From assembly GCA_019753175.1 (NCBI GenBank), contig JAIELK010000005.1, forward strand, positions 1-64,000: DNA of 64,000 nucleotides. The letters run 5' to 3'. Origin of the DNA: Hyphomonadaceae bacterium. Lineage in GTDB: Bacteria > Pseudomonadota > Alphaproteobacteria > Caulobacterales > Aquidulcibacteraceae. A program made the position numbers and the translations under genes. Every line of letters starts with the position of its first letter. Positions within the stretch are counted from its first letter, which is position 1. Positions 1-64,000 of this stretch are shown piece by piece. The notes below the pieces were generated by a model. The model was not told the origin of the DNA. It ran no database searches and saw only the letters and a program-made list of their open reading frames with translations.

Positions 1-92
1 TTGACCTCGGCCAACTTGTACCACAACGACGCATCGCCCCACAGCGCCGCGGCGATGCTGCTTAAGCTGTCGCCCGCCTGGACCACGTACAT
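1..92 (-). CDS. LysM-toxin module A, N-terminal LysM part (partial, cut by window edge)
   Basis: Read on the minus strand, this frame begins MYVVQAGDSLSSIAAALWGD and continues off the left edge. It is the fourth copy of the LysM block that opens the toxin genes ending at 661, 3299 and 5720. The start is taken as the ATG at 92, equivalent to the MYTVRAGD start of the other copies. The frame stays open upstream to about 178 and reads like an RHS/YD tail (ADFDLAYDSTNSYTQGSTRG), the same kind of tail that precedes the other modules. This copy is the most diverged of the four (VVQAGDS rather than TVRAGDT). LysM domains bind peptidoglycan. The toxin domain lies outside the window. Confidence 0.6.
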   Translation of the reverse strand, partial: MYVVQAGDSLSSIAAALWGDASLWYKLAEV

Positions 93-178
93 GCCGCGCG
101 TCGAGCCTTGCGTGTACGAGTTCGTGCTGTCGTAAGCCAGATCGAAATCGGCGAACGAGGTTTTCCCATTCTCCAGTG

Positions 179-664
179 CTAATGCACTATTCCCCGCTCG
201 CGCTGAAGGAGATGCTCGTAGCGGCCGAATTCTGGCCAAGCTTCATAGTTGGTGGCTACATCTATTTCGCGCGACCCAGTTTGCTCCCTCTTTGCCTCCG
301 CGTCCACGAGGCGCACTGATACCGAGCCTTCGCGGTTGAAGTAATAGAGCTCGGCTTTCGCGATCTTGTCGGTGCCGGGCTGGTATTCACGCCTCGTCAC
401 CGCGCTCAAGAAGAGGCGCCCATCCTCTACCCGTTGAAACGCGTAGGTCAAATAATCTCGAAGCTCGTCATCCAAAAAATTGACGCTTACAAACGCATTC
501 TCTCCAACAACTTCTAAGAAGGAGTTTGGTCGTGTTTCGGACCCGACCAACACCGTATACAGGGCTCCTTTTTTATGCCGCGCTTTTGCCTGCGCTTCCG
601 ACAGCAGTTCTATCGGCACCTTGTCGTGCCTAAACCACTTCTCGCAATAAAATAGCGACGTCAT
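179..664 (-). CDS. Candidate immunity protein for the toxin of module B
   Basis: A 161-aa soluble protein with no signal peptide or membrane segment. It starts inside the stop of the preceding toxin gene (ATGA, 4 bp overlap at 661-664), the usual layout for a toxin and its cognate immunity gene, so the role is assigned by position. The sequence starts MTSLFYCEKWFRHDKVP and carries a charged, beta-rich looking body; I do not recognise a named immunity family. Module A's RHS tail begins directly after its stop, so the gene is sandwiched between two toxin cassettes. An alternative is an unrelated small cargo gene, but the overlap makes that unlikely. Confidence 0.65.
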   Translation of the reverse strand: MTSLFYCEKWFRHDKVPIELLSEAQAKARHKKGALYTVLVGSETRPNSFLEVVGENAFVSVNFLDDELRDYLTYAFQRVEDGRLFLSAVTRREYQPGTDKIAKAELYYFNREGSVSVRLVDAEAKREQTGSREIDVATNYEAWPEFGRYEHLLQRERGIVH

Positions 665-2790
665 CTATTGCTCCGCCGATAGATGTTGCCTTCGACATCC
701 CTAATTATGACGCCATTCCCTGCCGCCGCGCTTAATACAACTGGAGGCACTGGTGCTGTCTGCACGGGCACTTCCAAGTACACCTGCCCCAAAAGCTGTC
801 GCCCGATCAGCCCAGGGTATCTATCTCGAGCGGTAGGTACGTTTGCGATTGTTCGGCCCACCGCATACTTTGTCGCCGCCTCAGTTATGTAACCAATGGC
901 AGTTTCTGGAGCGATGTTCCAAAGTTGCGTGAGCTTTCTCGACACGATCTCCCCCGCCTCGGGGTTGTATGAATCTAGGATGCGATAACCTCCAGAGGGA
1001 TCGTCGATATACACTTGATTATAGGGGTAGCGAACACCCTGCTCCCGATCGAATCGTACCCCATCAAGAACGCGCTGTAACCAACCTGGCCTGCCGCTCT
1101 CGCCGCCTCTGCTGACTCGGAAGAGTGCAAGCTCGCTGTTGATCTCATTTGAATTACGTCCCTGGGCCCGCAGGTTGCCGACGAGGTCAAGTTCATCTTG
1201 GTCTTGGACCACAACGCCGAAACCCAAAGTGTCGTCGCCGTCTGCTCCCATCGGGACAACGACGTTCGCCACGAGCGGATGCCCGAGCTTATCCGCGATC
1301 CCCTGAGGGTCCTGGACAACGAGTAGTCCGTCTCCACGATCAATAGCGCCGCCGATGACGCGAAATTCCTTTATCCAATCGCCCGGATTGACCGGCTCTC
1401 CGGTCCATGGATTGACCGTCTGAGCGATCGACCACTGTCCAGGCGCCTCACTCTTCAACCTCGTGAGGATGAGATGATCATCCTCGAACTCGGGCACGCC
1501 GATGCGCTCCACACCTCCGTCTGCATCAGTTGGGATCGCCCAAGCTAGCAAGGCACCACCCGCGCGCCTTCCCAAAGTCGCTAGGAGCGAGCGAAGCTTT
1601 GCAAGCTCAGCCGCGCTAGTTCCGGCCTCGCCTTCGCCAAACAATCGAGCAAGCTCGGCCCTAGATTCCGGGGAAAGCTGCGGCAGAAGTTCTTTCGCTT
1701 GCCCTCGCTTCTGAGCCGGTCCGCCATTGCCCTCGGCCACGACCGCTCTGCCACGTCCCGCAATTCCCCCAGCGATCGCCTCCCCAATGGTTTGGCCGAT
1801 CACATTCGGCAGCGCCGCGAGCACGTTGTCGCCGAAATCGCTGCCTTCGATCAGCGAGCGCGTCGCGGCGTCTGCTATAAGGCTGGCGCCGCTTCGCACG
1901 ATGTTGAGCGGTCCGGCCGGCGCACGTGCGGAGGCGTACGACCCCACGGCGGCAGCTGCGACCCCAGCCCAGCTGAAGTTTCTTTGCAGCCCGGTCGCTA
2001 CCCCAATGCCTTGCGTTATCGCGTTCGCCACGCCTTGGCGCAGCGCATTCGACATCGCGCTCGATCCGCCTACGCCAAGCTGACTGCCCGAACCGCCAAT
2101 CCCGCCGGCGATCGCCGCCAGTGCGACTGCGTTCCAGGAGAACTTATCTTGGATGCCGGTTGCAACGCCGATGCCTTGCGACACGATGGAGCCGAGTGCA
2201 GCTGCCGTCGCGGCCCCGGCAACGGCGCCCGCGGTGATACTCCCGGTTGCGACGACTGCGAGACCACTGGCCGCCACATTGCCCGCTGCTAACGCGCCGA
2301 CCTGAGCGCCGGCGGCTGCGCCAGCGCTGGCGGAACCGCCGAAGCCCGCCGCGAATCCTTGCCCGAACGTTCCTCCGTTTAACATCGAGGAAAAGCCGCC
2401 GGCGATCCCGCCGGACATGACGACCACGACGGCGATCGCGACGACCGCAATCAGCACAGCCCCCATGCCGCCGCATTGCTGCTTGTGCGGTTTGGGCGCG
2501 GTGGGGCTGGTGTTGCCCAGCACCTCCAGCGGATCGTAGGGCTTGAAGGTGGTGGCGTTGTTCTCGCTGCGCACCACGCCAACCGGCACGATCAGCGGCT
2601 GGCCCTCGATCAGCGCGCTCTCGCCCGTCAGCCCGTTGACCTCGGCCAACTTGTACCACAACGACGCATCGCCCCACAGCGCCGCGGCGATGCTGCTTAA
2701 GGTGTCGCCCGCACGCACCGTGTACATTCGCGCGATCAGGGAGGCCGTCAGACTCGCGGCGCGCAGCTCTACAGCGCGCTCCAATGGCAT
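661..2790 (-). CDS. LysM-containing polymorphic toxin, module B (EVPVQ-type C-terminal domain)
   Basis: A 709-aa protein. Residues 22-72 form a LysM domain (MYTVRAGDTLSSIAA start), followed by a Pro/Lys/Cys linker (HKQQCGGMG), a hydrophobic segment near residues 110-130, and Gly/Ala-rich repeats containing two copies of the pattern GIGVATG-x-Q-x-x-F-S-W. A pre-toxin block (LGFGVVVQDQDELDLVGNL) is shared with module D. The last ~150 residues are variable: FPYNQ-like YIDDPSGGYRILDSYNP, then EIVSRK, then YLEVPVQ and IRDVEGN. The D...E-x-x-x-K arrangement is what a PD-(D/E)XK-like nuclease could show, and similar tips occur in contact-dependent toxins, but the fold is inference. ATG 2727 at the LysM is an alternative start. 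The stop overlaps the immunity gene by ATGA. Confidence 0.7.
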   Translation of the reverse strand: MPLERAVELRAASLTASLIARMYTVRAGDTLSSIAAALWGDASLWYKLAEVNGLTGESALIEGQPLIVPVGVVRSENNATTFKPYDPLEVLGNTSPTAPKPHKQQCGGMGAVLIAVVAIAVVVVMSGGIAGGFSSMLNGGTFGQGFAAGFGGSASAGAAAGAQVGALAAGNVAASGLAVVATGSITAGAVAGAATAAALGSIVSQGIGVATGIQDKFSWNAVALAAIAGGIGGSGSQLGVGGSSAMSNALRQGVANAITQGIGVATGLQRNFSWAGVAAAAVGSYASARAPAGPLNIVRSGASLIADAATRSLIEGSDFGDNVLAALPNVIGQTIGEAIAGGIAGRGRAVVAEGNGGPAQKRGQAKELLPQLSPESRAELARLFGEGEAGTSAAELAKLRSLLATLGRRAGGALLAWAIPTDADGGVERIGVPEFEDDHLILTRLKSEAPGQWSIAQTVNPWTGEPVNPGDWIKEFRVIGGAIDRGDGLLVVQDPQGIADKLGHPLVANVVVPMGADGDDTLGFGVVVQDQDELDLVGNLRAQGRNSNEINSELALFRVSRGGESGRPGWLQRVLDGVRFDREQGVRYPYNQVYIDDPSGGYRILDSYNPEAGEIVSRKLTQLWNIAPETAIGYITEAATKYAVGRTIANVPTARDRYPGLIGRQLLGQVYLEVPVQTAPVPPVVLSAAAGNGVIIRDVEGNIYRRSNR
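2461..2727 (-). repeat. 267-bp LysM direct repeat, copy in module B
   Basis: This block encodes the LysM domain and the following linker to CGGMG. It is nearly identical base for base to 5015-5281 and 7433-7699, with only a few substitutions by eye, and a partial diverged copy sits at 1-92. Such identity outside the variable tips is expected where homologous recombination exchanges or adds toxin cassettes. Confidence 0.9.
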
Positions 2791-2821
2791 GCGCTTCGCA
2801 TGGTGGCACAGTATGGCTTCA

Positions 2822-2841
2822 CCAGCCAGCCAGCCAGCCAG
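2822..2841. repeat. Tetranucleotide tract (CCAG)5
   Basis: Five uninterrupted CCAG units lie between the stop of the module C immunity gene (2852) and the start of the module B toxin (2790). Tracts of this kind change length by slippage. It is outside the coding frames as I have drawn them, so any effect would be on spacing, not on frame. Confidence 0.85.
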
Positions 2842-2851
2842 ACAGTCGGGC

Positions 2852-3286
2852 TTAAGCTGCTCTCAGCTCTTGGACGAGGAAGGCGACCGCACGATCCAAG
2901 GGCATGTCCTTCTCGATCCGATCGCTGGCCTCTTGGTCGGGCTCCATGCCGCGCCCGCGCGGGCTAGATTTCCAGCGTTCAATGCTAAAGCGTCCGTCTC
3001 GTTTGAAGACCTGCCAGTTTCTACACTTTCGGTACAGGTCTTCCCAACTACTGGCGTCAAGAATGGAAAGGTATTCCTTGTCACCTTGATCGTCTTGCGG
3101 GACCTCGGTGTGGACGACTTTCATGTTCTCGCTCGAAAATATGTCTTTCAACTTCGACGCCAGGTCCGGATCGTTCGCGTCCAACACCCGAAAGGGCTTG
3201 ACCTCAACTCTCGCGCTGCCCTCCACTTTCAGTACATATGGCGCCAGTACGGTGGTTCCGACCTGATAGATTGGCCAATATGACAT
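2852..3286 (-). CDS. Candidate immunity protein for the toxin of module C
   Basis: A 144-aa soluble protein starting MSYWPIYQVGTTVLAPYVL, with no signal peptide. It lies 12 bp downstream of the module C toxin stop on the same strand, the position expected for its immunity partner. The C-terminal third is charged and helical looking (DQEASDRIEKDMPLDRAV). I do not recognise the family. Its last residues, MPLDRAV...ELRAA, weakly echo the MPLERAVELRAA start of the next toxin gene downstream; this may be chance or the trace of an old duplication. Confidence 0.6.
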   Translation of the reverse strand: MSYWPIYQVGTTVLAPYVLKVEGSARVEVKPFRVLDANDPDLASKLKDIFSSENMKVVHTEVPQDDQGDKEYLSILDASSWEDLYRKCRNWQVFKRDGRFSIERWKSSPRGRGMEPDQEASDRIEKDMPLDRAVAFLVQELRAA

Positions 3287-3298
3287 GTCGTCGTGTCC

Positions 3299-5281
3299 TT
3301 AGAACCGCCTGATGATTACCGTCACGCCCCGGTTGACGCCCTGCTGGTAGACCGCTTGCAACGCTTGTCGCTGACCAACGGTCATCGCCCCGCGCGGGAC
3401 CACAACCAACATCTCACGAGCGGTGAAATCAACTCCTGCCTGAATGGTTCTTCTAGCATACGTCTCGACCGTGTAGTTGGCGACCGAATTCAGCTTCCTA
3501 ATTAGCGTGCTTGCAACGGCCGAAGGATTACGGATGTATCCTTCAGCGGCAAGGTCAATCGAGACGACGCTGGTCGCTCGCCCGCGCCACACTCTGTCAA
3601 ATACCGGGAAGTCGGGATGCAGGCCGCGGCGGCCTCCGGAGCCTAGCGCGAGTCTCTCTAGCTCCCGACCACGATCGCCCCAACCGAGCCTCCAGGCGGA
3701 TGATCTGCCGAAGTTCAGAATGCCGGACTCGGCGCCGGCGCGAAGGCCTCCGACGATGCCGCCCGCCAGGATGTCGACTATCCAGCCGGCATCTTCAGCG
3801 TATCCCTTGTTAAACGGATCGAAGGCAAAGCGAAGGCGCTCGCTCTCCTCGGGATTCAGCCGTGCGAAGTCGGCAAATTGGCCGGTTATGTCTTCATAGT
3901 CGGAATAGTTAGGCGCCTCCTGCGGAGCAAAAAGCCGTTCAGCGGCTTCCCAATTGCCCTCCACAGGAATTAGGCGCGCGCTATCCGGCATTCCCTCCGC
4001 AAAGGTTGCGTCGCCAATGCCGGTTTGCAGCTCAGTGAGCCGCTGGACCGTGTCCAGCCACGATGCCTCATCACCATACGTTCCCGTCGTCGTTGCGGTT
4101 GGCGGCGCGATTACGTCTTGAATGGCATCGCCTAGCCCCGAGAGGGAAAGGTTCCGCCCCGCCATTCCTTGCTGACCAAACTGTCCGTCCAAGCCGACGA
4201 CATCGCCGATGGCGCCGCCGAGGCCCGCGAGCGAGAGGCGACGGCCTTCGCCGGTCGGCCCGTTGATCCCGTCGTACCCAAACTCCCCATCGAAGCCGAG
4301 GACGTCGCCAATCGCACTGAGCACGCCGCCACGACGTTCGCCACCTCCCGTCGTATTTCCATTCCCGGCTACACGCCCCGCGATAGCCTCCCCAATGGTT
4401 TGTCCGATCACATCGGGCAGCGCGGCGAGCACGTTGTCGCCGAAGTTGGAGCCGTCGATCAGCGAGCGGGTCGCGGCGTTGGCGATCGCCGAGGCGGTGT
4501 TGACCGCCGTGCGGCCCACGATCGCGCCGGTCCCCGCTGGCAGGCGCGCGCCAACCCACTTGCCCACGCCCGCGCCCACGCCCGCCGCTGCAACGCCAGC
4601 CCAGGAGAACTTGTCCTGCAGTCCTGTGGCGACGCCGATGCCTTGGGTGATGGCGCTGGCGAGCGCGGCGTTGACGACCGTCGAGCCGGTCAAGTGCGCA
4701 ACGCCGCTGCCGCCCACGCCGCCGCCGATCGCGGCAAGCGCCACCGCGTTCCATGAAAACTTGTCTTGGATGCCGGTGGCGACGCCCACGCCCTGCGATA
4801 CGATAGAACCGGCCGCTGCGGCCGTGATCCCACCCGCTACAGCGCCAGCAGCGGCCGCTCCGGCCTGCACTGCAAGCACTTGCGCCGCCGTCGTCGTCGC
4901 TGAAGCCGACAATGTCGTCATCGCCGCGCGCGAGAACATGTTGGTGAAGAAATTGGTCAACGGGACCTTCAGCACCACCACCACAGCAATCGCGATCACC
5001 GCCAACAGCACCTGCCCCATGCCGCCGCATTGCTGCTTGTGCGGTTTGGGCGCGGTGGGGCTGGTGTTGCCCAGCACCTCCAGCGGATCGTAGGGCTTGA
5101 AGGTGGTGGCGTTGTTCTCGCTGCGCACCACGCCAACCGGCACGATCAGCGGCTGGCCCTCGATCAGCGCGCTCTCGCCGGTGAGCCCGTTGACCTCGGC
5201 CAACTTGTACCACAACGACGCATCGCCCCACAGCGCCGCGGCGATGCTGCTTAAGCTGTCGCCCGCACGCACCGTGTACAT
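3299..5281 (-). CDS. LysM-containing polymorphic toxin, module C (CdiA-CT-like nuclease tip)
   Basis: A 660-aa protein starting directly at the LysM domain (residues 1-51). A linker, one hydrophobic segment (about 90-110), Gly/Ala-rich repeats and two tandem copies of a motif with the pattern AIGDV-x-G-x-DG-x-F-G follow. The C-terminal ~100 residues, FPVFDRVWRGRATSVVSIDL then NPSAVASTLIRKLN and a closing GVTVIIRRF strand, resemble C-terminal toxin domains seen in CdiA and other contact-dependent toxins (pattern FD-x(n)-ATS-x-K/D). The assignment is from memory of the family and needs a profile search. Upstream of the ATG the frame continues as an RHS tail, LAYDQITSYEQGSRGG, but is closed by a TAA about 50 bp upstream, so the RHS part is a relic. 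Confidence 0.7.
   Translation of the reverse strand: MYTVRAGDSLSSIAAALWGDASLWYKLAEVNGLTGESALIEGQPLIVPVGVVRSENNATTFKPYDPLEVLGNTSPTAPKPHKQQCGGMGQVLLAVIAIAVVVVLKVPLTNFFTNMFSRAAMTTLSASATTTAAQVLAVQAGAAAAGAVAGGITAAAAGSIVSQGVGVATGIQDKFSWNAVALAAIGGGVGGSGVAHLTGSTVVNAALASAITQGIGVATGLQDKFSWAGVAAAGVGAGVGKWVGARLPAGTGAIVGRTAVNTASAIANAATRSLIDGSNFGDNVLAALPDVIGQTIGEAIAGRVAGNGNTTGGGERRGGVLSAIGDVLGFDGEFGYDGINGPTGEGRRLSLAGLGGAIGDVVGLDGQFGQQGMAGRNLSLSGLGDAIQDVIAPPTATTTGTYGDEASWLDTVQRLTELQTGIGDATFAEGMPDSARLIPVEGNWEAAERLFAPQEAPNYSDYEDITGQFADFARLNPEESERLRFAFDPFNKGYAEDAGWIVDILAGGIVGGLRAGAESGILNFGRSSAWRLGWGDRGRELERLALGSGGRRGLHPDFPVFDRVWRGRATSVVSIDLAAEGYIRNPSAVASTLIRKLNSVANYTVETYARRTIQAGVDFTAREMLVVVPRGAMTVGQRQALQAVYQQGVNRGVTVIIRRF
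5015..5281 (-). repeat. 267-bp LysM direct repeat, copy in module C
   Basis: Second near-identical copy of the LysM/linker block. Similarity to the module D copy extends a further ~48 bp upstream through the RHS tail (5282-5328 versus 7700-7746), so modules C and D share a longer duplicated segment than B. Confidence 0.9.
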
Positions 5282-5328
5282 GCCCCCGCGCGAACCCTGC
5301 TCGTAGGACGTGATCTGATCGTAGGCGA
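5282..5328 (-). pseudogene. RHS/YD-repeat tail remnant upstream of module C
   Basis: Minus-strand reading gives LAYDQITSYEQGSRGG in frame with the LysM start, matching the intact tail inside module D, but an in-frame TAA lies just upstream. It marks the old 5' junction where the cassette was copied from the end of an RHS-type gene. Confidence 0.7.
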
Positions 5329-5363
5329 GTTAGAAGTCTATCTGTGCAACTTATCGGACGGCC

Positions 5364-5723
5364 TTAACTCGGCTGCCGCCGGCCCGCCTCGCGCTCAATT
5401 CCTTCGAGTATGTTCATGGCTGAGTACCTATGCGTGGTGTCGATCGCAGGGTCAGCGAGCGCGGCCAGCATTAGCGCTTTGACATGAGCGGTGACAGCTT
5501 CCCTACCACCCTCCTCCCAGATTCGTTCCCGAAGAAGCGCCTCGTTCACAATCTCCTCTGGCGTGCGATTGCGCTCACCGTAGAATATGATGTCGCTCAG
5601 ATCGGAGTGCGGTGCGAAGAGCCTCAAATCAGACATCATTGAGCTAACTTGCTGCTCGGAGAGATCCCCGCACTCAATCTCGGTTAGGAAGTTGGAGATT
5701 GCCTCGACGAATTGGCTGCTCAT
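5364..5723 (-). CDS. Colicin/pyocin-type (Im9-like) immunity protein
   Basis: A 119-aa acidic, helical protein. Residues 39-61 (HSDLSDIIFYGERNRTPEEIV) follow the pattern of the E-colicin immunity proteins: HPSGSDLIYYP and then S/T-P-x-x-IV. SDIIFY at 43-48 sits where Im9 has the two tyrosines that contact the DNase. Colicin immunity proteins are usually about 85 residues, so this one has an extra C-terminal helical stretch. Its ATG overlaps the toxin stop (ATGA at 5720-5723), and the toxin carries the matching HNH DNase. It should bind and block that nuclease in the producing cell. Confidence 0.85.
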   Translation of the reverse strand: MSSQFVEAISNFLTEIECGDLSEQQVSSMMSDLRLFAPHSDLSDIIFYGERNRTPEEIVNEALLRERIWEEGGREAVTAHVKALMLAALADPAIDTTHRYSAMNILEGIEREAGRRQPS

Positions 5724-7852
5724 CGCCTATTCTCTCCATAGTGGATTTCGTTGTGTCTACGTGGACTCACCACCCGCATATTGTTCATATCATAGAGCGC
5801 CCCACCAAACCTCACCTCGTGAGGGTGATGGATCTCGAAAACCTGTCTGTCGCCGTATTGATCCACCTCCCTCGGGAACGGAGCTTTGCCTTGGCGCATT
5901 AGGGCGCGGTTGCTTTCAGTGAATTGATCCGCGAGTTCAGGTATATCCGCAACCGTACGCCAGAACGCACCTCGGAAGTCATGAATCGACTCGAACCGCC
6001 GTCCGGCCAAGCGATCGGCGACCTGACCCGGAATCGCGCCCTCCCCGCCGAAGAGCCACGGTCCGTCGATCACAGGTAGCGGGTCCCCGCTCACATACGC
6101 GACGCCCGGCCAGCTGCGAATCTCATCCGTCGTTGGGGCGTTTGTCGGGGTTCCGCTCCTTCCGCGTAGGCGGTCTAGTGCACTGTTGATCTCCGTCGCA
6201 CTTGCGCCCTGCAATTGCATATCGGCGAGGAGACTTGCCTCTTCTCGACTGTGAACAACGACCCCAAAGCCAAGCTGGAGATCGTCGCTCGCCATCGCCC
6301 CGACCATGTTTCCAATCTGACGCCCGGCGCTGTCGGGGTGCATCAGCGACGTGTTCGGGATCATGAGCGGAGCGCCATGGTCGGCCACTGCGGCGTAGCT
6401 CAGTAGCAACCCCGCACCAGCGATCGCGGTCGCTGGCGCCGCGACCTCAGCGCCTCCAGCAAGCGCTCCTCGTTGCGCCGTCCCACGCAGCAGCTCTATG
6501 GCCGCCGGAGTCAGAACGAACCCGGGCGCGACCCCTAACGGCGACGCTCCATCGCCCTGGTTCAGCGTCAATGAGTACCCCGACTCCAACGCTCCGCTCT
6601 CCAGCAACCGTTGCAACGCCGTTTGCGGCACGCCGCTTTCGGCAGGCGCGGAGAATGGGTTGGACCATTCGCTGGCGCTCGGGCTCGTAAGATCGATGCT
6701 CCAGCCGTCGAGCGGGTACGCGGTGCGCGGCGCGCGCGCCAGATTGATGCGCATGGTCGAGAGCTGCGGCAGCTCGGCAAGCGCCGTGGGTTCGTACTGC
6801 GCCAAATCCGGCAGCGCTTTGATCGGCTCAAAGGCGACAGGTTCCGGCGAAAGCGCATCTGCTATTTGCTCCCCGATGGTTTTCCCGAAATACTGCCCGA
6901 GCGCGCCCGGCAGCGCGGCCAGCATGGCGTCGCCGAAATCTTCGCCCTCGATCAGCGAGCGCATGCTCGCTTCGATCAGCACGCGTGCGCCGACAGCGCG
7001 AGCCCCGCCGCGGCCTTGCAGCACGCCACCGGTCAGCCCCGCCGCTGCCACCCCGGCCCAGGAGAAGTCCTTCTGCAGGCCGGTGGCCGTGCCGATCGCT
7101 TGCGCCGCCGCGTCCTCCACCGCGCTGGTGACAAACCACTTCGCAAATCCGTTGCCGACGCCGGTCGCGCGCGCGACGGTCTCGCCCAGCGGGCTCGCGA
7201 CGATCCCGCTGCTGATCGCCGCCATCGCCACCGCGTTCCAGGAGAACTTGTCCTGGATGCCGGTGGCGACGCCCACCGCTTGGCTGGTCGCACTGGCGGC
7301 GGCGCCGATCGCGGCGCTCCGCCCGATATTGACCGCGGCGGTCATCGCTTTGCTTAAGGCTTTGCCAGCGCCGGGAATGAACCGATCCAGCACGACTTGC
7401 ACAACCATCGCGATCACGACGAGCAGCACCTGCCCCATGCCGCCGCATTGCTGCTTGTGCGGTTTGGGCGCGGTGGGGCTGGTGTTGCCCAGCACCTCCA
7501 GCGGATCGTAGGGCTTGAAGGTGGTGGCGTTGTTCTCGCTGCGCACCACGCCAACCGGCACGATCAGCGGCTGGCCCTCGATCAGCGCGCTCTCACCCGT
7601 CAGCCCGTTGACCTCGGCCAACTTGTACCACAACGACGCATCGCCCCACAGCGCCGCGGCGATGCCTGGCAAGGTGTCGCCCGCACGCACCGTGTACATG
7701 CCCCCGCGCGAGCCCTGCTCGTAGGACGTGATCTGATCGTAGGCGAGATCGTAATCGGCAAACGACCCGGTCGACCCGCCAGGGGTCTGACGCAGATGCC
7801 GCGTGCGCTCGTAAGTGACGTCGTAATTGCCGTTGTTGCCGACATAGCCCAT
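5720..7852 (-). CDS. LysM/RHS-tail toxin with colicin-E-type HNH DNase tip, module D
   Basis: A 710-aa protein. Residues 1-51 are an RHS/YD tail (GNYDVTYERTRHL, then FADYDLAYDQITSYEQG), 52-102 a LysM domain, then linker, hydrophobic segment, Gly/Ala-rich repeats and the LGFGVVV pre-toxin block shared with module B. The last ~100 residues match the DNase of colicins E2/E7/E8/E9 and S-type pyocins: IPGQVADRL, FRGAFWRTVA, and a closing HNH motif with H675/H676, N691, H700 and H704. Those spacings (15, 9, 4) equal H103-N118-H127-H131 of colicin E9. It should cleave DNA with a metal ion. The frame continues upstream of the ATG as more RHS sequence to a TAA at 7913, so the true N-terminus was lost at the IS110 junction. 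Confidence 0.87.
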   Translation of the reverse strand: MGYVGNNGNYDVTYERTRHLRQTPGGSTGSFADYDLAYDQITSYEQGSRGGMYTVRAGDTLPGIAAALWGDASLWYKLAEVNGLTGESALIEGQPLIVPVGVVRSENNATTFKPYDPLEVLGNTSPTAPKPHKQQCGGMGQVLLVVIAMVVQVVLDRFIPGAGKALSKAMTAAVNIGRSAAIGAAASATSQAVGVATGIQDKFSWNAVAMAAISSGIVASPLGETVARATGVGNGFAKWFVTSAVEDAAAQAIGTATGLQKDFSWAGVAAAGLTGGVLQGRGGARAVGARVLIEASMRSLIEGEDFGDAMLAALPGALGQYFGKTIGEQIADALSPEPVAFEPIKALPDLAQYEPTALAELPQLSTMRINLARAPRTAYPLDGWSIDLTSPSASEWSNPFSAPAESGVPQTALQRLLESGALESGYSLTLNQGDGASPLGVAPGFVLTPAAIELLRGTAQRGALAGGAEVAAPATAIAGAGLLLSYAAVADHGAPLMIPNTSLMHPDSAGRQIGNMVGAMASDDLQLGFGVVVHSREEASLLADMQLQGASATEINSALDRLRGRSGTPTNAPTTDEIRSWPGVAYVSGDPLPVIDGPWLFGGEGAIPGQVADRLAGRRFESIHDFRGAFWRTVADIPELADQFTESNRALMRQGKAPFPREVDQYGDRQVFEIHHPHEVRFGGALYDMNNMRVVSPRRHNEIHYGENRR
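7433..7699 (-). repeat. 267-bp LysM direct repeat, copy in module D
   Basis: Third near-identical copy of the LysM/linker block, differing from the others by a handful of bases (for example PGIAAAL instead of SSIAAAL). It is the only copy still attached in frame to a long stretch of RHS tail, so it may be the ancestral arrangement. Confidence 0.9.
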
Positions 7853-7907
7853 CTGCCGGCCGGAGAAGCGGTACCATGTCGCTGACCGCGCGCGAAATCC
7901 GTCTATG

Positions 7908-8471
7908 TCACCTTAACACGTCGCTCTTCACGTGCACGCTCTTGAACCAGCCCGTCCGCATCATCTGCGCCAGGCCGAGTGCATCGTGTCGATCGGTCTT
8001 GTTGCGCTGGGCGTAGTCGGCACCCCATGTGACTCGCGCGCGCGAATAGGGCGCAATAAGTTGGTCGCAACCACGACACGGCTGGCGATCTGAATATATT
8101 CGCGTCACCTGCTCTGGCCGAATCCCGAGCCTTTGCAGTTCCCGGACACCCAGGAGTTCCGAGTGGCGTCCCGTCCCTTCGCTGGCTCGTTCTATGTAAT
8201 GCCGTGTCCCGTTCGAGTCTTCGTATTCGAATACCGCGACGTTTCTGCCGTCCCCAATGCTCTGCGCTTGTCGATAGCGGAGCGCTCTTTCACTGAGGTC
8301 CGTACCGCCCATAGCAACACGTCCCCGCCTGGTCTCCATTTCGAGCTGGTAGGCCCTCGCTGGATCATCACCCATAACTTCCATGCGGTAAGAGCGCTCG
8401 CGCGCCTCCAAGCCGAACGCGCACGCCTCCTCCTCGATGCGCAAAGTCCCAGCTCGGATGCGCTCGCCCAA
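7908..8471 (-). CDS. Nucleic-acid deaminase toxin tip fused to IS110 transposase scrap
   Basis: Residues ~54-153 of this 187-aa frame look like a zinc-dependent deaminase of polymorphic toxins: GGTDLSERALRYRQ, then H103-S-E105 (zinc ligand and catalytic Glu), IYSDRQPC132-RG-C135 (PCxxC zinc ligands) and a closing VTWGADY. The known families act on DNA, RNA or free nucleotides; the substrate cannot be read here. From residue 154 the frame runs into AQRNKTDRHDALGLAQMMRTG, the conserved NKTDR-D motif of IS110 transposases. Residues 1-29 are probably antisense to a truncated sigma-factor gene, so the real toxin part likely begins near 8384. No immunity gene follows before module D; it was probably lost in the IS event. 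It may be non-functional. Confidence 0.65.
   Translation of the reverse strand: MGERIRAGTLRIEEEACAFGLEARERSYRMEVMGDDPARAYQLEMETRRGRVAMGGTDLSERALRYRQAQSIGDGRNVAVFEYEDSNGTRHYIERASEGTGRHSELLGVRELQRLGIRPEQVTRIYSDRQPCRGCDQLIAPYSRARVTWGADYAQRNKTDRHDALGLAQMMRTGWFKSVHVKSDVLR
7911..8006 (-). mobile_element. IS110-family transposase remnant
   Basis: The minus-strand frame reads RNKTDRHDALGLAQMMRTGW then FKSVHVKS. This is the region following the DEDD catalytic core of IS110/IS902-type transposases (pattern NKTDRNDA-x-GIAQMMR-x-G-x-F-x-PVHVK). Only about 30 codons remain, with neither the N-terminal DEDD domain nor the C-terminal Ser domain. It marks a deletion that joined a deaminase tip to RHS sequence of module D. 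Confidence 0.75.
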
Positions 8472-8762
8472 CTTCGTGAACTGTCAGCCTTGCTGGCGCT
8501 TGGCTTCATAGCGGAAGCCCATCATGGAGAAAGCGCGCAAACACCCCTTCAAACCACAGCCTGGCGCGACCTTGAACTTAGTCTTGAACGCGAGATAGAG
8601 CGATTGCCCGAGGCTGAACGAACAATCATCTACAATCACTACCAACTGGGTGTCGACTTCACCCAGATTGCCAAGCTCATAGGATGCAGCAAGGGCCGCG
8701 TCTCACAACTTCACAAGAGCGCGCTCGCCCGGCTTCGTCAGCACTTGAGCAAGTTCGAATAG
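8385..8762 (+). pseudogene. 5'-truncated FliA-like sigma factor (regions 3-4)
   Basis: The C-terminal half is sigma region 4: LPEAERTIIYNHYQLGVDFT, then a helix-turn-helix (IAKLIGCSKGRVSQLHKSALARLR). Upstream, SDALAQLRELSALLALGFIAE fits the region 3 part of FliA/WhiG-type sigma factors. Regions 1-2, needed for core binding and -10 recognition, are missing. The open frame extends back to an ATG at 8133, but 8133-8384 is antisense to the deaminase frame and encodes nothing sigma-like. So the gene appears to have been cut when the toxin region was joined. The TPR gene starts 8 bp after its stop, so the three plus-strand genes were probably one operon. Confidence 0.65.
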
Positions 8763-8770
8763 GACACATT

Positions 8771-9331
8771 ATGCCTAAACTTTGCGACGATACCCGCCTT
8801 CAAGGCCTGATCGACGCCCACACAAAGGGCGATTCCGAGCGTGTGGCCAAAACGCAAGCGCTCGCCGCGGAATTTCCCGACGACGCGCGGCTTCAGTTCA
8901 TGTTGGGCTCTGCGCTGATCGGCGAGGGGCGCCTAATAGAAGGCCATGTAAACCTTTCTCGGGCCGTTGAGCTTGCGCCCGATTTTGCCATTGCCCGTTT
9001 CCAACTCGGCTTGTTTCAATTGACCTCAGGCGAAGCCGACAACGCACTGGAGACCTGGGCGCGTCTCGACCGCTTGCCTGACGGTCACTATCTACGCCAT
9101 TTCGTGGATGGCTTGCGCTCTTTGATCCGCGATGAATTCCGAGCGTGCACTACGCACCTAGAAGCCGGAATCCGCGCAAACACCGAGAACGCTCCATTAA
9201 ACAGCGATATGCAGCTTGTCATTGCCCGGTGCCGAGAGGCTGAGGCGCAGTCGGCTCAGTCATCAGAAGAACCCACAACGGAAACCAGCATGCTCTTGCA
9301 GCGCTTCCGCCCAGATGAACGGCCCAATTGA
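8771..9331 (+). CDS. Tetratricopeptide-repeat protein
   Basis: A 186-aa soluble protein from ATG 8771, 8 bp after the sigma-factor stop. Residues ~20-110 carry TPR-like helical pairs (LQFMLGSALIGEGRLIEGH, then FAIARFQLGLFQLTSGEADN). There is no signal peptide or membrane segment. TPR domains mediate protein contacts, and this one could serve as a chaperone or adaptor for the neighbouring LysM toxins; that role is inference from location only. It is followed after 3 bp by the 118-aa unknown gene. Confidence 0.75.
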   Translation: MPKLCDDTRLQGLIDAHTKGDSERVAKTQALAAEFPDDARLQFMLGSALIGEGRLIEGHVNLSRAVELAPDFAIARFQLGLFQLTSGEADNALETWARLDRLPDGHYLRHFVDGLRSLIRDEFRACTTHLEAGIRANTENAPLNSDMQLVIARCREAEAQSAQSSEEPTTETSMLLQRFRPDERPN

Positions 9332-9334
9332 GCC

Positions 9335-9691
9335 ATGACGCGCATCAGCAACGTTGATCAGATCCTGCTCTTGATCCAGGCCCATCTCGATCGCCTGGAG
9401 AAGAGTAAGAAGAGTTCACGCACCGATCGATCGCGTCGCGCGGCCTTTGCGGCTCGCCCGCCGCTTGAGCGGGTTCGCGAACTCGCCGCTGCCGACAGCG
9501 CCTCCCAAAGTGAGCTTGCCCGCGCGCTGATTGCAGCCCTCCTCGCACAGGAATTCGGCAACGAACTCGCAAACGACATACGGTTTCAAGATCTCATCGA
9601 CCGGGTCAATGATGCGCTCACCGCCGATGAACATGCTTCCGCGCTGCTCGCAAGCGCCATTGGGCAATTGGCGGAGCCGGCGGAACGTTAG
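9335..9691 (+). CDS. Conserved-looking hypothetical protein next to the toxin locus
   Basis: A 118-aa protein starting MTRISNVDQILLLIQAHLDR, 3 bp after the TPR gene, so probably translated from the same message. It is helical and alanine-rich with a basic patch at residues 22-36 (KSKKSSRTDRSRR). I do not recognise the family. Its tight spacing with a TPR gene and a sigma-factor remnant suggests a small module serving the toxin locus. Confidence 0.65.
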   Translation: MTRISNVDQILLLIQAHLDRLEKSKKSSRTDRSRRAAFAARPPLERVRELAAADSASQSELARALIAALLAQEFGNELANDIRFQDLIDRVNDALTADEHASALLASAIGQLAEPAER

Positions 9692-9793
9692 GGCATCCAT
9701 TGCCATTGCACATAGTCATGTCGAGCGGTCGAACGGTTGAGCGGCTCGATCCCGACCCCAAAGTGAACCCACGTTGAGGGCCAGGTGATTGAC

Positions 9794-9883
9794 TGGCGGA
9801 CAGAGAGGGATTCGAACCCTCGATAGGCTTGCACCTATACACGCGTTCCAGGCGTGCGCCTTCAACCACTCGGCCACCTGTCC
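9794..9883 (-). tRNA. tRNA-Ser (GGA)
   Basis: On the minus strand a complete cloverleaf with a long variable arm can be drawn. The acceptor stem pairs GGACAGG with TCTGTCC (one G-U), followed by discriminator G and an encoded CCA. The anticodon stem CACGC/GCGTG encloses loop CTGGAAC, giving anticodon GGA, which reads UCC/UCU serine codons. The T loop GGTTCGAATCC is canonical. Its 3' end faces the toxin region. Confidence 0.95.
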
Positions 9884-9999
9884 GGAGCGCGGCTTTATGG
9901 CGACGCCGGCGCGCGCTTGCAACCCGCCACAGCCACCCTGCGTACTAGGCCCCCGCACGGCTCGCCCCTATATCGCGGGCGAGTCTCACGGAGCATCCA

Positions 10000-10638
10000 T
10001 TGGCTAAGCTCGCCTCCCTTCCCACCGCCGACCAAGCCCTGCCCGGCCGCGCCGCCGCTATCCCCACCGCCCAGTTGCATTTTGTGAGCGGCAACCCGCT
10101 GAAGCCGCCCTTCCCAGCGCACCTACAAGAAGCGGTGTTCGGGCTTGGCTGCTTCTGGGGGGCCGAGCGCAAGTTCTGGCAAACGCCGGGGGTGTGGACG
10201 ACAGCGTCCGGTTATGCCGGAGGCGTCACCCCCAACCCAACCTACGAAGAGGTGTGCAGCGGCCGCACCGGCCACACCGAAGTCGTGCGCGTGATCTTCG
10301 ATCCGGCGCAGGTGAGCTACCCACAGCTGCTCAAGGTGTTCTTCGAGAACCACGATCCGACGCAGGGCATGCGCCAGGGCAACGACATCGGCACGCAATA
10401 TCGCTCGGCGATTTATGCGACATCGCCGCAGCAGAGAGCGGAAGCCGAAGCCGCGCGCGACGCCTATGCCGCAAAGCTTCGCGCCGCGGGCTTCGGCGCC
10501 ATCACCACCGAGATCGGCGACGCTGGCGCATTCTACTACGCCGAGGACTATCACCAGCAATATCTGGCGAAGAACCCCAACGGTTATTGCGGCTTAGGCG
10601 GCACCGGCGTGAGTTGCCCGGTTGGCGTCGGCGCTTAG
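10000..10638 (+). CDS. msrA: Peptide-methionine (S)-S-oxide reductase MsrA
   Basis: A 212-aa cytosolic repair enzyme that reduces methionine-S-sulfoxide in proteins. The catalytic motif GCFWGAE is present with Cys51, followed by the family patterns [23 protein letters not shown][14 protein letters not shown] and YHQQYL. A C-terminal cysteine pair region ([14 protein letters not shown]) can act as resolving cysteines. The start is a TTG at 10000, which gives a ~45-residue N-terminal extension before the core; a shorter start is possible but no ATG is seen. It is a single gene between tRNA-Ser and rsgA. Confidence 0.93.
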
Positions 10639-10694
10639 GTCGCGCGTGCAGGACGCTGCAGCGGGCCGTGCTGCTGGCGAAACGGCTTAGCGCA

Positions 10695-11762
10695 CTACCC
10701 CTCTTCCTCTCGCGCCCTGTGCTGATATCTCGCGCGTTGCGCCTTGTGGATTTTCTTCCAGCGGGTGCGGTGGGCGGCTTCGGCGCTGACGCTTTCCTTG
10801 CGCGCGGCGAAGGCGAGTTCGCGCTGCAGTTTGAGATAGGCTTGCCAGCGCTCGTTGCTCAACGCGCCGCCTTCCAGCGCCGCCAGCACGGCGCAGCCTG
10901 GCTCGTTGGCGTGCGAGCAATTGTTGAAGCGGCAGGCGCCGGTGAGCGCCACGACGTCGTCGAAACTCGCCGCCAGCGCGTCATCGTCGGCTAGCAGGCC
11001 GAGCTCGCGCATGCCGGGTGTATCGATCATCAGCACGCCGCTGGGCAGGCGGAACAATTCGCGGTGCGTGGTGGTGTGGCGGCCGCGATCGTCGCTGTCT
11101 CGGATCGCGCCGGTGTCCATCAGCGCGCTGCCGGCGAGCGCGTTCAGCAGCGTGGACTTGCCGGCGCCGGAGGAGCCGAGCAGCGCCGCGGTGACGCCGG
11201 GCTTCAGCCATGCATCGAGCGCGCCAAGCCCCGCGCCGGTGCGCGCCGACAGCGCTACGACCGGCGCGCCCGCGGCGATCGCTTCGATGGCGGCCGCTTC
11301 GGCTTGGGCGTCAGCGCTTAGATCGGTTTTGGTGAGCACGATCACGGGCTTGGCGCCGCTGTCGCGCGCAGCGACCAGATAGCGCTCGAGCCGGCGCGGA
11401 TTGAGATCCTTGTTCAAGGCCGCAACCAGCAGCGCGACATCCACATTGGCCGCGACCACCTGCACGCCGCCCGCCGGCGCGCGGCGCTTGAAGGCGCTGG
11501 CGCGCGGCATGAGCGCGTGAATGATCGCCTCGCCCGCTGCGGGCGCGCCGATGGCGAGCCAATCGCCGACCACGGGATGTTCGCCGGGCCCCGCCTCCGA
11601 CGCGAAGCGCCCGCTCAAGCGGCCGGCGACTTCGCCGTCAGCGGCGATCAGCCGCCACAGCCCGCGATGATGCGCGATCACGCGCGCGGGAGAAAGTTTC
11701 TGCGCCGCGTAGGGCGCGAACGCGTCCTGGAGCGCAGCGCTCCAGCCATAAGATTCGATCAT
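10695..11762 (-). CDS. rsgA: Ribosome small-subunit GTPase RsgA
   Basis: A 355-aa circularly permuted GTPase acting late in 30S assembly. An N-terminal OB-like domain (about 1-110) is followed by G4 (TKTDLS), then G1 (GSSGAGKSTLLNALAG), a switch region (RDSDDRGRHTTTHRELFRL) and G3 (DTPGMRE). The C-terminal zinc knuckle is visible as CRFNNCSHANEPGC. The ATG overlaps the stop of a tiny upstream frame (ATGA), which suggests translational coupling. Confidence 0.95.
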   Translation of the reverse strand: MIESYGWSAALQDAFAPYAAQKLSPARVIAHHRGLWRLIAADGEVAGRLSGRFASEAGPGEHPVVGDWLAIGAPAAGEAIIHALMPRASAFKRRAPAGGVQVVAANVDVALLVAALNKDLNPRRLERYLVAARDSGAKPVIVLTKTDLSADAQAEAAAIEAIAAGAPVVALSARTGAGLGALDAWLKPGVTAALLGSSGAGKSTLLNALAGSALMDTGAIRDSDDRGRHTTTHRELFRLPSGVLMIDTPGMRELGLLADDDALAASFDDVVALTGACRFNNCSHANEPGCAVLAALEGGALSNERWQAYLKLQRELAFAARKESVSAEAAHRTRWKKIHKAQRARYQHRAREEEG

Positions 11763-11880
11763 CTGAAGATATCCAGCAACAAATCATGCGAATGCTGCTG
11801 GAGCGCGGTCACATCCGAGATATCTCAAGCGGACGCACGCCAGCAGCGCGGCGGAGCGCGGCGAAAACAATGGCTGTCAT
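11759..11880 (-). pseudogene. Tiny DUF1127-like gene, apparently frameshifted, ahead of rsgA
   Basis: A strong ribosome site (GAGGAGG) precedes ATG 11880. It opens a 23-codon frame, MTAIVFAALRRAAGVRPLEI, that stops at 11809. A second frame begins with a GTG overlapping that stop and reads TALQQHSHDLLLDIFR to a stop overlapping the rsgA ATG. Put together they look like a short DUF1127-type basic protein (pattern L-S-x-H-x-L-x-DIG) broken by a frameshift. An alternative is a pair of leader peptides coupled to rsgA. The 160 bp between it and the next gene (11881-12041) show nothing I can name. Confidence 0.35.
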
Positions 11881-12041
11881 AACGCGTCCTCCTCTGCTGG
11901 CGGTGGCTGGAACAAGCAGTGTGCGGCCGATTGCCTGCAAGGTCAACGCCCGCGCGCAAAGGCGGCTGGCCCCACAAGTGCGCCTCCAATCAGCTCGTGG
12001 TGAAGTGGCCGTGAACGGCAGACTCGCGGTATTGTGAACAG

Positions 12042-12563
12042 ATGATCGATAGCGGTCACAGACGGGGCCCGAGGCCGGTCCAAATCCGACCTCCACGGCA
12101 CTGCACCCACATCTATTTCCTCGACAGCTGCGCCTTTTCCGACTCAGCTGGGATTACGGCCCAAGACGTCGAAACCTTACTAGGCTTAGAGGTGATGTGC
12201 CAGCTGCGCATTTCACGCGTGGCTATGAATGAAATCCAACACCCAAGCACTTCAGCGCATCTGCGGAAGTTGGCGGCGAACTTCATATACTCGACGTTCC
12301 ATTCGGTTCCGCCGGAACTAAGGCACAGAGTCACCCGGCACTTCGTCGGCAACTCGCGCAACAAGCACCAGGCGGACGCTGAAATCTACCTCGATGCGCA
12401 CTGTTTTGGCGCCAACTTTATCGTCACGAACGACCACCGTTTCCGGGACCGAGCGCAACGTCTCGAAGGGAATGTAGTGCGATTTCTCACGCCACGCGCT
12501 TTCGTTGACGCTATCACAAGTAATAGCTGGCCGGAGCCGGTCACGCCGCCCAGGGATCGATGA
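12042..12563 (+). CDS. PIN-domain-like protein
   Basis: A 173-aa protein. The pattern IYFLDSCAFSD near the N-terminus, a middle MNEIQHP acid, and AEIYLDAHCFGANFIVTNDH near the C-terminus match the layout of PIN-fold ribonucleases, in which the acids hold Mg2+ for RNA cleavage. No antitoxin-like small gene precedes it. Its 3' end overlaps the convergent VapC-type gene by 23 bp. Whether it is a free-standing RNase or the toxin of an unseen pair is unclear. Confidence 0.6.
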   Translation: MIDSGHRRGPRPVQIRPPRHCTHIYFLDSCAFSDSAGITAQDVETLLGLEVMCQLRISRVAMNEIQHPSTSAHLRKLAANFIYSTFHSVPPELRHRVTRHFVGNSRNKHQADAEIYLDAHCFGANFIVTNDHRFRDRAQRLEGNVVRFLTPRAFVDAITSNSWPEPVTPPRDR

Positions 12564-12954
12564 GAACGAGCCGCGTCGTAGCAAAGTCTGAGGCGTTGCG
12601 CGTGGCCAGTTCCGCGCGTGCGACGCGTGCGATCGCCGCGATCTGCGCGTCCGCGAGCGCCATGGGCCGCCCCGCGCTTTCCGCCTCGGCGAGAATGTCG
12701 CCGCAGCAATCAGCGGCCTGTAAATCATAGGCGAGGATAGCGTCCGCGAAGCGATCGACGAGAGCGTCGAGCGCCTGCGTCAACGAAAGCTTGCGTTTGC
12801 CCGCAGCGAGCCGCGCAACGCCGTAGCGCAGCTCCCCGATCGCCACCGTCGGCAGGAGCAGGAGTTTGGCGTTCCGCCTCAGCCAGTCGACCACCGCCGG
12901 CGCCGGAGCGGGCCGCATGAGTTCGGATAAGACATTGGTGTCGACGACAATCAC
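12541..12954 (-). CDS. VapC/FitB-type PIN toxin
   Basis: A 137-aa PIN-domain ribonuclease. The N-terminal acid block reads VVDTNVLSELMRP, with a mid Glu in AIGELRYGVARL, then ALADAQIAAIARV and a closing ATRNASDFATT, all standard for VapC. The start is GTG at 12954, overlapping the antitoxin stop as GTGA. This is the usual order, antitoxin then toxin. It should cut tRNA or rRNA when free of the antitoxin. Confidence 0.9.
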   Translation of the reverse strand: MIVVDTNVLSELMRPAPAPAVVDWLRRNAKLLLLPTVAIGELRYGVARLAAGKRKLSLTQALDALVDRFADAILAYDLQAADCCGDILAEAESAGRPMALADAQIAAIARVARAELATRNASDFATTRLVLIDPWAA

Positions 12955-13202
12955 AAACGCACCGGCGCGTGCGCGCGCCGCCGTGCGTCAAGGAAATCGG
13001 CGACATCCTCGCCCGGCTCGACCATAGCCAAGAACCAGTCGGGAAATTCGGTCTTAGCCGGGGCGCGTTCGCGCGCGGCGGCGTCGAGAACGGCGCGCAC
13101 TTCCGCCTCAAGGCTGCGCCCCTTGCGGCGCGCGCGCGCCGCAAGCCGCGCCTTGGTGGCGGGCGAGAGATTGCGCACAGTGAGCGAAACGCCTTTACCC
13201 AC
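12951..13202 (-). CDS. FitA/VapB-type ribbon-helix-helix antitoxin
   Basis: About 83 aa from the GTG at 13202. The N-terminus SLTVRNLSPATKARLAARAR followed by GRSLEAEVRAVL is a classic Arc/FitA ribbon-helix-helix DNA-binding domain; the tail (FPDWFLAMVEPGEDVADF) would wrap the toxin. The frame is open further upstream to an ATG at 13253, but that stretch contains the two palindromic operators, so the shorter start is preferred. It forms an operon with the downstream PIN toxin (GTGA overlap) and should repress its own promoter. Confidence 0.85.
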   Translation of the reverse strand: MGKGVSLTVRNLSPATKARLAARARRKGRSLEAEVRAVLDAAARERAPAKTEFPDWFLAMVEPGEDVADFLDARRRAHAPVRL

Positions 13203-13209
13203 ACCATAA

Positions 13210-13256
13210 TGATTGCATGCAATCACCCAGTTGTCAAGCATGATTGCATGCAATCA
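13210..13256. promoter_or_regulatory. Twin palindromic operators of the FitAB/VapBC-type pair
   Basis: Two perfect copies of the 16-bp palindrome TGATTGCATGCAATCA lie at 13210-13225 and 13241-13256, centres 31 bp apart, which is close to three helical turns. They sit immediately upstream of the antitoxin start. Ribbon-helix-helix antitoxins bind paired palindromes cooperatively, so this is the expected autoregulatory site. Confidence 0.8.
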
Positions 13257-13270
13257 CATGTAAGGCTCAG

Positions 13271-13816
13271 CTATGCCGCGTGCTTTTCAACCCACGCGGC
13301 GAACGCCTGCGCAAAGCCTGTAAGAAATTTTCGCGTATCTTCGTTCTTCAGCTTGCCGCTTTCGTCGAACAAGGTGTGCGCGGCGCCGATATAGGCCTCG
13401 CTCGGCAGCGTCGGCATGTTCAGAAACGCGAGCGATTGGCGCAGATGATGATTGGCGCCGAAGCCGCCGATCGCGCCCATGGAGGCGGAGATCACCGCCG
13501 CCGGCTTGCCGTTGAACACGCTCTGACCATAAGGGCGCGAGCCGACGTCGAGGGCGTTCTTTAACACGCCCGGCACGGAGCGATTGTATTCGGGCGTGAC
13601 CCACAGCACGGCGTCGGCCGCGCGAACCTCGTCGCGAAACCGCGTCCATTGCGCCGGCGGCGTCGCTTCCAGATCCTGATTGAAGAACGGCAAGTCGCCG
13701 ATTGCGGCGAAGCGGAACTGAAGCTGCGGCGCCTCCGCGACCAGCGCGTTGGCCACCTTGCGGTTCAGCGAGTCCGTACGCAGGCTTCCGACAAGGACGG
13801 CGACGGTGCGGGGCAT
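13271..13816 (-). CDS. NADPH-dependent FMN reductase (ChrR/azoreductase family)
   Basis: About 181 aa from ATG 13816, which has a good ribosome site (GGAGAAG); longer starts at 13843 and 13867 are possible. The flavodoxin-like fold is indicated by VAVLVGSLRTDSLNRKVANA (FMN phosphate loop), TPEYNRSVPGVLKNALD (typical of the family) and SASMGAIGG. It reduces quinones, chromate or azo compounds using NAD(P)H. It is divergent from a MarR gene with a palindrome between them, so it is probably MarR-controlled. Confidence 0.88.
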   Translation of the reverse strand: MPRTVAVLVGSLRTDSLNRKVANALVAEAPQLQFRFAAIGDLPFFNQDLEATPPAQWTRFRDEVRAADAVLWVTPEYNRSVPGVLKNALDVGSRPYGQSVFNGKPAAVISASMGAIGGFGANHHLRQSLAFLNMPTLPSEAYIGAAHTLFDESGKLKNEDTRKFLTGFAQAFAAWVEKHAA

Positions 13817-13849
13817 GAGGGCTTCTCCATAAGGATTTGTCATGATACT

Positions 13850-13867
13850 TTGTTGCAAAAGCAACAA
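13850..13867. promoter_or_regulatory. Inverted repeat, likely MarR operator
   Basis: TTGTTGC-AAAA-GCAACAA is a perfect 7-bp inverted repeat with a 4-bp centre. It lies between the divergent FMN reductase and MarR genes, overlapping the region where both promoters must be. This size and symmetry fit MarR binding sites. Confidence 0.7.
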
Positions 13868-13884
13868 ATATTAGATTGGTGCAG

Positions 13885-14334
13885 ATGCAACAACAGTCAA
13901 GAGCCAGCCAAGTCAGCCTGCCGAAGGAGCCGGTGCAACGGGCCTGGGTGGCGTTGCAGCGGTTCGGCCCGGCCTTGCTCGACCGCGTGGAAACGGAACT
14001 CAAGGCTGCTGGGTTCCCGGCGCTCGAATGGTATGACGTGCTTTGGGCTATCGAGCGGGAGGGCCCACTGCGCCAGCGCGACCTCGCCGGCCACATGCTG
14101 ATCGCGCGCTACTCCATTTCGAGACTGGTCGACCGCATGGAGGAAGACGGCGTCGTCACGCGCCGCGAATGTCCTGAGGATGGACGCGGACAGATGGTGC
14201 ACGCCACGCCCGCCGGGCTCAACTTGCGCAAGGCGATGTGGAGCGTCTACGGCAAGGCGATGCGCGAGGCGCTGGCGCCGCTGTCGGAGAAGGAGAAGCT
14301 GCAGCTCACGGCAATCTTGACGAAGCTCGCCTAA
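13885..14334 (+). CDS. MarR-family transcriptional regulator
   Basis: About 149 aa from ATG 13885 (GTG 13879 and TTG 13876 are in-frame alternatives). The winged helix is recognisable: LEWYDVLWAIEREGPLRQRD, then LAGHMLIARYSISRLVDRME, the wing VTRRECPEDGRGQ, and VHATPAGLNLRKAM. It is transcribed divergently from the FMN reductase, and a perfect inverted repeat lies between them, so it probably represses both genes in response to an electrophile or phenolic ligand. Its stop overlaps that of the CCA-transferase by 4 bp. Confidence 0.9.
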   Translation: MQQQSRASQVSLPKEPVQRAWVALQRFGPALLDRVETELKAAGFPALEWYDVLWAIEREGPLRQRDLAGHMLIARYSISRLVDRMEEDGVVTRRECPEDGRGQMVHATPAGLNLRKAMWSVYGKAMREALAPLSEKEKLQLTAILTKLA

Positions 14335-15566
14335 GCCATCCCCTGCGCCACCGCCTTCAGCCGCTCGATGACCGAGAGCTTGTCGTCGGGAAAGTCGGCG
14401 TCGATCCACCAGTCTTCGACTTCGCGCATCACCGCGCCGACCTTCGGGCCTGCCGGCACGCCCGCGGCCATCACCTCGTCGCCGCTGAGCGGCAGTTTCG
14501 GCGGCGTCCACATCTGCGCGTGCGCCACAAGCGCGCGCCATTGCTGCGCTTTGTCGCCGGCGCCCGCCCACGCCAGCATGACGCGATCGCGGAAGGCCTC
14601 GTTTCCGATGCGATAAATCGCGCGCCGCATTTCGCGTAGCGACATGTAGGAGACGATTTTCACCTCGTCGCCCAGCGCACGCACGAGACGATCGCGCTCC
14701 TCGTTCGACAGCTTCAGCCGTCGCGCCAGCGCGCGCGCGGCGCCCTGGTCGGCGAGCGATGCAGCGACGCGGGTCATAGCATCGACTGGCAACAACAGAT
14801 CGGCCTCCAACGAACACAGTGCATCGAGCCGCGTCTCGTTTGCCATTTCCGGCAGCGCGCGGGCGCGGACTTCGATCGCGCTCATGCCCTCCCACGCCGC
14901 ACGCGGATCGGGCGCGGCGAGCAGCTTCTTCGTTTCTTTCCAGACGCGCTCCACGGACAGCGCATCGAGTCCGGACACAAGGTCAGCGCAGGCGTGCAAG
15001 CCGTGCGGATCGAGCGGCCCACGCGCGTACCAGGCATTGAAGCGGAAGAAGCGAAGGATGCGCAGATAATCCTCACGAATGCGGTCGTGCGCGTCGCCGA
15101 TAAAAATGACCCGCCCCGCGCGCGCGTCGTCGAGGCCGCCGCCGGTGGGGTCGTAGATGGCGCCGTCAGCGCCGGCATAGAGCGCATTGAGCCGGAAATC
15201 GCGGCGCTGTGCATCCTCTTCCCAGCTTTCCGTGAAAGCCACGGTGGCGCGGCGGCCGTCGGTGGATACATCGCGGCGCAGCGTCGTCACTTCGAACGGC
15301 TTGTGATTGACCACCACCGTCACCGTGCCGTGCTCAATGCCGGTCGGATGCGCAGCAAAGCCGGCTTGCTCAGCGACTCCCGTGACGCGATCCGGCGTCA
15401 GCTGCGTGGCGATGTCGATGTCGTCAACCGGCCGGCCCATCAACGTGTTGCGCACGCAGCCGCCGACGAAGCGCGAGCCCCCCGGCCGCGCGGTTTCAAG
15501 CGCGGCGATCAGCGCTTGGGTTTCCGGCGCTTTGAGCCAGGACGCGTGGCGGATTGTGGTGGTCAT
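14331..15566 (-). CDS. CCA tRNA nucleotidyltransferase / poly(A) polymerase family
   Basis: About 411 aa from ATG 15566. The nucleotidyltransferase domain shows FVGGCVRNTLMG and the metal-binding DDIDIAT, then the family blocks RRDFRLNALYA and RIREDYLRILRFFRFNAWYA. The C-terminal helical tRNA-binding region has NEERDRLVRALG. It adds or repairs the CCA tail of tRNAs. It lies in a cluster with the NUDIX and DUF1285 genes, all on the minus strand, an order common in alphaproteobacteria. Confidence 0.92.
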   Translation of the reverse strand: MTTTIRHASWLKAPETQALIAALETARPGGSRFVGGCVRNTLMGRPVDDIDIATQLTPDRVTGVAEQAGFAAHPTGIEHGTVTVVVNHKPFEVTTLRRDVSTDGRRATVAFTESWEEDAQRRDFRLNALYAGADGAIYDPTGGGLDDARAGRVIFIGDAHDRIREDYLRILRFFRFNAWYARGPLDPHGLHACADLVSGLDALSVERVWKETKKLLAAPDPRAAWEGMSAIEVRARALPEMANETRLDALCSLEADLLLPVDAMTRVAASLADQGAARALARRLKLSNEERDRLVRALGDEVKIVSYMSLREMRRAIYRIGNEAFRDRVMLAWAGAGDKAQQWRALVAHAQMWTPPKLPLSGDEVMAAGVPAGPKVGAVMREVEDWWIDADFPDDKLSVIERLKAVAQGMA

Positions 15567-15641
15567 GCGAGGAGTGTCTTCGCGCAGTTTGCGCCTTGCT
15601 TCAACCAATGCGAACGGCGGCCCACTCGGAAACGCGCGTCG

Positions 15642-16259
15642 TCATGCATAAAGCCGCTCCCACAGCGCGCGGATCATGCCCGCCGTGGCGCCCCAAATGA
15701 AGCGATCCTCATACGGCATGGCGTAATAAGCGCGCTCGGCGCCGCGCCAAACGCCGGTGCGGCGTTCGTGATTGGCGGGGTCCATCAGAAACGAGAGCGG
15801 CGTTTCGAACACCTCCGCCACTTCGCGTGGATTGAGCGTGAGCTCAAACCCCGGCTCGACGAAGCCGAGGATCGGCGTGACCGTGAAGCCGGTGCCGGTG
15901 TTGTACCGATCCCAGGCGCCGATCGGCTCGATGAAGCGGCGCGACAGCCCGATCTCCTCTTCGGTTTCGCGCAGCGCAGTGGCAAGCGCGTCGGCGTCGT
16001 GCGCTTCGACGCGACCGCCAGGAAACGACACCTGCCCTGGATGCGCCGGTGTTTCGTTGGTGCGCTGCGTGAACAGCATGGTCCAGCCTTCCGGCCGGCG
16101 CACGATCGGCGCCAGCACGGCGGCGGGCTTCAACGGCGCCGGCGCCTCGACCCAATCTGGGTTCAAATCACGATCCCCGCGCACGCGCGCCTGCGCCGCG
16201 ATGGCATTCAGCGGATCGAGGCGGGTGCGCAGCACATGCTCAAACTCAGCCAGGTTCAC
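15642..16259 (-). CDS. NUDIX hydrolase, CoA pyrophosphatase type
   Basis: A 205-aa protein from GTG 16259, which overlaps the DUF1285 stop as GTGA. The NUDIX box is GGRVEAHDADALATALRETE then EEIG, and the preceding LFTQRTNETPAHPGQVSFPG is the extra motif of the CoA/acyl-CoA pyrophosphatase subgroup (NudL type). It should hydrolyse CoA derivatives to 3',5'-ADP and phosphopantetheine. It is coupled to DUF1285 upstream and followed by the CCA-transferase. Confidence 0.9.
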   Translation of the reverse strand: MNLAEFEHVLRTRLDPLNAIAAQARVRGDRDLNPDWVEAPAPLKPAAVLAPIVRRPEGWTMLFTQRTNETPAHPGQVSFPGGRVEAHDADALATALRETEEEIGLSRRFIEPIGAWDRYNTGTGFTVTPILGFVEPGFELTLNPREVAEVFETPLSFLMDPANHERRTGVWRGAERAYYAMPYEDRFIWGATAGMIRALWERLYA

Positions 16260-16837
16260 GGCGCCCCCAATTGCCACCACACGCCCCCGCTCCACACGCC
16301 GAGTTTCCCATCCCGACGCTCGGCCCATTCCACCAGTTCGTAGAACGGAGCACGCAAGATGCGCGCTTCAAGCCGGCCGCGCACCAGCACATAGGGCCGC
16401 GGTTCGCCTGTGTCGGGATCGACAGCGACGCGCAACGGATGCGCGGCGTCGGCCGTCACCACATCGCCGACATTCGTGGTAAACAGGATCGTCTGCGCCT
16501 CGCCTTCTCCGTGGCGGTCCGCGCGGATGGCGACGAACGGCGCATCCTCGACGGCGACGCGAATTTTCTCCGCCGGCGTAACCAGATAAGTTTCACCGTC
16601 CTCGTCCTTGCGCAGGATCGAGGCGAACAGGCGCACCAGGGACTCGCGCGTGATGCGCGTTCCCTCGTGTTTCCAGGTTCCGCAGGCCAAGATTTCGAAG
16701 CCCGCCTCGCCGCAATCGGTCGGGTTCCACTGGTCGACGGGAGGCAGACGCTTGTCGCCGGACGCCGCAAGATGCTTGAGGCTGACGAGCAAGTGCTCCA
16801 GGGAGCTTGGGGACGGAGAGTTGTCAGGCGTGGTCAT
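16256..16837 (-). CDS. DUF1285 domain protein
   Basis: A 193-aa protein from ATG 16837 (MTTPDNSPSP). The body matches the DUF1285 pattern: PPVDQWNPTDCGE, then MRITRDG-like WKHEGTRITRESLVRLFASI, TPAEKIRVAVEDAPFVA and APFYELVEW near the C-terminus. The function is unknown. It is the first gene of a minus-strand set with NUDIX and CCA-transferase, and divergent from moxR with only 90 bp between, so the two operons share a promoter region. Confidence 0.88.
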   Translation of the reverse strand: MTTPDNSPSPSSLEHLLVSLKHLAASGDKRLPPVDQWNPTDCGEAGFEILACGTWKHEGTRITRESLVRLFASILRKDEDGETYLVTPAEKIRVAVEDAPFVAIRADRHGEGEAQTILFTTNVGDVVTADAAHPLRVAVDPDTGEPRPYVLVRGRLEARILRAPFYELVEWAERRDGKLGVWSGGVWWQLGAP

Positions 16838-16927
16838 ATTTCCGCCAGCGGCAGCTTCCAGGCCAAGTGGGACGATCGAGCCAGCGGCGCAAGCGGCCGT
16901 GGCGGCAGCTAAGCGAGCTTTGTGGGC

Positions 16928-17923
16928 ATGAGCAACCAAGACAATCCACAGGCCCTGGTGGCCGAAGCGGAAGCCGCGGGCGCGGCGCTGGAGCGCGTGC
17001 GCGCCGAGATCGGCAAGGCCGTGTTCGGGCAGGAGCGCGTCGTTGAGCTGACTCTCGCGGCGATCCTCGCCGGCGGCCACGTGCTGCTGGTGGGCGCGCC
17101 GGGGCTCGCGAAAACGAAACTGGTGGAGGCGACGGCGCGCGTGCTGGGGCTCGACTGGGCGCGGGTGCAGTTCACGCCCGACCTGATGCCCGCGGACATC
17201 CTGGGCTCGGAAGTGCTGGACCAGGACGAGGCTGGGCGGCGGCGGTTCCGCTTCGTCAAGGGGCCGATCTTCACCCAGCTCTTGATGGCCGACGAAATCA
17301 ACCGCGCCAGCCCGCGCACGCAATCAGCGTTGCTGCAGGCAATGCAGGAACATCACGTGACCGTAGCGGGACAGGCCTATGACGTGCCGAAGCCGTTTCA
17401 CGTGTTGGCAACTCAAAACCCGATTGAGCATGAAGGCGCATACCCGTTACCGGAGGCTCAGCTCGACCGCTTTCTGCTGCAAGTCGATGTTCCCTACCCC
17501 GACGCCGAAATCGAGCGGCGCATCCTGATCGAGACCACGGGGCTGCAAAGCGCAGAACCGCAGCGCGTGCTCGACGCCGCGTCGCTGGTTCGTTTGCAAC
17601 AGCTCGTGCGCGCCATGCCCGTCGGCGAAAAGGTGCTGGCGAGCATTCTGCAATTGGTGCGCTCGGCCCGACCAGGAACCAGCCATGACAGCCGCGTCAA
17701 CGCCCACGTCGCTTGGGGCCCCGGCCCGCGCGCCGGTCAAGCCTTGATGTTGGCGGTGCGCGCCCGCGCGCTGCTGCGCGGACGCCTTGCGCCGGCTGTC
17801 GACGATGTCGCGGCTCTGGCGCGCCCCGCGCTGGTGCATCGCATGCAACTCTCGTTCGGCGCGCGCGCGGAAGGCCTGGACATCGACACGCTGGTTGATG
17901 CGCTGGCGGAGAAGGCGGCGTGA
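16928..17923 (+). CDS. MoxR-family AAA+ ATPase
   Basis: A 331-aa ATPase from ATG 16928. Walker A is GAPGLAKTK, Walker B LLMADEINRA, and sensor 1 lies in HVLATQNPIEHEGAYPLPEA followed by LDRFLLQ. MoxR proteins act as chaperones that activate partner proteins, often with VWA domains, encoded in the same operon. Here those partners are the DUF58, BatA/DUF4159 and VWA-like membrane genes that follow. Confidence 0.92.
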   Translation: MSNQDNPQALVAEAEAAGAALERVRAEIGKAVFGQERVVELTLAAILAGGHVLLVGAPGLAKTKLVEATARVLGLDWARVQFTPDLMPADILGSEVLDQDEAGRRRFRFVKGPIFTQLLMADEINRASPRTQSALLQAMQEHHVTVAGQAYDVPKPFHVLATQNPIEHEGAYPLPEAQLDRFLLQVDVPYPDAEIERRILIETTGLQSAEPQRVLDAASLVRLQQLVRAMPVGEKVLASILQLVRSARPGTSHDSRVNAHVAWGPGPRAGQALMLAVRARALLRGRLAPAVDDVAALARPALVHRMQLSFGARAEGLDIDTLVDALAEKAA

Positions 17924-17945
17924 AGATCGAGCGCCGGCTCCGCAT

Positions 17946-18005
17946 GCTTCGACGCGTTCAGGCTGACGCTGTCCTCCGAGCGCGTCACGCTGAGCTCGTC
18001 GAAGC
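17946..18005. repeat. Intergenic inverted repeat (GCTTCGACG ends)
   Basis: GCTTCGACG at 17946-17954 pairs with CGTCGAAGC at 17997-18005, enclosing GACGCT...CACGCTGAGCT. It fills most of the 124-bp gap between moxR and the DUF58 gene. It resembles a REP-like intergenic element and differs from the CGTCATTCCGG family elsewhere in the window. Confidence 0.6.
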
Positions 18006-18047
18006 GCGACGCATTGCACTGACCGGCGAGGACGCCGGCGGTCCAAC

Positions 18048-18881
18048 ATGAGTCCCCGCCTGGATGCCTTGGGTCTTGCTGGCGACTTGCCGGGTGTTTT
18101 GCTGGACGCCAAGCGTTTGGCCGCCAGTGCGCCGGGCGTGCACGGGCGCCGCCGCGCAGGCCAGGGCGAGGCGTTCTGGCAGTACCGCGATCACCGGAAC
18201 GAAGACGGCGCCCGCCTGGTCGACTGGCGCCGATCCGCGCGGGGAGACCGCTATTACGTGCGCGAGCGCGAGCGCGAAGCCGCGCAAACCGCATGGTTCT
18301 GGATCGACGACGGGCCAGGCTTCGCCTGGACGAGCAATCCCGCGCGTCCCACGAAACTCTATCGTGCGCAGACGCTCGCGTTGGCGCTTTCGATTCTGCT
18401 CAGTCGCGGTGGCGAGCGCATTGGCTTGATGGGCCATCCGCCCCGCGCGGGCAGCCGAGCGGTCGATCGTCTCACCCTGGATCTTGCGCTTGGTCACCGG
18501 TCGGGGACCGCGCCGACGAACGCCACGGTGGTTTGCTTCAGTGACTTCTACGGCGCACTCGACGAATGGCGCGACCGCCTGAGAAGCTACGGCGCGGTGG
18601 GTGCGCGCGGAGCGTTGGTGATGATCGCCGATCCGGCGGAAGAGGATTTTCCGTTTCGTGGTCGAACGCTGTTCCGAGCGCCCGGGCGTGGTGCGGAGGT
18701 ATTGATAGGCCGCGCCGAGAACGCGCACGACGCGTATCGCGTGCGCCTGGAAGAGCATCGGCGCGCCGTACATGCGCTGGGCGCTGAACTGGGCTTCCCG
18801 GCCGTGCTCCATCGCACCGATCATAGTGCGGCGCCGACGCTGGCGATGCTGATCGCACTGGTGTCGGAGCGCTTCGCGTGA
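18048..18881 (+). CDS. DUF58 domain protein
   Basis: A 277-aa protein starting MSPRLDALGLAGDLPG. The DUF58 core is seen as GEAFWQYRDHRNEDGARLVDW then RRSARGDRYYVREREREAA, with a later VVCFSDFYGALDEW strand that fits the VWA-like part of the family. It is the second gene of the MoxR operon and probably a MoxR partner at the membrane. Its stop overlaps the GTG of the next gene. Confidence 0.9.
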   Translation: MSPRLDALGLAGDLPGVLLDAKRLAASAPGVHGRRRAGQGEAFWQYRDHRNEDGARLVDWRRSARGDRYYVREREREAAQTAWFWIDDGPGFAWTSNPARPTKLYRAQTLALALSILLSRGGERIGLMGHPPRAGSRAVDRLTLDLALGHRSGTAPTNATVVCFSDFYGALDEWRDRLRSYGAVGARGALVMIADPAEEDFPFRGRTLFRAPGRGAEVLIGRAENAHDAYRVRLEEHRRAVHALGAELGFPAVLHRTDHSAAPTLAMLIALVSERFA

Positions 18882-21529
18882 CTCTTGGCCCGATCCTGTT
18901 CGCGGCGCCAACCGCCCTGCTGGCGCTGTTGGCGCTGCCGGCGCTCTATTGGCTGATGCGCGCAACGCCGCCCGCGCCGCAGCGCGCGGAATTCCCGCCG
19001 ACGTGGTTGTTGCTTGATTTGCGCACGGAAGATCAAGCCCGCGAGCGAGCGCCATGGTGGTTGTTGCTGCTGCGCGGCTTGGCGCTGACACTGCTGATCT
19101 TCGCTTTCGCCAAGCCAAGCCTCGCGCCAACTGCCTCTGGCAGCGAGGTCAACGGCCGCACGCTCATCGTTGTCGACGACGGCTGGACGTCGGCGCCGTT
19201 CTGGAGCGATGTGCGCACCGCCGCCAATGCCGCCATCGCGCAAGCAGAGCGAAACGGCGCGCCCGTGTTTCTGCTGCTCACCGCGCCCAGTGCTCGACCG
19301 GGCGATCCGAGCGAAGCACTCACGGCGGCAGACGCCAAAGCCGCCATTGCCCGGCTGGAACCGCAACCCTGGCGGCCGGATCGTGCGCAAGCCGCGCAAC
19401 GGCTCTTGCAGACACAAGCGCGCTACGCCCGCATCGTTTGGATCAGCGACGGGCTGCAGGATGCAGGTGCGGGCGCGCTGGCAGAAGCGCTGCAACAGCG
19501 TGGCGCCGTCTCCGTAAGCCTGCCGCAGCAAACGGCGCGCGCCATCGTTGCCGGTGCGGTAACGCCCGACGGGGTATCCGCTGAGATTCGGCGCGCGCCC
19601 AATGGCTCGCCAGCTGCAGCGTTGACTGCCGAAACCGCGGAAGGCCGGTCTCTCGGCGCCGCGGAGGTGCGCTTCGACGGCGATGACACGAGCGCCTCCA
19701 TAAGCATCGTGCTCCCGCCAGAGATCGCCGCGCGTGCAGCGAGGGTGCGCATTGTCGGCGAGCCGAGTGCGGGCGCGACTCATCTGTTGCCGTCCGGTGC
19801 GGCGCGTCCGTTCGTCGGCCTGCTCGATCCCGGCGGCGCAGGACAGCCGTTGCTGTCGGAGCTCTTCTACGTCGAGCGCGCGTTGCAGCCTTATGCGAGT
19901 TTGCAGCGCGGCGCGCTCGGCGCGCTTATCAATGCGCGCGTGCAGGCGCTGATTTTGCCGGACGCGGCCGGCCTGTCGACCACCGATCGCGCAACATTGG
20001 AGCGTTGGGTTGAGGGCGGCGGTTTGCTCGTGCGCCTCGCAGGACCGCGACTTGCCGATGAAGCGGACGCGCTGTTGCCCGTGCGCTTGCGCCCAGGAGC
20101 GCGCAGTTTAGGTGGCGCGCTCGCTTGGGAGACCCCGCTTACTATCGCGCCGTTCCCCATCGACTCACCCTTCGCGGGTCTGGCTCCGCCGAGCGACGTC
20201 AATGTACGCCGGCAAGTGCTTGCCGAGCCTGCCTCGCTCGAAGAAGCGCGCGTCTGGGCGCGGCTCGCGGACAACTCGCCGCTGGTGACGGCGCGCGGGC
20301 GCGGGCGCGGCCTTGTTGTGTTGTACCACGTTGGCGCGCGACCGGATTGGTCCGACCTGCCGCTCTCGGGACTCTATGTCGAAATGCTCCGCCGCACGCT
20401 GGCGTTCGCTGCGCGAAGCCAAAGCGCCGGCGAACAAGAGATCACCGGAGGACCGTTCGTCGCCGAACGGCTGCTTGATGGCTATGGCGCGATGACGCCC
20501 GCGGCGCCTGATTCGCCGCCCATCGCGCCTGACGCATTTGCGCTGGCAACGCCGTCGCCGCAGACCCCGCCCGGTCTCTACACGCGGGCTGGCGTGAGCG
20601 CCGCGATCGATGCGGTGCGCCCTGAAGACGAGCTGCGCCCGCTTGAACTGCCGCCGGGCGTTGCGCGCGAAGGCCTAAGCGGCGCGACCGAACGCCCGCT
20701 GGCCGGATGGCTGTTCGGCGCGGCGGCATTGCTGCTCTTTATGGACCTCTTCATCGCGCTGCTCTTGATCGGAAAGCTGCCGCGCCTCGCGCGGACCGCG
20801 ACAGCGGCCGCGTTTGCTGTGCTCATCCTGACTCCCAATGCCCAGGCGCAGAGCAACACCGATGCAACCCAGACTATGCGTCTGGCATACGTGCGCACCG
20901 GGGACGCGCGTACAGACCGCACGTCGGCCGCCGGCCTTGAGGCGTTGCGCGCGACCTTAGTGGAGCGAACGTCCGTCGAGCCAGGGCCGCCGGTTGGCGT
21001 CGAATTGGCGCGCGACGACCTTTCTCCCTACCCCTTTCTCTATTGGCCGGCGCCATCGTCGCCGCGGCCGCTGTCGGATGCGGCGCTTGCCAATCTCGAA
21101 CAATATCTGGCGATCGGCGGCCTCTTGCTCGTCGACACGCGCGACGCCGGCGCAGCGGTGCAAGGTCAGCGCCCTGCGGCGGCGATGCTCACCGGTGTGG
21201 ACGTGCCGCCATTGGAGCGCGTGACAGACCAGCATGTGCTGACCCGAGCCTTTTATCTGATGCGGAGCTTTCCAGGCCGGTCGCAGGCGACCCAGCTTTG
21301 GGCCGAAAGCGCCAACGCGGCTGAAGCGCGCGATGGTGTCGCCTCGCTTTTCATCGGCGATGGCGATTGGGCCGCGGCGTGGGCGGGCGACGCAGGGGTC
21401 AGCGCTCGTCAGCGTGAGTTGTCGCTGCGCTTCGGCGTCAACATCGTGATGGTGGCGCTGACAGGCAATTACAAGGCGGATCAGGTGCACGTGCCAGCGC
21501 TGCTCGAACGGCTGGGTCGCGAACGGTGA
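18878..21529 (+). CDS. BatA N-terminal / DUF4159 membrane protein
   Basis: An 883-aa protein from GTG 18878 (GTGA overlap with DUF58). The N-terminus has the BatA layout: a membrane segment (ALLALLALPALYWLMR), R/AEFP-x-TWLLLDL, then a second segment (WLLLLRGLALTLLIFAFA). A VWA-like and gatase-like middle follows, then a third hydrophobic pair near 600-650 (GAAALLLFMDLFIALLLIG). The last ~220 residues (LAYVRTGDARTDRTSAAGLE onwards) are DUF4159. It is likely an inner-membrane component of the MoxR-linked envelope-stress system; the molecular role is unknown. Confidence 0.88.
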   Translation: MTLGPILFAAPTALLALLALPALYWLMRATPPAPQRAEFPPTWLLLDLRTEDQARERAPWWLLLLRGLALTLLIFAFAKPSLAPTASGSEVNGRTLIVVDDGWTSAPFWSDVRTAANAAIAQAERNGAPVFLLLTAPSARPGDPSEALTAADAKAAIARLEPQPWRPDRAQAAQRLLQTQARYARIVWISDGLQDAGAGALAEALQQRGAVSVSLPQQTARAIVAGAVTPDGVSAEIRRAPNGSPAAALTAETAEGRSLGAAEVRFDGDDTSASISIVLPPEIAARAARVRIVGEPSAGATHLLPSGAARPFVGLLDPGGAGQPLLSELFYVERALQPYASLQRGALGALINARVQALILPDAAGLSTTDRATLERWVEGGGLLVRLAGPRLADEADALLPVRLRPGARSLGGALAWETPLTIAPFPIDSPFAGLAPPSDVNVRRQVLAEPASLEEARVWARLADNSPLVTARGRGRGLVVLYHVGARPDWSDLPLSGLYVEMLRRTLAFAARSQSAGEQEITGGPFVAERLLDGYGAMTPAAPDSPPIAPDAFALATPSPQTPPGLYTRAGVSAAIDAVRPEDELRPLELPPGVAREGLSGATERPLAGWLFGAAALLLFMDLFIALLLIGKLPRLARTATAAAFAVLILTPNAQAQSNTDATQTMRLAYVRTGDARTDRTSAAGLEALRATLVERTSVEPGPPVGVELARDDLSPYPFLYWPAPSSPRPLSDAALANLEQYLAIGGLLLVDTRDAGAAVQGQRPAAAMLTGVDVPPLERVTDQHVLTRAFYLMRSFPGRSQATQLWAESANAAEARDGVASLFIGDGDWAAAWAGDAGVSARQRELSLRFGVNIVMVALTGNYKADQVHVPALLERLGRER

Positions 21530-23571
21530 TTGCAGGTTCGCGCATCGCTTTCGATCCGATGCTGCCGCTCACGGCCATGATCGTGCTTGGCGTCCTCGCG
21601 ACGCTGTCGCTCGCGGTCTATGTCTGGCGCGGCGGGCGAGCGTCGATCTTGCGCGCGCTCGGCCTCGCCTTCGTCTTCCTTGGCCTGATGCAGCCGCAAT
21701 GGGTGCGCGAGACGCGTGAGCCGGCGGAAGACGTGGCGCTGGTTGTGGTCGATCAGAGCGAAAGCTTGGCGCTTGCCGGCCGTCGCGATGCGGCGCGCTC
21801 GGCTGGCGACGCCCTCGTCGAGCGGCTTGGGCGTGAACCTGGCCTCGACGTGCGCGTGCGCGAGGCGCGAGGCAGCGCCGACGGCACCATGATCACGTCG
21901 ATCATCGAAGACGCACTCGCCGACACAGCGCGCGATCGCATCGCCGGCGTCATCGTCGTGACCGAAGGGCAAGCCGCCGACCCCCCAGCCGAGCCCCGAC
22001 GGCTGAGCCAACTGGGTCCCGCTCACATCGTTGTGGTCGGCGATCCCGAGCGCGGCGACCGGCGTCTCGAACTCAGCCAAGCGCCCACTTTCGGCATCGT
22101 CGGCGAACCCATGCGCATAACCGGCGCCATATTCGATCCCAGCGGCGCAGCTCCAGTGCGCGTTCGGGTCAGCATCGATGGTGAACCTGCCGCCGACGCC
22201 GTAGTACGCGCGAACAATACTTTTTCGATTGACGTCCATCTCAGAAAGCGCGGCCGTAACATGATCGTGGTCGAAGCGGAAGCCGGCAGGCAGGAGATCA
22301 CGCTCTCGAACAACCGCCAAGCGTTCGCCGCAAACGGCGTCCGCGATCGCTTGCGTGTCCTGTTGATCACCGGCGAACCGCACCAAGGGGCGCGGGTGTG
22401 GCGGAATCTGCTGAAGTCAGATCCAGCGGTCGATCTCGTGCATTTCTCGATTCTGCGGCCGCCGGACAAGCAGGACTTCACGCCGCTGAACGAGCTCGCG
22501 CTAATCCCCTTCCCGACAGAGGAATTGTTCGAGCGCCGCCTCGGCGAGTTTGATCTCATCATCTTCGATCGGGCGCCGCGACGCGGCATCTTGCAAGCTT
22601 ATTACTTCGCTCAGATTGCGCGGCGCGTGGAACAAGGCGGCGCCTTGCTTATCACTGCGGGGGAAGCGGAAGCAGGGCTCGACGGCCTCTACCGAACGGC
22701 GCTCGCTGGCATCCTGCCGTCGCAACCGACTGGTGAAGTGCTGCGCCGGCAATATCGCCCGCAACCGACGGCTCTCGGCCGGCGCCATCCCGTCGTGCGC
22801 GCCTTGCCGTCGCCTGAACGCTGGGGCCGTTGGACGCAGCAGATCGGCGCCACCAGTGTTGCCGGCCAAACCGTATTGCAGGGCGTCGAAGGGCGGCCTT
22901 TGCTTGTGCTCGATCGCGCCGGAGACGGGCGCGTGGCGCAATTGTGGTCCGATCAGCCCTGGCTGTGGGCGCGCGGTTACGATGGCGGTGGTCCGCACGG
23001 CGAACTGCTCCGGAGGCTCGCACACTGGCTCATGCGCGAACCGGAACTCGAGGATGAGCGATTGACCCTCGAACCGAGCGCGCAGGGGCTTGAAGTAACC
23101 CGCTCCACACTGAGCGACGCGCCGGCGCCAATCACCTTGATCGCGCCCTCCGGCGAGCGCAGCACACTACCGCTTGCCGAACAAAGCCCAGGCTTCTGGC
23201 GCGGGCGCGCAGACGCCGACGAGCAAGGTCTCTACGAAGCGCGAAGCGGCGCGTTGCGCGCGTTTGCAGCGGTGGGACCGCTAAATCCGCGTGAAGCCAC
23301 GACACTCGCCGCCGATCCGAACATCCTCCGTCCGTTCGCTGAAGCGACCGGTGGCAGCGTCTGGATGGCGGGCGAAGACGGTCTGCGCCTCCCGAACATC
23401 CGCCGCGTCGAGCGTGGTGGGCGCGCCAGCGGCGGTGATTGGATCGGCATCGAGCGCAACAGCGCCTACACGGTGCGAGAGGCGCGCGCGACGCCTTTGG
23501 GCCCAGGCTGGGCCTGGGCCTTTTTCGGCGCGGCGCTGCTAATGCTCGGCTGGCGGCGCGAAAGCGCCTAG
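21526..23571 (+). CDS. VWA-like large membrane protein of the MoxR operon
   Basis: A 681-aa protein from GTG 21526, overlapping the previous stop (GTGA). Two N-terminal membrane segments (about 13-33 and 42-58) precede VALVVVDQSESL, whose D-x-S-x-S matches a metal-ion-dependent adhesion site. A glutamine-amidotransferase-like region follows (FDLIIFDRAPRRGIL, then GGALLITAG), and a last membrane segment lies at the C-terminus (WAWAFFGAALLMLGWRR). It is the last gene of the MoxR-DUF58-BatA/DUF4159 operon. A terminator-like hairpin lies inside its final codons. Confidence 0.82.
   Translation: MIAGSRIAFDPMLPLTAMIVLGVLATLSLAVYVWRGGRASILRALGLAFVFLGLMQPQWVRETREPAEDVALVVVDQSESLALAGRRDAARSAGDALVERLGREPGLDVRVREARGSADGTMITSIIEDALADTARDRIAGVIVVTEGQAADPPAEPRRLSQLGPAHIVVVGDPERGDRRLELSQAPTFGIVGEPMRITGAIFDPSGAAPVRVRVSIDGEPAADAVVRANNTFSIDVHLRKRGRNMIVVEAEAGRQEITLSNNRQAFAANGVRDRLRVLLITGEPHQGARVWRNLLKSDPAVDLVHFSILRPPDKQDFTPLNELALIPFPTEELFERRLGEFDLIIFDRAPRRGILQAYYFAQIARRVEQGGALLITAGEAEAGLDGLYRTALAGILPSQPTGEVLRRQYRPQPTALGRRHPVVRALPSPERWGRWTQQIGATSVAGQTVLQGVEGRPLLVLDRAGDGRVAQLWSDQPWLWARGYDGGGPHGELLRRLAHWLMREPELEDERLTLEPSAQGLEVTRSTLSDAPAPITLIAPSGERSTLPLAEQSPGFWRGRADADEQGLYEARSGALRAFAAVGPLNPREATTLAADPNILRPFAEATGGSVWMAGEDGLRLPNIRRVERGGRASGGDWIGIERNSAYTVREARATPLGPGWAWAFFGAALLMLGWRRESA
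23500..23525 (+). terminator. Terminator-like hairpin inside the 3' end of the last MoxR-operon gene
   Basis: GGCCCAGG-CTGGG-CCTGGGCC is a perfect 8-bp stem followed by TTTTT, the form of an intrinsic terminator. It lies 44 bp before the stop codon of the gene ending at 23571. Translating ribosomes would normally mask it; if it did act, it would release an mRNA without a stop codon. Confidence 0.5.
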
Positions 23572-23996
23572 CGAAATTGCGAAAGCACTCGCGCATAGGG
23601 ATGATTGGTCGGCACCACGCGCGTGCCGTTCGGCGTCTGGATAACGGCAACGTCGTCGCGCCCATCCTGCAAGACCGTCGCATCGTTACCGTTTCCGAAC
23701 TGAAGGATCATGCCGCGATTGCCGCTGCCCTCTTGCGCAATGACTGCGTTGTTGCGCCGGCCGTGCTGGCGAATGAGCGCGCCATTGCGATTGCCTGTCT
23801 GTCGGATGACACCGCTATTATCGTTACCGTTCTGCGTCACCGCGGCGCTGTTCTGACGGCCGAGCTGAGCCACTGCCGCCCCGTTTCTAAAGCCGTTCTG
23901 GTCGACGTTGACCGCGTTGGTTTGCGCCATCGCGCTGCCAGCGCCGAGCGCCATTGCGAAGGACGCGGCGGCCAATAGCGTACGGATCGGTTTCAT
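23568..23996 (-). CDS. Curlin-repeat (CsgA/CsgB-like) secreted protein
   Basis: A 142-aa protein from ATG 23996 with a signal peptide (LLAAASFAMALGAGSAMAQ). The mature part consists of about eight short repeats of the curlin type, N-x-A-x-V-x-Q-x-G-x-x-N, for example AAVAQLGRQN, AAVTQNGNDN, ALIRQHGRRN and AVIAQEGSGN. Such repeats form cross-beta amyloid fibres on the cell surface. No csgG, csgE or csgF export gene is nearby, so its secretion partners must be elsewhere or it is an orphan. It converges on the MoxR operon with a 4-bp overlap. Confidence 0.85.
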   Translation of the reverse strand: MKPIRTLLAAASFAMALGAGSAMAQTNAVNVDQNGFRNGAAVAQLGRQNSAAVTQNGNDNSGVIRQTGNRNGALIRQHGRRNNAVIAQEGSGNRGMILQFGNGNDATVLQDGRDDVAVIQTPNGTRVVPTNHPYARVLSQFR

Positions 23997-24057
23997 AGGT
24001 CTGCTCCTCGGCGCCAACCATGCCAGGAGCAAGCTGAGCGTAACTTGAACGAGCGAC

Positions 24058-24561
24058 TCAGCCTCGGCGCGGTGCGTTAACCGAGCCGTGCACGCCGCTC
24101 AGAGCGCCAGGCCTCAACTCAAGCCACAGCACGCGCGCCGGATCGACCGGCCCTGGTAGCGTCACCCGCCCTTCAGGCACAGGCGCAAATCCCATCGGCG
24201 CAAAGAATGACGCCGCACCGACCACAAGGATCCCCTCGCCGCCAGCCGACCGGCATGCCTGCACGGCGGCGTTGACGAGGTCCGCGCCAAGGCCGGCGTT
24301 CTGTGCGCTCGGGTCCACCGCGAGCGGTCCAAGAAAGAACAACGGCAAGCCGCCGAGCTCTACGCGCCAGATGCGGCAGACGCCGACGATGCTTCCCGCC
24401 TCACTCACGGCGATGCGCGAAAGGCTGGGCTCCAACACCGCGCCGCGCTCCCGCACCCGCTCGCTGGTCTTGGCGAACCGCCCGGGGCCGAAAGCACGGT
24501 TGAGCACGCCCTCGATCGCCGCGGCATGGTCCGGTTTTTCGGCGACAAGGGTGAAAGGCAA
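24058..24561 (-). CDS. GNAT-family N-acetyltransferase
   Basis: The GNAT fold (YhbS-like) is indicated by FTLVAEKPDHAAAIEGVLNR at the start, IVGVCRIWRVELGGLPLFFL then GPLAVDPSAQNAGLGADLVN, the acetyl-CoA pyrophosphate loop, and FFAPMGFAPVPEG. Substrate unknown. The frame is open to an ATG at 24732, but sequence before FTLVAEKP is not GNAT-like, so a TTG near 24561 is the likely start. It is divergent from the MFS gene. Confidence 0.8.
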   Translation of the reverse strand: MPFTLVAEKPDHAAAIEGVLNRAFGPGRFAKTSERVRERGAVLEPSLSRIAVSEAGSIVGVCRIWRVELGGLPLFFLGPLAVDPSAQNAGLGADLVNAAVQACRSAGGEGILVVGAASFFAPMGFAPVPEGRVTLPGPVDPARVLWLELRPGALSGVHGSVNAPRRG

Positions 24562-24626
24562 TGTCTGAGGTCCCAGCGTGCGGCGGACGCGCTTAGAGCC
24601 GCGGCTTCGCGCCGTCAACACGCGCG

Positions 24627-25943
24627 TTGCGACTCGGCCCCGCCGCTCGCATAGTCGGCTGCTTGCCCGCGCTGTCGCTTCCCTCATTCGCGATCTTCCG
24701 CCACCGTGAGTTTGCCCGGTTCTGGGTCTCACGCTGGTTCGCGACCCTGGCTGTGCAGATGCAAGTCACCGCGATGGGCTGGCAGGTCTATGACGCGGCG
24801 CGCGCACACGGACAGAGCATTCAGGAAGCCGCTTTCGTGTTGGGCTTGGTGGGGCTCGCGCAATTCCTGCCGCTGCTGGCGTTGTCGCTGTTCGGCGGCC
24901 AAGCCGCAGACCGTTACAATCGCCGCGCGATCCTGACCGCGTGCATTGCAGGAAAGTGCGTCATAGCGGCCGGTCTCGCATACGTCGCATCCATGGACGC
25001 CAACGCAGAACTCGTGGTGCCGGCGGTGTTCGCCGCCGCCGTCGGCGCGGGTGCGCTGAACGCCTTCCTGCCGCCCGCGGCGACCGCGCTGATGCCGATG
25101 CTGTTGCCGCGCGAAGAGCTGCCAGAGGGCGTCGCTTGGAACTCGCTCGCGTTCAATTCCGGACTCATCATCGGTCCCGCCATTGGCGGACTGCTGTACG
25201 GGGCCGGCGCTCCGATCCCCTATGTCACAGCGCTCTCGTTGTTGGTGATAGCCACTGCCCTCATGCTGGCGCTTAAGCCGCCGCCGCAGGACCCCGTGAA
25301 GGATGCCCGCACGCTAACCATGATCGCGGAAGGGCTGCGCTTCGTGTGGGGCAACAAAATCGTGCTCGGCGCGATCTCGCTCGACCTCATCGTCGTGCTG
25401 CTTGCCGGCGCCGTGGCGCTGCTGCCCGTGTTCGCGCGCGATATTCTCCATGCTGGACCCAGCGAACTGGGCATCTTGCGCTCCGCGATGGGCGTGGGCG
25501 CGGCGCTGGTGGCGTTGGCCCTCGCCATCAATCCGATACGGCAGCGCGTCGGTTACTGGATGTTCGGAGCAACCATCGCCTTTGGCTTGGCGACAATTGT
25601 ATTTGGATTGTCACAGAACCTCTGGCTCACCGCCTTCGCGCTCGCTGTGGCGGGCGGCGTCGACATGATCTCCGTTTACATCCGTCAGAGCCTCATCCAG
25701 CTGGCAACGCCTGACGCCATGCGCGGGCGCGTAGCGGCGGTGAGCTTCATCTTCATCTCCGCCTCGAACGAACTGGGGGACTTCGAAGCGGGATTGATGG
25801 CGCGCATCTTTGGACCCGTCACCGCGGTGGTGATCGGCGGTGTCACCGCCATCGCCGCATCGTTTGGCTGGATGCGCTTATTCCCGGAACTGGTGAAGGC
25901 TGACGGCTTTGAGCCAGCGCGCAGCGAGCCTCCGCGTCAATGA
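24627..25943 (+). CDS. MFS transporter (enterobactin-exporter-like MFS_3)
   Basis: About 438 aa with the expected ~12 membrane segments. The N-terminal FRHREFARFWVSRWFATLAV and the loop GGQAADRYNRRAIL (the MFS motif A, G-x-x-x-D-R-x-x-R) mark the MFS_3/EntS subgroup. Substrate unknown; it is probably an exporter. The start is uncertain (TTG 24627 is used). Its 3' end overlaps that of the ammonium transporter by 7 bp. Confidence 0.87.
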   Translation: MRLGPAARIVGCLPALSLPSFAIFRHREFARFWVSRWFATLAVQMQVTAMGWQVYDAARAHGQSIQEAAFVLGLVGLAQFLPLLALSLFGGQAADRYNRRAILTACIAGKCVIAAGLAYVASMDANAELVVPAVFAAAVGAGALNAFLPPAATALMPMLLPREELPEGVAWNSLAFNSGLIIGPAIGGLLYGAGAPIPYVTALSLLVIATALMLALKPPPQDPVKDARTLTMIAEGLRFVWGNKIVLGAISLDLIVVLLAGAVALLPVFARDILHAGPSELGILRSAMGVGAALVALALAINPIRQRVGYWMFGATIAFGLATIVFGLSQNLWLTAFALAVAGGVDMISVYIRQSLIQLATPDAMRGRVAAVSFIFISASNELGDFEAGLMARIFGPVTAVVIGGVTAIAASFGWMRLFPELVKADGFEPARSEPPRQ

Positions 25944-27340
25944 TACGACACCTCGCCGTGTTCGGAATAATCGAGCCCTTCGGACTCGACGTCCTTGCTA
26001 ACGCGGCCGCCGGTGAGCGCCTTCGCCGCGTACCAGACGATCGCGCTGCCCACGCCAGACCACGCCACCGTGACCACAACCGCCTTCAGCTGCGCCGTCA
26101 CCTGTTGCACAACCCCCGGATAAACCGCAGCACCGCCCGCTGCGTAGTCGATGATGCCAGCCCCGCCCCATGCCGGATTGACCACAAATCCGGTGCCGAT
26201 CGCGCCAACGATTCCGCCCACGCCATGAATGCCGAAGACGTCCAGACTATCGTCGTAGCGGAGCCAGTTCTTGAGCGCCGAACACGCGAACAAGCAAATG
26301 GGGCTTGCGACCAACCCCAAGATGAGCGCGCCGACCGGGCTGGCAAAACCAGCGGCTGGCGTCACCGCGACAAGCCCAGTGACAGCGCCCGAGGCCAAAC
26401 CGAGTAGAGACGGCTTTCGCTTCGTCGCCCACTCAACCAGCATCCACGACAAGGCGGCGCCAGCCGGCGCTACGATCGTGTTGAGGAGCGCCAGCGCCGC
26501 ATAGCCGTTGGCTTCAAGATTGGAACCCGCGTTGAAGCCGAACCAACCGACCCAGAGCAGCCCCGCGCCAATCAGCGTGTAGGTGAGATTGTGCGGCGGC
26601 ATAGGTTCGCGGCGATAGCCGCTGCGCGAGCCAAGAATGATCGCGCCGACCAGCGCGGCGACGCCTGAGTTGATGTGGACAACCGTGCCGCCGGCGAAGT
26701 CGAGCGCACCGAAACTCCAGATCAGTCCCGAGCTGGCGGCAAGCGCTTCGGCGTTGGCGGGGTCCGACGCCATCGTCGGTCCGCCCCACCACCAGACCAT
26801 GTGCGCGATCGGGTAATAGACGAGCAGCGGCCAAGCAATCGCGAAGACCAGCACGGCGCTGAACTTCACGCGCTCGGCGACGCCGCCGAGGACGAGCGCG
26901 GCGGTAATACAGGCGAACGTCATTTGAAAGGCGACGAACACCAGTTCCGGGATGGCGACGCCCACGGAAAAGGTCTCAACGATTGTGGAGGGATCGACTC
27001 CGGCGAGAAAGGCCTTGTCGAAGCCGCCGATGAAGCGGTTGAACGCACCACCGTCGGTGAAGGAAAGGCTGTAGCCGACGAACAGCCACAGCACCATGCC
27101 GATGGCCGTGACGACGAGAACTTGGCTGAGCAATGAAACCACGTTCTTGGCGCGCACGAGGCCGCCATAAAACAGCGCCAGGCCAGGCAAGATCATCGCC
27201 ACGACCAGCCCGGTGGAGATCAGCATCCATGCCACGTCGCCTTTGTCGACCGCCGGCGCCTGCGTCTGCGCGGCGGCGACCGCCGGCATCAGCGCGGCCA
27301 AACCGCCCACGAGTATCCCCACGCCATGGCTTGAACGCAT
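25937..27340 (-). CDS. amt: Ammonium transporter (Amt family)
   Basis: A 467-aa inner-membrane channel from ATG 27340, with a strong GGAGGGG ribosome site. A signal-like N-terminus (GLAALMPAVAAAQ) precedes DVAWMLISTGLVVAMILPGL and GLALFYGGLVRAKN, the Amt signature. The pore blocks WPLLVYYPIAHMVWWWGG, DFAGGTVVHINSGVAALVGA and FGIHGVGGIVGAIGTG include the twin pore histidines (DFAGG...H and GIHGVGG). No glnK gene precedes it, which is unusual since PII regulators usually accompany amtB. Confidence 0.95.
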   Translation of the reverse strand: MRSSHGVGILVGGLAALMPAVAAAQTQAPAVDKGDVAWMLISTGLVVAMILPGLALFYGGLVRAKNVVSLLSQVLVVTAIGMVLWLFVGYSLSFTDGGAFNRFIGGFDKAFLAGVDPSTIVETFSVGVAIPELVFVAFQMTFACITAALVLGGVAERVKFSAVLVFAIAWPLLVYYPIAHMVWWWGGPTMASDPANAEALAASSGLIWSFGALDFAGGTVVHINSGVAALVGAIILGSRSGYRREPMPPHNLTYTLIGAGLLWVGWFGFNAGSNLEANGYAALALLNTIVAPAGAALSWMLVEWATKRKPSLLGLASGAVTGLVAVTPAAGFASPVGALILGLVASPICLFACSALKNWLRYDDSLDVFGIHGVGGIVGAIGTGFVVNPAWGGAGIIDYAAGGAAVYPGVVQQVTAQLKAVVVTVAWSGVGSAIVWYAAKALTGGRVSKDVESEGLDYSEHGEVSYH

Positions 27341-27530
27341 GCCGCACTCCCCTCCGTCCGAGGCTATCGCTGCCCGATTCTTGTGCAGTGCAAAGGAATT
27401 GTTGCGCGGGCCATGCTGCATGTGCTCACAAGCGACCAGGACTGTGCTCCAAGGATCACAGACGCGGCGCGGCGCGCCTTGCTTCCATGTCGCGAAAAAA
27501 ATGCCTAAGTGACCCAGTTCGGAGGAAAAA

Positions 27531-28448
27531 ATGGGCGTATTGGATGGCAAGGTCGTCATCGTTACCGGCGGCGGCAACGGTATTGGCAAGGAATGTGCGC
27601 TGCTCGCAGGGCGCGAAGGTGCGAGCGTGCTGGTGAACGATCTCGGCGGCGGTCTGAAGGGAGACGATGCTGGATCAGCGGGGCCGGCCGAAACCGTCGC
27701 CCAAGAGATCCGAGCCGCCGGCGGCAAGGCGGTCTCGAACTCCGACAGCGTCTCGGACTACGACGCCGTCGTCGCCATGGTCGAGCAGGCCAAGCGCGAG
27801 TTCGGCGGCCTTCACGCCATTATCAATCCCGCCGGCATCTTGCGCGACGGCATGTTCCACAAGATGGCGCCGGAGGATTGGAAGGCGGTGATCGATGTGC
27901 ATCTGCACGGCGCCTTCAATGTCTGCCGGGCGTCGGTCGAACACTTCCGCGAGCAGCAGAATGGCTCGTATGTGCTGTTCACCTCGACCTCTGGTTTGAT
28001 CGGCAACATCGGGCAAGCCAATTATGCAGCGGCAAAGCTGGGCGTCATGGGGCTCTCGCGCGTTGTCGCCATGGAAGGGCAATCGAAGAACGTGCGCTCG
28101 AACATCATCGCGCCGTTCGCCTGGACGCGCATGATCGAGTCAATCCCGGTAAAAGACGAAGCCTCGCAGAAGCGCGTCGAGCGCATCCGTAAGAACATGC
28201 GCGCCGACCAGGTCGCGCAGTTCGCGATCGCGCTCTGCGCCGAAGGCGCCATGGACGTAACCGGCCAGGTCTTTTCGGTGCGCGGCAACGAGATTTTCCT
28301 GTTTAACCAGCCCCGCCCGGTGCGCGGTCTTGCGCGACTCGAAGGCTGGACGCCCGAGAGCATCCTTGAACACTATCTTCCGGCTACACGCGCGAACTTC
28401 ACCGATCTGAGCGCGACCACCGGGGTATTCCCTTGGGAGCCAGTGTGA
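27531..28448 (+). CDS. SDR oxidoreductase, 3-hydroxyacyl-CoA dehydrogenase (MFE-2-like)
   Basis: A 305-aa protein with ribosome site GGAGGAA. The Rossmann glycine motif is TGGGNGIG, followed by VLVNDLGGGLKGDDAGSAGP, the insertion typical of the peroxisomal multifunctional enzyme type 2 dehydrogenase domain. The catalytic triad is in FTSTSGLIGNIGQANYAAAK (S...Y-x-x-x-K). It probably oxidises 3-hydroxyacyl-CoA. The stop overlaps the GTG of the META lipoprotein gene. Confidence 0.87.
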   Translation: MGVLDGKVVIVTGGGNGIGKECALLAGREGASVLVNDLGGGLKGDDAGSAGPAETVAQEIRAAGGKAVSNSDSVSDYDAVVAMVEQAKREFGGLHAIINPAGILRDGMFHKMAPEDWKAVIDVHLHGAFNVCRASVEHFREQQNGSYVLFTSTSGLIGNIGQANYAAAKLGVMGLSRVVAMEGQSKNVRSNIIAPFAWTRMIESIPVKDEASQKRVERIRKNMRADQVAQFAIALCAEGAMDVTGQVFSVRGNEIFLFNQPRPVRGLARLEGWTPESILEHYLPATRANFTDLSATTGVFPWEPV

Positions 28449-28840
28449 AACGAGCAGCCCTCCTCGCGCTTGCTCTCGCCGCCTGCGCGCATGAAACGCC
28501 GCAGAATCCTGGATTTTCGCTTGCAAGCAGCGAATGGCGGCGCATGGACGACCTTGACGCCAACCCGCACGGCGCGACGATCATGTTCGAGAGTGAACGC
28601 GCCTCAGGCTCCACCGGCTGCAATCGCTGGTTCGGCGCGGTTCTGGTTAGCGAAACGCGTTTGACGTTCGACTCTATCGGCACGACGAGGATGGCGTGCG
28701 CGGATGTGCAAATGGCGACTGAGCGCAATTTCCTCGACGTTCTGCGCCGCGCCGCCCGCTACAGGTTGGAATACCAGCACACGCTGGTCGTTTTGGACGA
28801 CGACGGCGCTGAGATCGCGCGTTTCACGCGAGAGCGCTAA
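28445..28840 (+). CDS. META-domain (HslJ-like) lipoprotein
   Basis: A 131-aa protein from GTG 28445 (GTGA overlap). A short signal with a lipobox (ALALAAC) is followed by a META domain: SGSTGCNRWFGAV, then GTTRMACADVQMATERNFL. META/HslJ proteins are envelope-stress related, with unresolved biochemistry. A second META gene lies 540 bp downstream. The stop overlaps the convergent lipoprotein stop. Confidence 0.82.
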   Translation: MKRAALLALALAACAHETPQNPGFSLASSEWRRMDDLDANPHGATIMFESERASGSTGCNRWFGAVLVSETRLTFDSIGTTRMACADVQMATERNFLDVLRRAARYRLEYQHTLVVLDDDGAEIARFTRER

Positions 28841-29316
28841 GGCGTCGTCGTCGCCGCTTCTGCGCGCCGAGGAATACGCGGACACTGGCTGCGGCCTTCT
28901 GCGTTGGCGCAACTCGTGATCGCCGCCTCCGTCGCGCCGGGTGCAAACGCAACCAGCCACTGCTCGCGCGGATCGTCGCCCACTGTTGTCAGCTGCGGAC
29001 CGCACTGCACGGTGAACACCAAGTTGCCCTTGTATCCGGCGTAGAGGGTGTCAGGCGCGACATCTTCGGGGATGACGCCGACAGTATCGACCCGGCGGAT
29101 GCTCGCGCACGGCGGCTGCGCTTGCGGATTGGCTTGCTGCCATGCCGTAAGCTGCTCCCAGGCAAACACCGGTTGCTGCTCCGGCGCCATCGCCTGCACC
29201 TGCTCGATAAGCGATTGCGGCGCGGCGGGCGCCGCGTCTTCCGTGGTTTGCGCCGGCTGACCGCATGCGACGAGCGAAAGAGCGGCGACAGCGACGCCGA
29301 CGTGTGCGAGCTTCAT
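28837..29316 (-). CDS. Small lipoprotein of unknown function
   Basis: A 159-aa protein from ATG 29316. The signal peptide ends in a lipobox (LSLVACGQ), followed by an Ala/Pro linker and a body with four cysteines (PPCASIRRVDTVGVIPEDVA, FTVQCGP, ITSCANAEGRSQCP) that could form disulfides. I do not recognise the family. It is read against the two flanking META genes. Confidence 0.7.
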   Translation of the reverse strand: MKLAHVGVAVAALSLVACGQPAQTTEDAAPAAPQSLIEQVQAMAPEQQPVFAWEQLTAWQQANPQAQPPCASIRRVDTVGVIPEDVAPDTLYAGYKGNLVFTVQCGPQLTTVGDDPREQWLVAFAPGATEAAITSCANAEGRSQCPRIPRRAEAATTTP

Positions 29317-29382
29317 GTTTGGGCCTCCCGGGGAGGTCTTTGCACGCCGTTCTTGGTGCTGCGTCAAGAGGAACCCAGTCAG

Positions 29383-29781
29383 ATGAGCCTGCGCATCGCT
29401 TTCCTCAGCGTCCTGGCCTTGACCGCATGTGCAGCGCCATCCGCGGGTCTGCCTCAAGGCGAATGGCGGCTCGCTGAACTCTCCGGCGCGCCTATGAACG
29501 CGCCGCGGCCGACGCTTATCATCAACGGGGCCGACATCAGTGGTTTCGCTGGCTGCAACAACTTTTCAGGGCGTGTCGAGGACGACCCGAATGTTGCGGC
29601 GTTCTTCCGCGACGGCGTCGCGGTTACGGAAATGTATTGTGAAGACCCTGATGCAATGGCCATGGAGCGCCTGTTCCTAAACGCCCTCAACCGAACCGGT
29701 GACATCCGGGCCGAGGGTAATGGAATTGTCTTCTACGACACCGACGCCCGGCCGATCATGCGCTTTGAGCCCGCGCCCTGA
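29383..29781 (+). CDS. META-domain (HslJ-like) lipoprotein, second copy
   Basis: A 132-aa protein from ATG 29383. The lipobox LALTACA is followed by GEWRLAELSGAPMN and the META core ISGFAGCNNFSGRV, then VTEMYCEDPDAMAMERLFLN. It has the same domain as the gene at 28445 but is clearly diverged, so this is an old duplication or two independent family members. The role in the envelope is unknown. Confidence 0.85.
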   Translation: MSLRIAFLSVLALTACAAPSAGLPQGEWRLAELSGAPMNAPRPTLIINGADISGFAGCNNFSGRVEDDPNVAAFFRDGVAVTEMYCEDPDAMAMERLFLNALNRTGDIRAEGNGIVFYDTDARPIMRFEPAP

Positions 29782-29822
29782 CGCGCATTGAAATCAGCGC
29801 GCAACACCCCAATTTCCCCGCC

Positions 29823-30527
29823 ATGATCGAAAAACGCTCCTTCGACAGCCTCGGCCGCTTCGATGCCGACTGGCTCGCTGCCCGCTATCACTTCTCGTTC
29901 TCCGGCTATCACGACCCCGCACGCATACACTGGGGCGCGCTTCGGGTTTGGAACGACGACACGATCCAGCCCAAGACCGGATTTCCGCCGCACCCGCATA
30001 GCGACATGGAGATCATCACGTACGTGCGCTCTGGCGCGATCACGCATCAAGACTCGATGGGCAACAAGGGCCGCACCGAAGCCGGCGACGTTCAGGTGAT
30101 GAGTGCAGGCGCCGGCGTCACGCACGCGGAGTACAATCTTGAGGATGAGGCGACGACCCTCTACCAGATTTGGATCATCCCCAAAGAACGCGGCGGCAAA
30201 CCCTATTGGGGCGCGGCTAAGTTCCCCAAGGAAGACCGCGCTGGCTCACTTGTCACGCTCGCGTCCGGCTTCGCGGACGATCAAGAACGCGGCGCCCTGC
30301 CTATCCGCCAAGACGCCCGCCTGCTCGCGGCCACGCTCAACAAGGGTCAGGGCGCGACCTACGCGCTGGCTGCGGGCCGCCATGCCTATGTTGCTTTGGC
30401 CAAGGGCTCGGCAAGCGTGAACGGAGTCCCCCTAGGACCACGCGACGGCGCTGCCATTAGAGACGAGCCAGAATTGCGCATCGAAGCCAGCTCGGACGCA
30501 GAAATCGTGCTCGTGGACGCACCCTGA
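29823..30527 (+). CDS. Pirin-family protein (quercetinase type)
   Basis: A 234-aa bicupin. The first cupin holds the metal ligands in FPPHPHSDMEIITYVRSGAI and the later GAGVTHAEYN. Pirins of this group can cleave quercetin-like substrates or act as redox sensors. The second cupin is less conserved, as in YhhW-type proteins. It stands alone between the META gene and the receiver gene. Confidence 0.9.
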   Translation: MIEKRSFDSLGRFDADWLAARYHFSFSGYHDPARIHWGALRVWNDDTIQPKTGFPPHPHSDMEIITYVRSGAITHQDSMGNKGRTEAGDVQVMSAGAGVTHAEYNLEDEATTLYQIWIIPKERGGKPYWGAAKFPKEDRAGSLVTLASGFADDQERGALPIRQDARLLAATLNKGQGATYALAAGRHAYVALAKGSASVNGVPLGPRDGAAIRDEPELRIEASSDAEIVLVDAP

Positions 30528-30591
30528 GGGTAGTGCTTAACACGTTGTTTGCGATTGTCCCCGCTTCTCTTGCGAGTTGGAGGGGCGTGTG

Positions 30592-31119
30592 ATGGCGTCG
30601 CTAAGCGAGATGCGCGTGTTCATTGTCGACGACAATGAACAGATGCGGCATCTGCTTGGTCAAATGCTGCGCGCGGGCGGCTTCGTGCATATCGGCGAAG
30701 CGGCCACGGCGGACGAGGCTCTGTCCGTGCTCGGACGGCTCAGCACGGACATTGTCGTGCTGGATTGGAAGATGACCCCCATCGATGGCATCGCTCTGAC
30801 GCGCGCAATCCGCCGCGGCGACAGCGGCAATCCGTGTACGCCAATTGTCATGCTCACCGCCCATACCGAAGGCTCGCGCGTCGCGGCGGCGCGCGATGCC
30901 GGCGTCACCGGGTTCGTCAAGAAACCGGTGAGTGCGAGGCTGCTGTTTGATCGGGTCGCGAGCGCCTTGACCGATCCGCGCATGTTCGTTCGCACGGCTG
31001 ATTTCTTTGGGCCTGACCGCAGGCATACCCGGCAAGCCCAGTATGAGGGCCCATTCCGCCGCGAGAGCGACCGGCAGAGCGCTTTCGTCGACCTGGATGA
31101 CGACCGGCTGCGTGCCTGA
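30592..31119 (+). CDS. Single-domain response regulator with C-terminal tail
   Basis: A 175-aa protein from ATG 30592. The receiver domain (about 6-125) has the acid pair VFIVDDN, the phosphorylation Asp in VVLDWKMTP, Thr in MLTAHTEG and Lys in VKKPVSA. The ~45-residue tail (FFGPDRRHTRQAQYEGPFRR) is not a DNA-binding domain and matches tails of stand-alone alphaproteobacterial receivers. No histidine kinase is next to it, so its phosphodonor is elsewhere. Confidence 0.88.
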   Translation: MASLSEMRVFIVDDNEQMRHLLGQMLRAGGFVHIGEAATADEALSVLGRLSTDIVVLDWKMTPIDGIALTRAIRRGDSGNPCTPIVMLTAHTEGSRVAAARDAGVTGFVKKPVSARLLFDRVASALTDPRMFVRTADFFGPDRRHTRQAQYEGPFRRESDRQSAFVDLDDDRLRA

Positions 31120-31188
31120 ACTGCCGAGCGCGCTTGCGCCTGCGGGCCCGGCTTTGCATGAAGCGCTCTCGACCATGGAGCCCGCGCC

Positions 31189-31383
31189 ATGCTTCGCGCC
31201 CTCGCTTGCCTACTGCTCATGCTGCCCTTGAACGCGTGTCTGGCGGGCGCCGCCATTGGCGTCGCCGGCGCCGCTATCGAGACCACGGGCGCTGTCGTCG
31301 GCGCCGCTGTAAAGACGACAGGAGCGGCGGTGGACGTCATCGTTCCCGACGATGACGAGGAAGAAGAGGACGAAGACGACTAG
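31189..31383 (+). CDS. Tiny acidic-tail lipoprotein
   Basis: A 64-aa protein. A signal with lipobox (LPLNACL) is followed by a Gly/Ala/Thr-rich stretch repeating GAAI/GAAV (IGVAGAAIETTGAVVGAAV) and an acid tail (DDDEEEEDEDD). It resembles the short lipoproteins often annotated in this group of bacteria with unknown function. Confidence 0.7.
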   Translation: MLRALACLLLMLPLNACLAGAAIGVAGAAIETTGAVVGAAVKTTGAAVDVIVPDDDEEEEDEDD

Positions 31384-31457
31384 CCCTGTCGCGCGATTGT
31401 GAATGGCGCACCGCCGCCGCCGGGGCCATACTTCTAGCCCGACTAGGAGTAACCGCC

Positions 31458-31964
31458 ATGCGCATTGCCGCGCCCGCATTCGCCGCCGCAATCGTTTTCT
31501 CGAGTGCTGCGTGGGCCGACCCGGTCACCTTGGCGCCGATTTCGTTTTCGGCCGAAATGCAGACCTCGATCGAAGAAGAGCTGGGTCAGCGCGAAGCCGA
31601 GACACTGCGCGCAACCGTGCACGACGCTGTCGCGAGCGCGCTCTCGCGCCACGGGGCGACTCTGGCCCAGAATGGCGCGATAACGGTGGAAATCGAGGTG
31701 CTGGACGCCGATCCCAATCGCCCAACCATGCAGCAGCTCGCCGCAACGCCTGGATTGGACGCCATCCGCTCCGTCTATCGCGGGGGCGCGGAGTTGCGAG
31801 CGGTGTTGCGCACGAGCGACGGACGCACCGTAGAGGTTCACCAGGAGTATTACGACCCCACCATCGAGCAGGCTTCGTGGCGTGCGGGTACGTGGTCGAC
31901 GGCTCGAATCGCCATTCGCCGCTTCGCAACCAAGGTCGCCGACGCCTACGACGACCTCAGCTGA
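31458..31964 (+). CDS. Secreted hypothetical protein
   Basis: A 168-aa protein with ribosome site (AGGAGTAACC) and a signal peptide ([11 protein letters not shown]). The mature part has alternating beta/alpha character ([36 protein letters not shown]), reminiscent of outer-membrane-associated DUF4410/DUF3313-type proteins, but I cannot name it. Its 3' end overlaps the convergent queC by 19 bp. Confidence 0.7.
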
Positions 31965-32656
31965 GACTGACGCCACGCGCGCCAGCCGCTTTCGCGAAGC
32001 ATGCAGGCTGGGCACGTCCCGCATCCATAGCCCCATTCATGGCGGTGCGTGCGGTCGCCCAAGTAGCACGTATGGCTATGCTCAACGATCGCTGAGACGA
32101 GCGCGTCGCCGCCTAAGTCATGCGCTAAGGTCCAAGTCTGCGCTTTTGTCAGGCGCATGAGCGGCGTTTCAATCGCCGTCTCGGCGGCCAGACCCAGCGA
32201 GAGCGCCTGCTGCATCGCATCCAGCGCCGCGCGCCGGCAATCCGGATAACCCGAATAATCCGCCTCGCACATACCACCGACCAGGACGCCGATCCCGCGC
32301 CGGTAAGCATAGGCCGCGGCCACAGCCAAGAACACAAGGTTGCGCCCAGGGACAAAGGTCGTCGGCACCCCATCGGCCGCCAAGGCGATTGCGCGATCAG
32401 CGGTCAGTGCGCTCTCAGCCAAAGCGCCGTACCCGGACAGATCGACCACTTGATCTGCGCCAAGCCGTTCCCGCCAGAGCGGCTTGAGCCCGGCCATCGC
32501 GTCAAGCAGCACACCACGCTGAGCGAGTTCGACGGCGTGGCGCTGGCCATAATCAAAGCCAATCGTCTCCACGCGGAGATAGCGCTCCAAAGCCCAGGCA
32601 AGGCAGGTTGCGGAGTCCTGTCCGGAGGAGAAAAGAACGAGGGCGGCGTCTCTCAT
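31946..32656 (-). CDS. queC: 7-cyano-7-deazaguanine synthase QueC
   Basis: A 236-aa ATP-dependent enzyme converting 7-carboxy-7-deazaguanine to preQ0 for queuosine. The PP-loop is [15 protein letters not shown], followed by [43 protein letters not shown], and the C-terminal zinc cluster [22 protein letters not shown]. No queD, queE or queF is adjacent. I see no preQ1 riboswitch fold in its leader, only a palindrome at 32679-32696. Confidence 0.94.
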
Positions 32657-32948
32657 TTGGGGCTGAAATGTTCGCTTCCTTTCGCAAGTGCGAAAGAGAA
32701 TTTTCGATTTTGCAACAATTCCCTCGCGGAAGTGTGGCGTGCCGGTCGCAGCCTAACTGAGCTATGAGTCCCCCGCCCAGGAAAGGCTGTCGGCGACGTT
32801 GACAGGGACCTGCCACTTCTACGCATAGTCGAGTCTTAACAGATAGGGGTTCGGGCGTCGGGAACCGCGCGCCTTGCCCTGATTTGCGGATCGAGGACGG
32901 CCAGCCTCCCTGTGGGAGGGATGCGATGCTGGCGTCAGGAGGACGGCG
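32657..32948. other. 292-bp divergent intergenic region, queC / TonB receptor
   Basis: This gap holds the promoters for queC (minus) and the TonB-dependent receptor (plus). Visible elements are the palindrome at 32679-32696, an A/T-rich stretch just right of it, a TTGACA at 32799-32804 that could be a -35 box for the receptor (a good -10 is not obvious), a small hairpin CCTCCC-TGT-GGGAGG at about 32908-32922, and a ribosome site AGGAGGA before ATG 32949. No gene is seen in it. Confidence 0.5.
32679..32696. promoter_or_regulatory. 18-bp palindrome upstream of queC
   Basis: CTTTCGCA-AG-TGCGAAAG is a perfect 8-bp inverted repeat with a 2-bp centre, 23 bp upstream of the queC start. It is not followed by a T run in either direction, so it is more likely an operator than a terminator. 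The binding protein is unknown. Confidence 0.55.
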
Positions 32949-35765
32949 ATGAGCAAGAAATCAATTTGGGGAAAAGCGTTTCTATCCGGCGCATCGCTCG
33001 CGGCGATGGGAGCGATGAATCCGGCACTCGCGCAAGAGGGTGAGGTGTCGGACGAAATCGTCGTTACGGCGACGGGCCGTACTGCCGCGATCCAAGACGT
33101 GCCGATCGCCGTGACCGCGATCTCCAGCGAGACGCTGGAGGAGGCCGGCGTTCAAAGCCTGATCGATCTGCGTCAGATCACGCCGAACCTTCGCATCGGT
33201 TCGGGCCAATCCCAAACCGCAGGCACCAGCGCCGCCATTCGCGGCATCGGCACTGGCTCCGACAATCCCGGTTTTGAGGCCGCGGTCGGCATCTTCATCG
33301 ACGGCGTCTATCGCGCCCGCGCCGGTACGGCCATCAACGACCTGGGCGACGTCGAGCGGATCGAAGTGCTGCGCGGCCCGCAGGGCACGCTCTACGGCAA
33401 GAACACGACCGCCGGCGCCATTAGCGTTGTGACCGCCAGCCCAGACTTTGAGCCCGGAATGTGGATGGAAGGCACGGGCGGCGAACGCGATCTGCTCGGT
33501 GCCCGGGTTGGCGCCAACCTGCCTGTCTCTGACAGCCTGGCGTTCCGATTCGACGGCAGCATGCGCGGCGCCGATGGCTACATCGATGTTGTCAACATTC
33601 CCGGCGAGACGCTGAACAATACCAACCGCTGGAATGCGCGCGGGCAGATGCTGTGGGACATTAGCTCAGACGCCTCGCTCCGCGTGATTGTGGACGGCGG
33701 CGAGATTGACGAGCAGTGCTGCGGCGCAGTGACCTTCGCGGATACGTCCAACGTGCTGGCTGCGGCCGGCAGCTTCCCATTCTCGTTCGCGATGAACCTG
33801 ACCCAGCCCGGCTCTGTGCTCACCCCGTCCGTGGGCTTTCCAGGCACGACCGGGCCAGCGGTCCCGGAGGAGCGTCGAACCAGCGTCACCCCGAGCCGTA
33901 TCTACAGTGAACAGGCCGAAGACTTTGGCGTTTCCGGCCAGCTGGACTGGGGCATCGGCGACGTCAACCTGACGTCGATCACTGGCTACCGCGATTGGGA
34001 CTCGGTCCGCGACCAAGACATCGATTTCTCCGCGATGGATCGCTCCTATCGCGACGATCTTGAAATTGGCGTCCAATCCTTCACCCAGGAGATACGTCTC
34101 CAGGGCGAATGGGGCCGCGTCGACTGGCTTGTCGGAGCGTTCTACGGTGACGAGACCGTCGAGCAGACCGACACCATCCGTTACGGCAATCAGGGCGGCG
34201 CGTATCTGAACTCGCTCATCGGGTTCTTCGATTTCAGCGGGCTGGGGGCGACCGATCAAAATGGCCCGCTTCCCGGTTCAGGGCTTCGCATCTTCGGCGC
34301 CAATTGCGGCGTTGCTTTGGGACCAGCAAACAATTGCGCGCTCGACTGGGCGTTCGCTGGTCTTGCTGGCGGCAGCCTCGATCCGGCGCGTGAAGCGGCG
34401 GCACCTGGAACGCAAGCGGCTCTGGTGTCCGCACTGGGCCCGACGGGGTTCGGCGCTGATCTTTCTTCGGCGGTGATCGCCAACACCGGCCAACAAGGGG
34501 ACAACTGGGCGGTCGACACCCAAAGCATCGCGTTGTTCACCCACAACGAGATCGAGCTTTCCGACAGCCTCGTGCTGACCGTCGGCTTGCGGTACACGCA
34601 GGAAGAAAAGGAAATGACCGCGGACCTCAACGGCACGCAACCGGCATGCGACGCGATCCGCGCCAATGCCGATGCGGCGATTGCGGCAGCGCTCGTGTAC
34701 CGCGCCAATCCCGTGCTGCCGGCGGGCACGCAGGCCGCTCTCAACGGCTTGGCGGCGAACCTACCCGCAGCGCTCCTGCTGGCGTGCAACCCCGCGGTCA
34801 ACAATCTGCAGGTGCTGCAGAATGGCGGCAATTACGGCAGCAGTGTCGAAGACGACGCCATCAGCGGCACCGTGTCGCTCGCGTGGCACGCCAATGACGA
34901 TCTTATGATCTATGGCGGCTACTCGCGCGGCTACAAGTCGGGCGGCTTCAACATCGATCGCTCCGGCATGTCAGTGCTGCCGTTCAGCGAACTTGCTGCC
35001 GACCGCTCAGCCTATGCGACGGCCATCCTGACCGGCGCGGGCATCCCGCTGAGCTTCGGCGCTCAAGACCTCGACTTCGAGCCCGAGACCATCGACGCTT
35101 ACGAACTTGGCTTCAAAGCGACGATGTTCGGCGGCAGTTCGACGCTGAACATGGCGGCATACTACCAGCAGCTGCACGACTACCAGCTCAACGCCTTTAA
35201 CGGCTTCAACTTCATCACGCGCAACGTGCCGGAAGTGATCAGCCAAGGCGTCGAAATGGAGTTCGCGACACGGCCAACCGATGAACTGACGCTGACCTTC
35301 GGCGCGCTGTACAGCGACGTCTATTACGACAGCACGGTAGCGTTCCGGGCGAACAGCCCGAGCGACACGGTGACCGCGGGCGACCCGCTGACGCTCTCAC
35401 CTGAGTGGACGGTGACCGGCTCGGTCATGTACGAGTTGCCGATCGGCGACTCACACAAGGCGACCTTCTACGGCAACGGCCGCTATCTGTCGGATTATCG
35501 TCTGCAGACGCTGAGCCGCAACCCGCTGACCGACCAGGAGGCGTTCGCGATCTTCGACGCGCGCATCGGCTTCGGCTCGCAGAACGACAGCTGGGGTATC
35601 GACGTGTGGGTCCGCAACCTCACCGACGAATACTACTCGATCGGCGCGTTCGCGGTGCCTGAACAAAGCTTGTTCACCAGCTCGACGGGTCAGGTTGAAG
35701 GCGTCTTCGCCGCTTACCCGAACGAGCCACGCACGGTCGGCGTGACGCTGCGCGCGCGCTACTAA
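32949..35765 (+). CDS. TonB-dependent outer-membrane receptor
   Basis: A 938-aa protein. The signal peptide ends near AQEGEV; then comes a TonB box-like EIVVTATGR, the plug domain (IQDVPIAVTAISSETLEEAG, IRGIGTGSDNPGFE, VERIEVLRGPQGTLYGKNTT) and a long 22-strand-type barrel ending in the canonical aromatic residue (TVGVTLRARY). The subgroup resembles the large TonB receptors of oligotrophic alphaproteobacteria that take up complex organic ligands rather than ferric siderophores; the substrate cannot be read. A strong intrinsic terminator follows at 35789. Confidence 0.95.
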   Translation: MSKKSIWGKAFLSGASLAAMGAMNPALAQEGEVSDEIVVTATGRTAAIQDVPIAVTAISSETLEEAGVQSLIDLRQITPNLRIGSGQSQTAGTSAAIRGIGTGSDNPGFEAAVGIFIDGVYRARAGTAINDLGDVERIEVLRGPQGTLYGKNTTAGAISVVTASPDFEPGMWMEGTGGERDLLGARVGANLPVSDSLAFRFDGSMRGADGYIDVVNIPGETLNNTNRWNARGQMLWDISSDASLRVIVDGGEIDEQCCGAVTFADTSNVLAAAGSFPFSFAMNLTQPGSVLTPSVGFPGTTGPAVPEERRTSVTPSRIYSEQAEDFGVSGQLDWGIGDVNLTSITGYRDWDSVRDQDIDFSAMDRSYRDDLEIGVQSFTQEIRLQGEWGRVDWLVGAFYGDETVEQTDTIRYGNQGGAYLNSLIGFFDFSGLGATDQNGPLPGSGLRIFGANCGVALGPANNCALDWAFAGLAGGSLDPAREAAAPGTQAALVSALGPTGFGADLSSAVIANTGQQGDNWAVDTQSIALFTHNEIELSDSLVLTVGLRYTQEEKEMTADLNGTQPACDAIRANADAAIAAALVYRANPVLPAGTQAALNGLAANLPAALLLACNPAVNNLQVLQNGGNYGSSVEDDAISGTVSLAWHANDDLMIYGGYSRGYKSGGFNIDRSGMSVLPFSELAADRSAYATAILTGAGIPLSFGAQDLDFEPETIDAYELGFKATMFGGSSTLNMAAYYQQLHDYQLNAFNGFNFITRNVPEVISQGVEMEFATRPTDELTLTFGALYSDVYYDSTVAFRANSPSDTVTAGDPLTLSPEWTVTGSVMYELPIGDSHKATFYGNGRYLSDYRLQTLSRNPLTDQEAFAIFDARIGFGSQNDSWGIDVWVRNLTDEYYSIGAFAVPEQSLFTSSTGQVEGVFAAYPNEPRTVGVTLRARY

Positions 35766-35788
35766 GAACCAGGGGAGCACTTAAGGGC

Positions 35789-35824
35789 GTGGCCGGAGCG
35801 AAAGCTCCGGCCACTTTCTTTTTG
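35789..35824 (+). terminator. Intrinsic terminator after the TonB receptor
   Basis: GTGGCCGGAGC-GAAA-GCTCCGGCCAC forms a perfect 11-bp stem with a GAAA tetraloop, followed by TTTCTTTTT. It lies 24 bp after the receptor stop codon. Confidence 0.93.
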
Positions 35825-35875
35825 TCAACGTCGCCGTGCTTCGCAAAGCCCGCGACGCGCTTCATAAAGGCCGGC

Positions 35876-36247
35876 ATGACCGCCTCTATCGCTTCCCTGG
35901 ACGTGCTGATCGTCGACGATCACGAGCCCACGCGCGCCATCATTGCCAAGATGCTCCGCGCCGCCGGCGCTCAGCGTCTCCGCGACGCCGCCGACGCAAC
36001 GCAGGCGCTGCAGATGCTTGCAGAGCGGCCAGCCGATCTCATCATCACCGATCAAGTCATGCCGGACATGGACGGCGCGGCCTTTATCGCAGCGCTGAAA
36101 CAGGACCCCAAAACCGCGCACGCGCGCACCGTGCTGATATCGGGCTTCACCGACATCGATGCGCGAACCGTCGGCGCTAACGCCGTGCTGGCGAAACCAA
36201 TCGAAGCGCCGGCGCTTTTGCGCGCCATCGAGGCGGCGCTGGCTTAG
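35876..36247 (+). CDS. Single-domain response regulator
   Basis: A 123-aa CheY-like receiver from ATG 35876; the open frame extends upstream through the terminator, so the shorter start is right. It has DVLIVDDHEPTR (acid pair), LIITDQVMPDMDG (phospho-Asp), LISGFTD and VLAKPIEA (Lys). With no output domain or neighbouring kinase it probably acts by protein contact in a phosphorelay. It converges on mmsB with a 4-bp overlap. Confidence 0.9.
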   Translation: MTASIASLDVLIVDDHEPTRAIIAKMLRAAGAQRLRDAADATQALQMLAERPADLIITDQVMPDMDGAAFIAALKQDPKTAHARTVLISGFTDIDARTVGANAVLAKPIEAPALLRAIEAALA

Positions 36248-37128
36248 AGCTTGCCGCGGAACATCTGCAGGATGGCGGAGAAGTCCTTGGCGGCGTGGCC
36301 GCGATTGACCAGTTCGCTGTAGAGCGACTCCGCCGCGCCGCCCAGCGGGGTCGGCGCGCCGGAGCGGTCGGCCGCGTCCTGCGCCAACTTCAGATCTTTC
36401 AGCATCATCGCGGCGGCGAAACCGCCCTCATAGTCGCGGTTCGACGGCGCGGTCGGCACCGGGCCCGGCCACGGGCAATAGGAGGTCAGCGACCAGCACT
36501 GGCCGGACGACTTCGAGGCGATGTCAAAGAATTTCTGCGCGTCGAGCCCAAGCGATTCGGCCAGGATGAAAGCTTCGCTGACGCCGATCATGGAAATGCC
36601 GAGCAGCATGTTGTTGCAGATCTTCGCCGCCTGCCCCGCCCCGCTCGCGCCAGCGTGAATCACCGCCTTCGCCATCGGCTTCAGCGCCTCTTCGAACTCG
36701 GCGAAATCCTGCTCGCGGCAGCCGACCATGAAGGTGAGCGTGCCGCCCTGCGCCGCGGCGGTGCCGCCGGACACCGGCGCGTCCGCCGCACGGAAGCCCT
36801 GCATCGACGCATCGCGCGCCACCGTGCGGGCAGTGTCGACGTCGATAGTGGAGCAATCGATTAAGAGCGCGTCCTTGCGCGCATGGGGCAGGATCGCGTC
36901 GAGATAGACGTCGCTGACGTGCTGGCCGGCCGGCAGCATGGTGATGACGATGTCGGCGTCCTTCACCGCTTCGGCGGCGGAGGCGGCGCCGCTCATCCCC
37001 TGCTCTTTGGCGCGCGCAACGGCCTCGGCGTTCAGGTCGAAGGCGACCACCTCGCGCCCGGCCTTGGCCTGATTGGCGGCCATGCCCGAGCCCATATTAC
37101 CAAGGCCGATGAACGCAACGCGGGTCAT
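36244..37128 (-). CDS. mmsB: 3-hydroxyisobutyrate dehydrogenase
   Basis: A 294-aa NAD-dependent enzyme of valine degradation, oxidising 3-hydroxyisobutyrate to methylmalonate semialdehyde. From ATG 37128 (ribosome site AGGAG): VAFIGLGNMGSGMAANQAKA (NAD-binding), DAPVSGGTAAAQGGTLTFMV (substrate motif) and GAGQAAKICNNMLL with the catalytic Lys. The product feeds mmsA downstream of 42185. The hydrolase that makes its substrate is the neighbouring gene at 37285-38352. Confidence 0.93.
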   Translation of the reverse strand: MTRVAFIGLGNMGSGMAANQAKAGREVVAFDLNAEAVARAKEQGMSGAASAAEAVKDADIVITMLPAGQHVSDVYLDAILPHARKDALLIDCSTIDVDTARTVARDASMQGFRAADAPVSGGTAAAQGGTLTFMVGCREQDFAEFEEALKPMAKAVIHAGASGAGQAAKICNNMLLGISMIGVSEAFILAESLGLDAQKFFDIASKSSGQCWSLTSYCPWPGPVPTAPSNRDYEGGFAAAMMLKDLKLAQDAADRSGAPTPLGGAAESLYSELVNRGHAAKDFSAILQMFRGKL

Positions 37129-37166
37129 GGGTGCTCCTAGAAAATTGATCTTGGCACAAATCGTTC

Positions 37167-37269
37167 CGTCATTCCGGACGCGCGGAGCGCGATCCGAAAC
37201 CCAGGGCGAACGCACCGCGCTTTACGATCCTGGGTTCCCGGTCCGGCCTGCGGCTGCCCCGGAATGACG
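37167..37269. repeat. Dispersed inverted repeat, 103-bp intergenic copy
   Basis: Ends are CGTCATTCCGG (37167-37177) and CCGGAATGACG (37259-37269), a perfect 11-bp inverted repeat. An inner pair AACCCAGG/CCTGGGTT makes a second stem. The same outer ends and inner stem occur at 45713-45816 inside the E2 gene; shorter forms are at 39060, 39797 and 50854. It has no coding capacity and behaves like a REP/MITE-type element. Confidence 0.85.
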
Positions 37270-37284
37270 TGCTTTAAGACCGCG

Positions 37285-38352
37285 TCACAGCGGCGTCCAT
37301 TCCTCGCCCGCCGGCAGCGGTGCGAAAATCTCGTCCAGCATCGCCTGGTCGACGCCGGCGAGCGTCGGCGGGTTCCAGGCCGGCCTGTTGTCTTTATCGA
37401 CGATCAGCGCGCGTACGCCCTCGATGAAATCATGACGCTGCGAGACGCGGCACGCGATGCGATACTCTTGAGCCATCTCGTCGGCGAAACTCGCCATGCG
37501 CGCGCCCTCGCGCAATTGGCGGAACGTGACTTTCAGCGTCTGCGGCGACTTGGTCGCCAGCGTCGCCCATTGCGCCTTCGCCCAATCCGAACCGTCCGCC
37601 TCGAGCGCGGCGACGATGGCTTCGACACTGTCGAGCGCAAAGATGCGATCGATGCGGGCGATGTTTTCCGGCGTGAGTTCCTTCGGCTTGCCTGCGCTTT
37701 CCGCCAGCGCGTCGAGCCCGCCCGCAAGCGCGCGTTCGGCATCGTGCGTTTGCGCCGCGCCGGCGATCTGCGCGCGTGCGGGGCCAAGAATTTCTGTCGG
37801 CATGAAATGGGTGGCGATGCCGGCAATGAGGCAATCGGCGGCTTTGAGGCGCGCGCCAGTGAGCGCGAGCCACATGCCGATGGCGCCCGGCTTACGCGGC
37901 AGATACCAGCCGCCGCCGACATCGGGAAACAGGCCGATGCCGGTTTCCGGCATGGCGTAGGTGGTGTTCTCGGTAGCGATGCGGAACTTCGCCGGCATCG
38001 CAATGCCGACGCCGCCGCCCATGGTGACGCCGTCCATGATCGCGATCACCGGCTTGTTGTACGTGAACAGCAGATGGTTCAGCCGATACTCGGTGAAGAA
38101 GAACGCGCGCGCCTCGCGGCCATCGCCTTTGCCCGATTCCTGGATCATGCGGATATCGCCGCCGGCGCAGAAGCCGCGCGTGCCCGGCGCGTGATCGATC
38201 AGGACGGCCTTGACGCTGTCGTCGCCGCGCCACGAGCGCAGCGCCGCGATCATGTCGCGGCACATGGCCGTGTTGAGCGCGTGCAGCGCTTGGGGGCGGT
38301 TCAGCGTGAGCGTCGCGAGGCCGGAGGAGACGGCGGTGAGGAGGTCAGTCAT
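37285..38352 (-). CDS. 3-hydroxyisobutyryl-CoA hydrolase (enoyl-CoA hydratase/isomerase family)
   Basis: A 355-aa crotonase-fold enzyme; the length and motifs fit the hydrolase of valine degradation rather than a 260-aa hydratase. LATLTLNRPQALHALNTAM and GTRGFCAGGDIRMIQE are followed by the oxyanion region DGVTMGGGVGIAMP and MPETGIGLFPDVGGGWYLPR, typical of the hydrolases. It releases 3-hydroxyisobutyrate for mmsB. A decayed copy of its 5' end lies at 39935-40014. Confidence 0.9.
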   Translation of the reverse strand: MTDLLTAVSSGLATLTLNRPQALHALNTAMCRDMIAALRSWRGDDSVKAVLIDHAPGTRGFCAGGDIRMIQESGKGDGREARAFFFTEYRLNHLLFTYNKPVIAIMDGVTMGGGVGIAMPAKFRIATENTTYAMPETGIGLFPDVGGGWYLPRKPGAIGMWLALTGARLKAADCLIAGIATHFMPTEILGPARAQIAGAAQTHDAERALAGGLDALAESAGKPKELTPENIARIDRIFALDSVEAIVAALEADGSDWAKAQWATLATKSPQTLKVTFRQLREGARMASFADEMAQEYRIACRVSQRHDFIEGVRALIVDKDNRPAWNPPTLAGVDQAMLDEIFAPLPAGEEWTPL

Positions 38353-38361
38353 GGGCGCTTC

Positions 38362-38778
38362 TTACACACTCCGCGTCCGAACGCTCATGCGTTTCGCCGC
38401 CCTCAACAAGGTAGCGTCCTTGCTCACAAGGGTCGCGTTCAAGCGAACGGCCAATTCCAGATAAGCGGCGTCGTAGGTCGTGAGTTTTTCCGTTCGCGCA
38501 AGGGAGAGTACATCACTCCAGGCGCGCCGCGGCGTTTCGAAATCGATGCCCACCCCGAGGCTCTCCACAAGCTGTATGAAGCTTTTTGCGTCCGCCGCAC
38601 TGATGCGCCCGTGCTTCTCGGCGTTCCAGACGATGTTAGTCAGCTCCAGCGGCCAGTGCACCGGGGCGGCCATTCCCCCCTGCTTCAACTCTTGCAGCAG
38701 GCCAAGAGGGTCCTTGGGTTGTTCATCGTCGAAGCACCACGCCAGCATCGCCGACGCATCAATGACGAAAGCCGTCAC
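38362..38778 (-). CDS. VapC-type PIN toxin, second system
   Basis: A 138-aa PIN-domain RNase from GTG 38778, overlapping the antitoxin stop (GTGA). Acids are in AFVIDASAMLAWCFDDE, PLELTNIVWNAEKHGRIS, and LTTYDAAYLELAVRLNATLV followed by SKDATL. It follows its Phd-type antitoxin in the usual order. Confidence 0.9.
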   Translation of the reverse strand: MTAFVIDASAMLAWCFDDEQPKDPLGLLQELKQGGMAAPVHWPLELTNIVWNAEKHGRISAADAKSFIQLVESLGVGIDFETPRRAWSDVLSLARTEKLTTYDAAYLELAVRLNATLVSKDATLLRAAKRMSVRTRSV

Positions 38779-39008
38779 TTGCGGCCCTCGTCGCGAAGTA
38801 CGCGCCAGTCCATGCCGAGCTTGCGCCCTTTGGCGAAGGTCGCGAGCCGGCGCACCGCTTCTTCCGGCGACATGCCGGGCTCGTTGGCCGGCACTATGCG
38901 CGCCACGGCCTTGCCGTTGCGGGTGACGACAATCTCCTCGCCGCGTTCCACGGCATCGAGCACGGCGCCGAACTTGACCTTGGCCTCGACGGCGGTAAGT
39001 TCTTTCAT
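38775..39008 (-). CDS. Phd/YefM-type antitoxin
   Basis: A 77-aa protein. MKELTAVEAKVKFGAVLDAV then ERGEEIVVTRNGKAVARIVP is the standard Phd/YefM N-terminal DNA-binding fold; the tail contacts the toxin. Upstream at about 39021-39042 the sequence TCGATCAACGATCGATCA repeats GATCGATC-like half sites and may be its operator. A dispersed inverted repeat follows at 39060. Confidence 0.9.
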   Translation of the reverse strand: MKELTAVEAKVKFGAVLDAVERGEEIVVTRNGKAVARIVPANEPGMSPEEAVRRLATFAKGRKLGMDWRVLRDEGRK

Positions 39009-39059
39009 GGCTCAATACTAGTCGATCAACGATCGATCAGTCAAGATCGGCCCGAATGT

Positions 39060-39103
39060 CGTCATTCCGGACGCGCGAAGCGCCTGCGGCCACCCGGAAT
39101 GAC
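39060..39103. repeat. Dispersed inverted repeat, 44-bp copy
   Basis: CGTCATTCCGG at the left and CCGGAATGAC at the right enclose a short GC-rich centre (ACGCGCGAAGCGCCTGCGG). It is the short form of the family also seen at 50854-50891, placed in the promoter gap between the antitoxin and the PhyH gene. Confidence 0.85.
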
Positions 39104-39132
39104 AAGCAGTTCTACGGTTCCTTAACCGCCGA

Positions 39133-39783
39133 TCAATCCGCCCACTCAAGCGGCACGGGAAGCGCGTCGGCGCAGTAATCGACGCGGATGGCGCGGCGGC
39201 CAGCACTGCTTCGCGATGGTGAGGAGCGGTGCAGGATGAGCGCCTTGGCGAAGAGCACGTCACCGCGTTCCGCTACACAATTCTCGATCGGCGCCGCGTT
39301 GGCTATGACGTCGGCATCCGCTGCCGGGATCTTGCCGCGCCTATGTGTGCCGAGCGCGAGTTGCAGGCAACCATTGTCCTCGTCCGCCGGATCGAGGTGG
39401 ATGCGGGCGAAGAGCATACGCTCCAACAGTTCGATAGGAGGCTCGGCGTGCCAAATGCCGGCTTTATTGGTCCAGTTGGTGAAACCGGGTGTCTCGACGC
39501 GTTCACGCAGCGCGACGACACGATCTTGGTGCCAAGGCAGCGTCCAGTTCTCTGCTTCGCTCTTGTCAAACGCAACCACGCGAACCGGATCGGCGCCCGG
39601 CATGATGCGGCGCGCGACCACGGTGACTTCGCGAAGAAGCGGCCGCGCATCGTCGAGCGAGAAACGAACGCCGGGATCGCCGTGGGTCGTGAAGCCGGCG
39701 TCCATCGCAGTCAATGCGGCGTCACTGATCGCGCGCCGAACCCAAGTGCGACCCTTCTGCTCTAGTTCATCACCTAGGATCAC
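39133..39783 (-). CDS. Phytanoyl-CoA dioxygenase-like (PhyH) Fe(II)/2-oxoglutarate oxygenase
   Basis: A 216-aa double-stranded beta-helix enzyme. The iron ligands are in LPWHQDRVV (H-x-D) and ALILHRSSPSRSS (distal His), with the 2-oxoglutarate Arg in RRAIRVDYC. FARIHLDPADEDNGCLQLAL is characteristic. It hydroxylates an unknown substrate; the family acts on acyl-CoAs and many small molecules. It stands between two dispersed repeats without an obvious partner gene. Confidence 0.87.
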   Translation of the reverse strand: MILGDELEQKGRTWVRRAISDAALTAMDAGFTTHGDPGVRFSLDDARPLLREVTVVARRIMPGADPVRVVAFDKSEAENWTLPWHQDRVVALRERVETPGFTNWTNKAGIWHAEPPIELLERMLFARIHLDPADEDNGCLQLALGTHRRGKIPAADADVIANAAPIENCVAERGDVLFAKALILHRSSPSRSSAGRRAIRVDYCADALPVPLEWAD

Positions 39784-39796
39784 TTCAGCACTTTCT

Positions 39797-39820
39797 CGTC
39801 ATTCCGGACGCACGAAACGC
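39797..39820. repeat. Half copy of the dispersed inverted repeat
   Basis: CGTCATTCCGGACGCACGAA matches the left half of the family, but no right-hand end follows within 100 bp. It is probably a deletion derivative, next to the decayed hydrolase fragment. Confidence 0.6.
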
Positions 39821-39934
39821 GGGTTCTTCGCTGTACGAAACCTCGAAGCGACGAAACTCATTGCCGCCTAAGCAGTGCCAATCAAGCCCCTACGCGATCG
39901 GCGATGTCAGTTCATAGGCGCAACAACAGGGATG

Positions 39935-40014
39935 CGGGCGCTTGCAGCGTTTCCGGGCGGTTGAGCGTCAGCGTCGCGAGGCGGGAGGAGACGTGAGGTG
40001 AGAGGTCGGCGAGC
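39935..40014 (-). pseudogene. Decayed 5' fragment of a 3-hydroxyisobutyryl-CoA hydrolase/hydratase gene
   Basis: The minus strand encodes SSRLATLTLNRPETLQAP, matching SSGLATLTLNRPQALHAL at the start of the gene at 37285-38352, with clear nucleotide similarity over ~60 bp including the bases before it. No downstream part of the gene remains. It lies directly after the 225-aa gene and upstream of PhyH, so it records a lost duplicate in the mmsA neighbourhood. Confidence 0.75.
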
Positions 40015-40692
40015 TCACAAGCGTTGAAGGTCAGCAACCACGCCCGCAAGCCAAGCAGCGGGTTTGTAGTTTGGATGCATCGACCAGAACAGAACTCCCC
40101 CATGAGGCATCCTGCGGATCTCGGTCTGCGGTGTCTTGGGGGTCGGTTTCAGAAGCTCCCAAGACCCCCACACATCATAACCCGTACTCTGTCGTGCGTT
40201 TCCAGATAGGCAAACGAACCAGTCTGGCTTCAAGACTTCGATTTCTTGTCGCAGTTGCTCTGCGTCTAGCTTGCGAAGTTGTCCTCCTCCGGCCTCGCGG
40301 GGAGCCACTCTGCCCTCTTCTCCAAGCTTAGAGATGTTCGTCCACACGCACGACTCCGCTCGTGTCTGGAGTGAAAATTCGCCCCCGGTCAAAGCGTCAG
40401 TAACCTGGTCGAACGCGCGCCAGAAGGACGATGAGAACGCTTGTTGTGCGACTTTGGATAAATGCGCCTGAGTAAATCGAGCCGATGCAAGCCATGCTTC
40501 CTCATCAGAGCTATCGTACGCGGCAAGAGCTGGCTCCCATATTGCGACACCCGAAAACACGATTCTGGGCATCGTCCCGTACTTGCTGCCCACACAAGGA
40601 ACAAACGGTTCGGTGTACCGCCTCCTGCCTAGCTGCGCTTCACGAAGCCGACGGTACGTAGCGAAGCTATCGCGAGACAAAAGAGGAATCAT
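40015..40692 (-). CDS. Unknown protein coupled to mmsA
   Basis: A 225-aa soluble protein from ATG 40692, whose A is shared with the mmsA stop (TGATG), so it is probably translated by coupling. Early residues read FVPCVGSKYGTMPRIVFSGV, the middle has many Trp and Ala, and the end has GGVLFWSMHPNYKP. The P-x-VG-x-x-Y...RI-V-F-SG opening vaguely recalls the uracil-DNA-glycosylase-like fold, but this is weak. It uses more rare codons and lower GC than its neighbours, which hints at later acquisition. Confidence 0.65.
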   Translation of the reverse strand: MIPLLSRDSFATYRRLREAQLGRRRYTEPFVPCVGSKYGTMPRIVFSGVAIWEPALAAYDSSDEEAWLASARFTQAHLSKVAQQAFSSSFWRAFDQVTDALTGGEFSLQTRAESCVWTNISKLGEEGRVAPREAGGGQLRKLDAEQLRQEIEVLKPDWFVCLSGNARQSTGYDVWGSWELLKPTPKTPQTEIRRMPHGGVLFWSMHPNYKPAAWLAGVVADLQRL

Positions 40693-42185
40693 CACCGCAT
40701 CGTCGGAATCACGAAACTCTGATCGCCGACATCGCCTTCGGGCCAGCGGGCGGTGACGGTCTTCACCTTGGTGTAGAACTTCACGCCTTCCATGCCGTGT
40801 TGGTTGGTGTCGCCGAAGGCGCTGCGCTTCCACCCGCCGAAGGTATGATACGCCACCGGCACCGGGATCGGCACATTGATGCCAACCATGCCGACATTCA
40901 CACGTTGCGCGAATTCACGCGCGGCGCGGCCGTTGCGGGTGAAGATGGCGACGCCGTTGCCGTATTGGTGCTGGCTCGGCAGCGCGAGCGCTTCCTCGAA
41001 GCTCTCGGCACGGACGATCTGCAGCACCGGGCCGAAGATTTCCTCCTGGTAGGTGCGCATTTTGGTCGTGACGTTGTCGAACAGCGACGGGCCGATGAAA
41101 TAGCCCTCTTCATAGCCCTGCAGCTTGAAGCCGCGGCCATCTCGTACAAGTTCGGCGCCCTCTTCCGCGCCCATGCCGATATAGGACTCGATCTTGGCCT
41201 TGTGCGCGGCGCTGACCACGGGCCCATATTGCGCATCCGGATCGGTGGAGATGCCGACTTTCAAACGCTCGATCTCGGGCAAGAGCCGCGCGCGCAGCTC
41301 ATCGGCCGTCTTCTTGCCGACCGGCACCACCACCGGCAGCGCCATGCAACGCTCGCCAGCGCTTCCGTACGCGGCGCCGACCAGATCCTTCACCACCTGA
41401 TCGAGGTCGGCGTCAGGCAGCACCACGCCATGATTCTTGGCCCCGCCCATCGCCTGCACGCGTTTACCGTTCGCGGTTCCGTGCGAATAGATGTAGTGGG
41501 CGATGTCGGAGGAGCCGACGAAGCTAATCGCTTTGATCTCCGGATGCGCGATGATAGCGTCCACCGCCTCCTTATCGCCATGCACCACGTTGAGCACGCC
41601 TTCCGGCGCACCCGCTTCCATCATCAGTTCGGCGAGCCGCACCGGAACGCTCGGGTCCTTCTCGCTCGGCTTCAGAACGAAGGTGTTGCCGCAGGCGATG
41701 GCCACGCCGAACATCCACATCGGGATCATGGCGGGGAAGTTGAACGGGGTGATGCCGGCGACTACGCCCAGGGGCTGGCGCATCGAATAGACGTCGATCC
41801 CCGGCCCCGCGCCTTCAGTGTATTCGCCTTTGAGCGCGTGGGGAATGCCGCAGGCGAACTCGATCACTTCGAGCCCGCGCTGAATGTCGCCCTTCGCATC
41901 CGCGATCACCTTGCCGTGCTCGCTCGAGAGCAGCAGCGCGAGCTCGTCCATGTGCTTTTCGACCAGCGCCTTGAACGCGAACATCACGCGCGCGCGCCGC
42001 TGCGGATTGGTGGCGGCCCAGCCGGGAAACGCCTTCGCCGCTGCGGCGACAGCGGCGTCTACGGTCTTCGCCGTCGAGAACGCCACCTCCGCCTGCACCG
42101 CGCCTGTGTTGGGATCGAACACCTGACCTCTGCGCGCGCCTTCGGCGACGGACTTGGCGTTGATGAAATGAGATATCGCGCGCAT
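40692..42185 (-). CDS. mmsA: Methylmalonate-semialdehyde dehydrogenase (CoA acylating)
   Basis: A 497-aa ALDH-superfamily enzyme from ATG 42185 (ribosome site AGGAG). Recognisable blocks are GVVAGITPFNFPAMIPMWMF, GNTFVLKPSEKDPSVPVRLA, AISFVGSSDIAHYIY, the active-site Cys in GSAGERCMALPVV and QEEIFGPVLQIVRAE. It converts methylmalonate semialdehyde to propionyl-CoA, the last step of valine degradation in this window. ATG 42212 is a possible longer start. It uses the product of mmsB. Confidence 0.95.
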   Translation of the reverse strand: MRAISHFINAKSVAEGARRGQVFDPNTGAVQAEVAFSTAKTVDAAVAAAAKAFPGWAATNPQRRARVMFAFKALVEKHMDELALLLSSEHGKVIADAKGDIQRGLEVIEFACGIPHALKGEYTEGAGPGIDVYSMRQPLGVVAGITPFNFPAMIPMWMFGVAIACGNTFVLKPSEKDPSVPVRLAELMMEAGAPEGVLNVVHGDKEAVDAIIAHPEIKAISFVGSSDIAHYIYSHGTANGKRVQAMGGAKNHGVVLPDADLDQVVKDLVGAAYGSAGERCMALPVVVPVGKKTADELRARLLPEIERLKVGISTDPDAQYGPVVSAAHKAKIESYIGMGAEEGAELVRDGRGFKLQGYEEGYFIGPSLFDNVTTKMRTYQEEIFGPVLQIVRAESFEEALALPSQHQYGNGVAIFTRNGRAAREFAQRVNVGMVGINVPIPVPVAYHTFGGWKRSAFGDTNQHGMEGVKFYTKVKTVTARWPEGDVGDQSFVIPTMR

Positions 42186-42335
42186 GGCGGCGGCTCCTGA
42201 CATGAGAGGCAATTGCCGCCTTTATGGCGACAAACGCACTGCTCGTCCATGGAGCGGCGCTTGCGTGCGTACCGCCCGTGAACAGCGGCAATCGGGCGCG
42301 TAGGGCCATCAACTGAGCTGTTGTAGGCACCGGCT

Positions 42336-42821
42336 ATGATGCTGAAAAATGTCTTGGCGCTCGCGTTCGCCTTCGCGCTGGCGGCATGCGGCGCGCCGTC
42401 GACCGACCCCACGCCCGCCGCGGCGACGGCGGCTGAAGCGCCGGCGGCGCTGCAGGTCAGCGACGCCTGGGCGTCAGCGACTCCGGGAGGCGCCACGGTC
42501 TCGGCCGGCTATTTCACTATTACCAGCCCCATCGAAGACCGCCTCGTCTCCGCCTCCAGTCCGCGCGCGGCGCGCGTCGAAATTCACGAGATGGCGATGG
42601 ACGGCGACGTCATGCGCATGCGCGCCGTTGACGGCGGGGTGGAACTGAACGCCGGCGAGTCGGTAACGCTCGCACCCGGCGGGATCCACCTTATGTTCAT
42701 GGACGTCACATCGCCATTCGGCGAGGGGGAGAGCGTGCCGGTGACGCTCACATTCGAACAAGCCGACGCGATCGACGTCGTCCTGCCCGTGCGCCGCCGC
42801 GCCGAACAGCACGGGCGCTAA
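42336..42821 (+). CDS. Periplasmic copper chaperone PCu(A)C family lipoprotein
   Basis: A 161-aa protein. A lipobox (FALAACG) is followed by the PCu(A)C cupredoxin-like domain: VSDAWASATPGGATVSAGYF, then the copper motif with IHEMAMDGDVMRM and GGIHLMFMDV (H-x-M ... M ... H-x-M). It carries Cu(I) to cytochrome oxidase CuA sites. No sco or cox gene is adjacent. ATG 42336 and 42339 are both possible starts. Confidence 0.9.
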   Translation: MMLKNVLALAFAFALAACGAPSTDPTPAAATAAEAPAALQVSDAWASATPGGATVSAGYFTITSPIEDRLVSASSPRAARVEIHEMAMDGDVMRMRAVDGGVELNAGESVTLAPGGIHLMFMDVTSPFGEGESVPVTLTFEQADAIDVVLPVRRRAEQHGR

Positions 42822-42825
42822 CGCG

Positions 42826-43299
42826 TCAATCTAGCGGCAGCGCCGTTGTGTCCTTCAGATGTTCAAGCACGATCGAGCTCTCCATGTGCGCGATCGCCGC
42901 GCAGCGCAGCAGCTTGGACTGCACGATCTCCTGGAAGTGCGGCAGGTCGCGCGCGACGATCTTCACGAGATAATCCGCCTCGCCGGTCAGCATCACGCAG
43001 AACGTCGCCTCCGGCATGCGTTGCACCACGTCGCGAAAGGCTTTGACGTTCGCCGCAGAGTGGTCGCGAAGCCGCACGCGAATGATGGCGGCGCACGTCA
43101 GGCCGGCGCGAACAGGGTCGACGAGGCCCACCACCGCGCGCAGGACGCCGCTCTCCTTCAGTCTGGCAAGGCGGCGGGATACCTGGCTTGGCGAAACACC
43201 CGCCGCCTCCGCCAGTTCGGACTGAGGCACAGATGCGTCGCGTTGCAGGGCAATAAGCAGTCGGCGATCGGCTTGATCGAGATCGGATGCACTTTTCAT
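42826..43299 (-). CDS. Lrp/AsnC-family regulator, probable BkdR
   Basis: A 157-aa protein. The N-terminal HTH (LDQADRRLLIALQRDASVPQ then SELAEAAGVSPSQVSRRLAR) precedes the RAM ligand-binding domain (MLTGEADYLVKIVARDL). It is divergent from the branched-chain 2-oxoacid dehydrogenase genes, the position of BkdR in other bacteria, so it probably activates them with Leu/Ile/Val as ligand; that is inference from context. Confidence 0.9.
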   Translation of the reverse strand: MKSASDLDQADRRLLIALQRDASVPQSELAEAAGVSPSQVSRRLARLKESGVLRAVVGLVDPVRAGLTCAAIIRVRLRDHSAANVKAFRDVVQRMPEATFCVMLTGEADYLVKIVARDLPHFQEIVQSKLLRCAAIAHMESSIVLEHLKDTTALPLD

Positions 43300-43398
43300 G
43301 CGTTCACCATATCACCTACGCATGGAACGTGCAATTCTGGCTCGTCTTCTGGCTCGTTCGGCAGAGACTTTGCGGCTCGGCGCAGTTAGCGTGCGCCG

Positions 43399-45477
43399 AT
43401 GAGCGCCAAAGCCAAACCCGCGCCACGTGCGCGCGTCGACGTCGACTGGACCCAGGTCACTCGGCTGGTCCACACCTCGCGCGCGATGGACGCGATCGAG
43501 GAAACCGAACTCGTCCCGGCCAAGAAGATCTTCTACCAATTCAGCGCACGCGGCCACGATATGGCGCAAGTGCTGCTCGGCTTGCAGCTGACCCACCCGA
43601 AGGACGCGCTTTGCGGCTATTATCGCTCGCGCCCGATCCTGCTGGCGCTCGGTGTTGGGCTTGAAGACGCACTGGGCTCGGCGATGGGCCGCGCCGGCGG
43701 CTATTCCGACGGCCGCGACATCGGCGTCGTGTTCAACTATCCGAACGCACACGGCGCTTCCGCGCTGCCGATGTGCGGCGGTGTCGGCGCTCAATACACG
43801 CCGACGGCCGGCTACGCGCAGGCGATCGACTATCACAAACGGGTTCTGCACAATCGCGCCTATGATGGCGCCATCGGCGTTGTGCTGGGCGGCGACGCAT
43901 CAGTGGCCACCAACGGCTTCTGGTCGGCGCTGACCATAGCGACCACGTTGAAGCTGCCAATGTTGTTCTACGTCGAAGACAACGGCTACGGCATCTCGAC
44001 ACCCGGCTGGCTACAAACGCCGGGATGCAACATCGCCACAAACCTGGCCAGCTTCTCCGGCCTCAAGATCTTGGACGGCGACGGCACGGCGCCGGAAGAA
44101 GCCGCATACCTCACGCGCGAGGCGGTCTCGCATGTGCGCGCGGGACGTGGACCATGCCTGCTGCGGCTCTCGGTGCCACGCCTGCAGGGCCATTCGTTCC
44201 AGGATACACAAGCCTACAAGAGCGACGACGAAAAGGCGGCTGAATGGGCGCGCGACCCGCTGCCGAAGCTCAAAGCCCATGCCGTGCCAGCTTTCATGAG
44301 CGAACATGATTGGGCGGCGTCAGAAACGGAGGCGAAGCAACGCGTGGAGCGCGCCGCCCGCATCGCCGACCAGCGCCCGGTCAGCGACCCGGCGCAGGTC
44401 ACACGCTACGTGTTCAGCGAAGACGGCATGCTGCAGGACGAAGGCGGGCTCTGGAACACGGGGTACTCCCCTGCGCCGATGACGGACGTCGCCAAGCCCG
44501 AAGGCGCGCGCATCAACATGATCACCGCCATCCGCCGCACGCTCGACCATGAACTCGCCGTCAATCCGCGTGTGTTGATTTTTGGCGAAGACGTCGGCCC
44601 CAAGGGCGGCGTGCATGGCGTGACGCTCGGTTTGCAGGAGAAGTACGGCGCTGAGCGCGTCTTCGACACGTCGCTGTCGGAAGAGGGCATTATCGGCCGC
44701 GCCGTGGGCATGGCGATCGCGGGACTGATGCCGGTTCCGGAAATCCAGTTCCGCAAATACGCCGATCCCGCCTGCGAACAGATCAATGATTGCGGCACCA
44801 TGCGCTGGCGCACCGCCAATCGCTTCGCTGCGCCGATGGTGGTGCGCATGCCGGTGGGCTTCTTCAAATGCGGCGACCCCTGGCACTCCATGACCAACGA
44901 AGTGCAATTCGTGCACGCGCCCGGCTGGCGCGTCGCCTGTCCGAGCAACGCAGAGGATGCGGTGGGCCTCCTGCGCACGGCGCTGCGCGGCAACGATCCG
45001 GTGATGTTCCTTGAGCACCGCAACATGCTGGACGCCGCCAGCGCGCGCCGGCCCTATCCGGGCGACGATTTCGCGCTGCAATTCGGCAAGGCGCGGCGCG
45101 TGCGCGAAGGCGGCGACATCACGCTCGTCGCCTGGGGCGCAATGGTCGAGCGCTGCGAAGCGGCGGCGGAGAAAAGCGGCGCCAGTTGCGACGTGATCGA
45201 TCTGCGCACGCTCTTGCCGTGGGATCGCGAGACGGTGCTTCAATCGGTGGAGCGCACACATCGCTGCCTGATCGTGCACGAAGACCTGATCACCGCCGGT
45301 TTTGGCGCAGAGATAGCCGCCGTCATCGCCGATGAAGCCTTCCTCGATCTTGACGCGCCGGTTGCGCGCATCGCGATGCCGGACATTCCCTCGCCGCACC
45401 ATCCAGAATTGATGGAGTGGGCGCTGCCTTCTGTAGAACGCATCGCGGCGAAGATCGAAGAGCTGGTGCGCTTCTGA
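43399..45477 (+). CDS. Branched-chain 2-oxoacid dehydrogenase E1, alpha-beta fusion
   Basis: A 692-aa protein combining both E1 subunits. The alpha part (about 1-330) has the family YYRSRPILLALGVGLEDAL and the thiamine-diphosphate motif GGDASVATNGFWSALTIA...VEDNGYG. The beta part (about 360-692) begins INMITAIRRTLDHELAVNPR and has FGEDVGPKGGVHGVTLGLQE, and ends near VARIAMPDIPSPHHP. It decarboxylates the 2-oxoacids of Val, Leu and Ile. The stop overlaps the E2 start (TGATG). The E3 subunit is not in this window. Confidence 0.93.
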   Translation: MSAKAKPAPRARVDVDWTQVTRLVHTSRAMDAIEETELVPAKKIFYQFSARGHDMAQVLLGLQLTHPKDALCGYYRSRPILLALGVGLEDALGSAMGRAGGYSDGRDIGVVFNYPNAHGASALPMCGGVGAQYTPTAGYAQAIDYHKRVLHNRAYDGAIGVVLGGDASVATNGFWSALTIATTLKLPMLFYVEDNGYGISTPGWLQTPGCNIATNLASFSGLKILDGDGTAPEEAAYLTREAVSHVRAGRGPCLLRLSVPRLQGHSFQDTQAYKSDDEKAAEWARDPLPKLKAHAVPAFMSEHDWAASETEAKQRVERAARIADQRPVSDPAQVTRYVFSEDGMLQDEGGLWNTGYSPAPMTDVAKPEGARINMITAIRRTLDHELAVNPRVLIFGEDVGPKGGVHGVTLGLQEKYGAERVFDTSLSEEGIIGRAVGMAIAGLMPVPEIQFRKYADPACEQINDCGTMRWRTANRFAAPMVVRMPVGFFKCGDPWHSMTNEVQFVHAPGWRVACPSNAEDAVGLLRTALRGNDPVMFLEHRNMLDAASARRPYPGDDFALQFGKARRVREGGDITLVAWGAMVERCEAAAEKSGASCDVIDLRTLLPWDRETVLQSVERTHRCLIVHEDLITAGFGAEIAAVIADEAFLDLDAPVARIAMPDIPSPHHPELMEWALPSVERIAAKIEELVRF

Positions 45478-46688
45478 TGGCCGACACGCAAAACATCCTG
45501 ATGCCGCTAGAGCAGGAAGGCTCGAAATCCGTTGTGCGTGCGTGGCTGAAGCAGATTGGCGACAGCGTGGAACGCGACGAGCCGATTGTCGAACTCGAGA
45601 CCGACAAAGTCGCGGTCGAAGTGCCGTCGCCCTGCGACGGCGTGTTGGAAAGCATCACGCTCGGCGAAGGTGATGAGGCGGCGCCCGGGGCGGTTCTGGG
45701 AGTGATCTCCACCGTCATTCCGGGGCTCGCGGAGCGAGAACCCGGAACCCAGGGGACCATCAAACACGGCGTTGGCCCCTGGGTCCCGGATCGCGCTGCG
45801 CGCGTCCGGGATGACGACGTTGAATTAACAAGCGAGCAGCGTTTGTCCCCGCTGGTGAAGCGCCTCGTTTCCGAACACAAGCTCGACATCTCTCGCATCG
45901 CCGGCAGCGGCCGCGACGGACGCGTGACGCACAAGGATGTGGAAGCGTTTGTCGCGACGCTCAAATCTTCCCCCTTGAACAGGGGAGGAATGACCATCCC
46001 CCACGACGCCATGCGCCGCTCGATCGCCGAGCACATGGCGCGCTCGGTTGCGACCGCACCCCACGTCACCGCGGTGTTCGAGGCCGATTTCAGCGCCGTT
46101 ACTGCGCATCGCGCGCGGCACAAAGAGAGCTACGCCAAGGCCGGCGTCGCGCTCACCTACTCGGCTTACATTGTCGCCGCTGCGGCGGAGGCGATGAAAG
46201 TGTCGCCTAATGTCAACGCGCGCTGGCATGACGATTTTCTTGAAGTGTTTGACGACGCCAACATCGGCATCGGCGTCGCGCTTGGCGATAAGGGGCTTAT
46301 CGTTCCCGTGATCCGGCGTGCGCAGACGCTCTCAGTGCGCGAAATCGCTTCACAACTGACCGATCTCACCGAGCGCGCACGCAAGAACCAACTCAAGCCT
46401 GCCGACGTTCAGGGTGGCACGTTCACGATCTCCAATCACGGCGTGTCCGGATCACTGGTGGCGACGCCGATCATCATCAACCAGCCGCAATCGGCAATCC
46501 TCGGAATCGGCAAACTCGAAAAGCGCGTGATCGTTCGCGAAGTCGACGGCGTCGATGCGATCCTGATCCGCCCGATGGCGTATGTTTCGCTCACCATCGA
46601 TCATCGCGTGCTGGACGGACATCAAACCAACGCGTGGCTGACACGGTTCGTCGACGTGCTCGAAACCTGGCCGCTGGAGGACAAGTGA
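45477..46688 (+). CDS. Dihydrolipoamide acyltransferase (E2) of the 2-oxoacid dehydrogenase complex
   Basis: A 403-aa protein. The lipoyl domain (1-78) has the lipoylated Lys44 in ELETDKVAVEV; a peripheral subunit-binding domain (RLSPLVKRLVSEHKLDISRI) follows, then the catalytic domain with DHRVLDGHQTN near the end. Between the first two domains, residues ~79-114 are encoded by an in-frame copy of a dispersed inverted repeat, so the linker is foreign. A second small hairpin lies at 45966-45991 (SSPLNRGG). The gene starts at ATG 45477 by TGATG overlap with E1. Confidence 0.92.
   Translation: MADTQNILMPLEQEGSKSVVRAWLKQIGDSVERDEPIVELETDKVAVEVPSPCDGVLESITLGEGDEAAPGAVLGVISTVIPGLAEREPGTQGTIKHGVGPWVPDRAARVRDDDVELTSEQRLSPLVKRLVSEHKLDISRIAGSGRDGRVTHKDVEAFVATLKSSPLNRGGMTIPHDAMRRSIAEHMARSVATAPHVTAVFEADFSAVTAHRARHKESYAKAGVALTYSAYIVAAAAEAMKVSPNVNARWHDDFLEVFDDANIGIGVALGDKGLIVPVIRRAQTLSVREIASQLTDLTERARKNQLKPADVQGGTFTISNHGVSGSLVATPIIINQPQSAILGIGKLEKRVIVREVDGVDAILIRPMAYVSLTIDHRVLDGHQTNAWLTRFVDVLETWPLEDK
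45713..45816. repeat. Dispersed inverted repeat inserted in frame within the E2 gene
   Basis: The ends CGTCATTCCGG and CCGGGATGACG (one mismatch) and the inner stem ACCCAGGGG/CCCCTGGGT have the same architecture as the intergenic copy at 37167-37269 and a similar length (104 bp). The reading frame passes through uninterrupted, giving a ~35-residue linker (VIPGLAEREPGTQGTIKHGV and on) between lipoyl and subunit-binding domains. Confidence 0.85.
45966..45991. repeat. Small hairpin of REP type in the E2 gene
   Basis: CTTCCCCCTTGAACAGGGGAG reads as TCCCC, an 8-bp loop, then GGGGA, and encodes SSPLNRGG just before the catalytic domain. Similar TCCCC...GGGGA hairpins are common intergenic elements in related genomes. 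It may be a second insertion in the same linker-rich gene, but it is short and could be chance. Confidence 0.4.
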
Positions 46689-47848
46689 TGCTCGCAGACC
46701 TTCAAGTCCGGCCGCCAGACCCGCTGCTCAAACTGATCAAGGCGTTTCGCGAGGACAAGCGCACTGACAAGATCGATCTTGGCGTTGGTGTCTATCGCGA
46801 CGAGAGCGGCAATACGCCGATCATGGCGGCGGTGAAGGAAGCCGAGCGGCGCCTGCTCGCGGCGCAAACGACGAAGACCTATGTCGGCCAGCAAGGCGAC
46901 GTCGACTTTCTGCACCTCCTTGGTGAGCTTGTGTTCGGTGAACGCGCGAAAGAACTGGTTTCGCAGCAAGCGGTGGGCGGCACTGGCGCGCTGCGGCTGG
47001 GCTTCGACCTGCTGCGGGAAGCCGGCGCGAGATGCGTTCTCATGCCGACGCCGTCATGGCCAAACCATCCGTCAATCATCGCCGCCGCGAGGCTTGATCG
47101 TGTCGACGTCCCGTTCTTCAATGTGGCAAAACAAGAGATCGAACTCGACGCCTTGCTTGCACGATTTGAGACCACGTCCCATGGCGACGCCGTGTTGCTG
47201 CAAGGCGTTTGCCACAATCCGCTTGGCGCGGACTTTTCCCGTGAACACTGGTCAGCGCTTGCAGACGCTGTCGTGGCGCACGGCGTGATCCCCTTCATCG
47301 ATGTCGCTTATGTCGGCTTCGGCGACGGCGTTGAACAGGACGTCGGCGGCATACGCGCATTTCTGGAGCGCGTGCCCGAGGCGGTGATCGCTGTCTCAGG
47401 CGCCAAGACGTTTGGACTTTATCGCGAACGCGTGGGCGCGCTTTACGTGCAGACGCCGCCTGCGGCGCGGCAAGCCGCCGCCACCAACCTCGCCGCCATC
47501 GCGCGCAGCAACTATTCCATGCCCCCCGATCATGGAGCAGCGTGCGTGCGCGAAGTGTTGAGCGACACACAATTGCGCACGTCCTGGCGCGCCGAGCTTG
47601 ACGGCATTCGGTCTCACATCAAGAAGACGCGCGCCGCGCTCGCGGGGGCGCGCGTCGACGCGATACCGATGCGTTTGATCGCCGCACAGCAAGGCATGTT
47701 CTCGACGTTGCCGTTATCGGACGCGCAGATTGCATCGTTACGCGATGAGCACGGGATTTATGTGACGGACGCGGGCCGCATTAACGTCGCGGGCCTACGG
47801 GAGATGGACATTGAGCGCTTTGTTGCGGCGTTGCGTGCGGTGACTTGA
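46688..47848 (+). CDS. Aromatic/aspartate-type aminotransferase
   Basis: A 386-aa class I PLP enzyme from ATG 46688 (TGATG overlap with E2). Family blocks: KIDLGVGVYRDESGNTPIM, QAVGGTGALRLGFDLL, NPLGADFSREHW, IPFIDVAYVGFGDG, and the PLP Lys in VSGAKTFGLYRERVGAL. In this operon it may supply the oxidative deamination step that feeds branched-chain or aromatic 2-oxoacids to E1/E2. Substrate preference cannot be told from the sequence alone. Confidence 0.9.
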   Translation: MLADLQVRPPDPLLKLIKAFREDKRTDKIDLGVGVYRDESGNTPIMAAVKEAERRLLAAQTTKTYVGQQGDVDFLHLLGELVFGERAKELVSQQAVGGTGALRLGFDLLREAGARCVLMPTPSWPNHPSIIAAARLDRVDVPFFNVAKQEIELDALLARFETTSHGDAVLLQGVCHNPLGADFSREHWSALADAVVAHGVIPFIDVAYVGFGDGVEQDVGGIRAFLERVPEAVIAVSGAKTFGLYRERVGALYVQTPPAARQAAATNLAAIARSNYSMPPDHGAACVREVLSDTQLRTSWRAELDGIRSHIKKTRAALAGARVDAIPMRLIAAQQGMFSTLPLSDAQIASLRDEHGIYVTDAGRINVAGLREMDIERFVAALRAVT

Positions 47849-47882
47849 GGCGTTCAGGAAGCCCGGGGATGGGTGACCACCT

Positions 47883-48668
47883 CTAGCTGCCGGTGAAGGT
47901 GGGTTTGCGCTTCTCAACGAACGCCGCCACGCCTTCGCGATAATCGTTGGTGCGTCCGAGCGCGCTTTGCGCGTCGCGCTCGATATCGAGCTGCGCATCG
48001 AGCGTGCGCGTCGCGCTTTCGCGCATTAGCTTCTTCGTTGTGGCCAAGCCTTTCGTGGGCGCCGCCGCGAACTTCACCGCCAGCGCATTCGCCTCCTCCA
48101 TCAACCTGTCGTCGTCGACGCACTTCCAGATGAGACCCCACGCTTCGGCGCGTTCGGCGCTCAAGGGCTCGCCTGTCAGCGCCAAGCCCAAGGCTCGCGC
48201 CTGGCCGGCGACGCGCGGCAAGGTCCAGGTGCCGCCGCTATCGGGGATGAGCCCAATATTGGCGAAAGACTGAATGAACTTGGCGCTCTTGGCGGCAAGG
48301 ACGATGTCGCAGGCGAGCGCGATGTTGGCGCCGGCGCCGGCGGCCACGCCGTTGACGGCGCAGACGACCGGCATCTCCAATGTGACGAGGCGGCGGATCA
48401 GCGGATTGTATCGTTTCTCGAGCGACTCGCCGAGATCGACGCTGCCGCCCGGCGCCACCGCGCGGTCGTTCAGATCTTGCCCGGCGCAGAAGCCTCGCCC
48501 AGCGCCTGTCAAAATCAGCACCCGCGCGCCGCTCTTCGAGATCGCCTCCAACGCCCGCGAAACCTCGTCGTGCATCTGCACGGTGAAGCTGTTCAGCCGG
48601 TCCGGGCGGTTGAAGGTGAGCCGCGCGACGCCGCCCGCAATCTCAAGCGCAATCGTCTCGAACTCCAT
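47883..48668 (-). CDS. paaG: Ring-epoxide isomerase PaaG (enoyl-CoA hydratase family)
   Basis: A 261-aa crotonase-fold enzyme from ATG 48668. LTFNRPDRLNSFTVQMHDEV, GRGFCAGQDLNDRAV (PaaG has this Q-D-L-x-D-R pattern), VNGVAAGAGANIALACDIV and QSFANIGLIPDSGGTWTLPR support PaaG, which converts the ring 1,2-epoxide of phenylacetyl-CoA to an oxepin. It is divergent from paaA with a TetR-type palindrome between. Confidence 0.9.
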   Translation of the reverse strand: MEFETIALEIAGGVARLTFNRPDRLNSFTVQMHDEVSRALEAISKSGARVLILTGAGRGFCAGQDLNDRAVAPGGSVDLGESLEKRYNPLIRRLVTLEMPVVCAVNGVAAGAGANIALACDIVLAAKSAKFIQSFANIGLIPDSGGTWTLPRVAGQARALGLALTGEPLSAERAEAWGLIWKCVDDDRLMEEANALAVKFAAAPTKGLATTKKLMRESATRTLDAQLDIERDAQSALGRTNDYREGVAAFVEKRKPTFTGS

Positions 48669-48741
48669 CAAGGGCCTCCTATAAGCTGTGCTATAGTTTC
48701 CAGGAGCAAGGAACGCGAGGCAAGCGGACGGGGACATTCGT

Positions 48742-48755
48742 TGACCGATCGGTCA
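48742..48755. promoter_or_regulatory. TetR-type palindrome between paaG and paaA, likely PaaR operator
   Basis: TGACCGATCGGTCA is a perfect 14-bp palindrome placed 35 bp before paaA and 74 bp before paaG. PaaR, the TetR-family repressor of phenylacetate genes, binds related ACCGACCGGTCGG-like sites, so this is a good candidate operator controlling both directions. No paaR gene is in the window. Confidence 0.7.
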
Positions 48756-48789
48756 GCGTATCCTATCTAGGCTCTTCGGAGTTTGCGCC

Positions 48790-49779
48790 ATGTACACCAC
48801 CGATCTCAGCGGCAAGCAGCAGGCGGATAAGATCGCAGAAGACCCGGCCCTGGTCGCGGCGTTCGAAGCGCGCGTCGCCAATGACGACTTTATCGAGCCC
48901 AAGGATTGGATGCCCGAGGCGTACCGCAAGACGCTGGTGCGCCAGATTTCCCAACACGCGCATTCGGAAATCGTCGGCATGCTGCCGGAAGGCAACTGGA
49001 TCACGCGCGCGCCGAACCTGCGGCGCAAGGCGATCCTGCTGGCCAAGGTGCAGGACGAAGGCGGCCACGGGCTTTATCTCTATTGCGCGGCCGAGACGCT
49101 GGGGACGTCGCGCCAGCAGATGATCGAGGCGCTGCACTCGGGCAAAGCCAAGTATTCAACCATCTTCAACTATCCAACGCTCACCTGGGCCGATATCGGC
49201 GCGATCGGCTGGCTGGTCGACGGCGCGGCGATCATGAATCAGGTGCCGCTGCAGCGCACATCGTATGGCCCCTACGCTCGCGCCATGGTGCGCATCTGCA
49301 AGGAAGAAAGCTTCCACCAACGCCAGGGCTACGAGATCATGATGGCGCTCTGCGCAGGGACAAAAGACCAAAAGCGCATGGCGCAAGACGCGCTCGATCG
49401 CTGGTGGTGGCCAAGCTTGATGATGTTCGGACCGCCGGACGACAATTCGCCCAATACGGCGCAAAGCATCCGCTGGCGCATCAAGCGCGAAACCAACGAT
49501 GAGCTGCGCCAGAAGTTCGTCGACGTCACCGTGCCGCAGGCCGAGGCGATCGGACTTAAGGTTCCCGATCCGGCGCTGAGCTGGAACGACGCGCGCGGCC
49601 ATTACGACTTCGGCGACATCGATTGGGACGAGTTCTACGCCGTCGTGCGCGGCGAAGGACTGGTCGCCAAGGAACGCATGACCGCACGCATACAAGCATG
49701 GGAAGACGGCGCCTGGGTGCGCGAAGCGGCGCAAGCGCACGCGATGAAGCGCGAAGCGGCGAAGTTGGCGGCGGAGTGA
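48790..49779 (+). CDS. paaA: Phenylacetyl-CoA epoxidase subunit A
   Basis: A 329-aa catalytic di-iron subunit of ring 1,2-phenylacetyl-CoA epoxidase. Blocks include [39 protein letters not shown] (iron-binding E-x-x-H), [20 protein letters not shown] and [15 protein letters not shown] (second E-x-x-H). It acts with PaaB, C, D and E encoded directly downstream in the standard order. Confidence 0.97.
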
Positions 49780-49791
49780 GGAGCGAACCAA

Positions 49792-50082
49792 GTGAGCGAC
49801 GCCAAAGACTGGCCCCTATGGGAAGTGTTCATCCGCGGCAAGGGCGGGCTTTCACATCGCCACGCCGGCAGCATTCACGCCGCTGACGCCAAGATGGCGA
49901 TCGAGCACGCGCGCGACACCTATACGCGGCGCATGGAAGGCGTCAGCCTGTGGGTTGTCCCCTCGGCGCAGATCACGGCCTCCGATCCAGCGGACTCTGG
50001 GCCGTTGTTCGAGCCGGCGGAAGACAAGATTTACCGCCACCCGACCTTCTATTCGATTCCCGATCACATAAAGCACATCTGA
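49792..50082 (+). CDS. paaB: Phenylacetyl-CoA epoxidase subunit B
   Basis: A 96-aa protein from GTG 49792, 12 bp after paaA with ribosome site (GGAGCGAA). WPLWEVFIRGKGGLSHRHAG, DAKMAIEHARDTYTRRMEGVS and DKIYRHPTFYSIPDHIKHI are the PaaB signature. It bridges PaaA-PaaC heterodimers. Its stop overlaps the paaC start (TGATG). Confidence 0.95.
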   Translation: MSDAKDWPLWEVFIRGKGGLSHRHAGSIHAADAKMAIEHARDTYTRRMEGVSLWVVPSAQITASDPADSGPLFEPAEDKIYRHPTFYSIPDHIKHI

Positions 50083-50840
50083 TGGCCAAGGCCTCCACCC
50101 TCTTCACCTACGCGCTGCGACTCGGCGACGATTCCCTGATCATCGGGCAACGCCTGTCGGAGTGGTGCGGGCATGCGCCCACGATCGAGGTTGATCTCTC
50201 GCTCGCCAATGTCGCGCTCGACCAGATCGGACAAGCCACGCACTTCTTGGCGCTCGCCGGCGCGATAGAAGGCAAGGGCCGTGACGCCGACGCGCTAGCA
50301 TTCAAGCGCGATGTGCTTGACTTCACCAATTGCCTCCTTGTCGAACAGCCGAACGGAGACTTCGCGCAGACCATCGCGCGGCAGTTCTTGTTCTCGCATT
50401 ATCAGGCGCTGCTGTTCGGCGAACTCGCGCAAAGCAAGGACGAGCGCTTCGCCGCCATCGCCGCGAAAGCCGCAAAAGAAGTCGCCTATCACGCCAATCT
50501 GGCCAGCGACTGGGTGGTGCGCCTGGGCGACGGGACCGACGAAAGCCGCACGCGCATGGACCAAGGGCTTCAATGGATGTGGCGTTTCGTGGATGAGTTG
50601 TTCGTCATGGACGAGGTCGACGCCGCTGCGCAAAAAGCAGGCGTTGGCGTCGACAAAGCCGCGCTTCGCGCCGCATGGGATCAACGCATCGACGGCGTCT
50701 TGAACGATGCGACGCTCGCGCGTCCCGCTTCGCGCCGCCCCGCGCTCGGCGGCCGCAAAGGACATCACAGCGAGCATCTCGGGCACGTGCTGAGCGAGAT
50801 GCAGTTTCTGCAGCGCGCGTATCCCGGGGCGGTGTGGTGA
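50082..50840 (+). CDS. paaC: Phenylacetyl-CoA epoxidase subunit C
   Basis: A 252-aa ferritin-like non-catalytic partner of PaaA, from ATG 50082. LGDDSLIIGQRLSEWCGHAP, DLSLANVALDQIGQATHFL, KEVAYHANLASDWVVRLGDG and GGRKGHHSEHLGHVLSEMQ then LQRAYPG mark it. It ends with the usual W tail. The stop overlaps the paaD GTG. Confidence 0.96.
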   Translation: MAKASTLFTYALRLGDDSLIIGQRLSEWCGHAPTIEVDLSLANVALDQIGQATHFLALAGAIEGKGRDADALAFKRDVLDFTNCLLVEQPNGDFAQTIARQFLFSHYQALLFGELAQSKDERFAAIAAKAAKEVAYHANLASDWVVRLGDGTDESRTRMDQGLQWMWRFVDELFVMDEVDAAAQKAGVGVDKAALRAAWDQRIDGVLNDATLARPASRRPALGGRKGHHSEHLGHVLSEMQFLQRAYPGAVW

Positions 50841-51352
50841 CGAACAAGACAATCGTCATTCCGGACGCGCGAAGCGCGATCCGAAATGACGAAACAGAAA
50901 CGATCGCGGAGATTCTCGCCTCCATCCCCGATCCCGAAATCCCCGCCGTCTCGGTGATCGATCTCGGCATCGTGCGCACGATCGAAGCGGAGTGCGTGGT
51001 GATCACGCCGACCTACACCGGTTGCCCGGCTACGCTCGCCATCGAGCGGGCGATCCGCGCCGCACTCGACGCCAACGGCTTCACACATGTGCGCCTTGAG
51101 ACAACGCTTGCACCACCCTGGTCAACCGACTGGATCACCGACGAAGGCCGCGAGAAACTGCGCGCTTACGGCATCGCCCCCCCTCCCAAAGGCGCCGACG
51201 CAGCTGCTCTCCGCAACGAAACCCGCCCGCAGTGCCCACGCTGCGGCTCGCTCAATACCGAGGAAGTCTCGCGCTTCGGTTCAACGCCCTGCAAGGCGCT
51301 GTGGCGATGCAACGCTTGCGCCGAACCTTTCGATCGCTTCAAGTGCCATTGA
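50837..51352 (+). CDS. paaD: Phenylacetate degradation protein D (PaaD, SufT/MIP18-type)
   Basis: A 171-aa protein from GTG 50837 (GTGA overlap). The DUF59 core is SIPDPEIPAVSVIDLGIVRT, then TPTYTGCPATLAIE; the C-terminus has four cysteines in CPRCGS...CKALWRCNACAEPF. It helps mature the Fe-S or di-iron centre of the epoxidase. Residues 6-18 (VIPDARSAIRND) come from an inserted dispersed repeat, so the N-terminus is longer than the family norm. Confidence 0.93.
   Translation: MTNKTIVIPDARSAIRNDETETIAEILASIPDPEIPAVSVIDLGIVRTIEAECVVITPTYTGCPATLAIERAIRAALDANGFTHVRLETTLAPPWSTDWITDEGREKLRAYGIAPPPKGADAAALRNETRPQCPRCGSLNTEEVSRFGSTPCKALWRCNACAEPFDRFKCH
50854..50891. repeat. Dispersed inverted repeat within the start of paaD
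   Basis: CGTCATTCCGG then a 16-bp centre then CCGAAATGACG (one mismatch), 38 bp, entirely inside the first codons of paaD. The frame is open through it and encodes VIPDARSAIRND. Confidence 0.85.
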
Positions 51353-52428
51353 TGAGCCATGATTTCTTCCCGCTCCGTGTCGCTGAGATACGCCGCGAGA
51401 CCAGCGACGCCGTATCGGTGCGCTTCGAGATTCCGCCGGACTTAGCCGACACGTTTGCGTTCAAGGCCGGCCAGCATCTGACCTTGCGGCGCGTGTTCGA
51501 CGGTGAGGAAATTCGCCGCAATTATTCGCTGTGCACGGCGCCGCACGAGAACATCCTGAAGATCAGTGTGAAGACCATCGGCTCGGGCCTGTTTTCGCGT
51601 TGGGCCAATGAAGAATTGAAGGCCGGCGACAGCATCGACGTGATGCCCCCGCACGGCAGCTTCACTTGGAGTTTCGGCAGTGATGCGCCTCGCGCCTACG
51701 CCGCGTTCGCGGGCGGTTCGGGCATCACGCCGATCCTGTCGCTGATCAAAACCGCGCTGTATGTCGAACCGAATGCCCGCTTCACGCTCTGCTATGGCAA
51801 CCGAACGTCTGCTGGCGTGATGTTCTTGGAAGAACTCGCGTCGCTGAAGGACCGCTACCTGGATCGCTTTGCGCTCTATCACTTCCTCGAAGACGAAGAA
51901 GAAGAGATCAGCATCTACAACGGCCGCTTCGACAAGCCGAAGGTCGACGACATCCTGGAATCGTTGATCGATCCCACGCGCATCGACGCGTTCTTCATCT
52001 GCGGCCCTGGGCCGATGATGGACGCAATCGAGCATTCGCTCACCGGCCACCATGTGCCGAAGAGCAAGATCATGATCGAGCGCTTCACGACCGGTCCCGT
52101 CTCCGCGGCGCAGGCGGCGGCGGCGCGCGCGCTGGAAGAGAAAGCCGCCGGCCTCAAGATGAGCGTGACGCTGAACGGGCGGCGCATCAATGTGACCTTC
52201 GATCCCGGAAAGCACTCGATCCTCGACAATGTGCGCGCCGCCGGGTTGCCCGCGCCGTTCGCCTGCAAGGGCGGCGTCTGCGCCACCTGCCGCGCCAAGG
52301 TCACGGCCGGCGAAGTGAAAATGAAGGTGAATTACGGCCTCTCCGAACAGGAGCTTGCGGAAGGCTACGTGCTCACCTGCCAGGCGACGCCAGTGAGCGA
52401 GGGCGTGGCGCTCACCTATGATGCCTGA
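51352..52428 (+). CDS. paaE: Phenylacetyl-CoA epoxidase reductase PaaE
   Basis: A 358-aa flavodoxin-reductase/ferredoxin protein from ATG 51352 (TGATG overlap). FAD-binding RRNYSLCTAPHE (R-x-Y-S), NAD-binding AAFAGGSGITPILSLIK and FICGPGPMM, then a C-terminal plant-type [2Fe-2S] domain with CKGGVCATCRAKV...LTCQATP. It passes electrons from NADPH to the PaaAC di-iron centre. Confidence 0.97.
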   Translation: MSHDFFPLRVAEIRRETSDAVSVRFEIPPDLADTFAFKAGQHLTLRRVFDGEEIRRNYSLCTAPHENILKISVKTIGSGLFSRWANEELKAGDSIDVMPPHGSFTWSFGSDAPRAYAAFAGGSGITPILSLIKTALYVEPNARFTLCYGNRTSAGVMFLEELASLKDRYLDRFALYHFLEDEEEEISIYNGRFDKPKVDDILESLIDPTRIDAFFICGPGPMMDAIEHSLTGHHVPKSKIMIERFTTGPVSAAQAAAARALEEKAAGLKMSVTLNGRRINVTFDPGKHSILDNVRAAGLPAPFACKGGVCATCRAKVTAGEVKMKVNYGLSEQELAEGYVLTCQATPVSEGVALTYDA

Positions 52429-52479
52429 CGGCCACGAGACGATTGTAATCGCTGAATATTTGATGTAGTCTTCAGTGGC

Positions 52480-53532
52480 GTGAGGCCCTTGGGGACCCCT
52501 GTGTCACAAAAGCTTGGAATTATGGGCATTTTCGCCGGTAGCGCTGCACTCCTGCTGAGCGCCGGCTGCAGCCCGGCGGACAGCGGCGCGAGCGGCGCTT
52601 CTGAAGCGCCGCTCGTTCAGGTTGTAACCGTGGCGCCCACCAGCGCCGCAGGCGCCGTGCAAGCGAGCGGGCTTGTCGGCTACAAACGCGAAGCCGACCT
52701 CGCTTTCACCGCCCCCGGCGTGATCGCCGCGCTCCATGTCGACGCCGGTGACCGCGTGCGCCGCGGACAGCGCTTGGCGACGTTGCGGCGCACCACGGCT
52801 GGAACGAACGCCGACGAAGCCGCGCTCGCGCGCGCCAACGCCGAGCGTGATCTCGCGCGCACGCAAGAACTCTTCGAACGCGGCTTCGTTTCTGAAGCGC
52901 GGCTCGAGAGTGCACGGCTTGCAGTGGAGCGCGCGCGCGACTCCTCCGTGCTCACCGCGCCGGCCGATGGCGTGATCCTCCGCCGCCGCGCCGAGCAGGC
53001 GCAGTCCGTCGCCGCAGGGACGCCAGTGTTGTCATTCGGCGAAACAAACTCAGGCATCGTCGTACGCGCGCCTGTCGCGTCCTCTGCGGCGACGCGCGTC
53101 CGCGTCGGCGACGCCGCCACCGTGCGCGTCACCGACCTCGGCGCTGAAACGCTGCAGGGGCGCGTTGCCCGCGTCGGCGCCCAGGGAAACCAGCTGACCG
53201 GTGCGTTCGAGATCGAGATCGAGGTTTCGGGCGCTGCAAACCTGCGCAGCGGCATGGTCGCGGCCGTGGAGATCACCGCGGCGCCGAACGCCAACGCAGA
53301 AACCGCGATGCTGGTGCCGACCCTGTCCCTGCTCGACGCGCGCGCCGACCAAGGGGTTGTCTACGTTGTCGACGCGCAGGGCATTGCCCACCGCCGCCGC
53401 GTGCGAACGGCCGGCGTTACGCAAGACGGCGTGCTGGTGCTGGACGGCCTTGCCGCCGGCGATCGCGTCGTGTCAGCCGGCGCAGCCTATGTGCGCGACG
53501 GCGAGGCTGTCCGCGTCGCGGGCGAAAGCTGA
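52480..53532 (+). CDS. RND efflux periplasmic adaptor (membrane-fusion lipoprotein)
   Basis: About 343-350 aa. The lipobox LLLSAGC is at the N-terminus; GTG 52501 is a better start than GTG 52480. The adaptor body has a barrel-sandwich half GVIAALHVDAGDRVRRGQRL, a coiled-coil hairpin (AALARANAERDLARTQELFE) and a second half PADGVILRRRAEQAQSVAAG. It links the RND pump encoded 3 bp downstream to the outer-membrane channel; no tolC-type gene is in the window. Confidence 0.9.
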   Translation: MRPLGTPVSQKLGIMGIFAGSAALLLSAGCSPADSGASGASEAPLVQVVTVAPTSAAGAVQASGLVGYKREADLAFTAPGVIAALHVDAGDRVRRGQRLATLRRTTAGTNADEAALARANAERDLARTQELFERGFVSEARLESARLAVERARDSSVLTAPADGVILRRRAEQAQSVAAGTPVLSFGETNSGIVVRAPVASSAATRVRVGDAATVRVTDLGAETLQGRVARVGAQGNQLTGAFEIEIEVSGAANLRSGMVAAVEITAAPNANAETAMLVPTLSLLDARADQGVVYVVDAQGIAHRRRVRTAGVTQDGVLVLDGLAAGDRVVSAGAAYVRDGEAVRVAGES

Positions 53533-53535
53533 TCG

Positions 53536-56500
53536 ATGCAAGCGATTACCCGCTTCTTCGTCGACCGCTGGCAGTTCACGGCGGTGCTGTTCTTCCTGCT
53601 CATCGCGTTGGGCGTCGGCGCGGTCATCGCCATTCCAAAGTCGGAAGATCCGATCACTGAGTTTCCTGGCGTCAGCACCGCAGTGATCTTGCCGGGCGCG
53701 GACGCCGAGCAGATGGAGCGGCTTGTCGCGATTCCGCTCGAAGACGCGCTCAACAGCATCGAGGACGTGCGCGACCTGCGCTCCTCTTCCCGCGCCGGCG
53801 TTGCTGTCGTCGTGGTAGAATTCGAGTGGGGCGTCGACCCTGACGCCAAGTACGCGGAAGTGATTCGCGAAGTGAATCTCGTGCGCCCGACGCTTCCCGA
53901 GGGCGTCATCGACGTTCGCTCACGCCGGTTCAATCCCGCGCAGGCCGCCATCGTCCAGGTCGCGCTCACCAGTCCGGACGCGTCGTATCGCGAACTCGAG
54001 GCCTACGGCAAAGCCCTGCGCGACGCCATCGAGCGTGCGCCTGGCGTACAGCAGGCCGACGTCTGGGGCGCGCCTCCGGCCGAGGTGCGCGTTGCAGTGG
54101 ACGTGGACCGGCTCGCCGCCTATCGCCTGCCGATCACGGCTGTCGCCGAGGCTCTGCAGCGCGAAGGGGTAGAGACGCCAATCGGCGCTGTCGAAGCAGG
54201 CGGGCGTCGCTTCAATGTGGAAGCATCCGGCGCCTTCAATAATTTGGACGAGATTCGCGGTGTCGCCCTGCGCGCCGACAATGGTTCGCTAGTGACCGTC
54301 GGCGATGTGGCTGAGGTCGCCTGGGCGAACGACCAGCAGAGCTACATCACGCGCTTTAACGGCCAACGTGCGGTGTTCGTCAGCGCCCGGGCGCGACTGG
54401 GCGAAAACATCTTTCCTGTGATGCGCGGCGTGCGCGATCGCATAGCCGCCTTCGAAGAGTCGCTGCCGGACAACATCTCGCTGCACCGCGGATTCGATCA
54501 GTCGGAGACGGTGAGTCACCGGCTCGGCACGTTGGCGCGCGACTTCACAATTGCGATCCTCTTGGTGCTGTTAACGCTGCTGCCGCTTGGCTTCCGCGCC
54601 TCTATTGTGGTGATGGTTTCGATCCCGCTGTCGCTGGCGTGCGGCGTCGTCGCTCTCCATGCGCTTGGCTATTCGCTGAATCAGCTTTCGATCGCAGGCT
54701 TTGTGCTGGCGCTGGGACTTCTGGTCGACGACTCGATCGTCGTGACAGAGAACATCTCCCGCCATCTCCGCAACGGCCTGCAACCGCGCGAAGCCGCCAT
54801 CGCCGGGGTGGAGGAGATCAACGTCGCGGTCATCGGCTGCACGGCGACGTTGCTGCTTGCCTTCGTTCCGATCATGGCGCTGCCGGAAGGCGCGGGGGCG
54901 TTCGTACGCTCGTTGCCGCTTGCCGTCGTAGCGACGATCACTGCATCGCTGATCGTCGCATTGACGATCATTCCTTTTCTCGCGAGCCGGCTGTTGCCCC
55001 GCAAGTCAGTCGGCAAATCGAATCCGTTGCTCGACCGCGTGATGGGAACAATCCACGGCGTTTATCGCCCCGCTTTGCATTGGGCCCTGGAACAGCCGCG
55101 CAAGACCGTCGCCGTCGCGCTGCTCGGCTTTTTTCTGTCGCTGGGACTGATCCCGCAACTTGGCTTTAGCCTGTTTCCCGAAAACGACAGCCCCTACTTC
55201 CTGGTCGACATCGAAACGCCGCAAGGCGCCGCAGTCAGCGAAACCGACCGCGCCGTCCAATTCGTCGAGGGCGTGCTCGCGGAATATCCCGCGATCGCGT
55301 GGCGATTCGCCAACACCGGTCGCGGCAATCCGCAAATCTACTACAACGAAATCCCGCCCGAGCAATTGTCCAATGTCGGCCAAGTCTATGCGCGCTTTGG
55401 CGAGTGGCATCGGCGCGAGGGCATGCGAACGATCGAAGAGATTCGCGCGCGGCTCGATCAATATCCCGGCGCCCGTATCAATCTGCGCCGTTTCACCAAC
55501 GGACCGCCGATTGAAGCGCCGGTGGCGGTGAGGATCAGCGGACCTGACCTCGCAGCCATCAACGAAATCGCCGCAGAGGTCGAGCGCATTCTGATTGCGG
55601 CTCCGGGCACGCGCGATGTCTCCAATCCGGTGGCGGAGCGCCTGCTCGATCTCGATCTCAACATCGACGTAGCGGAAGCAGCCCTTCGCGGCGTCCCCGC
55701 GGGCGCAGTCGATCAAGCGCTACGCATTGCCATCGGCGGCCTGCCCGTGGCGCAGTTCCGCGACCCAGCTGGCGACGCTTTTCCGGTCGTCCTGCGCGCG
55801 CCGCGCGACGATGCAATGCCGGTGTCGGGGCTGGAGCGGCTCTACGTGTGGAACGGCCAAGGTGGTGCAACACCCTTGTCGGAAATCGCGCGCCCGAGTC
55901 TCGAAGCCGGCCCCGCTTCGATAGACCGGGTGCAGCGTGAGCGGACCGCGACCGTCACCGCCTATACGCAGAACGGTTTCCTCACGAGTCAGGTGACCGC
56001 CGAGGTCGCCGAGCGTCTGTCGGCGTTGCGTCTGCCGCCTGGCTATAGCCTTTCCTTCGGCGGTCAGGCGGAAGCGCAAGAGCGCAGCTTCAGCGGACTC
56101 GGCCCAGCCATCATGGTGGCGATTTTCGGCGTGCTTGCCGTGTTGCTCTTGGAGTTCAAGTCATTTGCGGTGACGGCGGTGGTCGCGTTCGTGATCCCGT
56201 TCGGCATCATGGGCGGCCTCATCGCGCTGTGGATCGGCGGCGAGTCCCTCTCCTTCACGGCGATTATCGGGTTCATCGCGCTCATTGGCATCGAGATCAA
56301 GAACTCCATTCTGCTGGTCGAGTTTGCGAACCAATTGCGCGCGCGCGGCGCGCCGCTTTTGGAGGCCATTGAGCAAGCCGGCGAAGTGCGCTTCCTGCCG
56401 GTACTGCTCACCAGCGCCACCGCCATTGGCGGCATGATCCCGCTGTTGCTTGAAGATTCGCCGCTGTTCTCGCCGATCGCGATGGTGTTGATCGGCGGCC

Positions 56501-56613
56501 TGATCAGCTCGACCTTGATCGCGCGGATCGTGACGCCAGCCATGTACCTGCTGCTCGCCCCGAAAGACGCCGAACCGCAGCCGCCCACGCCTGCCGTGGT
56601 GGTCAACACTTAG
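53536..56613 (+). CDS. RND multidrug efflux permease (AcrB/HAE1 family)
   Basis: A 1025-aa proton-driven inner-membrane pump. FFVDRWQFTAVLFFLLIALG at the start, TM4 residues GFVLALGLLVDDSIVVTEN (the proton-relay acids), TEFPGVSTAVILPGADAEQM and AIGGMIPLLLEDSPLF with 12 expected membrane segments. The substrate cannot be read. It forms an operon with the adaptor just upstream and converges on the PhyH gene with a 9-bp gap. Confidence 0.94.
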   Translation: MQAITRFFVDRWQFTAVLFFLLIALGVGAVIAIPKSEDPITEFPGVSTAVILPGADAEQMERLVAIPLEDALNSIEDVRDLRSSSRAGVAVVVVEFEWGVDPDAKYAEVIREVNLVRPTLPEGVIDVRSRRFNPAQAAIVQVALTSPDASYRELEAYGKALRDAIERAPGVQQADVWGAPPAEVRVAVDVDRLAAYRLPITAVAEALQREGVETPIGAVEAGGRRFNVEASGAFNNLDEIRGVALRADNGSLVTVGDVAEVAWANDQQSYITRFNGQRAVFVSARARLGENIFPVMRGVRDRIAAFEESLPDNISLHRGFDQSETVSHRLGTLARDFTIAILLVLLTLLPLGFRASIVVMVSIPLSLACGVVALHALGYSLNQLSIAGFVLALGLLVDDSIVVTENISRHLRNGLQPREAAIAGVEEINVAVIGCTATLLLAFVPIMALPEGAGAFVRSLPLAVVATITASLIVALTIIPFLASRLLPRKSVGKSNPLLDRVMGTIHGVYRPALHWALEQPRKTVAVALLGFFLSLGLIPQLGFSLFPENDSPYFLVDIETPQGAAVSETDRAVQFVEGVLAEYPAIAWRFANTGRGNPQIYYNEIPPEQLSNVGQVYARFGEWHRREGMRTIEEIRARLDQYPGARINLRRFTNGPPIEAPVAVRISGPDLAAINEIAAEVERILIAAPGTRDVSNPVAERLLDLDLNIDVAEAALRGVPAGAVDQALRIAIGGLPVAQFRDPAGDAFPVVLRAPRDDAMPVSGLERLYVWNGQGGATPLSEIARPSLEAGPASIDRVQRERTATVTAYTQNGFLTSQVTAEVAERLSALRLPPGYSLSFGGQAEAQERSFSGLGPAIMVAIFGVLAVLLLEFKSFAVTAVVAFVIPFGIMGGLIALWIGGESLSFTAIIGFIALIGIEIKNSILLVEFANQLRARGAPLLEAIEQAGEVRFLPVLLTSATAIGGMIPLLLEDSPLFSPIAMVLIGGLISSTLIARIVTPAMYLLLAPKDAEPQPPTPAVVVNT

Positions 56614-56622
56614 TCGGACGGC

Positions 56623-57492
56623 CTACGCCGCATCGTAGTACGCACGCAGTTCGGCTACGATCTCCGGGGGCAGCGCGTCTGCGTGGGCGCCGTTGGGGTC
56701 TGCATTACCGAACAGGACGCTCGGATCCTGCCCGTTCCAATTGCCAAGGTTCGGCCGGTGCATGCGGTAGCCGATCAGTTGCTGCAGAGCCGGCTCGAAG
56801 CTGCGCGCCACTTGGGGCGGATAAGTGAGGTATTGGTTCTCATATGTCTTCAGCCAACCAAGGCAGTAGGACACGATAATGCCGGTGCGGTGCGCGCCCG
56901 ACATATTGGCGCCGGCGCCGTGCGTCAGCGATCCCATGAACATGCAGGCGGAGCCGCGCGGCATCGCCGCGGCCACCGACCCCGCGGGGTCGATGGCTCT
57001 ATCCAATGCATCGCGGTGGCTTCTCGGCCAAAGCCGAGTGGCGCCATTCTCCTCGGTGAAGTCGTCGATCGCCCACATCACATTGATTTGCCAGGGCTGT
57101 CCGTTCTTGGCGACGGGCCACATCTCCTCGTCGCGATGAGGAACTTGCGCGCGCTCGCCCGGATGGACGCGCACCGCCTGCACCAGGTTGAGCTGCACAT
57201 AGTCGCAGCCCTGGCCCAGCACGGCCTGCGCGGCGGGCCAGACCGCATCGTGCAGCAACAACCCTCGCACCGACGGCGCCTTCGTGAGCACGGCGTTGAC
57301 GCGGGTGGTCTTCCAGCCATGAAAGTCGCCGACGCACCGTGGCGTCGCGGCGAAATGGGGCTCAAGCTCGCCCGCAATGGCGGCCACCGCGCGCGGCGAA
57401 AGCAGGCTCGGTAAAACCACATAACCGTCCTCTCGCAAGGCGCGAGCCGCGTCGTTATCCACGGAGGCTTCAGGCTTGGCTGCTGGCGTCAT
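56623..57492 (-). CDS. Phytanoyl-CoA dioxygenase-like (PhyH) oxygenase in the quorum operon
   Basis: A 289-aa Fe(II)/2-oxoglutarate oxygenase from ATG 57492 (ribosome site GAGGAG). LREDGYVVLPSLLSPRAVAAI is the family start; iron ligands are H-x-D in VPHRDEEMW and the later SLTHGAGAN, with R/S in AHRTGIIVSY. It lies 13 bp after the luxI-type stop on the same strand, so it is likely co-transcribed. It may hydroxylate a long-chain acyl compound; whether that touches the signal is unknown. Confidence 0.87.
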   Translation of the reverse strand: MTPAAKPEASVDNDAARALREDGYVVLPSLLSPRAVAAIAGELEPHFAATPRCVGDFHGWKTTRVNAVLTKAPSVRGLLLHDAVWPAAQAVLGQGCDYVQLNLVQAVRVHPGERAQVPHRDEEMWPVAKNGQPWQINVMWAIDDFTEENGATRLWPRSHRDALDRAIDPAGSVAAAMPRGSACMFMGSLTHGAGANMSGAHRTGIIVSYCLGWLKTYENQYLTYPPQVARSFEPALQQLIGYRMHRPNLGNWNGQDPSVLFGNADPNGAHADALPPEIVAELRAYYDAA

Positions 57493-57505
57493 GGCAGTCT
57501 CCTCT

Positions 57506-58120
57506 TCACGCTGCGCGGCGCGCCGGCTGGTAGCGGAGCAATGGCGCTGTAAGGCCATAGCGCTCACGGACACGCCGCAGACCAACGGCGTCGACCGATG
57601 CGACACAGGCAGTGACGCGCTCGCGCTTGTAGCGATGACTCTTCCCGAGCGGATGCACGCCCCACCCAGCCGACAGTGCAAGCGGCTTCAACGCCGCGCC
57701 GGCAACGAACGTCACGTGCGTCATGCCGAACAGCAGTCCAGCTTCAAGAATGCCGGCGATGATCTGCCCGAGCAGCGCGCGTCGCACCTCCGGATCGAGG
57801 TGGGGCGCCGGACAAAAGCGCGTCGCCTCCCAGATGGTTTCGCCGCGCGGCGGCTCCTGCTCGCATAAGTGGGGAAACACCGTGTTCAGGAGATGAGGCA
57901 AGTCGGTGCGCAACAACCGCGCCGAAGCGAGCAAGCTGCCATCGCGGGCGAAGTGCATCAGATAGAGCGCGGCGTCGGAGTCGAAGGAATCGAACTCGAA
58001 GTCGCCCTCGTTCGCCAGCGGCCAGCACAGCTGGTCGATGAACACCTGCTTCCGCTGCGCATGCATTTCGCGCAGCTCAGCCTCGTAAAGCGCCCGGTTC
58101 TCAGCGGTGACCAAATGCAT
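57506..58120 (-). CDS. Acyl-homoserine-lactone synthase (LuxI family)
   Basis: A 204-aa protein from ATG 58120 (a TTG at 58180 gives a longer form). Family residues are in order: LREMHAQRKQVFIDQLCWPL (catalytic Arg and W), FEFDSFDSDAALYLMHF (E/D-x-D), SLLASARLLRTDLPHLLNTV (R-x-L-x-T), and IWEATRFCPAP (W-E-x-T-R). It makes an N-acyl-homoserine lactone from SAM and acyl-ACP or acyl-CoA. It follows luxR and precedes phyH in one direction. Confidence 0.92.
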   Translation of the reverse strand: MHLVTAENRALYEAELREMHAQRKQVFIDQLCWPLANEGDFEFDSFDSDAALYLMHFARDGSLLASARLLRTDLPHLLNTVFPHLCEQEPPRGETIWEATRFCPAPHLDPEVRRALLGQIIAGILEAGLLFGMTHVTFVAGAALKPLALSAGWGVHPLGKSHRYKRERVTACVASVDAVGLRRVRERYGLTAPLLRYQPARRAA

Positions 58121-58191
58121 CGCGGCCGCATACAACCTCAGATTGTATTTCTTGGCAAGAGGCAAAGTGCGGCCATCCAATGGCCGGGGTT

Positions 58192-58929
58192 TCAGTCGGT
58201 GATTTCGTAGAGGGAGATCTCACCCGTATGCAGGGCGCGCACGATCGCTTGCGTGCGGGTGGCGACGCCGAGACGCTTCTTCGCGCGCTCGATGACCCGA
58301 TTCACGGCGCTCTCGCTCACCCCGAGGATCGAACTGATCGCCCAGTCGCTCTTACCGCGGGCCACCAGCACCAAGCACTCGCGTTCTCGTTTGGTCAGAG
58401 GACGGCACGCCGCCACCACAGACTCAGCAAAGATGCGGCGCGCGCGCTCATGCGCGTAGACCGCCATCGCATGGGCGAGCTTGTAGTGCTCGGGATCGAC
58501 GCCAGTGGCGTCTGGCACCAGCGAGCACGAGGCGGGCAACGCATCCGGCCCGCGGATCGGGATCGTGACACCGTCAGCGATACCGGCTTCCCGGCCCTCC
58601 GCGAGGACGTGCAGCTGCATGCCGGATAACTTGGCCTGGAACCGCCCCTCGCTCCAGCGGAACGGCGTGACACGTCGCTTGGCGACCTCAAACACCGGAT
58701 CGAACCGCTGATATTGTTGGGCGCTGTAGTGTTCTACCCAGGTGTTCGGGTAACGCAGGACCATCACCGCGCCCGGCGGGGGGTTAAGCGGATCGACGTG
58801 CGAGGCAAGGGCCACAAACGGAAACCCCAGCGTGCTCATCTGGTCGAGAAAGCTCTCGCTCAAACCGCCGACGGTTGTTTGGGATTCGCAACTCTCGACA
58901 AAGGTCCAGAGCCGTTCAGCCACTGACAC
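58192..58929 (-). CDS. LuxR-family quorum-sensing regulator
   Basis: About 245 aa from GTG 58929, with ribosome site GGGAG. The N-terminal autoinducer-binding domain has GFPFVALASHVDP, NTWVEHYSAQQYQRFDPVFE (W-x-x-x-Y-x-x-x-x-Y-x-x-x-D-P) and GVTIPIRGP; the C-terminal HTH has LTKRERECLVLVARGKSDWA then ISSILGVSESAVNRVIERAKKRL. It senses the lactone made by the adjacent luxI-type enzyme and probably controls this operon. Confidence 0.92.
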   Translation of the reverse strand: MSVAERLWTFVESCESQTTVGGLSESFLDQMSTLGFPFVALASHVDPLNPPPGAVMVLRYPNTWVEHYSAQQYQRFDPVFEVAKRRVTPFRWSEGRFQAKLSGMQLHVLAEGREAGIADGVTIPIRGPDALPASCSLVPDATGVDPEHYKLAHAMAVYAHERARRIFAESVVAACRPLTKRERECLVLVARGKSDWAISSILGVSESAVNRVIERAKKRLGVATRTQAIVRALHTGEISLYEITD

Positions 58930-58960
58930 TCTCAACTCCCGCGCTAGTGGAGTCGTCGCG

Positions 58961-58987
58961 CCCACCCCAAGGTGCACTGGGGGTGGG
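58961..58987. promoter_or_regulatory. Dyad upstream of luxR, possible lux-box-like site
   Basis: CCCACCCC-AAGGTGCACTG-GGGGTGGG is a perfect 8-bp inverted repeat centred on GTGCAC, starting 32 bp upstream of the luxR GTG. The size and place fit a regulator-binding dyad for this operon or for the small gene on the other strand, but it does not match a textbook lux box. Confidence 0.4.
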
Positions 58988-59057
58988 TGGTTTCCTACCT
59001 ACCCGACGCACGTTCCCAGACTCATTCTTCGCCCGAACGCTATTCGGGGTTAGGACT

Positions 59058-59249
59058 ATGCACGACATCCGCACACGGACAATACAGCGCCTGGCCGCAC
59101 CGATCGTGACCCAGGAATGCTGGACCGCGCTGGACCACCTGCGCAATGCCCTCGACAGCGTGGAACCCGATTCGCCCGAGGCCGAGCGCCTGTTGCGGAT
59201 GATCCGCGAGCTGACCTCCTTCGCTGACGCAACGCTGAGCCGTCGCTGA
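59058..59249 (+). CDS. Small 63-aa helical protein, divergent from luxR
   Basis: ATG 59058 opens MHDIRTRTIQRLAAPIVTQE to a stop at 59249. It is predicted all-helical with acidic centre (LDSVEPDSPEAERLLRM) and has no signal or membrane segment. It is read divergently from the quorum operon, sharing the region with the dyad, so LuxR control is possible. Family unknown. Confidence 0.55.
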   Translation: MHDIRTRTIQRLAAPIVTQECWTALDHLRNALDSVEPDSPEAERLLRMIRELTSFADATLSRR

Positions 59250-59295
59250 TCGCCGCTCGCTTGCGACGCCGGGGGCGCGCCTGTAAGCCCAAGCG

Positions 59296-59823
59296 ATGAA
59301 TGATCGCCCCTCCGCCCTCTCTTATGAGGACCTGATCGCGTCCGGCGAAGGTCGCATGTTTGGCGCCGGCAACGCCCAGCTGCCGCTGCCGCCGATGCTG
59401 ATGTTCGACCGCATCACTCACATTTCCGATGAGGGCGGCGCCCACGGCAAAGGCAAGATCATCGCCGAACTCGATATTCGGCCCGACCTCTGGTTTTTCG
59501 ACTGCCACTTTCGCGGCGACCCGGTCATGCCGGGTTGTCTGGGGCTCGACGCCATGTGGCAGCTGGTGGGCTTCTTCATGTGCTGGATGGGCGCCCCTGG
59601 TCGTGGCCGCGCGCTCGGCGTCGGCGAAGTCGAGTTTCGTGGCCAGGTCACGCCGCGCAAGACGCTCGTGCGTTACGAAATCGAGTTGAAGAAGGTGATC
59701 CTGCGTAAGATGGCGCTGTGCGTTGGCGACGGGGTGATGTTTGTCGACGACAAACCTATCTATAGCGCCAAGGACCTGAAGGTCGGGTTGTTCAGCGCCG
59801 AACAACTTGCCGCGATGGAATAG
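59296..59823 (+). CDS. fabA: 3-hydroxydecanoyl-ACP dehydratase/isomerase FabA
   Basis: A 175-aa enzyme that introduces the double bond in unsaturated fatty acid synthesis. The catalytic residues are His71 and Asp85 in [20 protein letters not shown], as in E. coli FabA. It is 8 bp upstream of fabB, the usual pairing for anaerobic-type unsaturated fatty acid synthesis. Confidence 0.97.
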
Positions 59824-59831
59824 GAGCGCCC

Positions 59832-61046
59832 ATGCGCCGCGTCGTCGTCACCGGAATGGGGATCGTCTCCTCGATCGGCAACAACACACAAGAAGTCACC
59901 GCCAGCTTGCGTGAAGCGAAGAGCGGCATCCGCTCAGCGCCCGAATACGCCGAGAAAGGCATGCGCTGCCAGGTCCATGGCGAACCGCAGGTGAGGCCCG
60001 AAGAGGTTGTCGATAAGCGTATCATGCGCTTCATGGGTGAAGGCTCGGGCTGGAACTACATCGCCATGGACCAGGCGATCACCGACGCCGGACTTGAAAA
60101 GCACGACGTCTCCAACGAGCGCACCGGCATCATAATGGGTTCGGGTGGCCCATCGGCCGCGGCGATCGTGTTGGCCGCCGACACGGCGCGCGAGAAAGGC
60201 GCCAAGCGCGTCGGCCCGTTCGCTGTGCCGAAGGCGATGTCTTCGACGGCGAGCGCGACCTTGGCGACGCCGTTCGAGATCAAGGGCGTGAACTACTCGA
60301 TCAGCTCGGCCTGTGCGACCAGCGCGCACTGCATCGGCAACGCTTACGAGACCATCCGCGACGGGCGTCAGGACATCATCTTCGCCGGAGGCTCAGAAGA
60401 GCTGGACTGGACGTTATCGGTGCTGTTCGACGCCATGGGCGCGATGAGCACCAAGTACAACGACACGCCAGAGCGCGCGTCGCGCGCCTATGACAAGAAT
60501 CGCGACGGCTTTGTCATCGCCGGCGGCGCAGGCGTGCTGGTTCTGGAAGAGTATCAGCGCGCGAAAAAGCGCGGCGCCAAGATCTACGGCGAAGTGGCCG
60601 GTTACGGCGCCACCAGCGACGGCCACGACATGGTCGCGCCGTCGGGCGAAGGCGCGGTGCGCTGTATGAAAATGGCGATGCGCTATTTGGATCGCCCCGT
60701 CGACTACCTCAACACGCACGGCACCTCGACACCCGTCGGCGACCTCAAGGAAATGGAAGCCGTGCGCGCGGTGTTCGGAGGAAAGCCGCCGCTGATTTCG
60801 AGCACAAAATCGCTCACTGGACATTCTCTCGGCGCAGCGGGCGTGCAGGAGGCGATCTACTCGCTGCTGATGATGAACAACGGCTTCGCCTGCGAAAGCG
60901 CCAATATCGAAGATCTCGATCCCGCCTTCGAAGACCTGCCAATTCTGCGCAAGCGCGAAGACCGCGAGCTCAATTGCGTGCTCAGCAATTCGTTCGGCTT
61001 TGGCGGCACCAACGCGACGCTGGCATTCACCAAGATCGCCGCGTAG
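59832..61046 (+). CDS. fabB: 3-oxoacyl-ACP synthase I FabB
   Basis: A 404-aa condensing enzyme. The active-site Cys is in [17 protein letters not shown], the two histidines in [13 protein letters not shown] and [11 protein letters not shown], and the closing [14 protein letters not shown] is standard. It elongates the cis-unsaturated intermediate made by FabA. Confidence 0.96.
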
Positions 61047-61134
61047 GCGAACACTATAACATTAGATTGCGCGTGTTCATCGTCATCATGCGCGTCTTGT
61101 ACGGCATTGGCGCGACGCCTATGTCGCGCACGCC

Positions 61135-61599
61135 ATGATTGTAGAAGTCTCTACCCGCCTCGACGCTCCGCCGGAAACTGTTTGGGCCAATGTGCAAAAG
61201 CCGCGCCTCCTCCAACACGTCGCTTCGCCGCTCGTGACATTCAAGTCGCGTGAGCCGGAGGGCTTTCCCGAGACATGGTCGGAGGGGCCGCACCGTGTCT
61301 GGATGTCGGCGTTCGGGGTGCTGCCGCTCGGCCCGCAAACTGTCGGCATCGAGATTGGACCGCATGAGGCGCGCGTATTTCGTGTCCGCGACAACGGATC
61401 CGGGCTGCTGGCGAGGACGTGGGATCATCACATCACAATCAAGCCCGACGGACGCGACCCGCAACACACCCACTATACCGATCGCGTGCGCATAGGAGCG
61501 GGTTTGCTTACGCCGTTCGTCTGGGCCTTCGCGATGATCTTCTATCGCTGGCGGCAAGCGCGCTGGCGCGCCCTGGTCAAGCGCGGCTTCCGCTACTAG
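61135..61599 (+). CDS. SRPBCC-like hypothetical protein
   Basis: A 154-aa protein starting VEVSTRLDAPPETVWANVQK, the usual opening of the SRPBCC (START/Bet v1) ligand-binding fold, followed by strands (RVWMSAFGVLPLGPQTVGIE) and a C-terminal hydrophobic helix (TPFVWAFAMIFYRW) that may touch the membrane. It lies between fabB and fabI on the same strand, so a link to lipids is possible but unproven. Confidence 0.75.
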   Translation: MIVEVSTRLDAPPETVWANVQKPRLLQHVASPLVTFKSREPEGFPETWSEGPHRVWMSAFGVLPLGPQTVGIEIGPHEARVFRVRDNGSGLLARTWDHHITIKPDGRDPQHTHYTDRVRIGAGLLTPFVWAFAMIFYRWRQARWRALVKRGFRY

Positions 61600-61670
61600 C
61601 CGCGCGTGCGTAAACTTGACCGCGTGGGCACGCTCTGCCACTGCGGCTTACACAGAATTAGGAGCTCCTC

Positions 61671-62486
61671 ATGGCCGATGAATGGACCCTGCCCAAGGGC
61701 GATCTGATGAAGGGCAAGCGCGGCGTCGTCATGGGCGTCGCGAACGACCACTCGATCGCCTGGGGCATCGCCAAGCAGCTCGCGTACCAGGGCGCAGAGT
61801 TGGCGTTCACCTATCAGGGCGAAGCGTTGGAAAAGCGCGTGCGGCCGCTGGCCGACAGCATCGGCGTCAAGCTCATGGTGCAAGCCGACGTCACCGACGA
61901 CGCCTCAATGGACCGCGCGTTCGCGGAGATCGCATCGAAGTGGGGCAAGCTCGACTTCCTCGTCCACGCCATAGCGTTTGCCGACAAGTCCGCGCTCAAG
62001 GGCTCGTTCGTGGAGAACACCACGCGCGAGATGTTCAAGTCGTCGATGGATATTTCGGCCTTCTCGTTTGTCGACGCTTGTCGCCGCGCGGCGCCTTTGA
62101 TGAAGGACGGCGGATCGATCATCACGCTCACCTATCAGGGCTCCGAGCGCGTGGTGCCGAACTACAACATGATGGGCGTGGCCAAGGCCGCGCTCGAAGC
62201 CTCAACCCGCTACGCCGCGCGCGATCTCGGCCCCAAGGGTATTCGCGTGAATGCGGTCAGCCCCGGGCCGATGCGCACGCTGGCGATGGCCGGCATTGCC
62301 GGCGGCAAGCAACTCATGAGCACTGCGCGCGACTGGAGCCTGCTTAAGGAAGACACAACCATGGAAGGCGTCGCCGGCTGCGCGCTATGGCTGCTCTCAG
62401 ACCTCGGCAAAAGCGTTGCCGGCGAGTGCATCCATGTCGATGGCGGCTTCCACGCCGTCGGCGTGCCGGAGGGCGTTGGCGGGTGA
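61671..62486 (+). CDS. fabI: Enoyl-ACP reductase FabI
   Basis: A 271-aa SDR-type reductase with ribosome site AGGAG. GKRGVVMGVANDHSIAWGIA is the FabI NAD-binding start; ALKGSFVENTTREMFKSSM is typical, and the catalytic Tyr/Lys lie in YNMMGVAKAALEAS preceded by LTYQGSERVVPN. It performs the last step of each elongation cycle and is the triclosan target. Downstream of fabA-fabB in the same direction. Confidence 0.96.
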   Translation: MADEWTLPKGDLMKGKRGVVMGVANDHSIAWGIAKQLAYQGAELAFTYQGEALEKRVRPLADSIGVKLMVQADVTDDASMDRAFAEIASKWGKLDFLVHAIAFADKSALKGSFVENTTREMFKSSMDISAFSFVDACRRAAPLMKDGGSIITLTYQGSERVVPNYNMMGVAKAALEASTRYAARDLGPKGIRVNAVSPGPMRTLAMAGIAGGKQLMSTARDWSLLKEDTTMEGVAGCALWLLSDLGKSVAGECIHVDGGFHAVGVPEGVGG

Positions 62487-62556
62487 GCACGTGGTTGTTC
62501 ACGCATTCACCAGCTTTCTGAACGCCGCCTTAATCGCGCTCTGACATAGTGGGTTC

Positions 62557-62793
62557 ATGACGGCGATCCCCCCCGCCGCTATGGCCCTCACCAGCGCCCT
62601 TGGCCGCTTCGATCGTGCGAGCGTTCGTATGGTTGAGGCGGCCACTGGTGCAGGCGACCCAGCGGCCGCTCTTGTGGACGTGGTGCAGGCGAAGGCGGAA
62701 GTGTCCGCCGGTGTGGCGCTCGTGCGCTTCACCGATGAGATGTACAAAGCGCTGCTCGATGTCGCGCGCGAGCCAAGGCGTCGGCGCAAATAG
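62557..62793 (+). CDS. Small 78-aa protein with flagellar-rod-like C-terminus
   Basis: ATG 62557; alanine-rich helices (ALTSALGRFDRASVRMVEAA). The C-terminal half (ALVDVVQAKAEVSAGVALVR, FTDEMYKALLDVA) resembles the C-terminal helix of flagellar rod/hook proteins (pattern A-x-x-x-x-A-N/G-x-x-V-x-x-T-x-D-E-M). No other flagellar gene is nearby, so this is a loose likeness and the function is unknown. Confidence 0.55.
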   Translation: MTAIPPAAMALTSALGRFDRASVRMVEAATGAGDPAAALVDVVQAKAEVSAGVALVRFTDEMYKALLDVAREPRRRRK

Positions 62794-62924
62794 CCCTCGC
62801 GCTGCGCCGCCTTCTCGCGCTGGCGACGATCCCCGGTGGCCAAGGATTTGGCGCGCACGCGCCCAGGCGCTATAGCTAGGCCGAGGGCGCTCGGCGCTGG
62901 TCGACGCGCACACGAGGGAAACGC

Positions 62925-63473
62925 ATGCGCTTCGTATTCTTGGCTCCCGCGCTCCTGTTGGCCGCGTGCTCGTCAATGCCGTTTCCGTTTGGATCGAAGA
63001 CGACCACCACCACGCTGCGCGCCGCTGACGCGGCCACATCGCTCGCCGTGGGCGAACGGATCACTATGACGGTGACCGCACCGCGCCGCGAACCGCAATC
63101 CGGGGATGACCAGCTCATCCTCATGCAGCTGAAGCACGCCGACGGACGCACGCTCAGTTTCACCGAGTCCAACCACGCACCCATGCATGTGATGGCCCAA
63201 GCCCCAGGCGGGCCGCTTGCGCAAATCATGGGGCTGTTTGGCGAAGAACAGCCTACACTCTACGGCGCGCGGCCCGGCCAACATGGCAGCGCCTTTCTAT
63301 GCGGCGAGCAAGGCCCCGCAGCGGTCGGCGTCCATCGCGGCGAGGATGGCGCGGTGCAGATCGTCGGACTGCGCGAAGACATCGCTTTCGAGCAAACCGC
63401 AAGCGGCGGCTACGAGGCTGCGCCCTACTCGCCGGACAAGGTCTGTGCGCGCCTTCGCTTCCGCGTCGGCTGA
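62925..63473 (+). CDS. Lipoprotein of unknown function
   Basis: A 182-aa protein. The signal ends in a lipobox (LLLAACSS), then a Thr-rich stretch (KTTTTTLRAADAATS) and a beta-rich body with two cysteines (SAFLCGEQGP, SPDKVCARLRF). No named domain is recognised. It precedes the DUF350 gene on the same strand after 120 bp in which I see no clear signal apart from the ribosome site of that gene. Confidence 0.72.
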   Translation: MRFVFLAPALLLAACSSMPFPFGSKTTTTTLRAADAATSLAVGERITMTVTAPRREPQSGDDQLILMQLKHADGRTLSFTESNHAPMHVMAQAPGGPLAQIMGLFGEEQPTLYGARPGQHGSAFLCGEQGPAAVGVHRGEDGAVQIVGLREDIAFEQTASGGYEAAPYSPDKVCARLRFRVG

Positions 63474-63596
63474 AGTTGGGCGCGCTGGCGTTGCGAGAAA
63501 CACGCCCCGAGTGAGTGTCAGCTCTCTGCTCCGCTTGCGTCGCCCCTCCGGAACCGCTAGCGCAAGCGCATACCGGGGCCCGCGTCGGGGGAAGAT

Positions 63597-64000
63597 ATGG
63601 ATTTCACAGCGCCCATAAACGCCTTTGTCTCGGGCTTTCCGGACTTCATCATCCAGCTCGCGATCGCGATCGGCCTGTTTGTCGCTTCGCTCGTCATCTA
63701 CGTGCTGATGACGCCCCATCGCGAACTCGACCTGATCCGTTCCGGCAATCCGTCCGCGTCGCTGGCGTTCGGCGGCGTGGTGGTCGGGTTGGCGATCCCG
63801 CTCGGCTCTTGCCTTGCGCATTCGTTCGGCGCTTTGGACCTGCTCATTTGGGGCGTGATAACGCTGCTGATACAGCTGTTGGCGTTCCGTTTCGCCGACA
63901 TGTTCCTGCGCGGGTTGCCAAAGCGCATCGTCGAGGGCGACGTCGCCGCTGCGATCTATCTGATGAGTGTGAAGCTTGCACTGGCTCTCATTCTCGCCGG
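63597..64000 (+). CDS. DUF350 inner-membrane protein (partial, cut by window edge)
   Basis: From ATG 63597 (ribosome site GGGGGAAG) the frame begins MDFTAPINAFVSGFPDFIIQ and is open to the right edge, 134 codons. At least four membrane segments are visible (LAIAIGLFVASLVIYVLM, ASLAFGGVVVGLAIPLGS, LLIWGVITLLIQLLAF, and the start of a last one). The pattern DLIRSGNPSASLAFGGVVVG matches DUF350. The function of the family is unknown, often linked to envelope stress. Confidence 0.85.
   Translation, partial: MDFTAPINAFVSGFPDFIIQLAIAIGLFVASLVIYVLMTPHRELDLIRSGNPSASLAFGGVVVGLAIPLGSCLAHSFGALDLLIWGVITLLIQLLAFRFADMFLRGLPKRIVEGDVAAAIYLMSVKLALALILA

Follow-up and report, generated by a model that had tools for sequence, protein, structure and literature searches.

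An orphan RHS C-terminal cassette with a colicin-type HNH DNase tip, whose full-length relatives co-occur with a motorless flagellar-type gene cluster

Earlier work has described RHS cassettes that stand as orphans, colicin DNases in proteins other than bacteriocins, and type III systems that lack the parts for motility. Orphan rhs-CT/immunity cassettes of RHS and CDI systems consist of a displaced C-terminal toxin with its immunity gene on a conserved recombination carrier, and they occur as arrays of different tips. The DNases of colicins E2, E7 and E9 and pyocins S2 and AP41 belong to one HNH fold family with characteristic catalytic residues, and come with overlapping genes for Im-type immunity proteins. 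VPA1263, an effector of the T6SS, acts between bacteria with a colicin-type DNase whose carrier is not a bacteriocin (PMC9602870). Among flagellum-derived type III apparatuses, the NF-T3SS of Myxococcales lacks elements essential for motility (PMC3459982; myxobacterial predation review PMC10433427). An earlier hint of a toxin-type domain consistently placed beside flagellar genes came from a 2012 survey, which found an RNase domain beside Firmicutes flagellar operons and asked whether it was delivered by them (PMC3482391). Our literature search found no work linking RHS to a flagellar-type or motorless cluster; most subscription journals were outside the search, so this is not proof of novelty.

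The locus described here resembles each of these systems in part. In contrast to known orphan rhs-CT cassettes, its carrier contains a LysM domain, no full RHS gene is left in the genome, and the intact relatives are linked to a flagellar-type cluster and not to a T6SS. Compared with the colicin and pyocin DNases, the tip sits on an RHS-LysM carrier in which no receptor-binding or translocation domains were found, and the immunity protein is longer and more divergent. VPA1263 combines a MIX carrier with a T6SS, whereas the carrier here is RHS-LysM and a T6SS is missing. Unlike the Myxococcales NF-T3SS, the cluster of the relatives is found in linkage with RHS toxins and still has its rod, P/L rings and hook; the Firmicutes case concerned a single RNase, with neither RHS nor a motorless cluster described.

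The window, i.e., the whole stretch of DNA that was analysed, is the first 64 kb of contig C12 from a genome of 3.1 Mb (G000). At least four orphan LysM-tip-immunity cassettes were found on the same strand at its start. The features are as follows, with the basis of each in brackets.

1–167, minus strand: start of orphan cassette 4, interrupted by the contig end (sequence comparison)
179–664, minus strand: candidate immunity gene of cassette 3 (position only)
661–2790, minus strand: orphan cassette 3, LysM carrier and a tip without assigned family (Pfam, sequence comparison)
2852–3286, minus strand: candidate immunity gene of cassette 2 (position only)
3299–5281, minus strand: orphan cassette 2, LysM carrier and a CDI EC869-like nuclease tip (Pfam, sequence comparison)
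5364–5723, minus strand: probable Im9-type immunity protein of 119 aa with a C-terminal extension of about 40 aa (ATGA overlap with the toxin stop)
5720–7852, minus strand: orphan RHS C-terminal cassette 1, 710 aa (ORF listing, Pfam, homology)
5738–6037, minus strand: Col-Pyo_DNase domain, aa 606–705 of cassette 1 (PF21431)
7556–7696, minus strand: LysM domain, aa 53–99 of cassette 1 (PF01476, 27.1 bits, cut-off 20.9, E 4e-6)
7908–8400, minus strand: remnant of an XOO_2897-type deaminase tip, PF14440 (Pfam, NCBIfam)
8403–8762, plus strand: sigma factor of the flagellar-type cluster, 5'-truncated, C-terminal part (region 4) left (39% to the G031 sigma factor, E 4e-17)
8771–9331, plus strand: TPR protein of the cluster, TPR175 orthologue (60% identity to G031, 1e-60)
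9335–9691, plus strand: orf118, a helical protein of 118 aa belonging to the cluster (orthology to the G031 cluster)

Cassette 1 is built, in order, of an RHS junction segment, LysM, a hydrophobic Gly-rich region and the DNase tip. The assignment of the tip as a colicin/pyocin-type HNH DNase is firmly supported. The Pfam profile PF21431 (Col-Pyo_DNase) matched the 710-aa ORF with 122.1 bits against a cut-off of 27 (E 2e-35), and phmmer comparison of the tip with PDB gave pyocin S2 (4e-29), colicin E2 (5e-29) and colicin E9 (1.7e-25). The initial annotation, made from the DNA letters and an ORF list, had named a colicin-E-type DNase with the HH, N, H, H residues of colicin E9 at spacings of 15, 9 and 4, and it was right on both points, since the residues counted on the sequence are H675-H676, N691, H700 and H704. 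The DNA-binding Arg aligned with Arg5 of E9 is retained as well in the alignment to pyocin S2 and colicin E2, and the tip is predicted to act as a nuclease. PF21431 was present in three of 385 alphaproteobacterial genomes, so a tip of this type is rare in the class. In Pfam and NCBIfam searches of the whole ORF only LysM and the DNase were recovered, the latter also as a match to NF047924 (VPA1263-type), and no receptor-binding or translocation domains. The general remark in the initial annotation that colicin DNases normally ride on receptor-binding bacteriocins has to be qualified, as non-bacteriocin cases such as VPA1263 were known before (PMC9602870).

The gene downstream shares four nucleotides (ATGA) with the toxin ORF and probably encodes an Im9-type immunity protein, although it stays below the family cut-off. 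The motifs SDIIFY and PxxIV, reported earlier for this gene, were found in the 119-aa protein, and its length against about 86 aa for Im9 agrees with the earlier estimate of roughly 30 additional residues. PF01320 (Colicin_Pyocin) gave 14.3 bits, under the cut-off of 21.2, with E 0.044 over 24,736 models, which corresponds to p about 2e-6 for a single family specified beforehand. The best PDB matches were Im proteins as well, at E values of 0.13–1, which are not significant. We consider the Im9-like assignment supported but weak, and the immunity function as predicted. No close relatives of the protein were found among plasmids or viral contigs. The AlphaFold single-sequence model was of low confidence (pLDDT 59) and that of orf118 reached pLDDT 68.6, neither with a significant fold match, so no fold was assigned to the two proteins.

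The carrier of cassette 1 was traced to the C-terminus of very long RHS proteins. Residues 3–350, numbered in the ATWYRFSGRQMG frame, match residues 2719–3106 of a 3,465-aa RHS protein in the sister genome G031, and the carrier aligns likewise in three full-length RHS proteins other than this one; in the 3,541-aa RHS protein of the same genome it is at the corresponding place. The toxin ORF begins within the RHS frame (TWYRFSGRQMGYVGNNG...), and its first ATG (MGYVGNN) falls within this reading frame too; translation could alternatively begin at MYTV, near position 7699. Since the carrier is the C-terminus of a full-length RHS protein and the ORF opens inside the RHS frame, the 710-aa gene is an orphan RHS C-terminal cassette. 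The proposal of a LysM/RHS carrier stood as to the LysM domain and the homology to the RHS C-terminus, but the ORF itself contains no RHS repeats. The further argument that a peptidoglycan-binding carrier dictates a new route of delivery did not hold in that form, as LysM is a single segment near the C-terminus of an RHS protein of roughly 3,500 aa and the gene in the window is an orphan cassette.

Comparison of the cassettes with each other revealed nearly identical DNA around LysM. Cassette 1 shares 94.4% identity over 360 bp with cassette 2, 94.9% over 293 bp with cassette 3, 97.8% over 89 bp with another carrier piece that opens contig C30 at base 1, and 82.7% with the cut cassette 4. The tips differ between cassettes despite this tract. 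Such a pattern is as expected of a recombination tract and would fit the exchange of tips, and we infer from the alignments that tips may be swapped by recombination through LysM. Cassettes 1 and 3 have in addition a second pre-tip segment in common (aa ~491–570 of cassette 1). The RHS N-terminus was not found in G000, only RHS fragments, and RHS-repeat fragments are scattered over the genome (start of C6, end of C12, C23 at 2321, C13 at 36585). Several of these are at the ends of contigs, pointing either to RHS repeats that have collapsed or to additional RHS genes in decay.

Just upstream of cassette 1 lies the deaminase remnant at 7908–8400, which is cut short and at its end runs on in frame into a piece of IS110 transposase. 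It is followed on the opposite strand by the sigma factor, TPR and orf118 genes, which are orthologues of the tail of a flagellar-type cluster in G031. The orf118 product has a conserved MTRI.NVDQ start and was met in this analysis only beside the motorless cluster. G000 has the ordinary FlhA only, with no second one. Orphan cassettes and three cluster genes are what is left there, and the locus in the window is most plausibly the remnant of one in which RHS and a flagellar-type cluster stood together. The cassettes are considered relics because both the export machine and the RHS N-terminus have been lost from this genome, and delivery from G000 is probably no longer possible.

In G031 two RHS genes (start MVSIFTGLGAGFERGS) are situated on both flanks of a complete flagellar-type cluster. 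The cluster runs from FliQ, FliR, FlhB, FlhA, a TPR protein, FlgF, FlgG, FlgA, FlgH and FlgI through FlgB, FlgC, FliE, FliF, a short ORF, FliH, FliI and a FliK-like protein to FlgD, FlgE, two SpoA-domain C-ring proteins, FliO, FliP, the sigma factor and a TPR protein. Gene names in the clusters were given by tblastn to the G031 proteins, with Pfam/NCBIfam for a sample and the record annotation for plasmids; the FliK-like protein was called by eye and position, FliO by position. The cluster thus retains the export gate, the FliI ATPase, rod, P/L rings and hook. FliG, flagellin and MotB were found in none of the five genomes in which the cluster-type FlhA is the sole FlhA (Altererythrobacter sp. 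CC-YST694, Sphingomonadales 63-6, an uncultured Sphingomonadaceae, a Comamonadaceae MAG and Sphingorhabdus sp. Alg239-R122), and the remaining cluster genomes have a single FliG each, outside the cluster. The FliG slot in the cluster is occupied by an ORF of about 88–104 aa, which has no family match in G031. Several of the assemblies are MAGs or are broken inside repeats, and the absence of FliG from MAGs could reflect gaps, yet two of the five seem to have been assembled from strains and not to be MAGs. The FliF of the cluster matches only residues 28–222 of the 555-residue FliF model, its C-terminal half missing. In those five genomes the cluster cannot form a normal rotary flagellum. An ordinary second flagellum, comparable to fla1/fla2/fla3 of Rhodobacterales (PMC11974857), was rejected on two grounds: genomes with no other such cluster have no FliG, flagellin or MotB, and FliF is short.

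By the curated profile cut-offs, export proteins of the SctV/SctU/SctR type, as in the non-flagellar T3SS injectisome, were not recognized in the cluster. Its FlhA scored 550.6 against a SctV cut-off of 692 and 720 against a flagellar FlhA cut-off of 772, below both, while its FliP was over the FliP and under the SctR cut-off. The cluster-type FlhA sequences form one clade with 100/100 support, separate from ordinary alphaproteobacterial and sphingomonad FlhA.

The RHS N-terminus and this cluster were repeatedly found together. Within the family, four of 60 genomes have the RHS N-terminus and five have a second, divergent FlhA, all four among them (hypergeometric p 1e-5, with relatedness ignored). 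In the fifth (G059) the gene neighbouring that FlhA adjoins an RHS C-terminus, and a different contig carries orphan cassettes. A scan of GTDB species genomes with the RHS N-terminus gave 19 loci in 15 genomes, three of which were family genomes already counted, and 13 of the 15 have a cluster-type FlhA. When the sets are combined, the cluster FlhA is present in 14 of 16 genomes with full-length RHS, as raw counts with phylogeny ignored; the two exceptions are MAGs where the RHS match is near a contig end. RHS adjoins the cluster in G031, G028, G059, G009, Woodsholea maritima and S. mali, stands at both ends of it in the uncultured Sphingomonadaceae and is inserted within it in Sphingomonas sp. 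QA11. In some Sphingomonadales, namely Altererythrobacter sp. CC-YST694 and Sphingorhabdus, the 10 kb around the cluster do not contain the RHS gene.

The reverse test was made on an independent set of 72,556 plasmids. The RHS N-terminus occurred on six only, and the three best matches to the cluster FlhA (48–51% identity, the next 41% or less) were all among these six. Full-length RHS and the cluster thus co-occur on three betaproteobacterial plasmids. The conjugative plasmid pMSMB2035 of Burkholderia ubonensis carries the whole block from FliQ to RHS and a downstream ORF as one run, and these parts are likewise present on the Variovorax PDNC026 plasmid. The orthologous TPR gene was found on two plasmids only, each time next to RHS. 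On the plasmid NZ_AP018442.1 of Undibacterium sp. YM2 a gene of about 38.8 kb (129783–168629), annotated as 'tandem-95 repeat protein' and near 12,950 aa in length, has the RHS N-terminal segment at its start and is located near the fliQ gene of the motorless cluster.

Delivery of the RHS toxins by T6SS was rejected, as VipB was found in none of the 60 family genomes and none of 12 further genomes. The earlier hunch that delivery is unusual may be right for another reason, namely that the intact relatives lie beside a motorless export cluster where a T6SS is missing. We consider it probable that the gene pair in the window is an orphan RHS toxin-immunity cassette of a type of RHS protein that leaves the cell through the flagellum-derived type III apparatus encoded beside it in relatives. 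The cassette, composed of the RHS C-terminal segment with LysM and hydrophobic region, the HNH DNase and the Im9-like immunity gene, would serve as a spare tip. Homologous recombination via the near-identical LysM tract would attach the DNase and the immunity gene to the end of an RHS gene of full length, and the assembled protein would consist of an N-terminal MV[SAN]IFTGxG segment, the RHS shell, LysM and the DNase. By its N-terminal segment, this protein would be exported into neighbouring cells through the adjacent apparatus, equipped with export gate, ATPase, rod, P/L rings and hook and devoid of rotor, stator and filament. In the target cell the tip would cut DNA, and the immunity protein would protect kin. 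The mechanism cannot run in G000 as it stands, since this genome has neither a second FlhA nor the RHS N-terminus. Against this reading, a type III channel would have to handle a very large substrate in an RHS protein of roughly 3,500 aa. The two genomes with the RHS N-terminus but no cluster FlhA, the RHS genes away from the cluster in some Sphingomonadales and the low profile score of the immunity protein count against it as well.

The size of the substrate also counts in favour of an alternative that we regard as unlikely, in which the RHS genes and the motorless cluster are merely neighbours, perhaps under a common regulator such as the cluster sigma factor, while RHS leaves the cell by another route and the cluster secretes something else or is adhesive. 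Proteins of such length are unusual substrates of type III export, the cluster does carry its own sigma factor, and the RHS gene lies away from the cluster in some genomes. Mere neighbourhood does not sit well with RHS genes that adjoin or are embedded in the cluster in several genera and on unrelated betaproteobacterial plasmids, with the insertion inside the cluster in QA11, or with the presence of the whole block on a conjugative plasmid. In addition, the candidate other route by T6SS is lacking, and the RHS start, MV[SAN]IFTGxGxGxERGS, has no evident signal peptide in its sequence.

Far less probable is the reading of the initial annotation, a stand-alone bacteriocin-like toxin that is expressed and released alone with LysM as its delivery module. 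The ORF is intact with possible internal starts, and the immunity gene overlaps it, as such a toxin would allow. The ORF nevertheless corresponds in frame to the C-terminal end of RHS proteins. Its upstream boundary falls at a point inside RHS that it shares with orphans in G059, and the neighbouring cassettes begin at differing points of the same segment, one of them (cassette 2) after an in-frame TAA just upstream, within the RHS junction segment; the Pfam search gave no receptor-binding or translocation domain. The cassette may, on the other hand, be kept for protection only, the immunity gene being expressed from the orphan array against related strains with the same tip. This is a tentative possibility, rated above both alternatives just named and compatible with export of the full-length relatives by the flagellum-derived apparatus. 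It would account for toxin and immunity ORFs that are still open in G000, where the RHS N-terminus and the export machine are gone, but an intact toxin ORF is not required if immunity alone is retained.

On a wider scale, we lean slightly towards a mobile system, so far unrecognised, by which alpha- and betaproteobacteria would deliver toxins: a flagellum without rotor, stator and filament, but with rod, rings and hook, would be dedicated to exporting polymorphic RHS-LysM toxins of about 3,000 to 13,000 aa into competitors, with orphan tips as spare ammunition. The question bears on how RHS toxins exit bacteria without a T6SS, and as the motorless export machine and the RHS gene form a conserved, sometimes plasmid-borne block, it is directly testable in cultured strains. 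If true, this would be another independent case of a flagellum turned into a secretion device, here with hook and outer rings kept. PADLOC gave no relevant match. A VapBC-like toxin-antitoxin pair, with a PIN-domain-like start (MIVVDTNVLSEL) and judged by eye only, is located further along at 12541–13253 on the minus strand.

Follow-up and report, generated by a model that had tools for sequence, protein, structure and literature searches.

In an E2 acyltransferase, the linker that runs from the lipoyl to the E3-binding domain seems to have been rebuilt repeatedly from selfish DNA, since relatives of the host hold different, unrelated palindromes in this same linker. In the window, as we call the whole 64,000-nucleotide stretch of DNA analysed here, most of the linker is encoded by a head-to-head dimer of CGTC-like REP units. 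Probably, this dimer integrated in frame into a disordered and tolerant segment that has been repeatedly colonised and turned over, a history that would not require any function of the insert.

A REP dimer lies in frame within the E2 linker

The E2 gene and the parts of the element are arranged as follows.

45477..46688, + strand: E2 2-oxoacid dehydrogenase acyltransferase, 403 residues, directly after the E1 gene
45501..45707, + strand: lipoyl domain PF00364, residues 9-77 (Pfam)
45713..45816, + strand: CGTC-tagged REP head-to-head dimer (type A), E2 residues 79-114 in frame; top match of model R1, which this copy helped build
45713..45752, + strand: left REP unit with CGTC tag, TTCCGGG/CCCGGAA stem, inner CTCGC-GGA-GCGAG hairpin and CCCAG tail (sequence and 12-copy alignment)
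45753..45778, + strand: variable spacer of 26 nt separating the two REP units (alignment of copies)
45779..45816, - strand: right REP unit, inverted, reading CGTCATCCCGGACGCGCGCAGCGCGATCCGGGACCCAG on the minus strand (sequence and 12-copy alignment)
45843..45944, + strand: E3-binding domain PF02817, residues 123-156 (Pfam)

A sequence-only reading of this DNA had placed a 104-bp element at exactly these coordinates, between the lipoyl and subunit-binding domains and with the frame open. Both points hold: the reading frame continues across the element, and Pfam finds the lipoyl, E3-binding and catalytic domains (the last at residues 173-397) intact around residues 79-114, the predicted translation of the insert. 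The element provides about 35 of the 46 linker residues. In an AlphaFold2 model of E2 built on 30 orthologs, pLDDT falls below 50 at residues 83-119, almost coincident with the insert, against mostly 80-95 in the domains, and disorder is predicted for the linker. The neighbouring E1 gene, at 43399-45477, is a single ORF of 692 residues, apparently with fused alpha and beta subunits, and its stop overlaps the E2 start.

The element, 104 bp long, starts with CGTCATTCCGG and ends with CCGGGATGACG, with CGTC at both outer ends. Its predicted DNA fold reaches -40.6 kcal/mol versus -23.3 for dinucleotide shuffles (z -5.9), and the same z of -5.9 is obtained for the RNA with its flanks. The two halves are unlike each other, and it is the minus strand of an intergenic copy at 37167-37269 that agrees with the E2 copy when both are oriented alike. 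These two copies had been credited with the same ends and inner stem; ends and layout are indeed shared, except that the right end of the E2 copy carries one mismatch (CGTCATCCCGG). The stem starts ATTCCGGG, with pairing from the second position in the consensus fold and 7 bp in the left unit, and an unpaired CCCAG tail, of the CCA type, follows the stem in nearly all aligned copies. Between the stem arms lies a loop of about 20 alignment columns, with a variable inner hairpin, instead of 4-5 nt. A few compensatory changes are observed at the stem positions of the family in the consensus fold, the inner hairpin included.

Inspection by eye of the regions flanking the copies revealed no target-site duplication, the ortholog comparison showed no empty insertion site for the E2 element, and neither Rfam nor the phage collection gave a match. 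The idea that the element is specially free of stops is unsupported, as 51% of its readings are open versus 46% after shuffling.

The CGTC family is repeated across the host genome

CGTCATTCCGG occurs 31 times in the genome, versus 0 for the reversed pattern. Pattern matches, pooled with those of a covariance model trained on 12 copies, amount to about 22 places ending in CGTC or TGTC, mostly dimers, and about 10 further places having a related CCCATTCCCGG-like end. Other copies in the window are the following.

37167..37269, - strand: intergenic copy of the same dimer family, sharing ends and layout with the E2 copy
39060..39104, + strand: single or shortened CGTC REP
50854..50891, + strand: single CGTC REP, intergenic

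This search bears out the earlier view of the element as a repeated inverted repeat. As called heuristically from open frames and codon scores in the stretches around the copies, the E2 copy, in frame, is the only in-gene one among the roughly 22. Judged from translations, the other CGTC candidate, C1:206918, lies before the start codon and was rejected. Further apparent in-gene elements were set aside in the same way, C10:111023 and L227 being upstream of start codons and L210 and L242 seeming to fall in antisense ORFs. The host genome has three Y1_Tnp genes, and no listed CGTC copy is near any of them. A Y1_Tnp (RAYT-like) match at G000:C8:69690-70004 probably corresponds to a decayed gene, since it holds a TAG stop.

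Two observations concern the related CCCATTCCCGG type. Three such elements are found inside 750 bases at G000:C7:57506-58251. Another, a palindrome of the form CCCATTCCCGGGGC...CCGGGAATGGG, is found in frame within prmA, the gene of the ribosomal protein L11 methyltransferase (L163, G000:C16:19330-19474), just before the methyltransferase core.

Relation to known palindromic elements

CGTC-tagged REPs are a published superfamily, found mainly in Alphaproteobacteria, mostly as head-to-head dimers and without dedicated transposase (Di Nocera et al. 2013, PMC3733652). Several free-living bacteria have been reported to hold CGTC and GTAG REPs in frame within genes (PMC3733652). The present family shares the CGTC tag, the A/T stem start, the CCA-type tail, the repeated, mostly intergenic head-to-head dimers, the alphaproteobacterial host, the occurrence of some copies in frame in genes and the lack of a flanking transposase, here as regards Y1_Tnp genes. 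It differs by its larger loop with an inner variable hairpin, although loops of other length than 4-5 nt have been reported in some CGTC families (PMC3733652). Since the loop departs from this one defining measure, we name the element a CGTC-like REP; to judge by sequence, it is not a member of the four families listed in PMC3733652. A further difference is that several families have repeatedly entered one homologous linker, a situation absent from the text of that study. In the open-access literature, no earlier report of REP or palindromic elements in E2 or its linkers was found; the main text of PMC3733652 names no E2 gene, though its supplementary intragenic lists may.

The sequence-only reading had drawn a parallel with the Rickettsia palindromic elements while assigning the insert to a different sequence family. 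The parallel is supported. The distinction of families is not, because the CGTC superfamily includes RPE-4 and RPE-6 (PMC3733652). These two, like the longer RPE-1, are palindromic repeats found in frame in proteins. On the other hand, the present host does not belong to an intracellular parasite lineage, and one gene is struck repeatedly across species here, whereas many genes are struck within one genus there. Inverted repeats within protein-coding genes are also described in Nematomorpha mitochondria (PMC6649704), but those are longer, perfect and mitochondrial, and the abstract names no mobile family.

Congeneric species carry unrelated palindromes in the same linker

Going beyond the earlier reading, comparison of E2 orthologs from 27 congeneric species (L078 and L134 being placed in the group from the tree) revealed other, often unrelated elements in the same linker. 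A palindromic repeat, always in frame, is present in 22 species and absent from five. Nine carriers have type A, the CGTC dimer; nine have type B, composed of GGACCGCCGGCTTCCAGCCGGC and its inverted copy; and four have type C, composed of GGACCGCCGGCGNCCTCGCCGGC and its inverted copy. Median inverted-repeat scores are 10, 19 and 26 for types A, B and C, versus 6 in the five non-carriers. By the same score, no linker palindrome was detected in 18 Rhizobiales/Paracoccus orthologs (median 6, maximum 9). Since these and other alphaproteobacterial orthologs lack the insert, a native linker peptide, which would have undone the earlier reading, does not explain it. The E2 ortholog L056 (G014:C5) is split over three frames in its assembly, through either sequencing error or pseudogene formation.

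In a tree built from the E1 and E2 cores with linkers excluded, where many deeper nodes are weakly supported, close relatives differ in kind. Indeed, L061 (type A) is sister of L068 (type B) and L072 (type A) is sister of L078 (type C), both with bootstrap 100. A Fitch count gives 14 state changes on the best tree, and 60 of 1000 label shuffles do as well. At a safe minimum, the genus would have received about three to four separate insertions: one each of A, B and C, plus another of A if its two orientations arose as independent events rather than by in-place inversion.

Type A is oriented one way in three species and the other way in six, with the same reading phase in all nine; in six of the nine, and in both orientations, it ends 14 nt before the RLSP codon. 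The type B elements also have a common phase (9/9); six have a length of 85, from which the rest differ by multiples of three, and six start at the same offset. On the right side, A and B have boundaries no more than about 4 nt apart, beside a flank encoding DGREM in several carriers of both, whereas left boundaries spread over 11-32 nt. Mean linker length is 34-46 residues in carriers versus 39 in non-carriers. Finally, the host E2 copy is slightly nearer to copies of its own genome (best match 0.87) than to the E2 copies of congeners (best 0.84).

Types B and C resemble RAYT-associated REPs

Types B and C are repeated genus-wide, with 0 matches for the reversed control, and they flank Y1_Tnp genes in three genomes (G001:C33, G003:C208 and G012:C403), so that, from their sequence context, both look like RAYT-mobilised REPs. 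They share short hairpins, head-to-head pairs and adjoining Y1_Tnp genes with RAYT-associated REPs, differing by GGACC instead of GTAG ends; they occur in frame in the E2 of congeners and not in the gene of the window. Since an outer part, GGACCGCCGGC, is common to both, B and C may be related families. Among the sampled elements, 23 of type B in G018 and 20 of type C in G020, similarly heuristic gene calls yield one convincing in-gene copy, in the E2 of G018; as G000 and G018 were picked knowing that E2 carried a copy, such in-gene rates illustrate enrichment rather than test it.

The type B arms in E2 are about 92% identical, with 89% at third positions, versus 60% at four-fold sites of the same genes and about 60% in the spacers. 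Most differences between arms are unpaired and not compensatory. This conservation could reflect elements that re-inserted recently, conversion by copies elsewhere or a hairpin under selection. The conversion explanation is weakened by G008, where the E2 dimer is perfect and is the sole type B copy at up to one mismatch. In the E2 of L069, L070, L052 and others, the type B arms are about 90% identical, third codon positions included, between species with 60% identity at four-fold sites.

Palindromes in other lineages and in other linkers

Strong inverted repeats of further kinds occupy the same linker in 14 more distant orthologs, mostly from Sphingomonadales. They comprise a canonical CGTC REP (L102), a CCCCGGC...GCCGGGGCCCAG type, a CTGAGC...GTCGAAG type and the single cases L105 and L110. 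Among the orthologs whose arms were counted in their own genomes, the arm of L102 has about 190 matches, those of the CCCCGGC...GCCGGGGCCCAG type 11-90 (L121, L130, L125 and L137) and those of the CTGAGC...GTCGAAG type 150 in L106 and 30 in L119; L135, with only 7 matches, is a weaker case.

The linker had also been described as the one place in E2 where an insertion is harmless, which proved too narrow: the second linker, between the E3-binding and catalytic domains, carries palindromes in L063, L070, L071, L072, L052, L053 and L078, of type C in three species and of a TCTTCCCCCG...GGGGGAGGTGGC mosaic kind in others. The SucB linker is also long and Ala/Pro-rich; none of the 16 congeners in which it was readable has such an insert there. 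Repeat-like peptides (SSPASGGGG...RDSSPVNGGA) are found, unlike in SucB, in the linkers of the branched-chain-type and pyruvate-type E2 of congeners (L271, L273, L275, L277, L278 and L281, L286, L287), with a possible type B relic in L271.

Origin of the linker inserts

The course of events that we consider probable starts with a non-autonomous CGTC REP dimer, which would have inserted in frame into the disordered linker. REP elements would insert in many places, types B and C presumably being moved by the RAYT transposases that they flank, and most in-gene insertions would be harmful and lost. The linker could tolerate some 20-37 residues of almost any sequence; with this tolerance and the loss of other in-gene insertions, surviving copies would therefore pile up there and turn over by decay, deletion and new insertion. 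Tolerance and abundance are most likely enough for most observations. Nevertheless, three facts resist simple tolerance. Pure tolerance predicts scattered positions, yet boundaries are alike among type A and among type B elements, as could follow from shared ancestry or from an insertion preference. Since linkers of carriers and non-carriers are nearly equal in length, insertion must replace rather than lengthen the linker, or the non-carriers are decayed carriers. The type B arms, compared with four-fold sites, are too conserved for old neutral copies. The insert-free SucB linker also speaks against a tolerance account.

Shared ancestry, in the form of a single ancient insertion, probably of type B, inherited genus-wide and followed by decay and few replacements with little recurrent colonisation, would explain the common phase, lengths and start offset of type B, and by eye the non-carrier linkers could be decayed copies. 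We regard it as unlikely, however, because type A is unrelated in sequence to B and C and exists in both orientations, well-supported sister species differ in kind, other lineages hold still other families and the host copy is slightly nearer to copies of its own genome. An insertion preference, making the linker DNA a true hot spot for the transposition machinery, would fit the nearly coincident right boundaries of A and B beside the DGREM-encoding flank. It seems unlikely given the spread of left boundaries and the strikes in other lineages with different flanks; moreover, the preference would have to be common to mobilisation systems that are unrelated, RAYT in the case of B and C and none known for CGTC.

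Alternatively, the palindrome could be kept for a function, for instance as an mRNA hairpin at which the ribosome slows after the lipoyl and before the E3-binding domain, or as a structure in the DNA, the kinds being interchangeable. The strong mRNA structure, the conservation of type B arms and their third positions and the perfect dimer retained in G008 are consistent with such a role, but a palindrome is absent from five congeners and from each of the 18 Rhizobiales/Paracoccus orthologs and the arm differences are mostly not compensatory, so we give this explanation little weight. It seems similarly improbable that the linker is a dedicated or selected landing site, where palindromes of any family would be captured and then kept at the nucleotide level for a hairpin role in translation or DNA replication. 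As for a chance product of GC-rich Ala/Pro/Gly linker codons, the linkers are compositionally biased, but codon shuffles rarely reach the observed score, Rhizobiales linkers show no palindrome and the same sequences recur across genomes; this origin was rejected and has a negligible probability.

In-frame REPs were already known, but they look like scattered accidents. Here, palindromes of several unrelated families have come to fill a single homologous linker in separate lineages, and the many congeneric species serve as natural replicates. With this system one can test to what extent selfish DNA contributes new protein sequence, how little sequence is required of a swinging-arm linker, and whether coding-region hairpins are put to use or simply tolerated.
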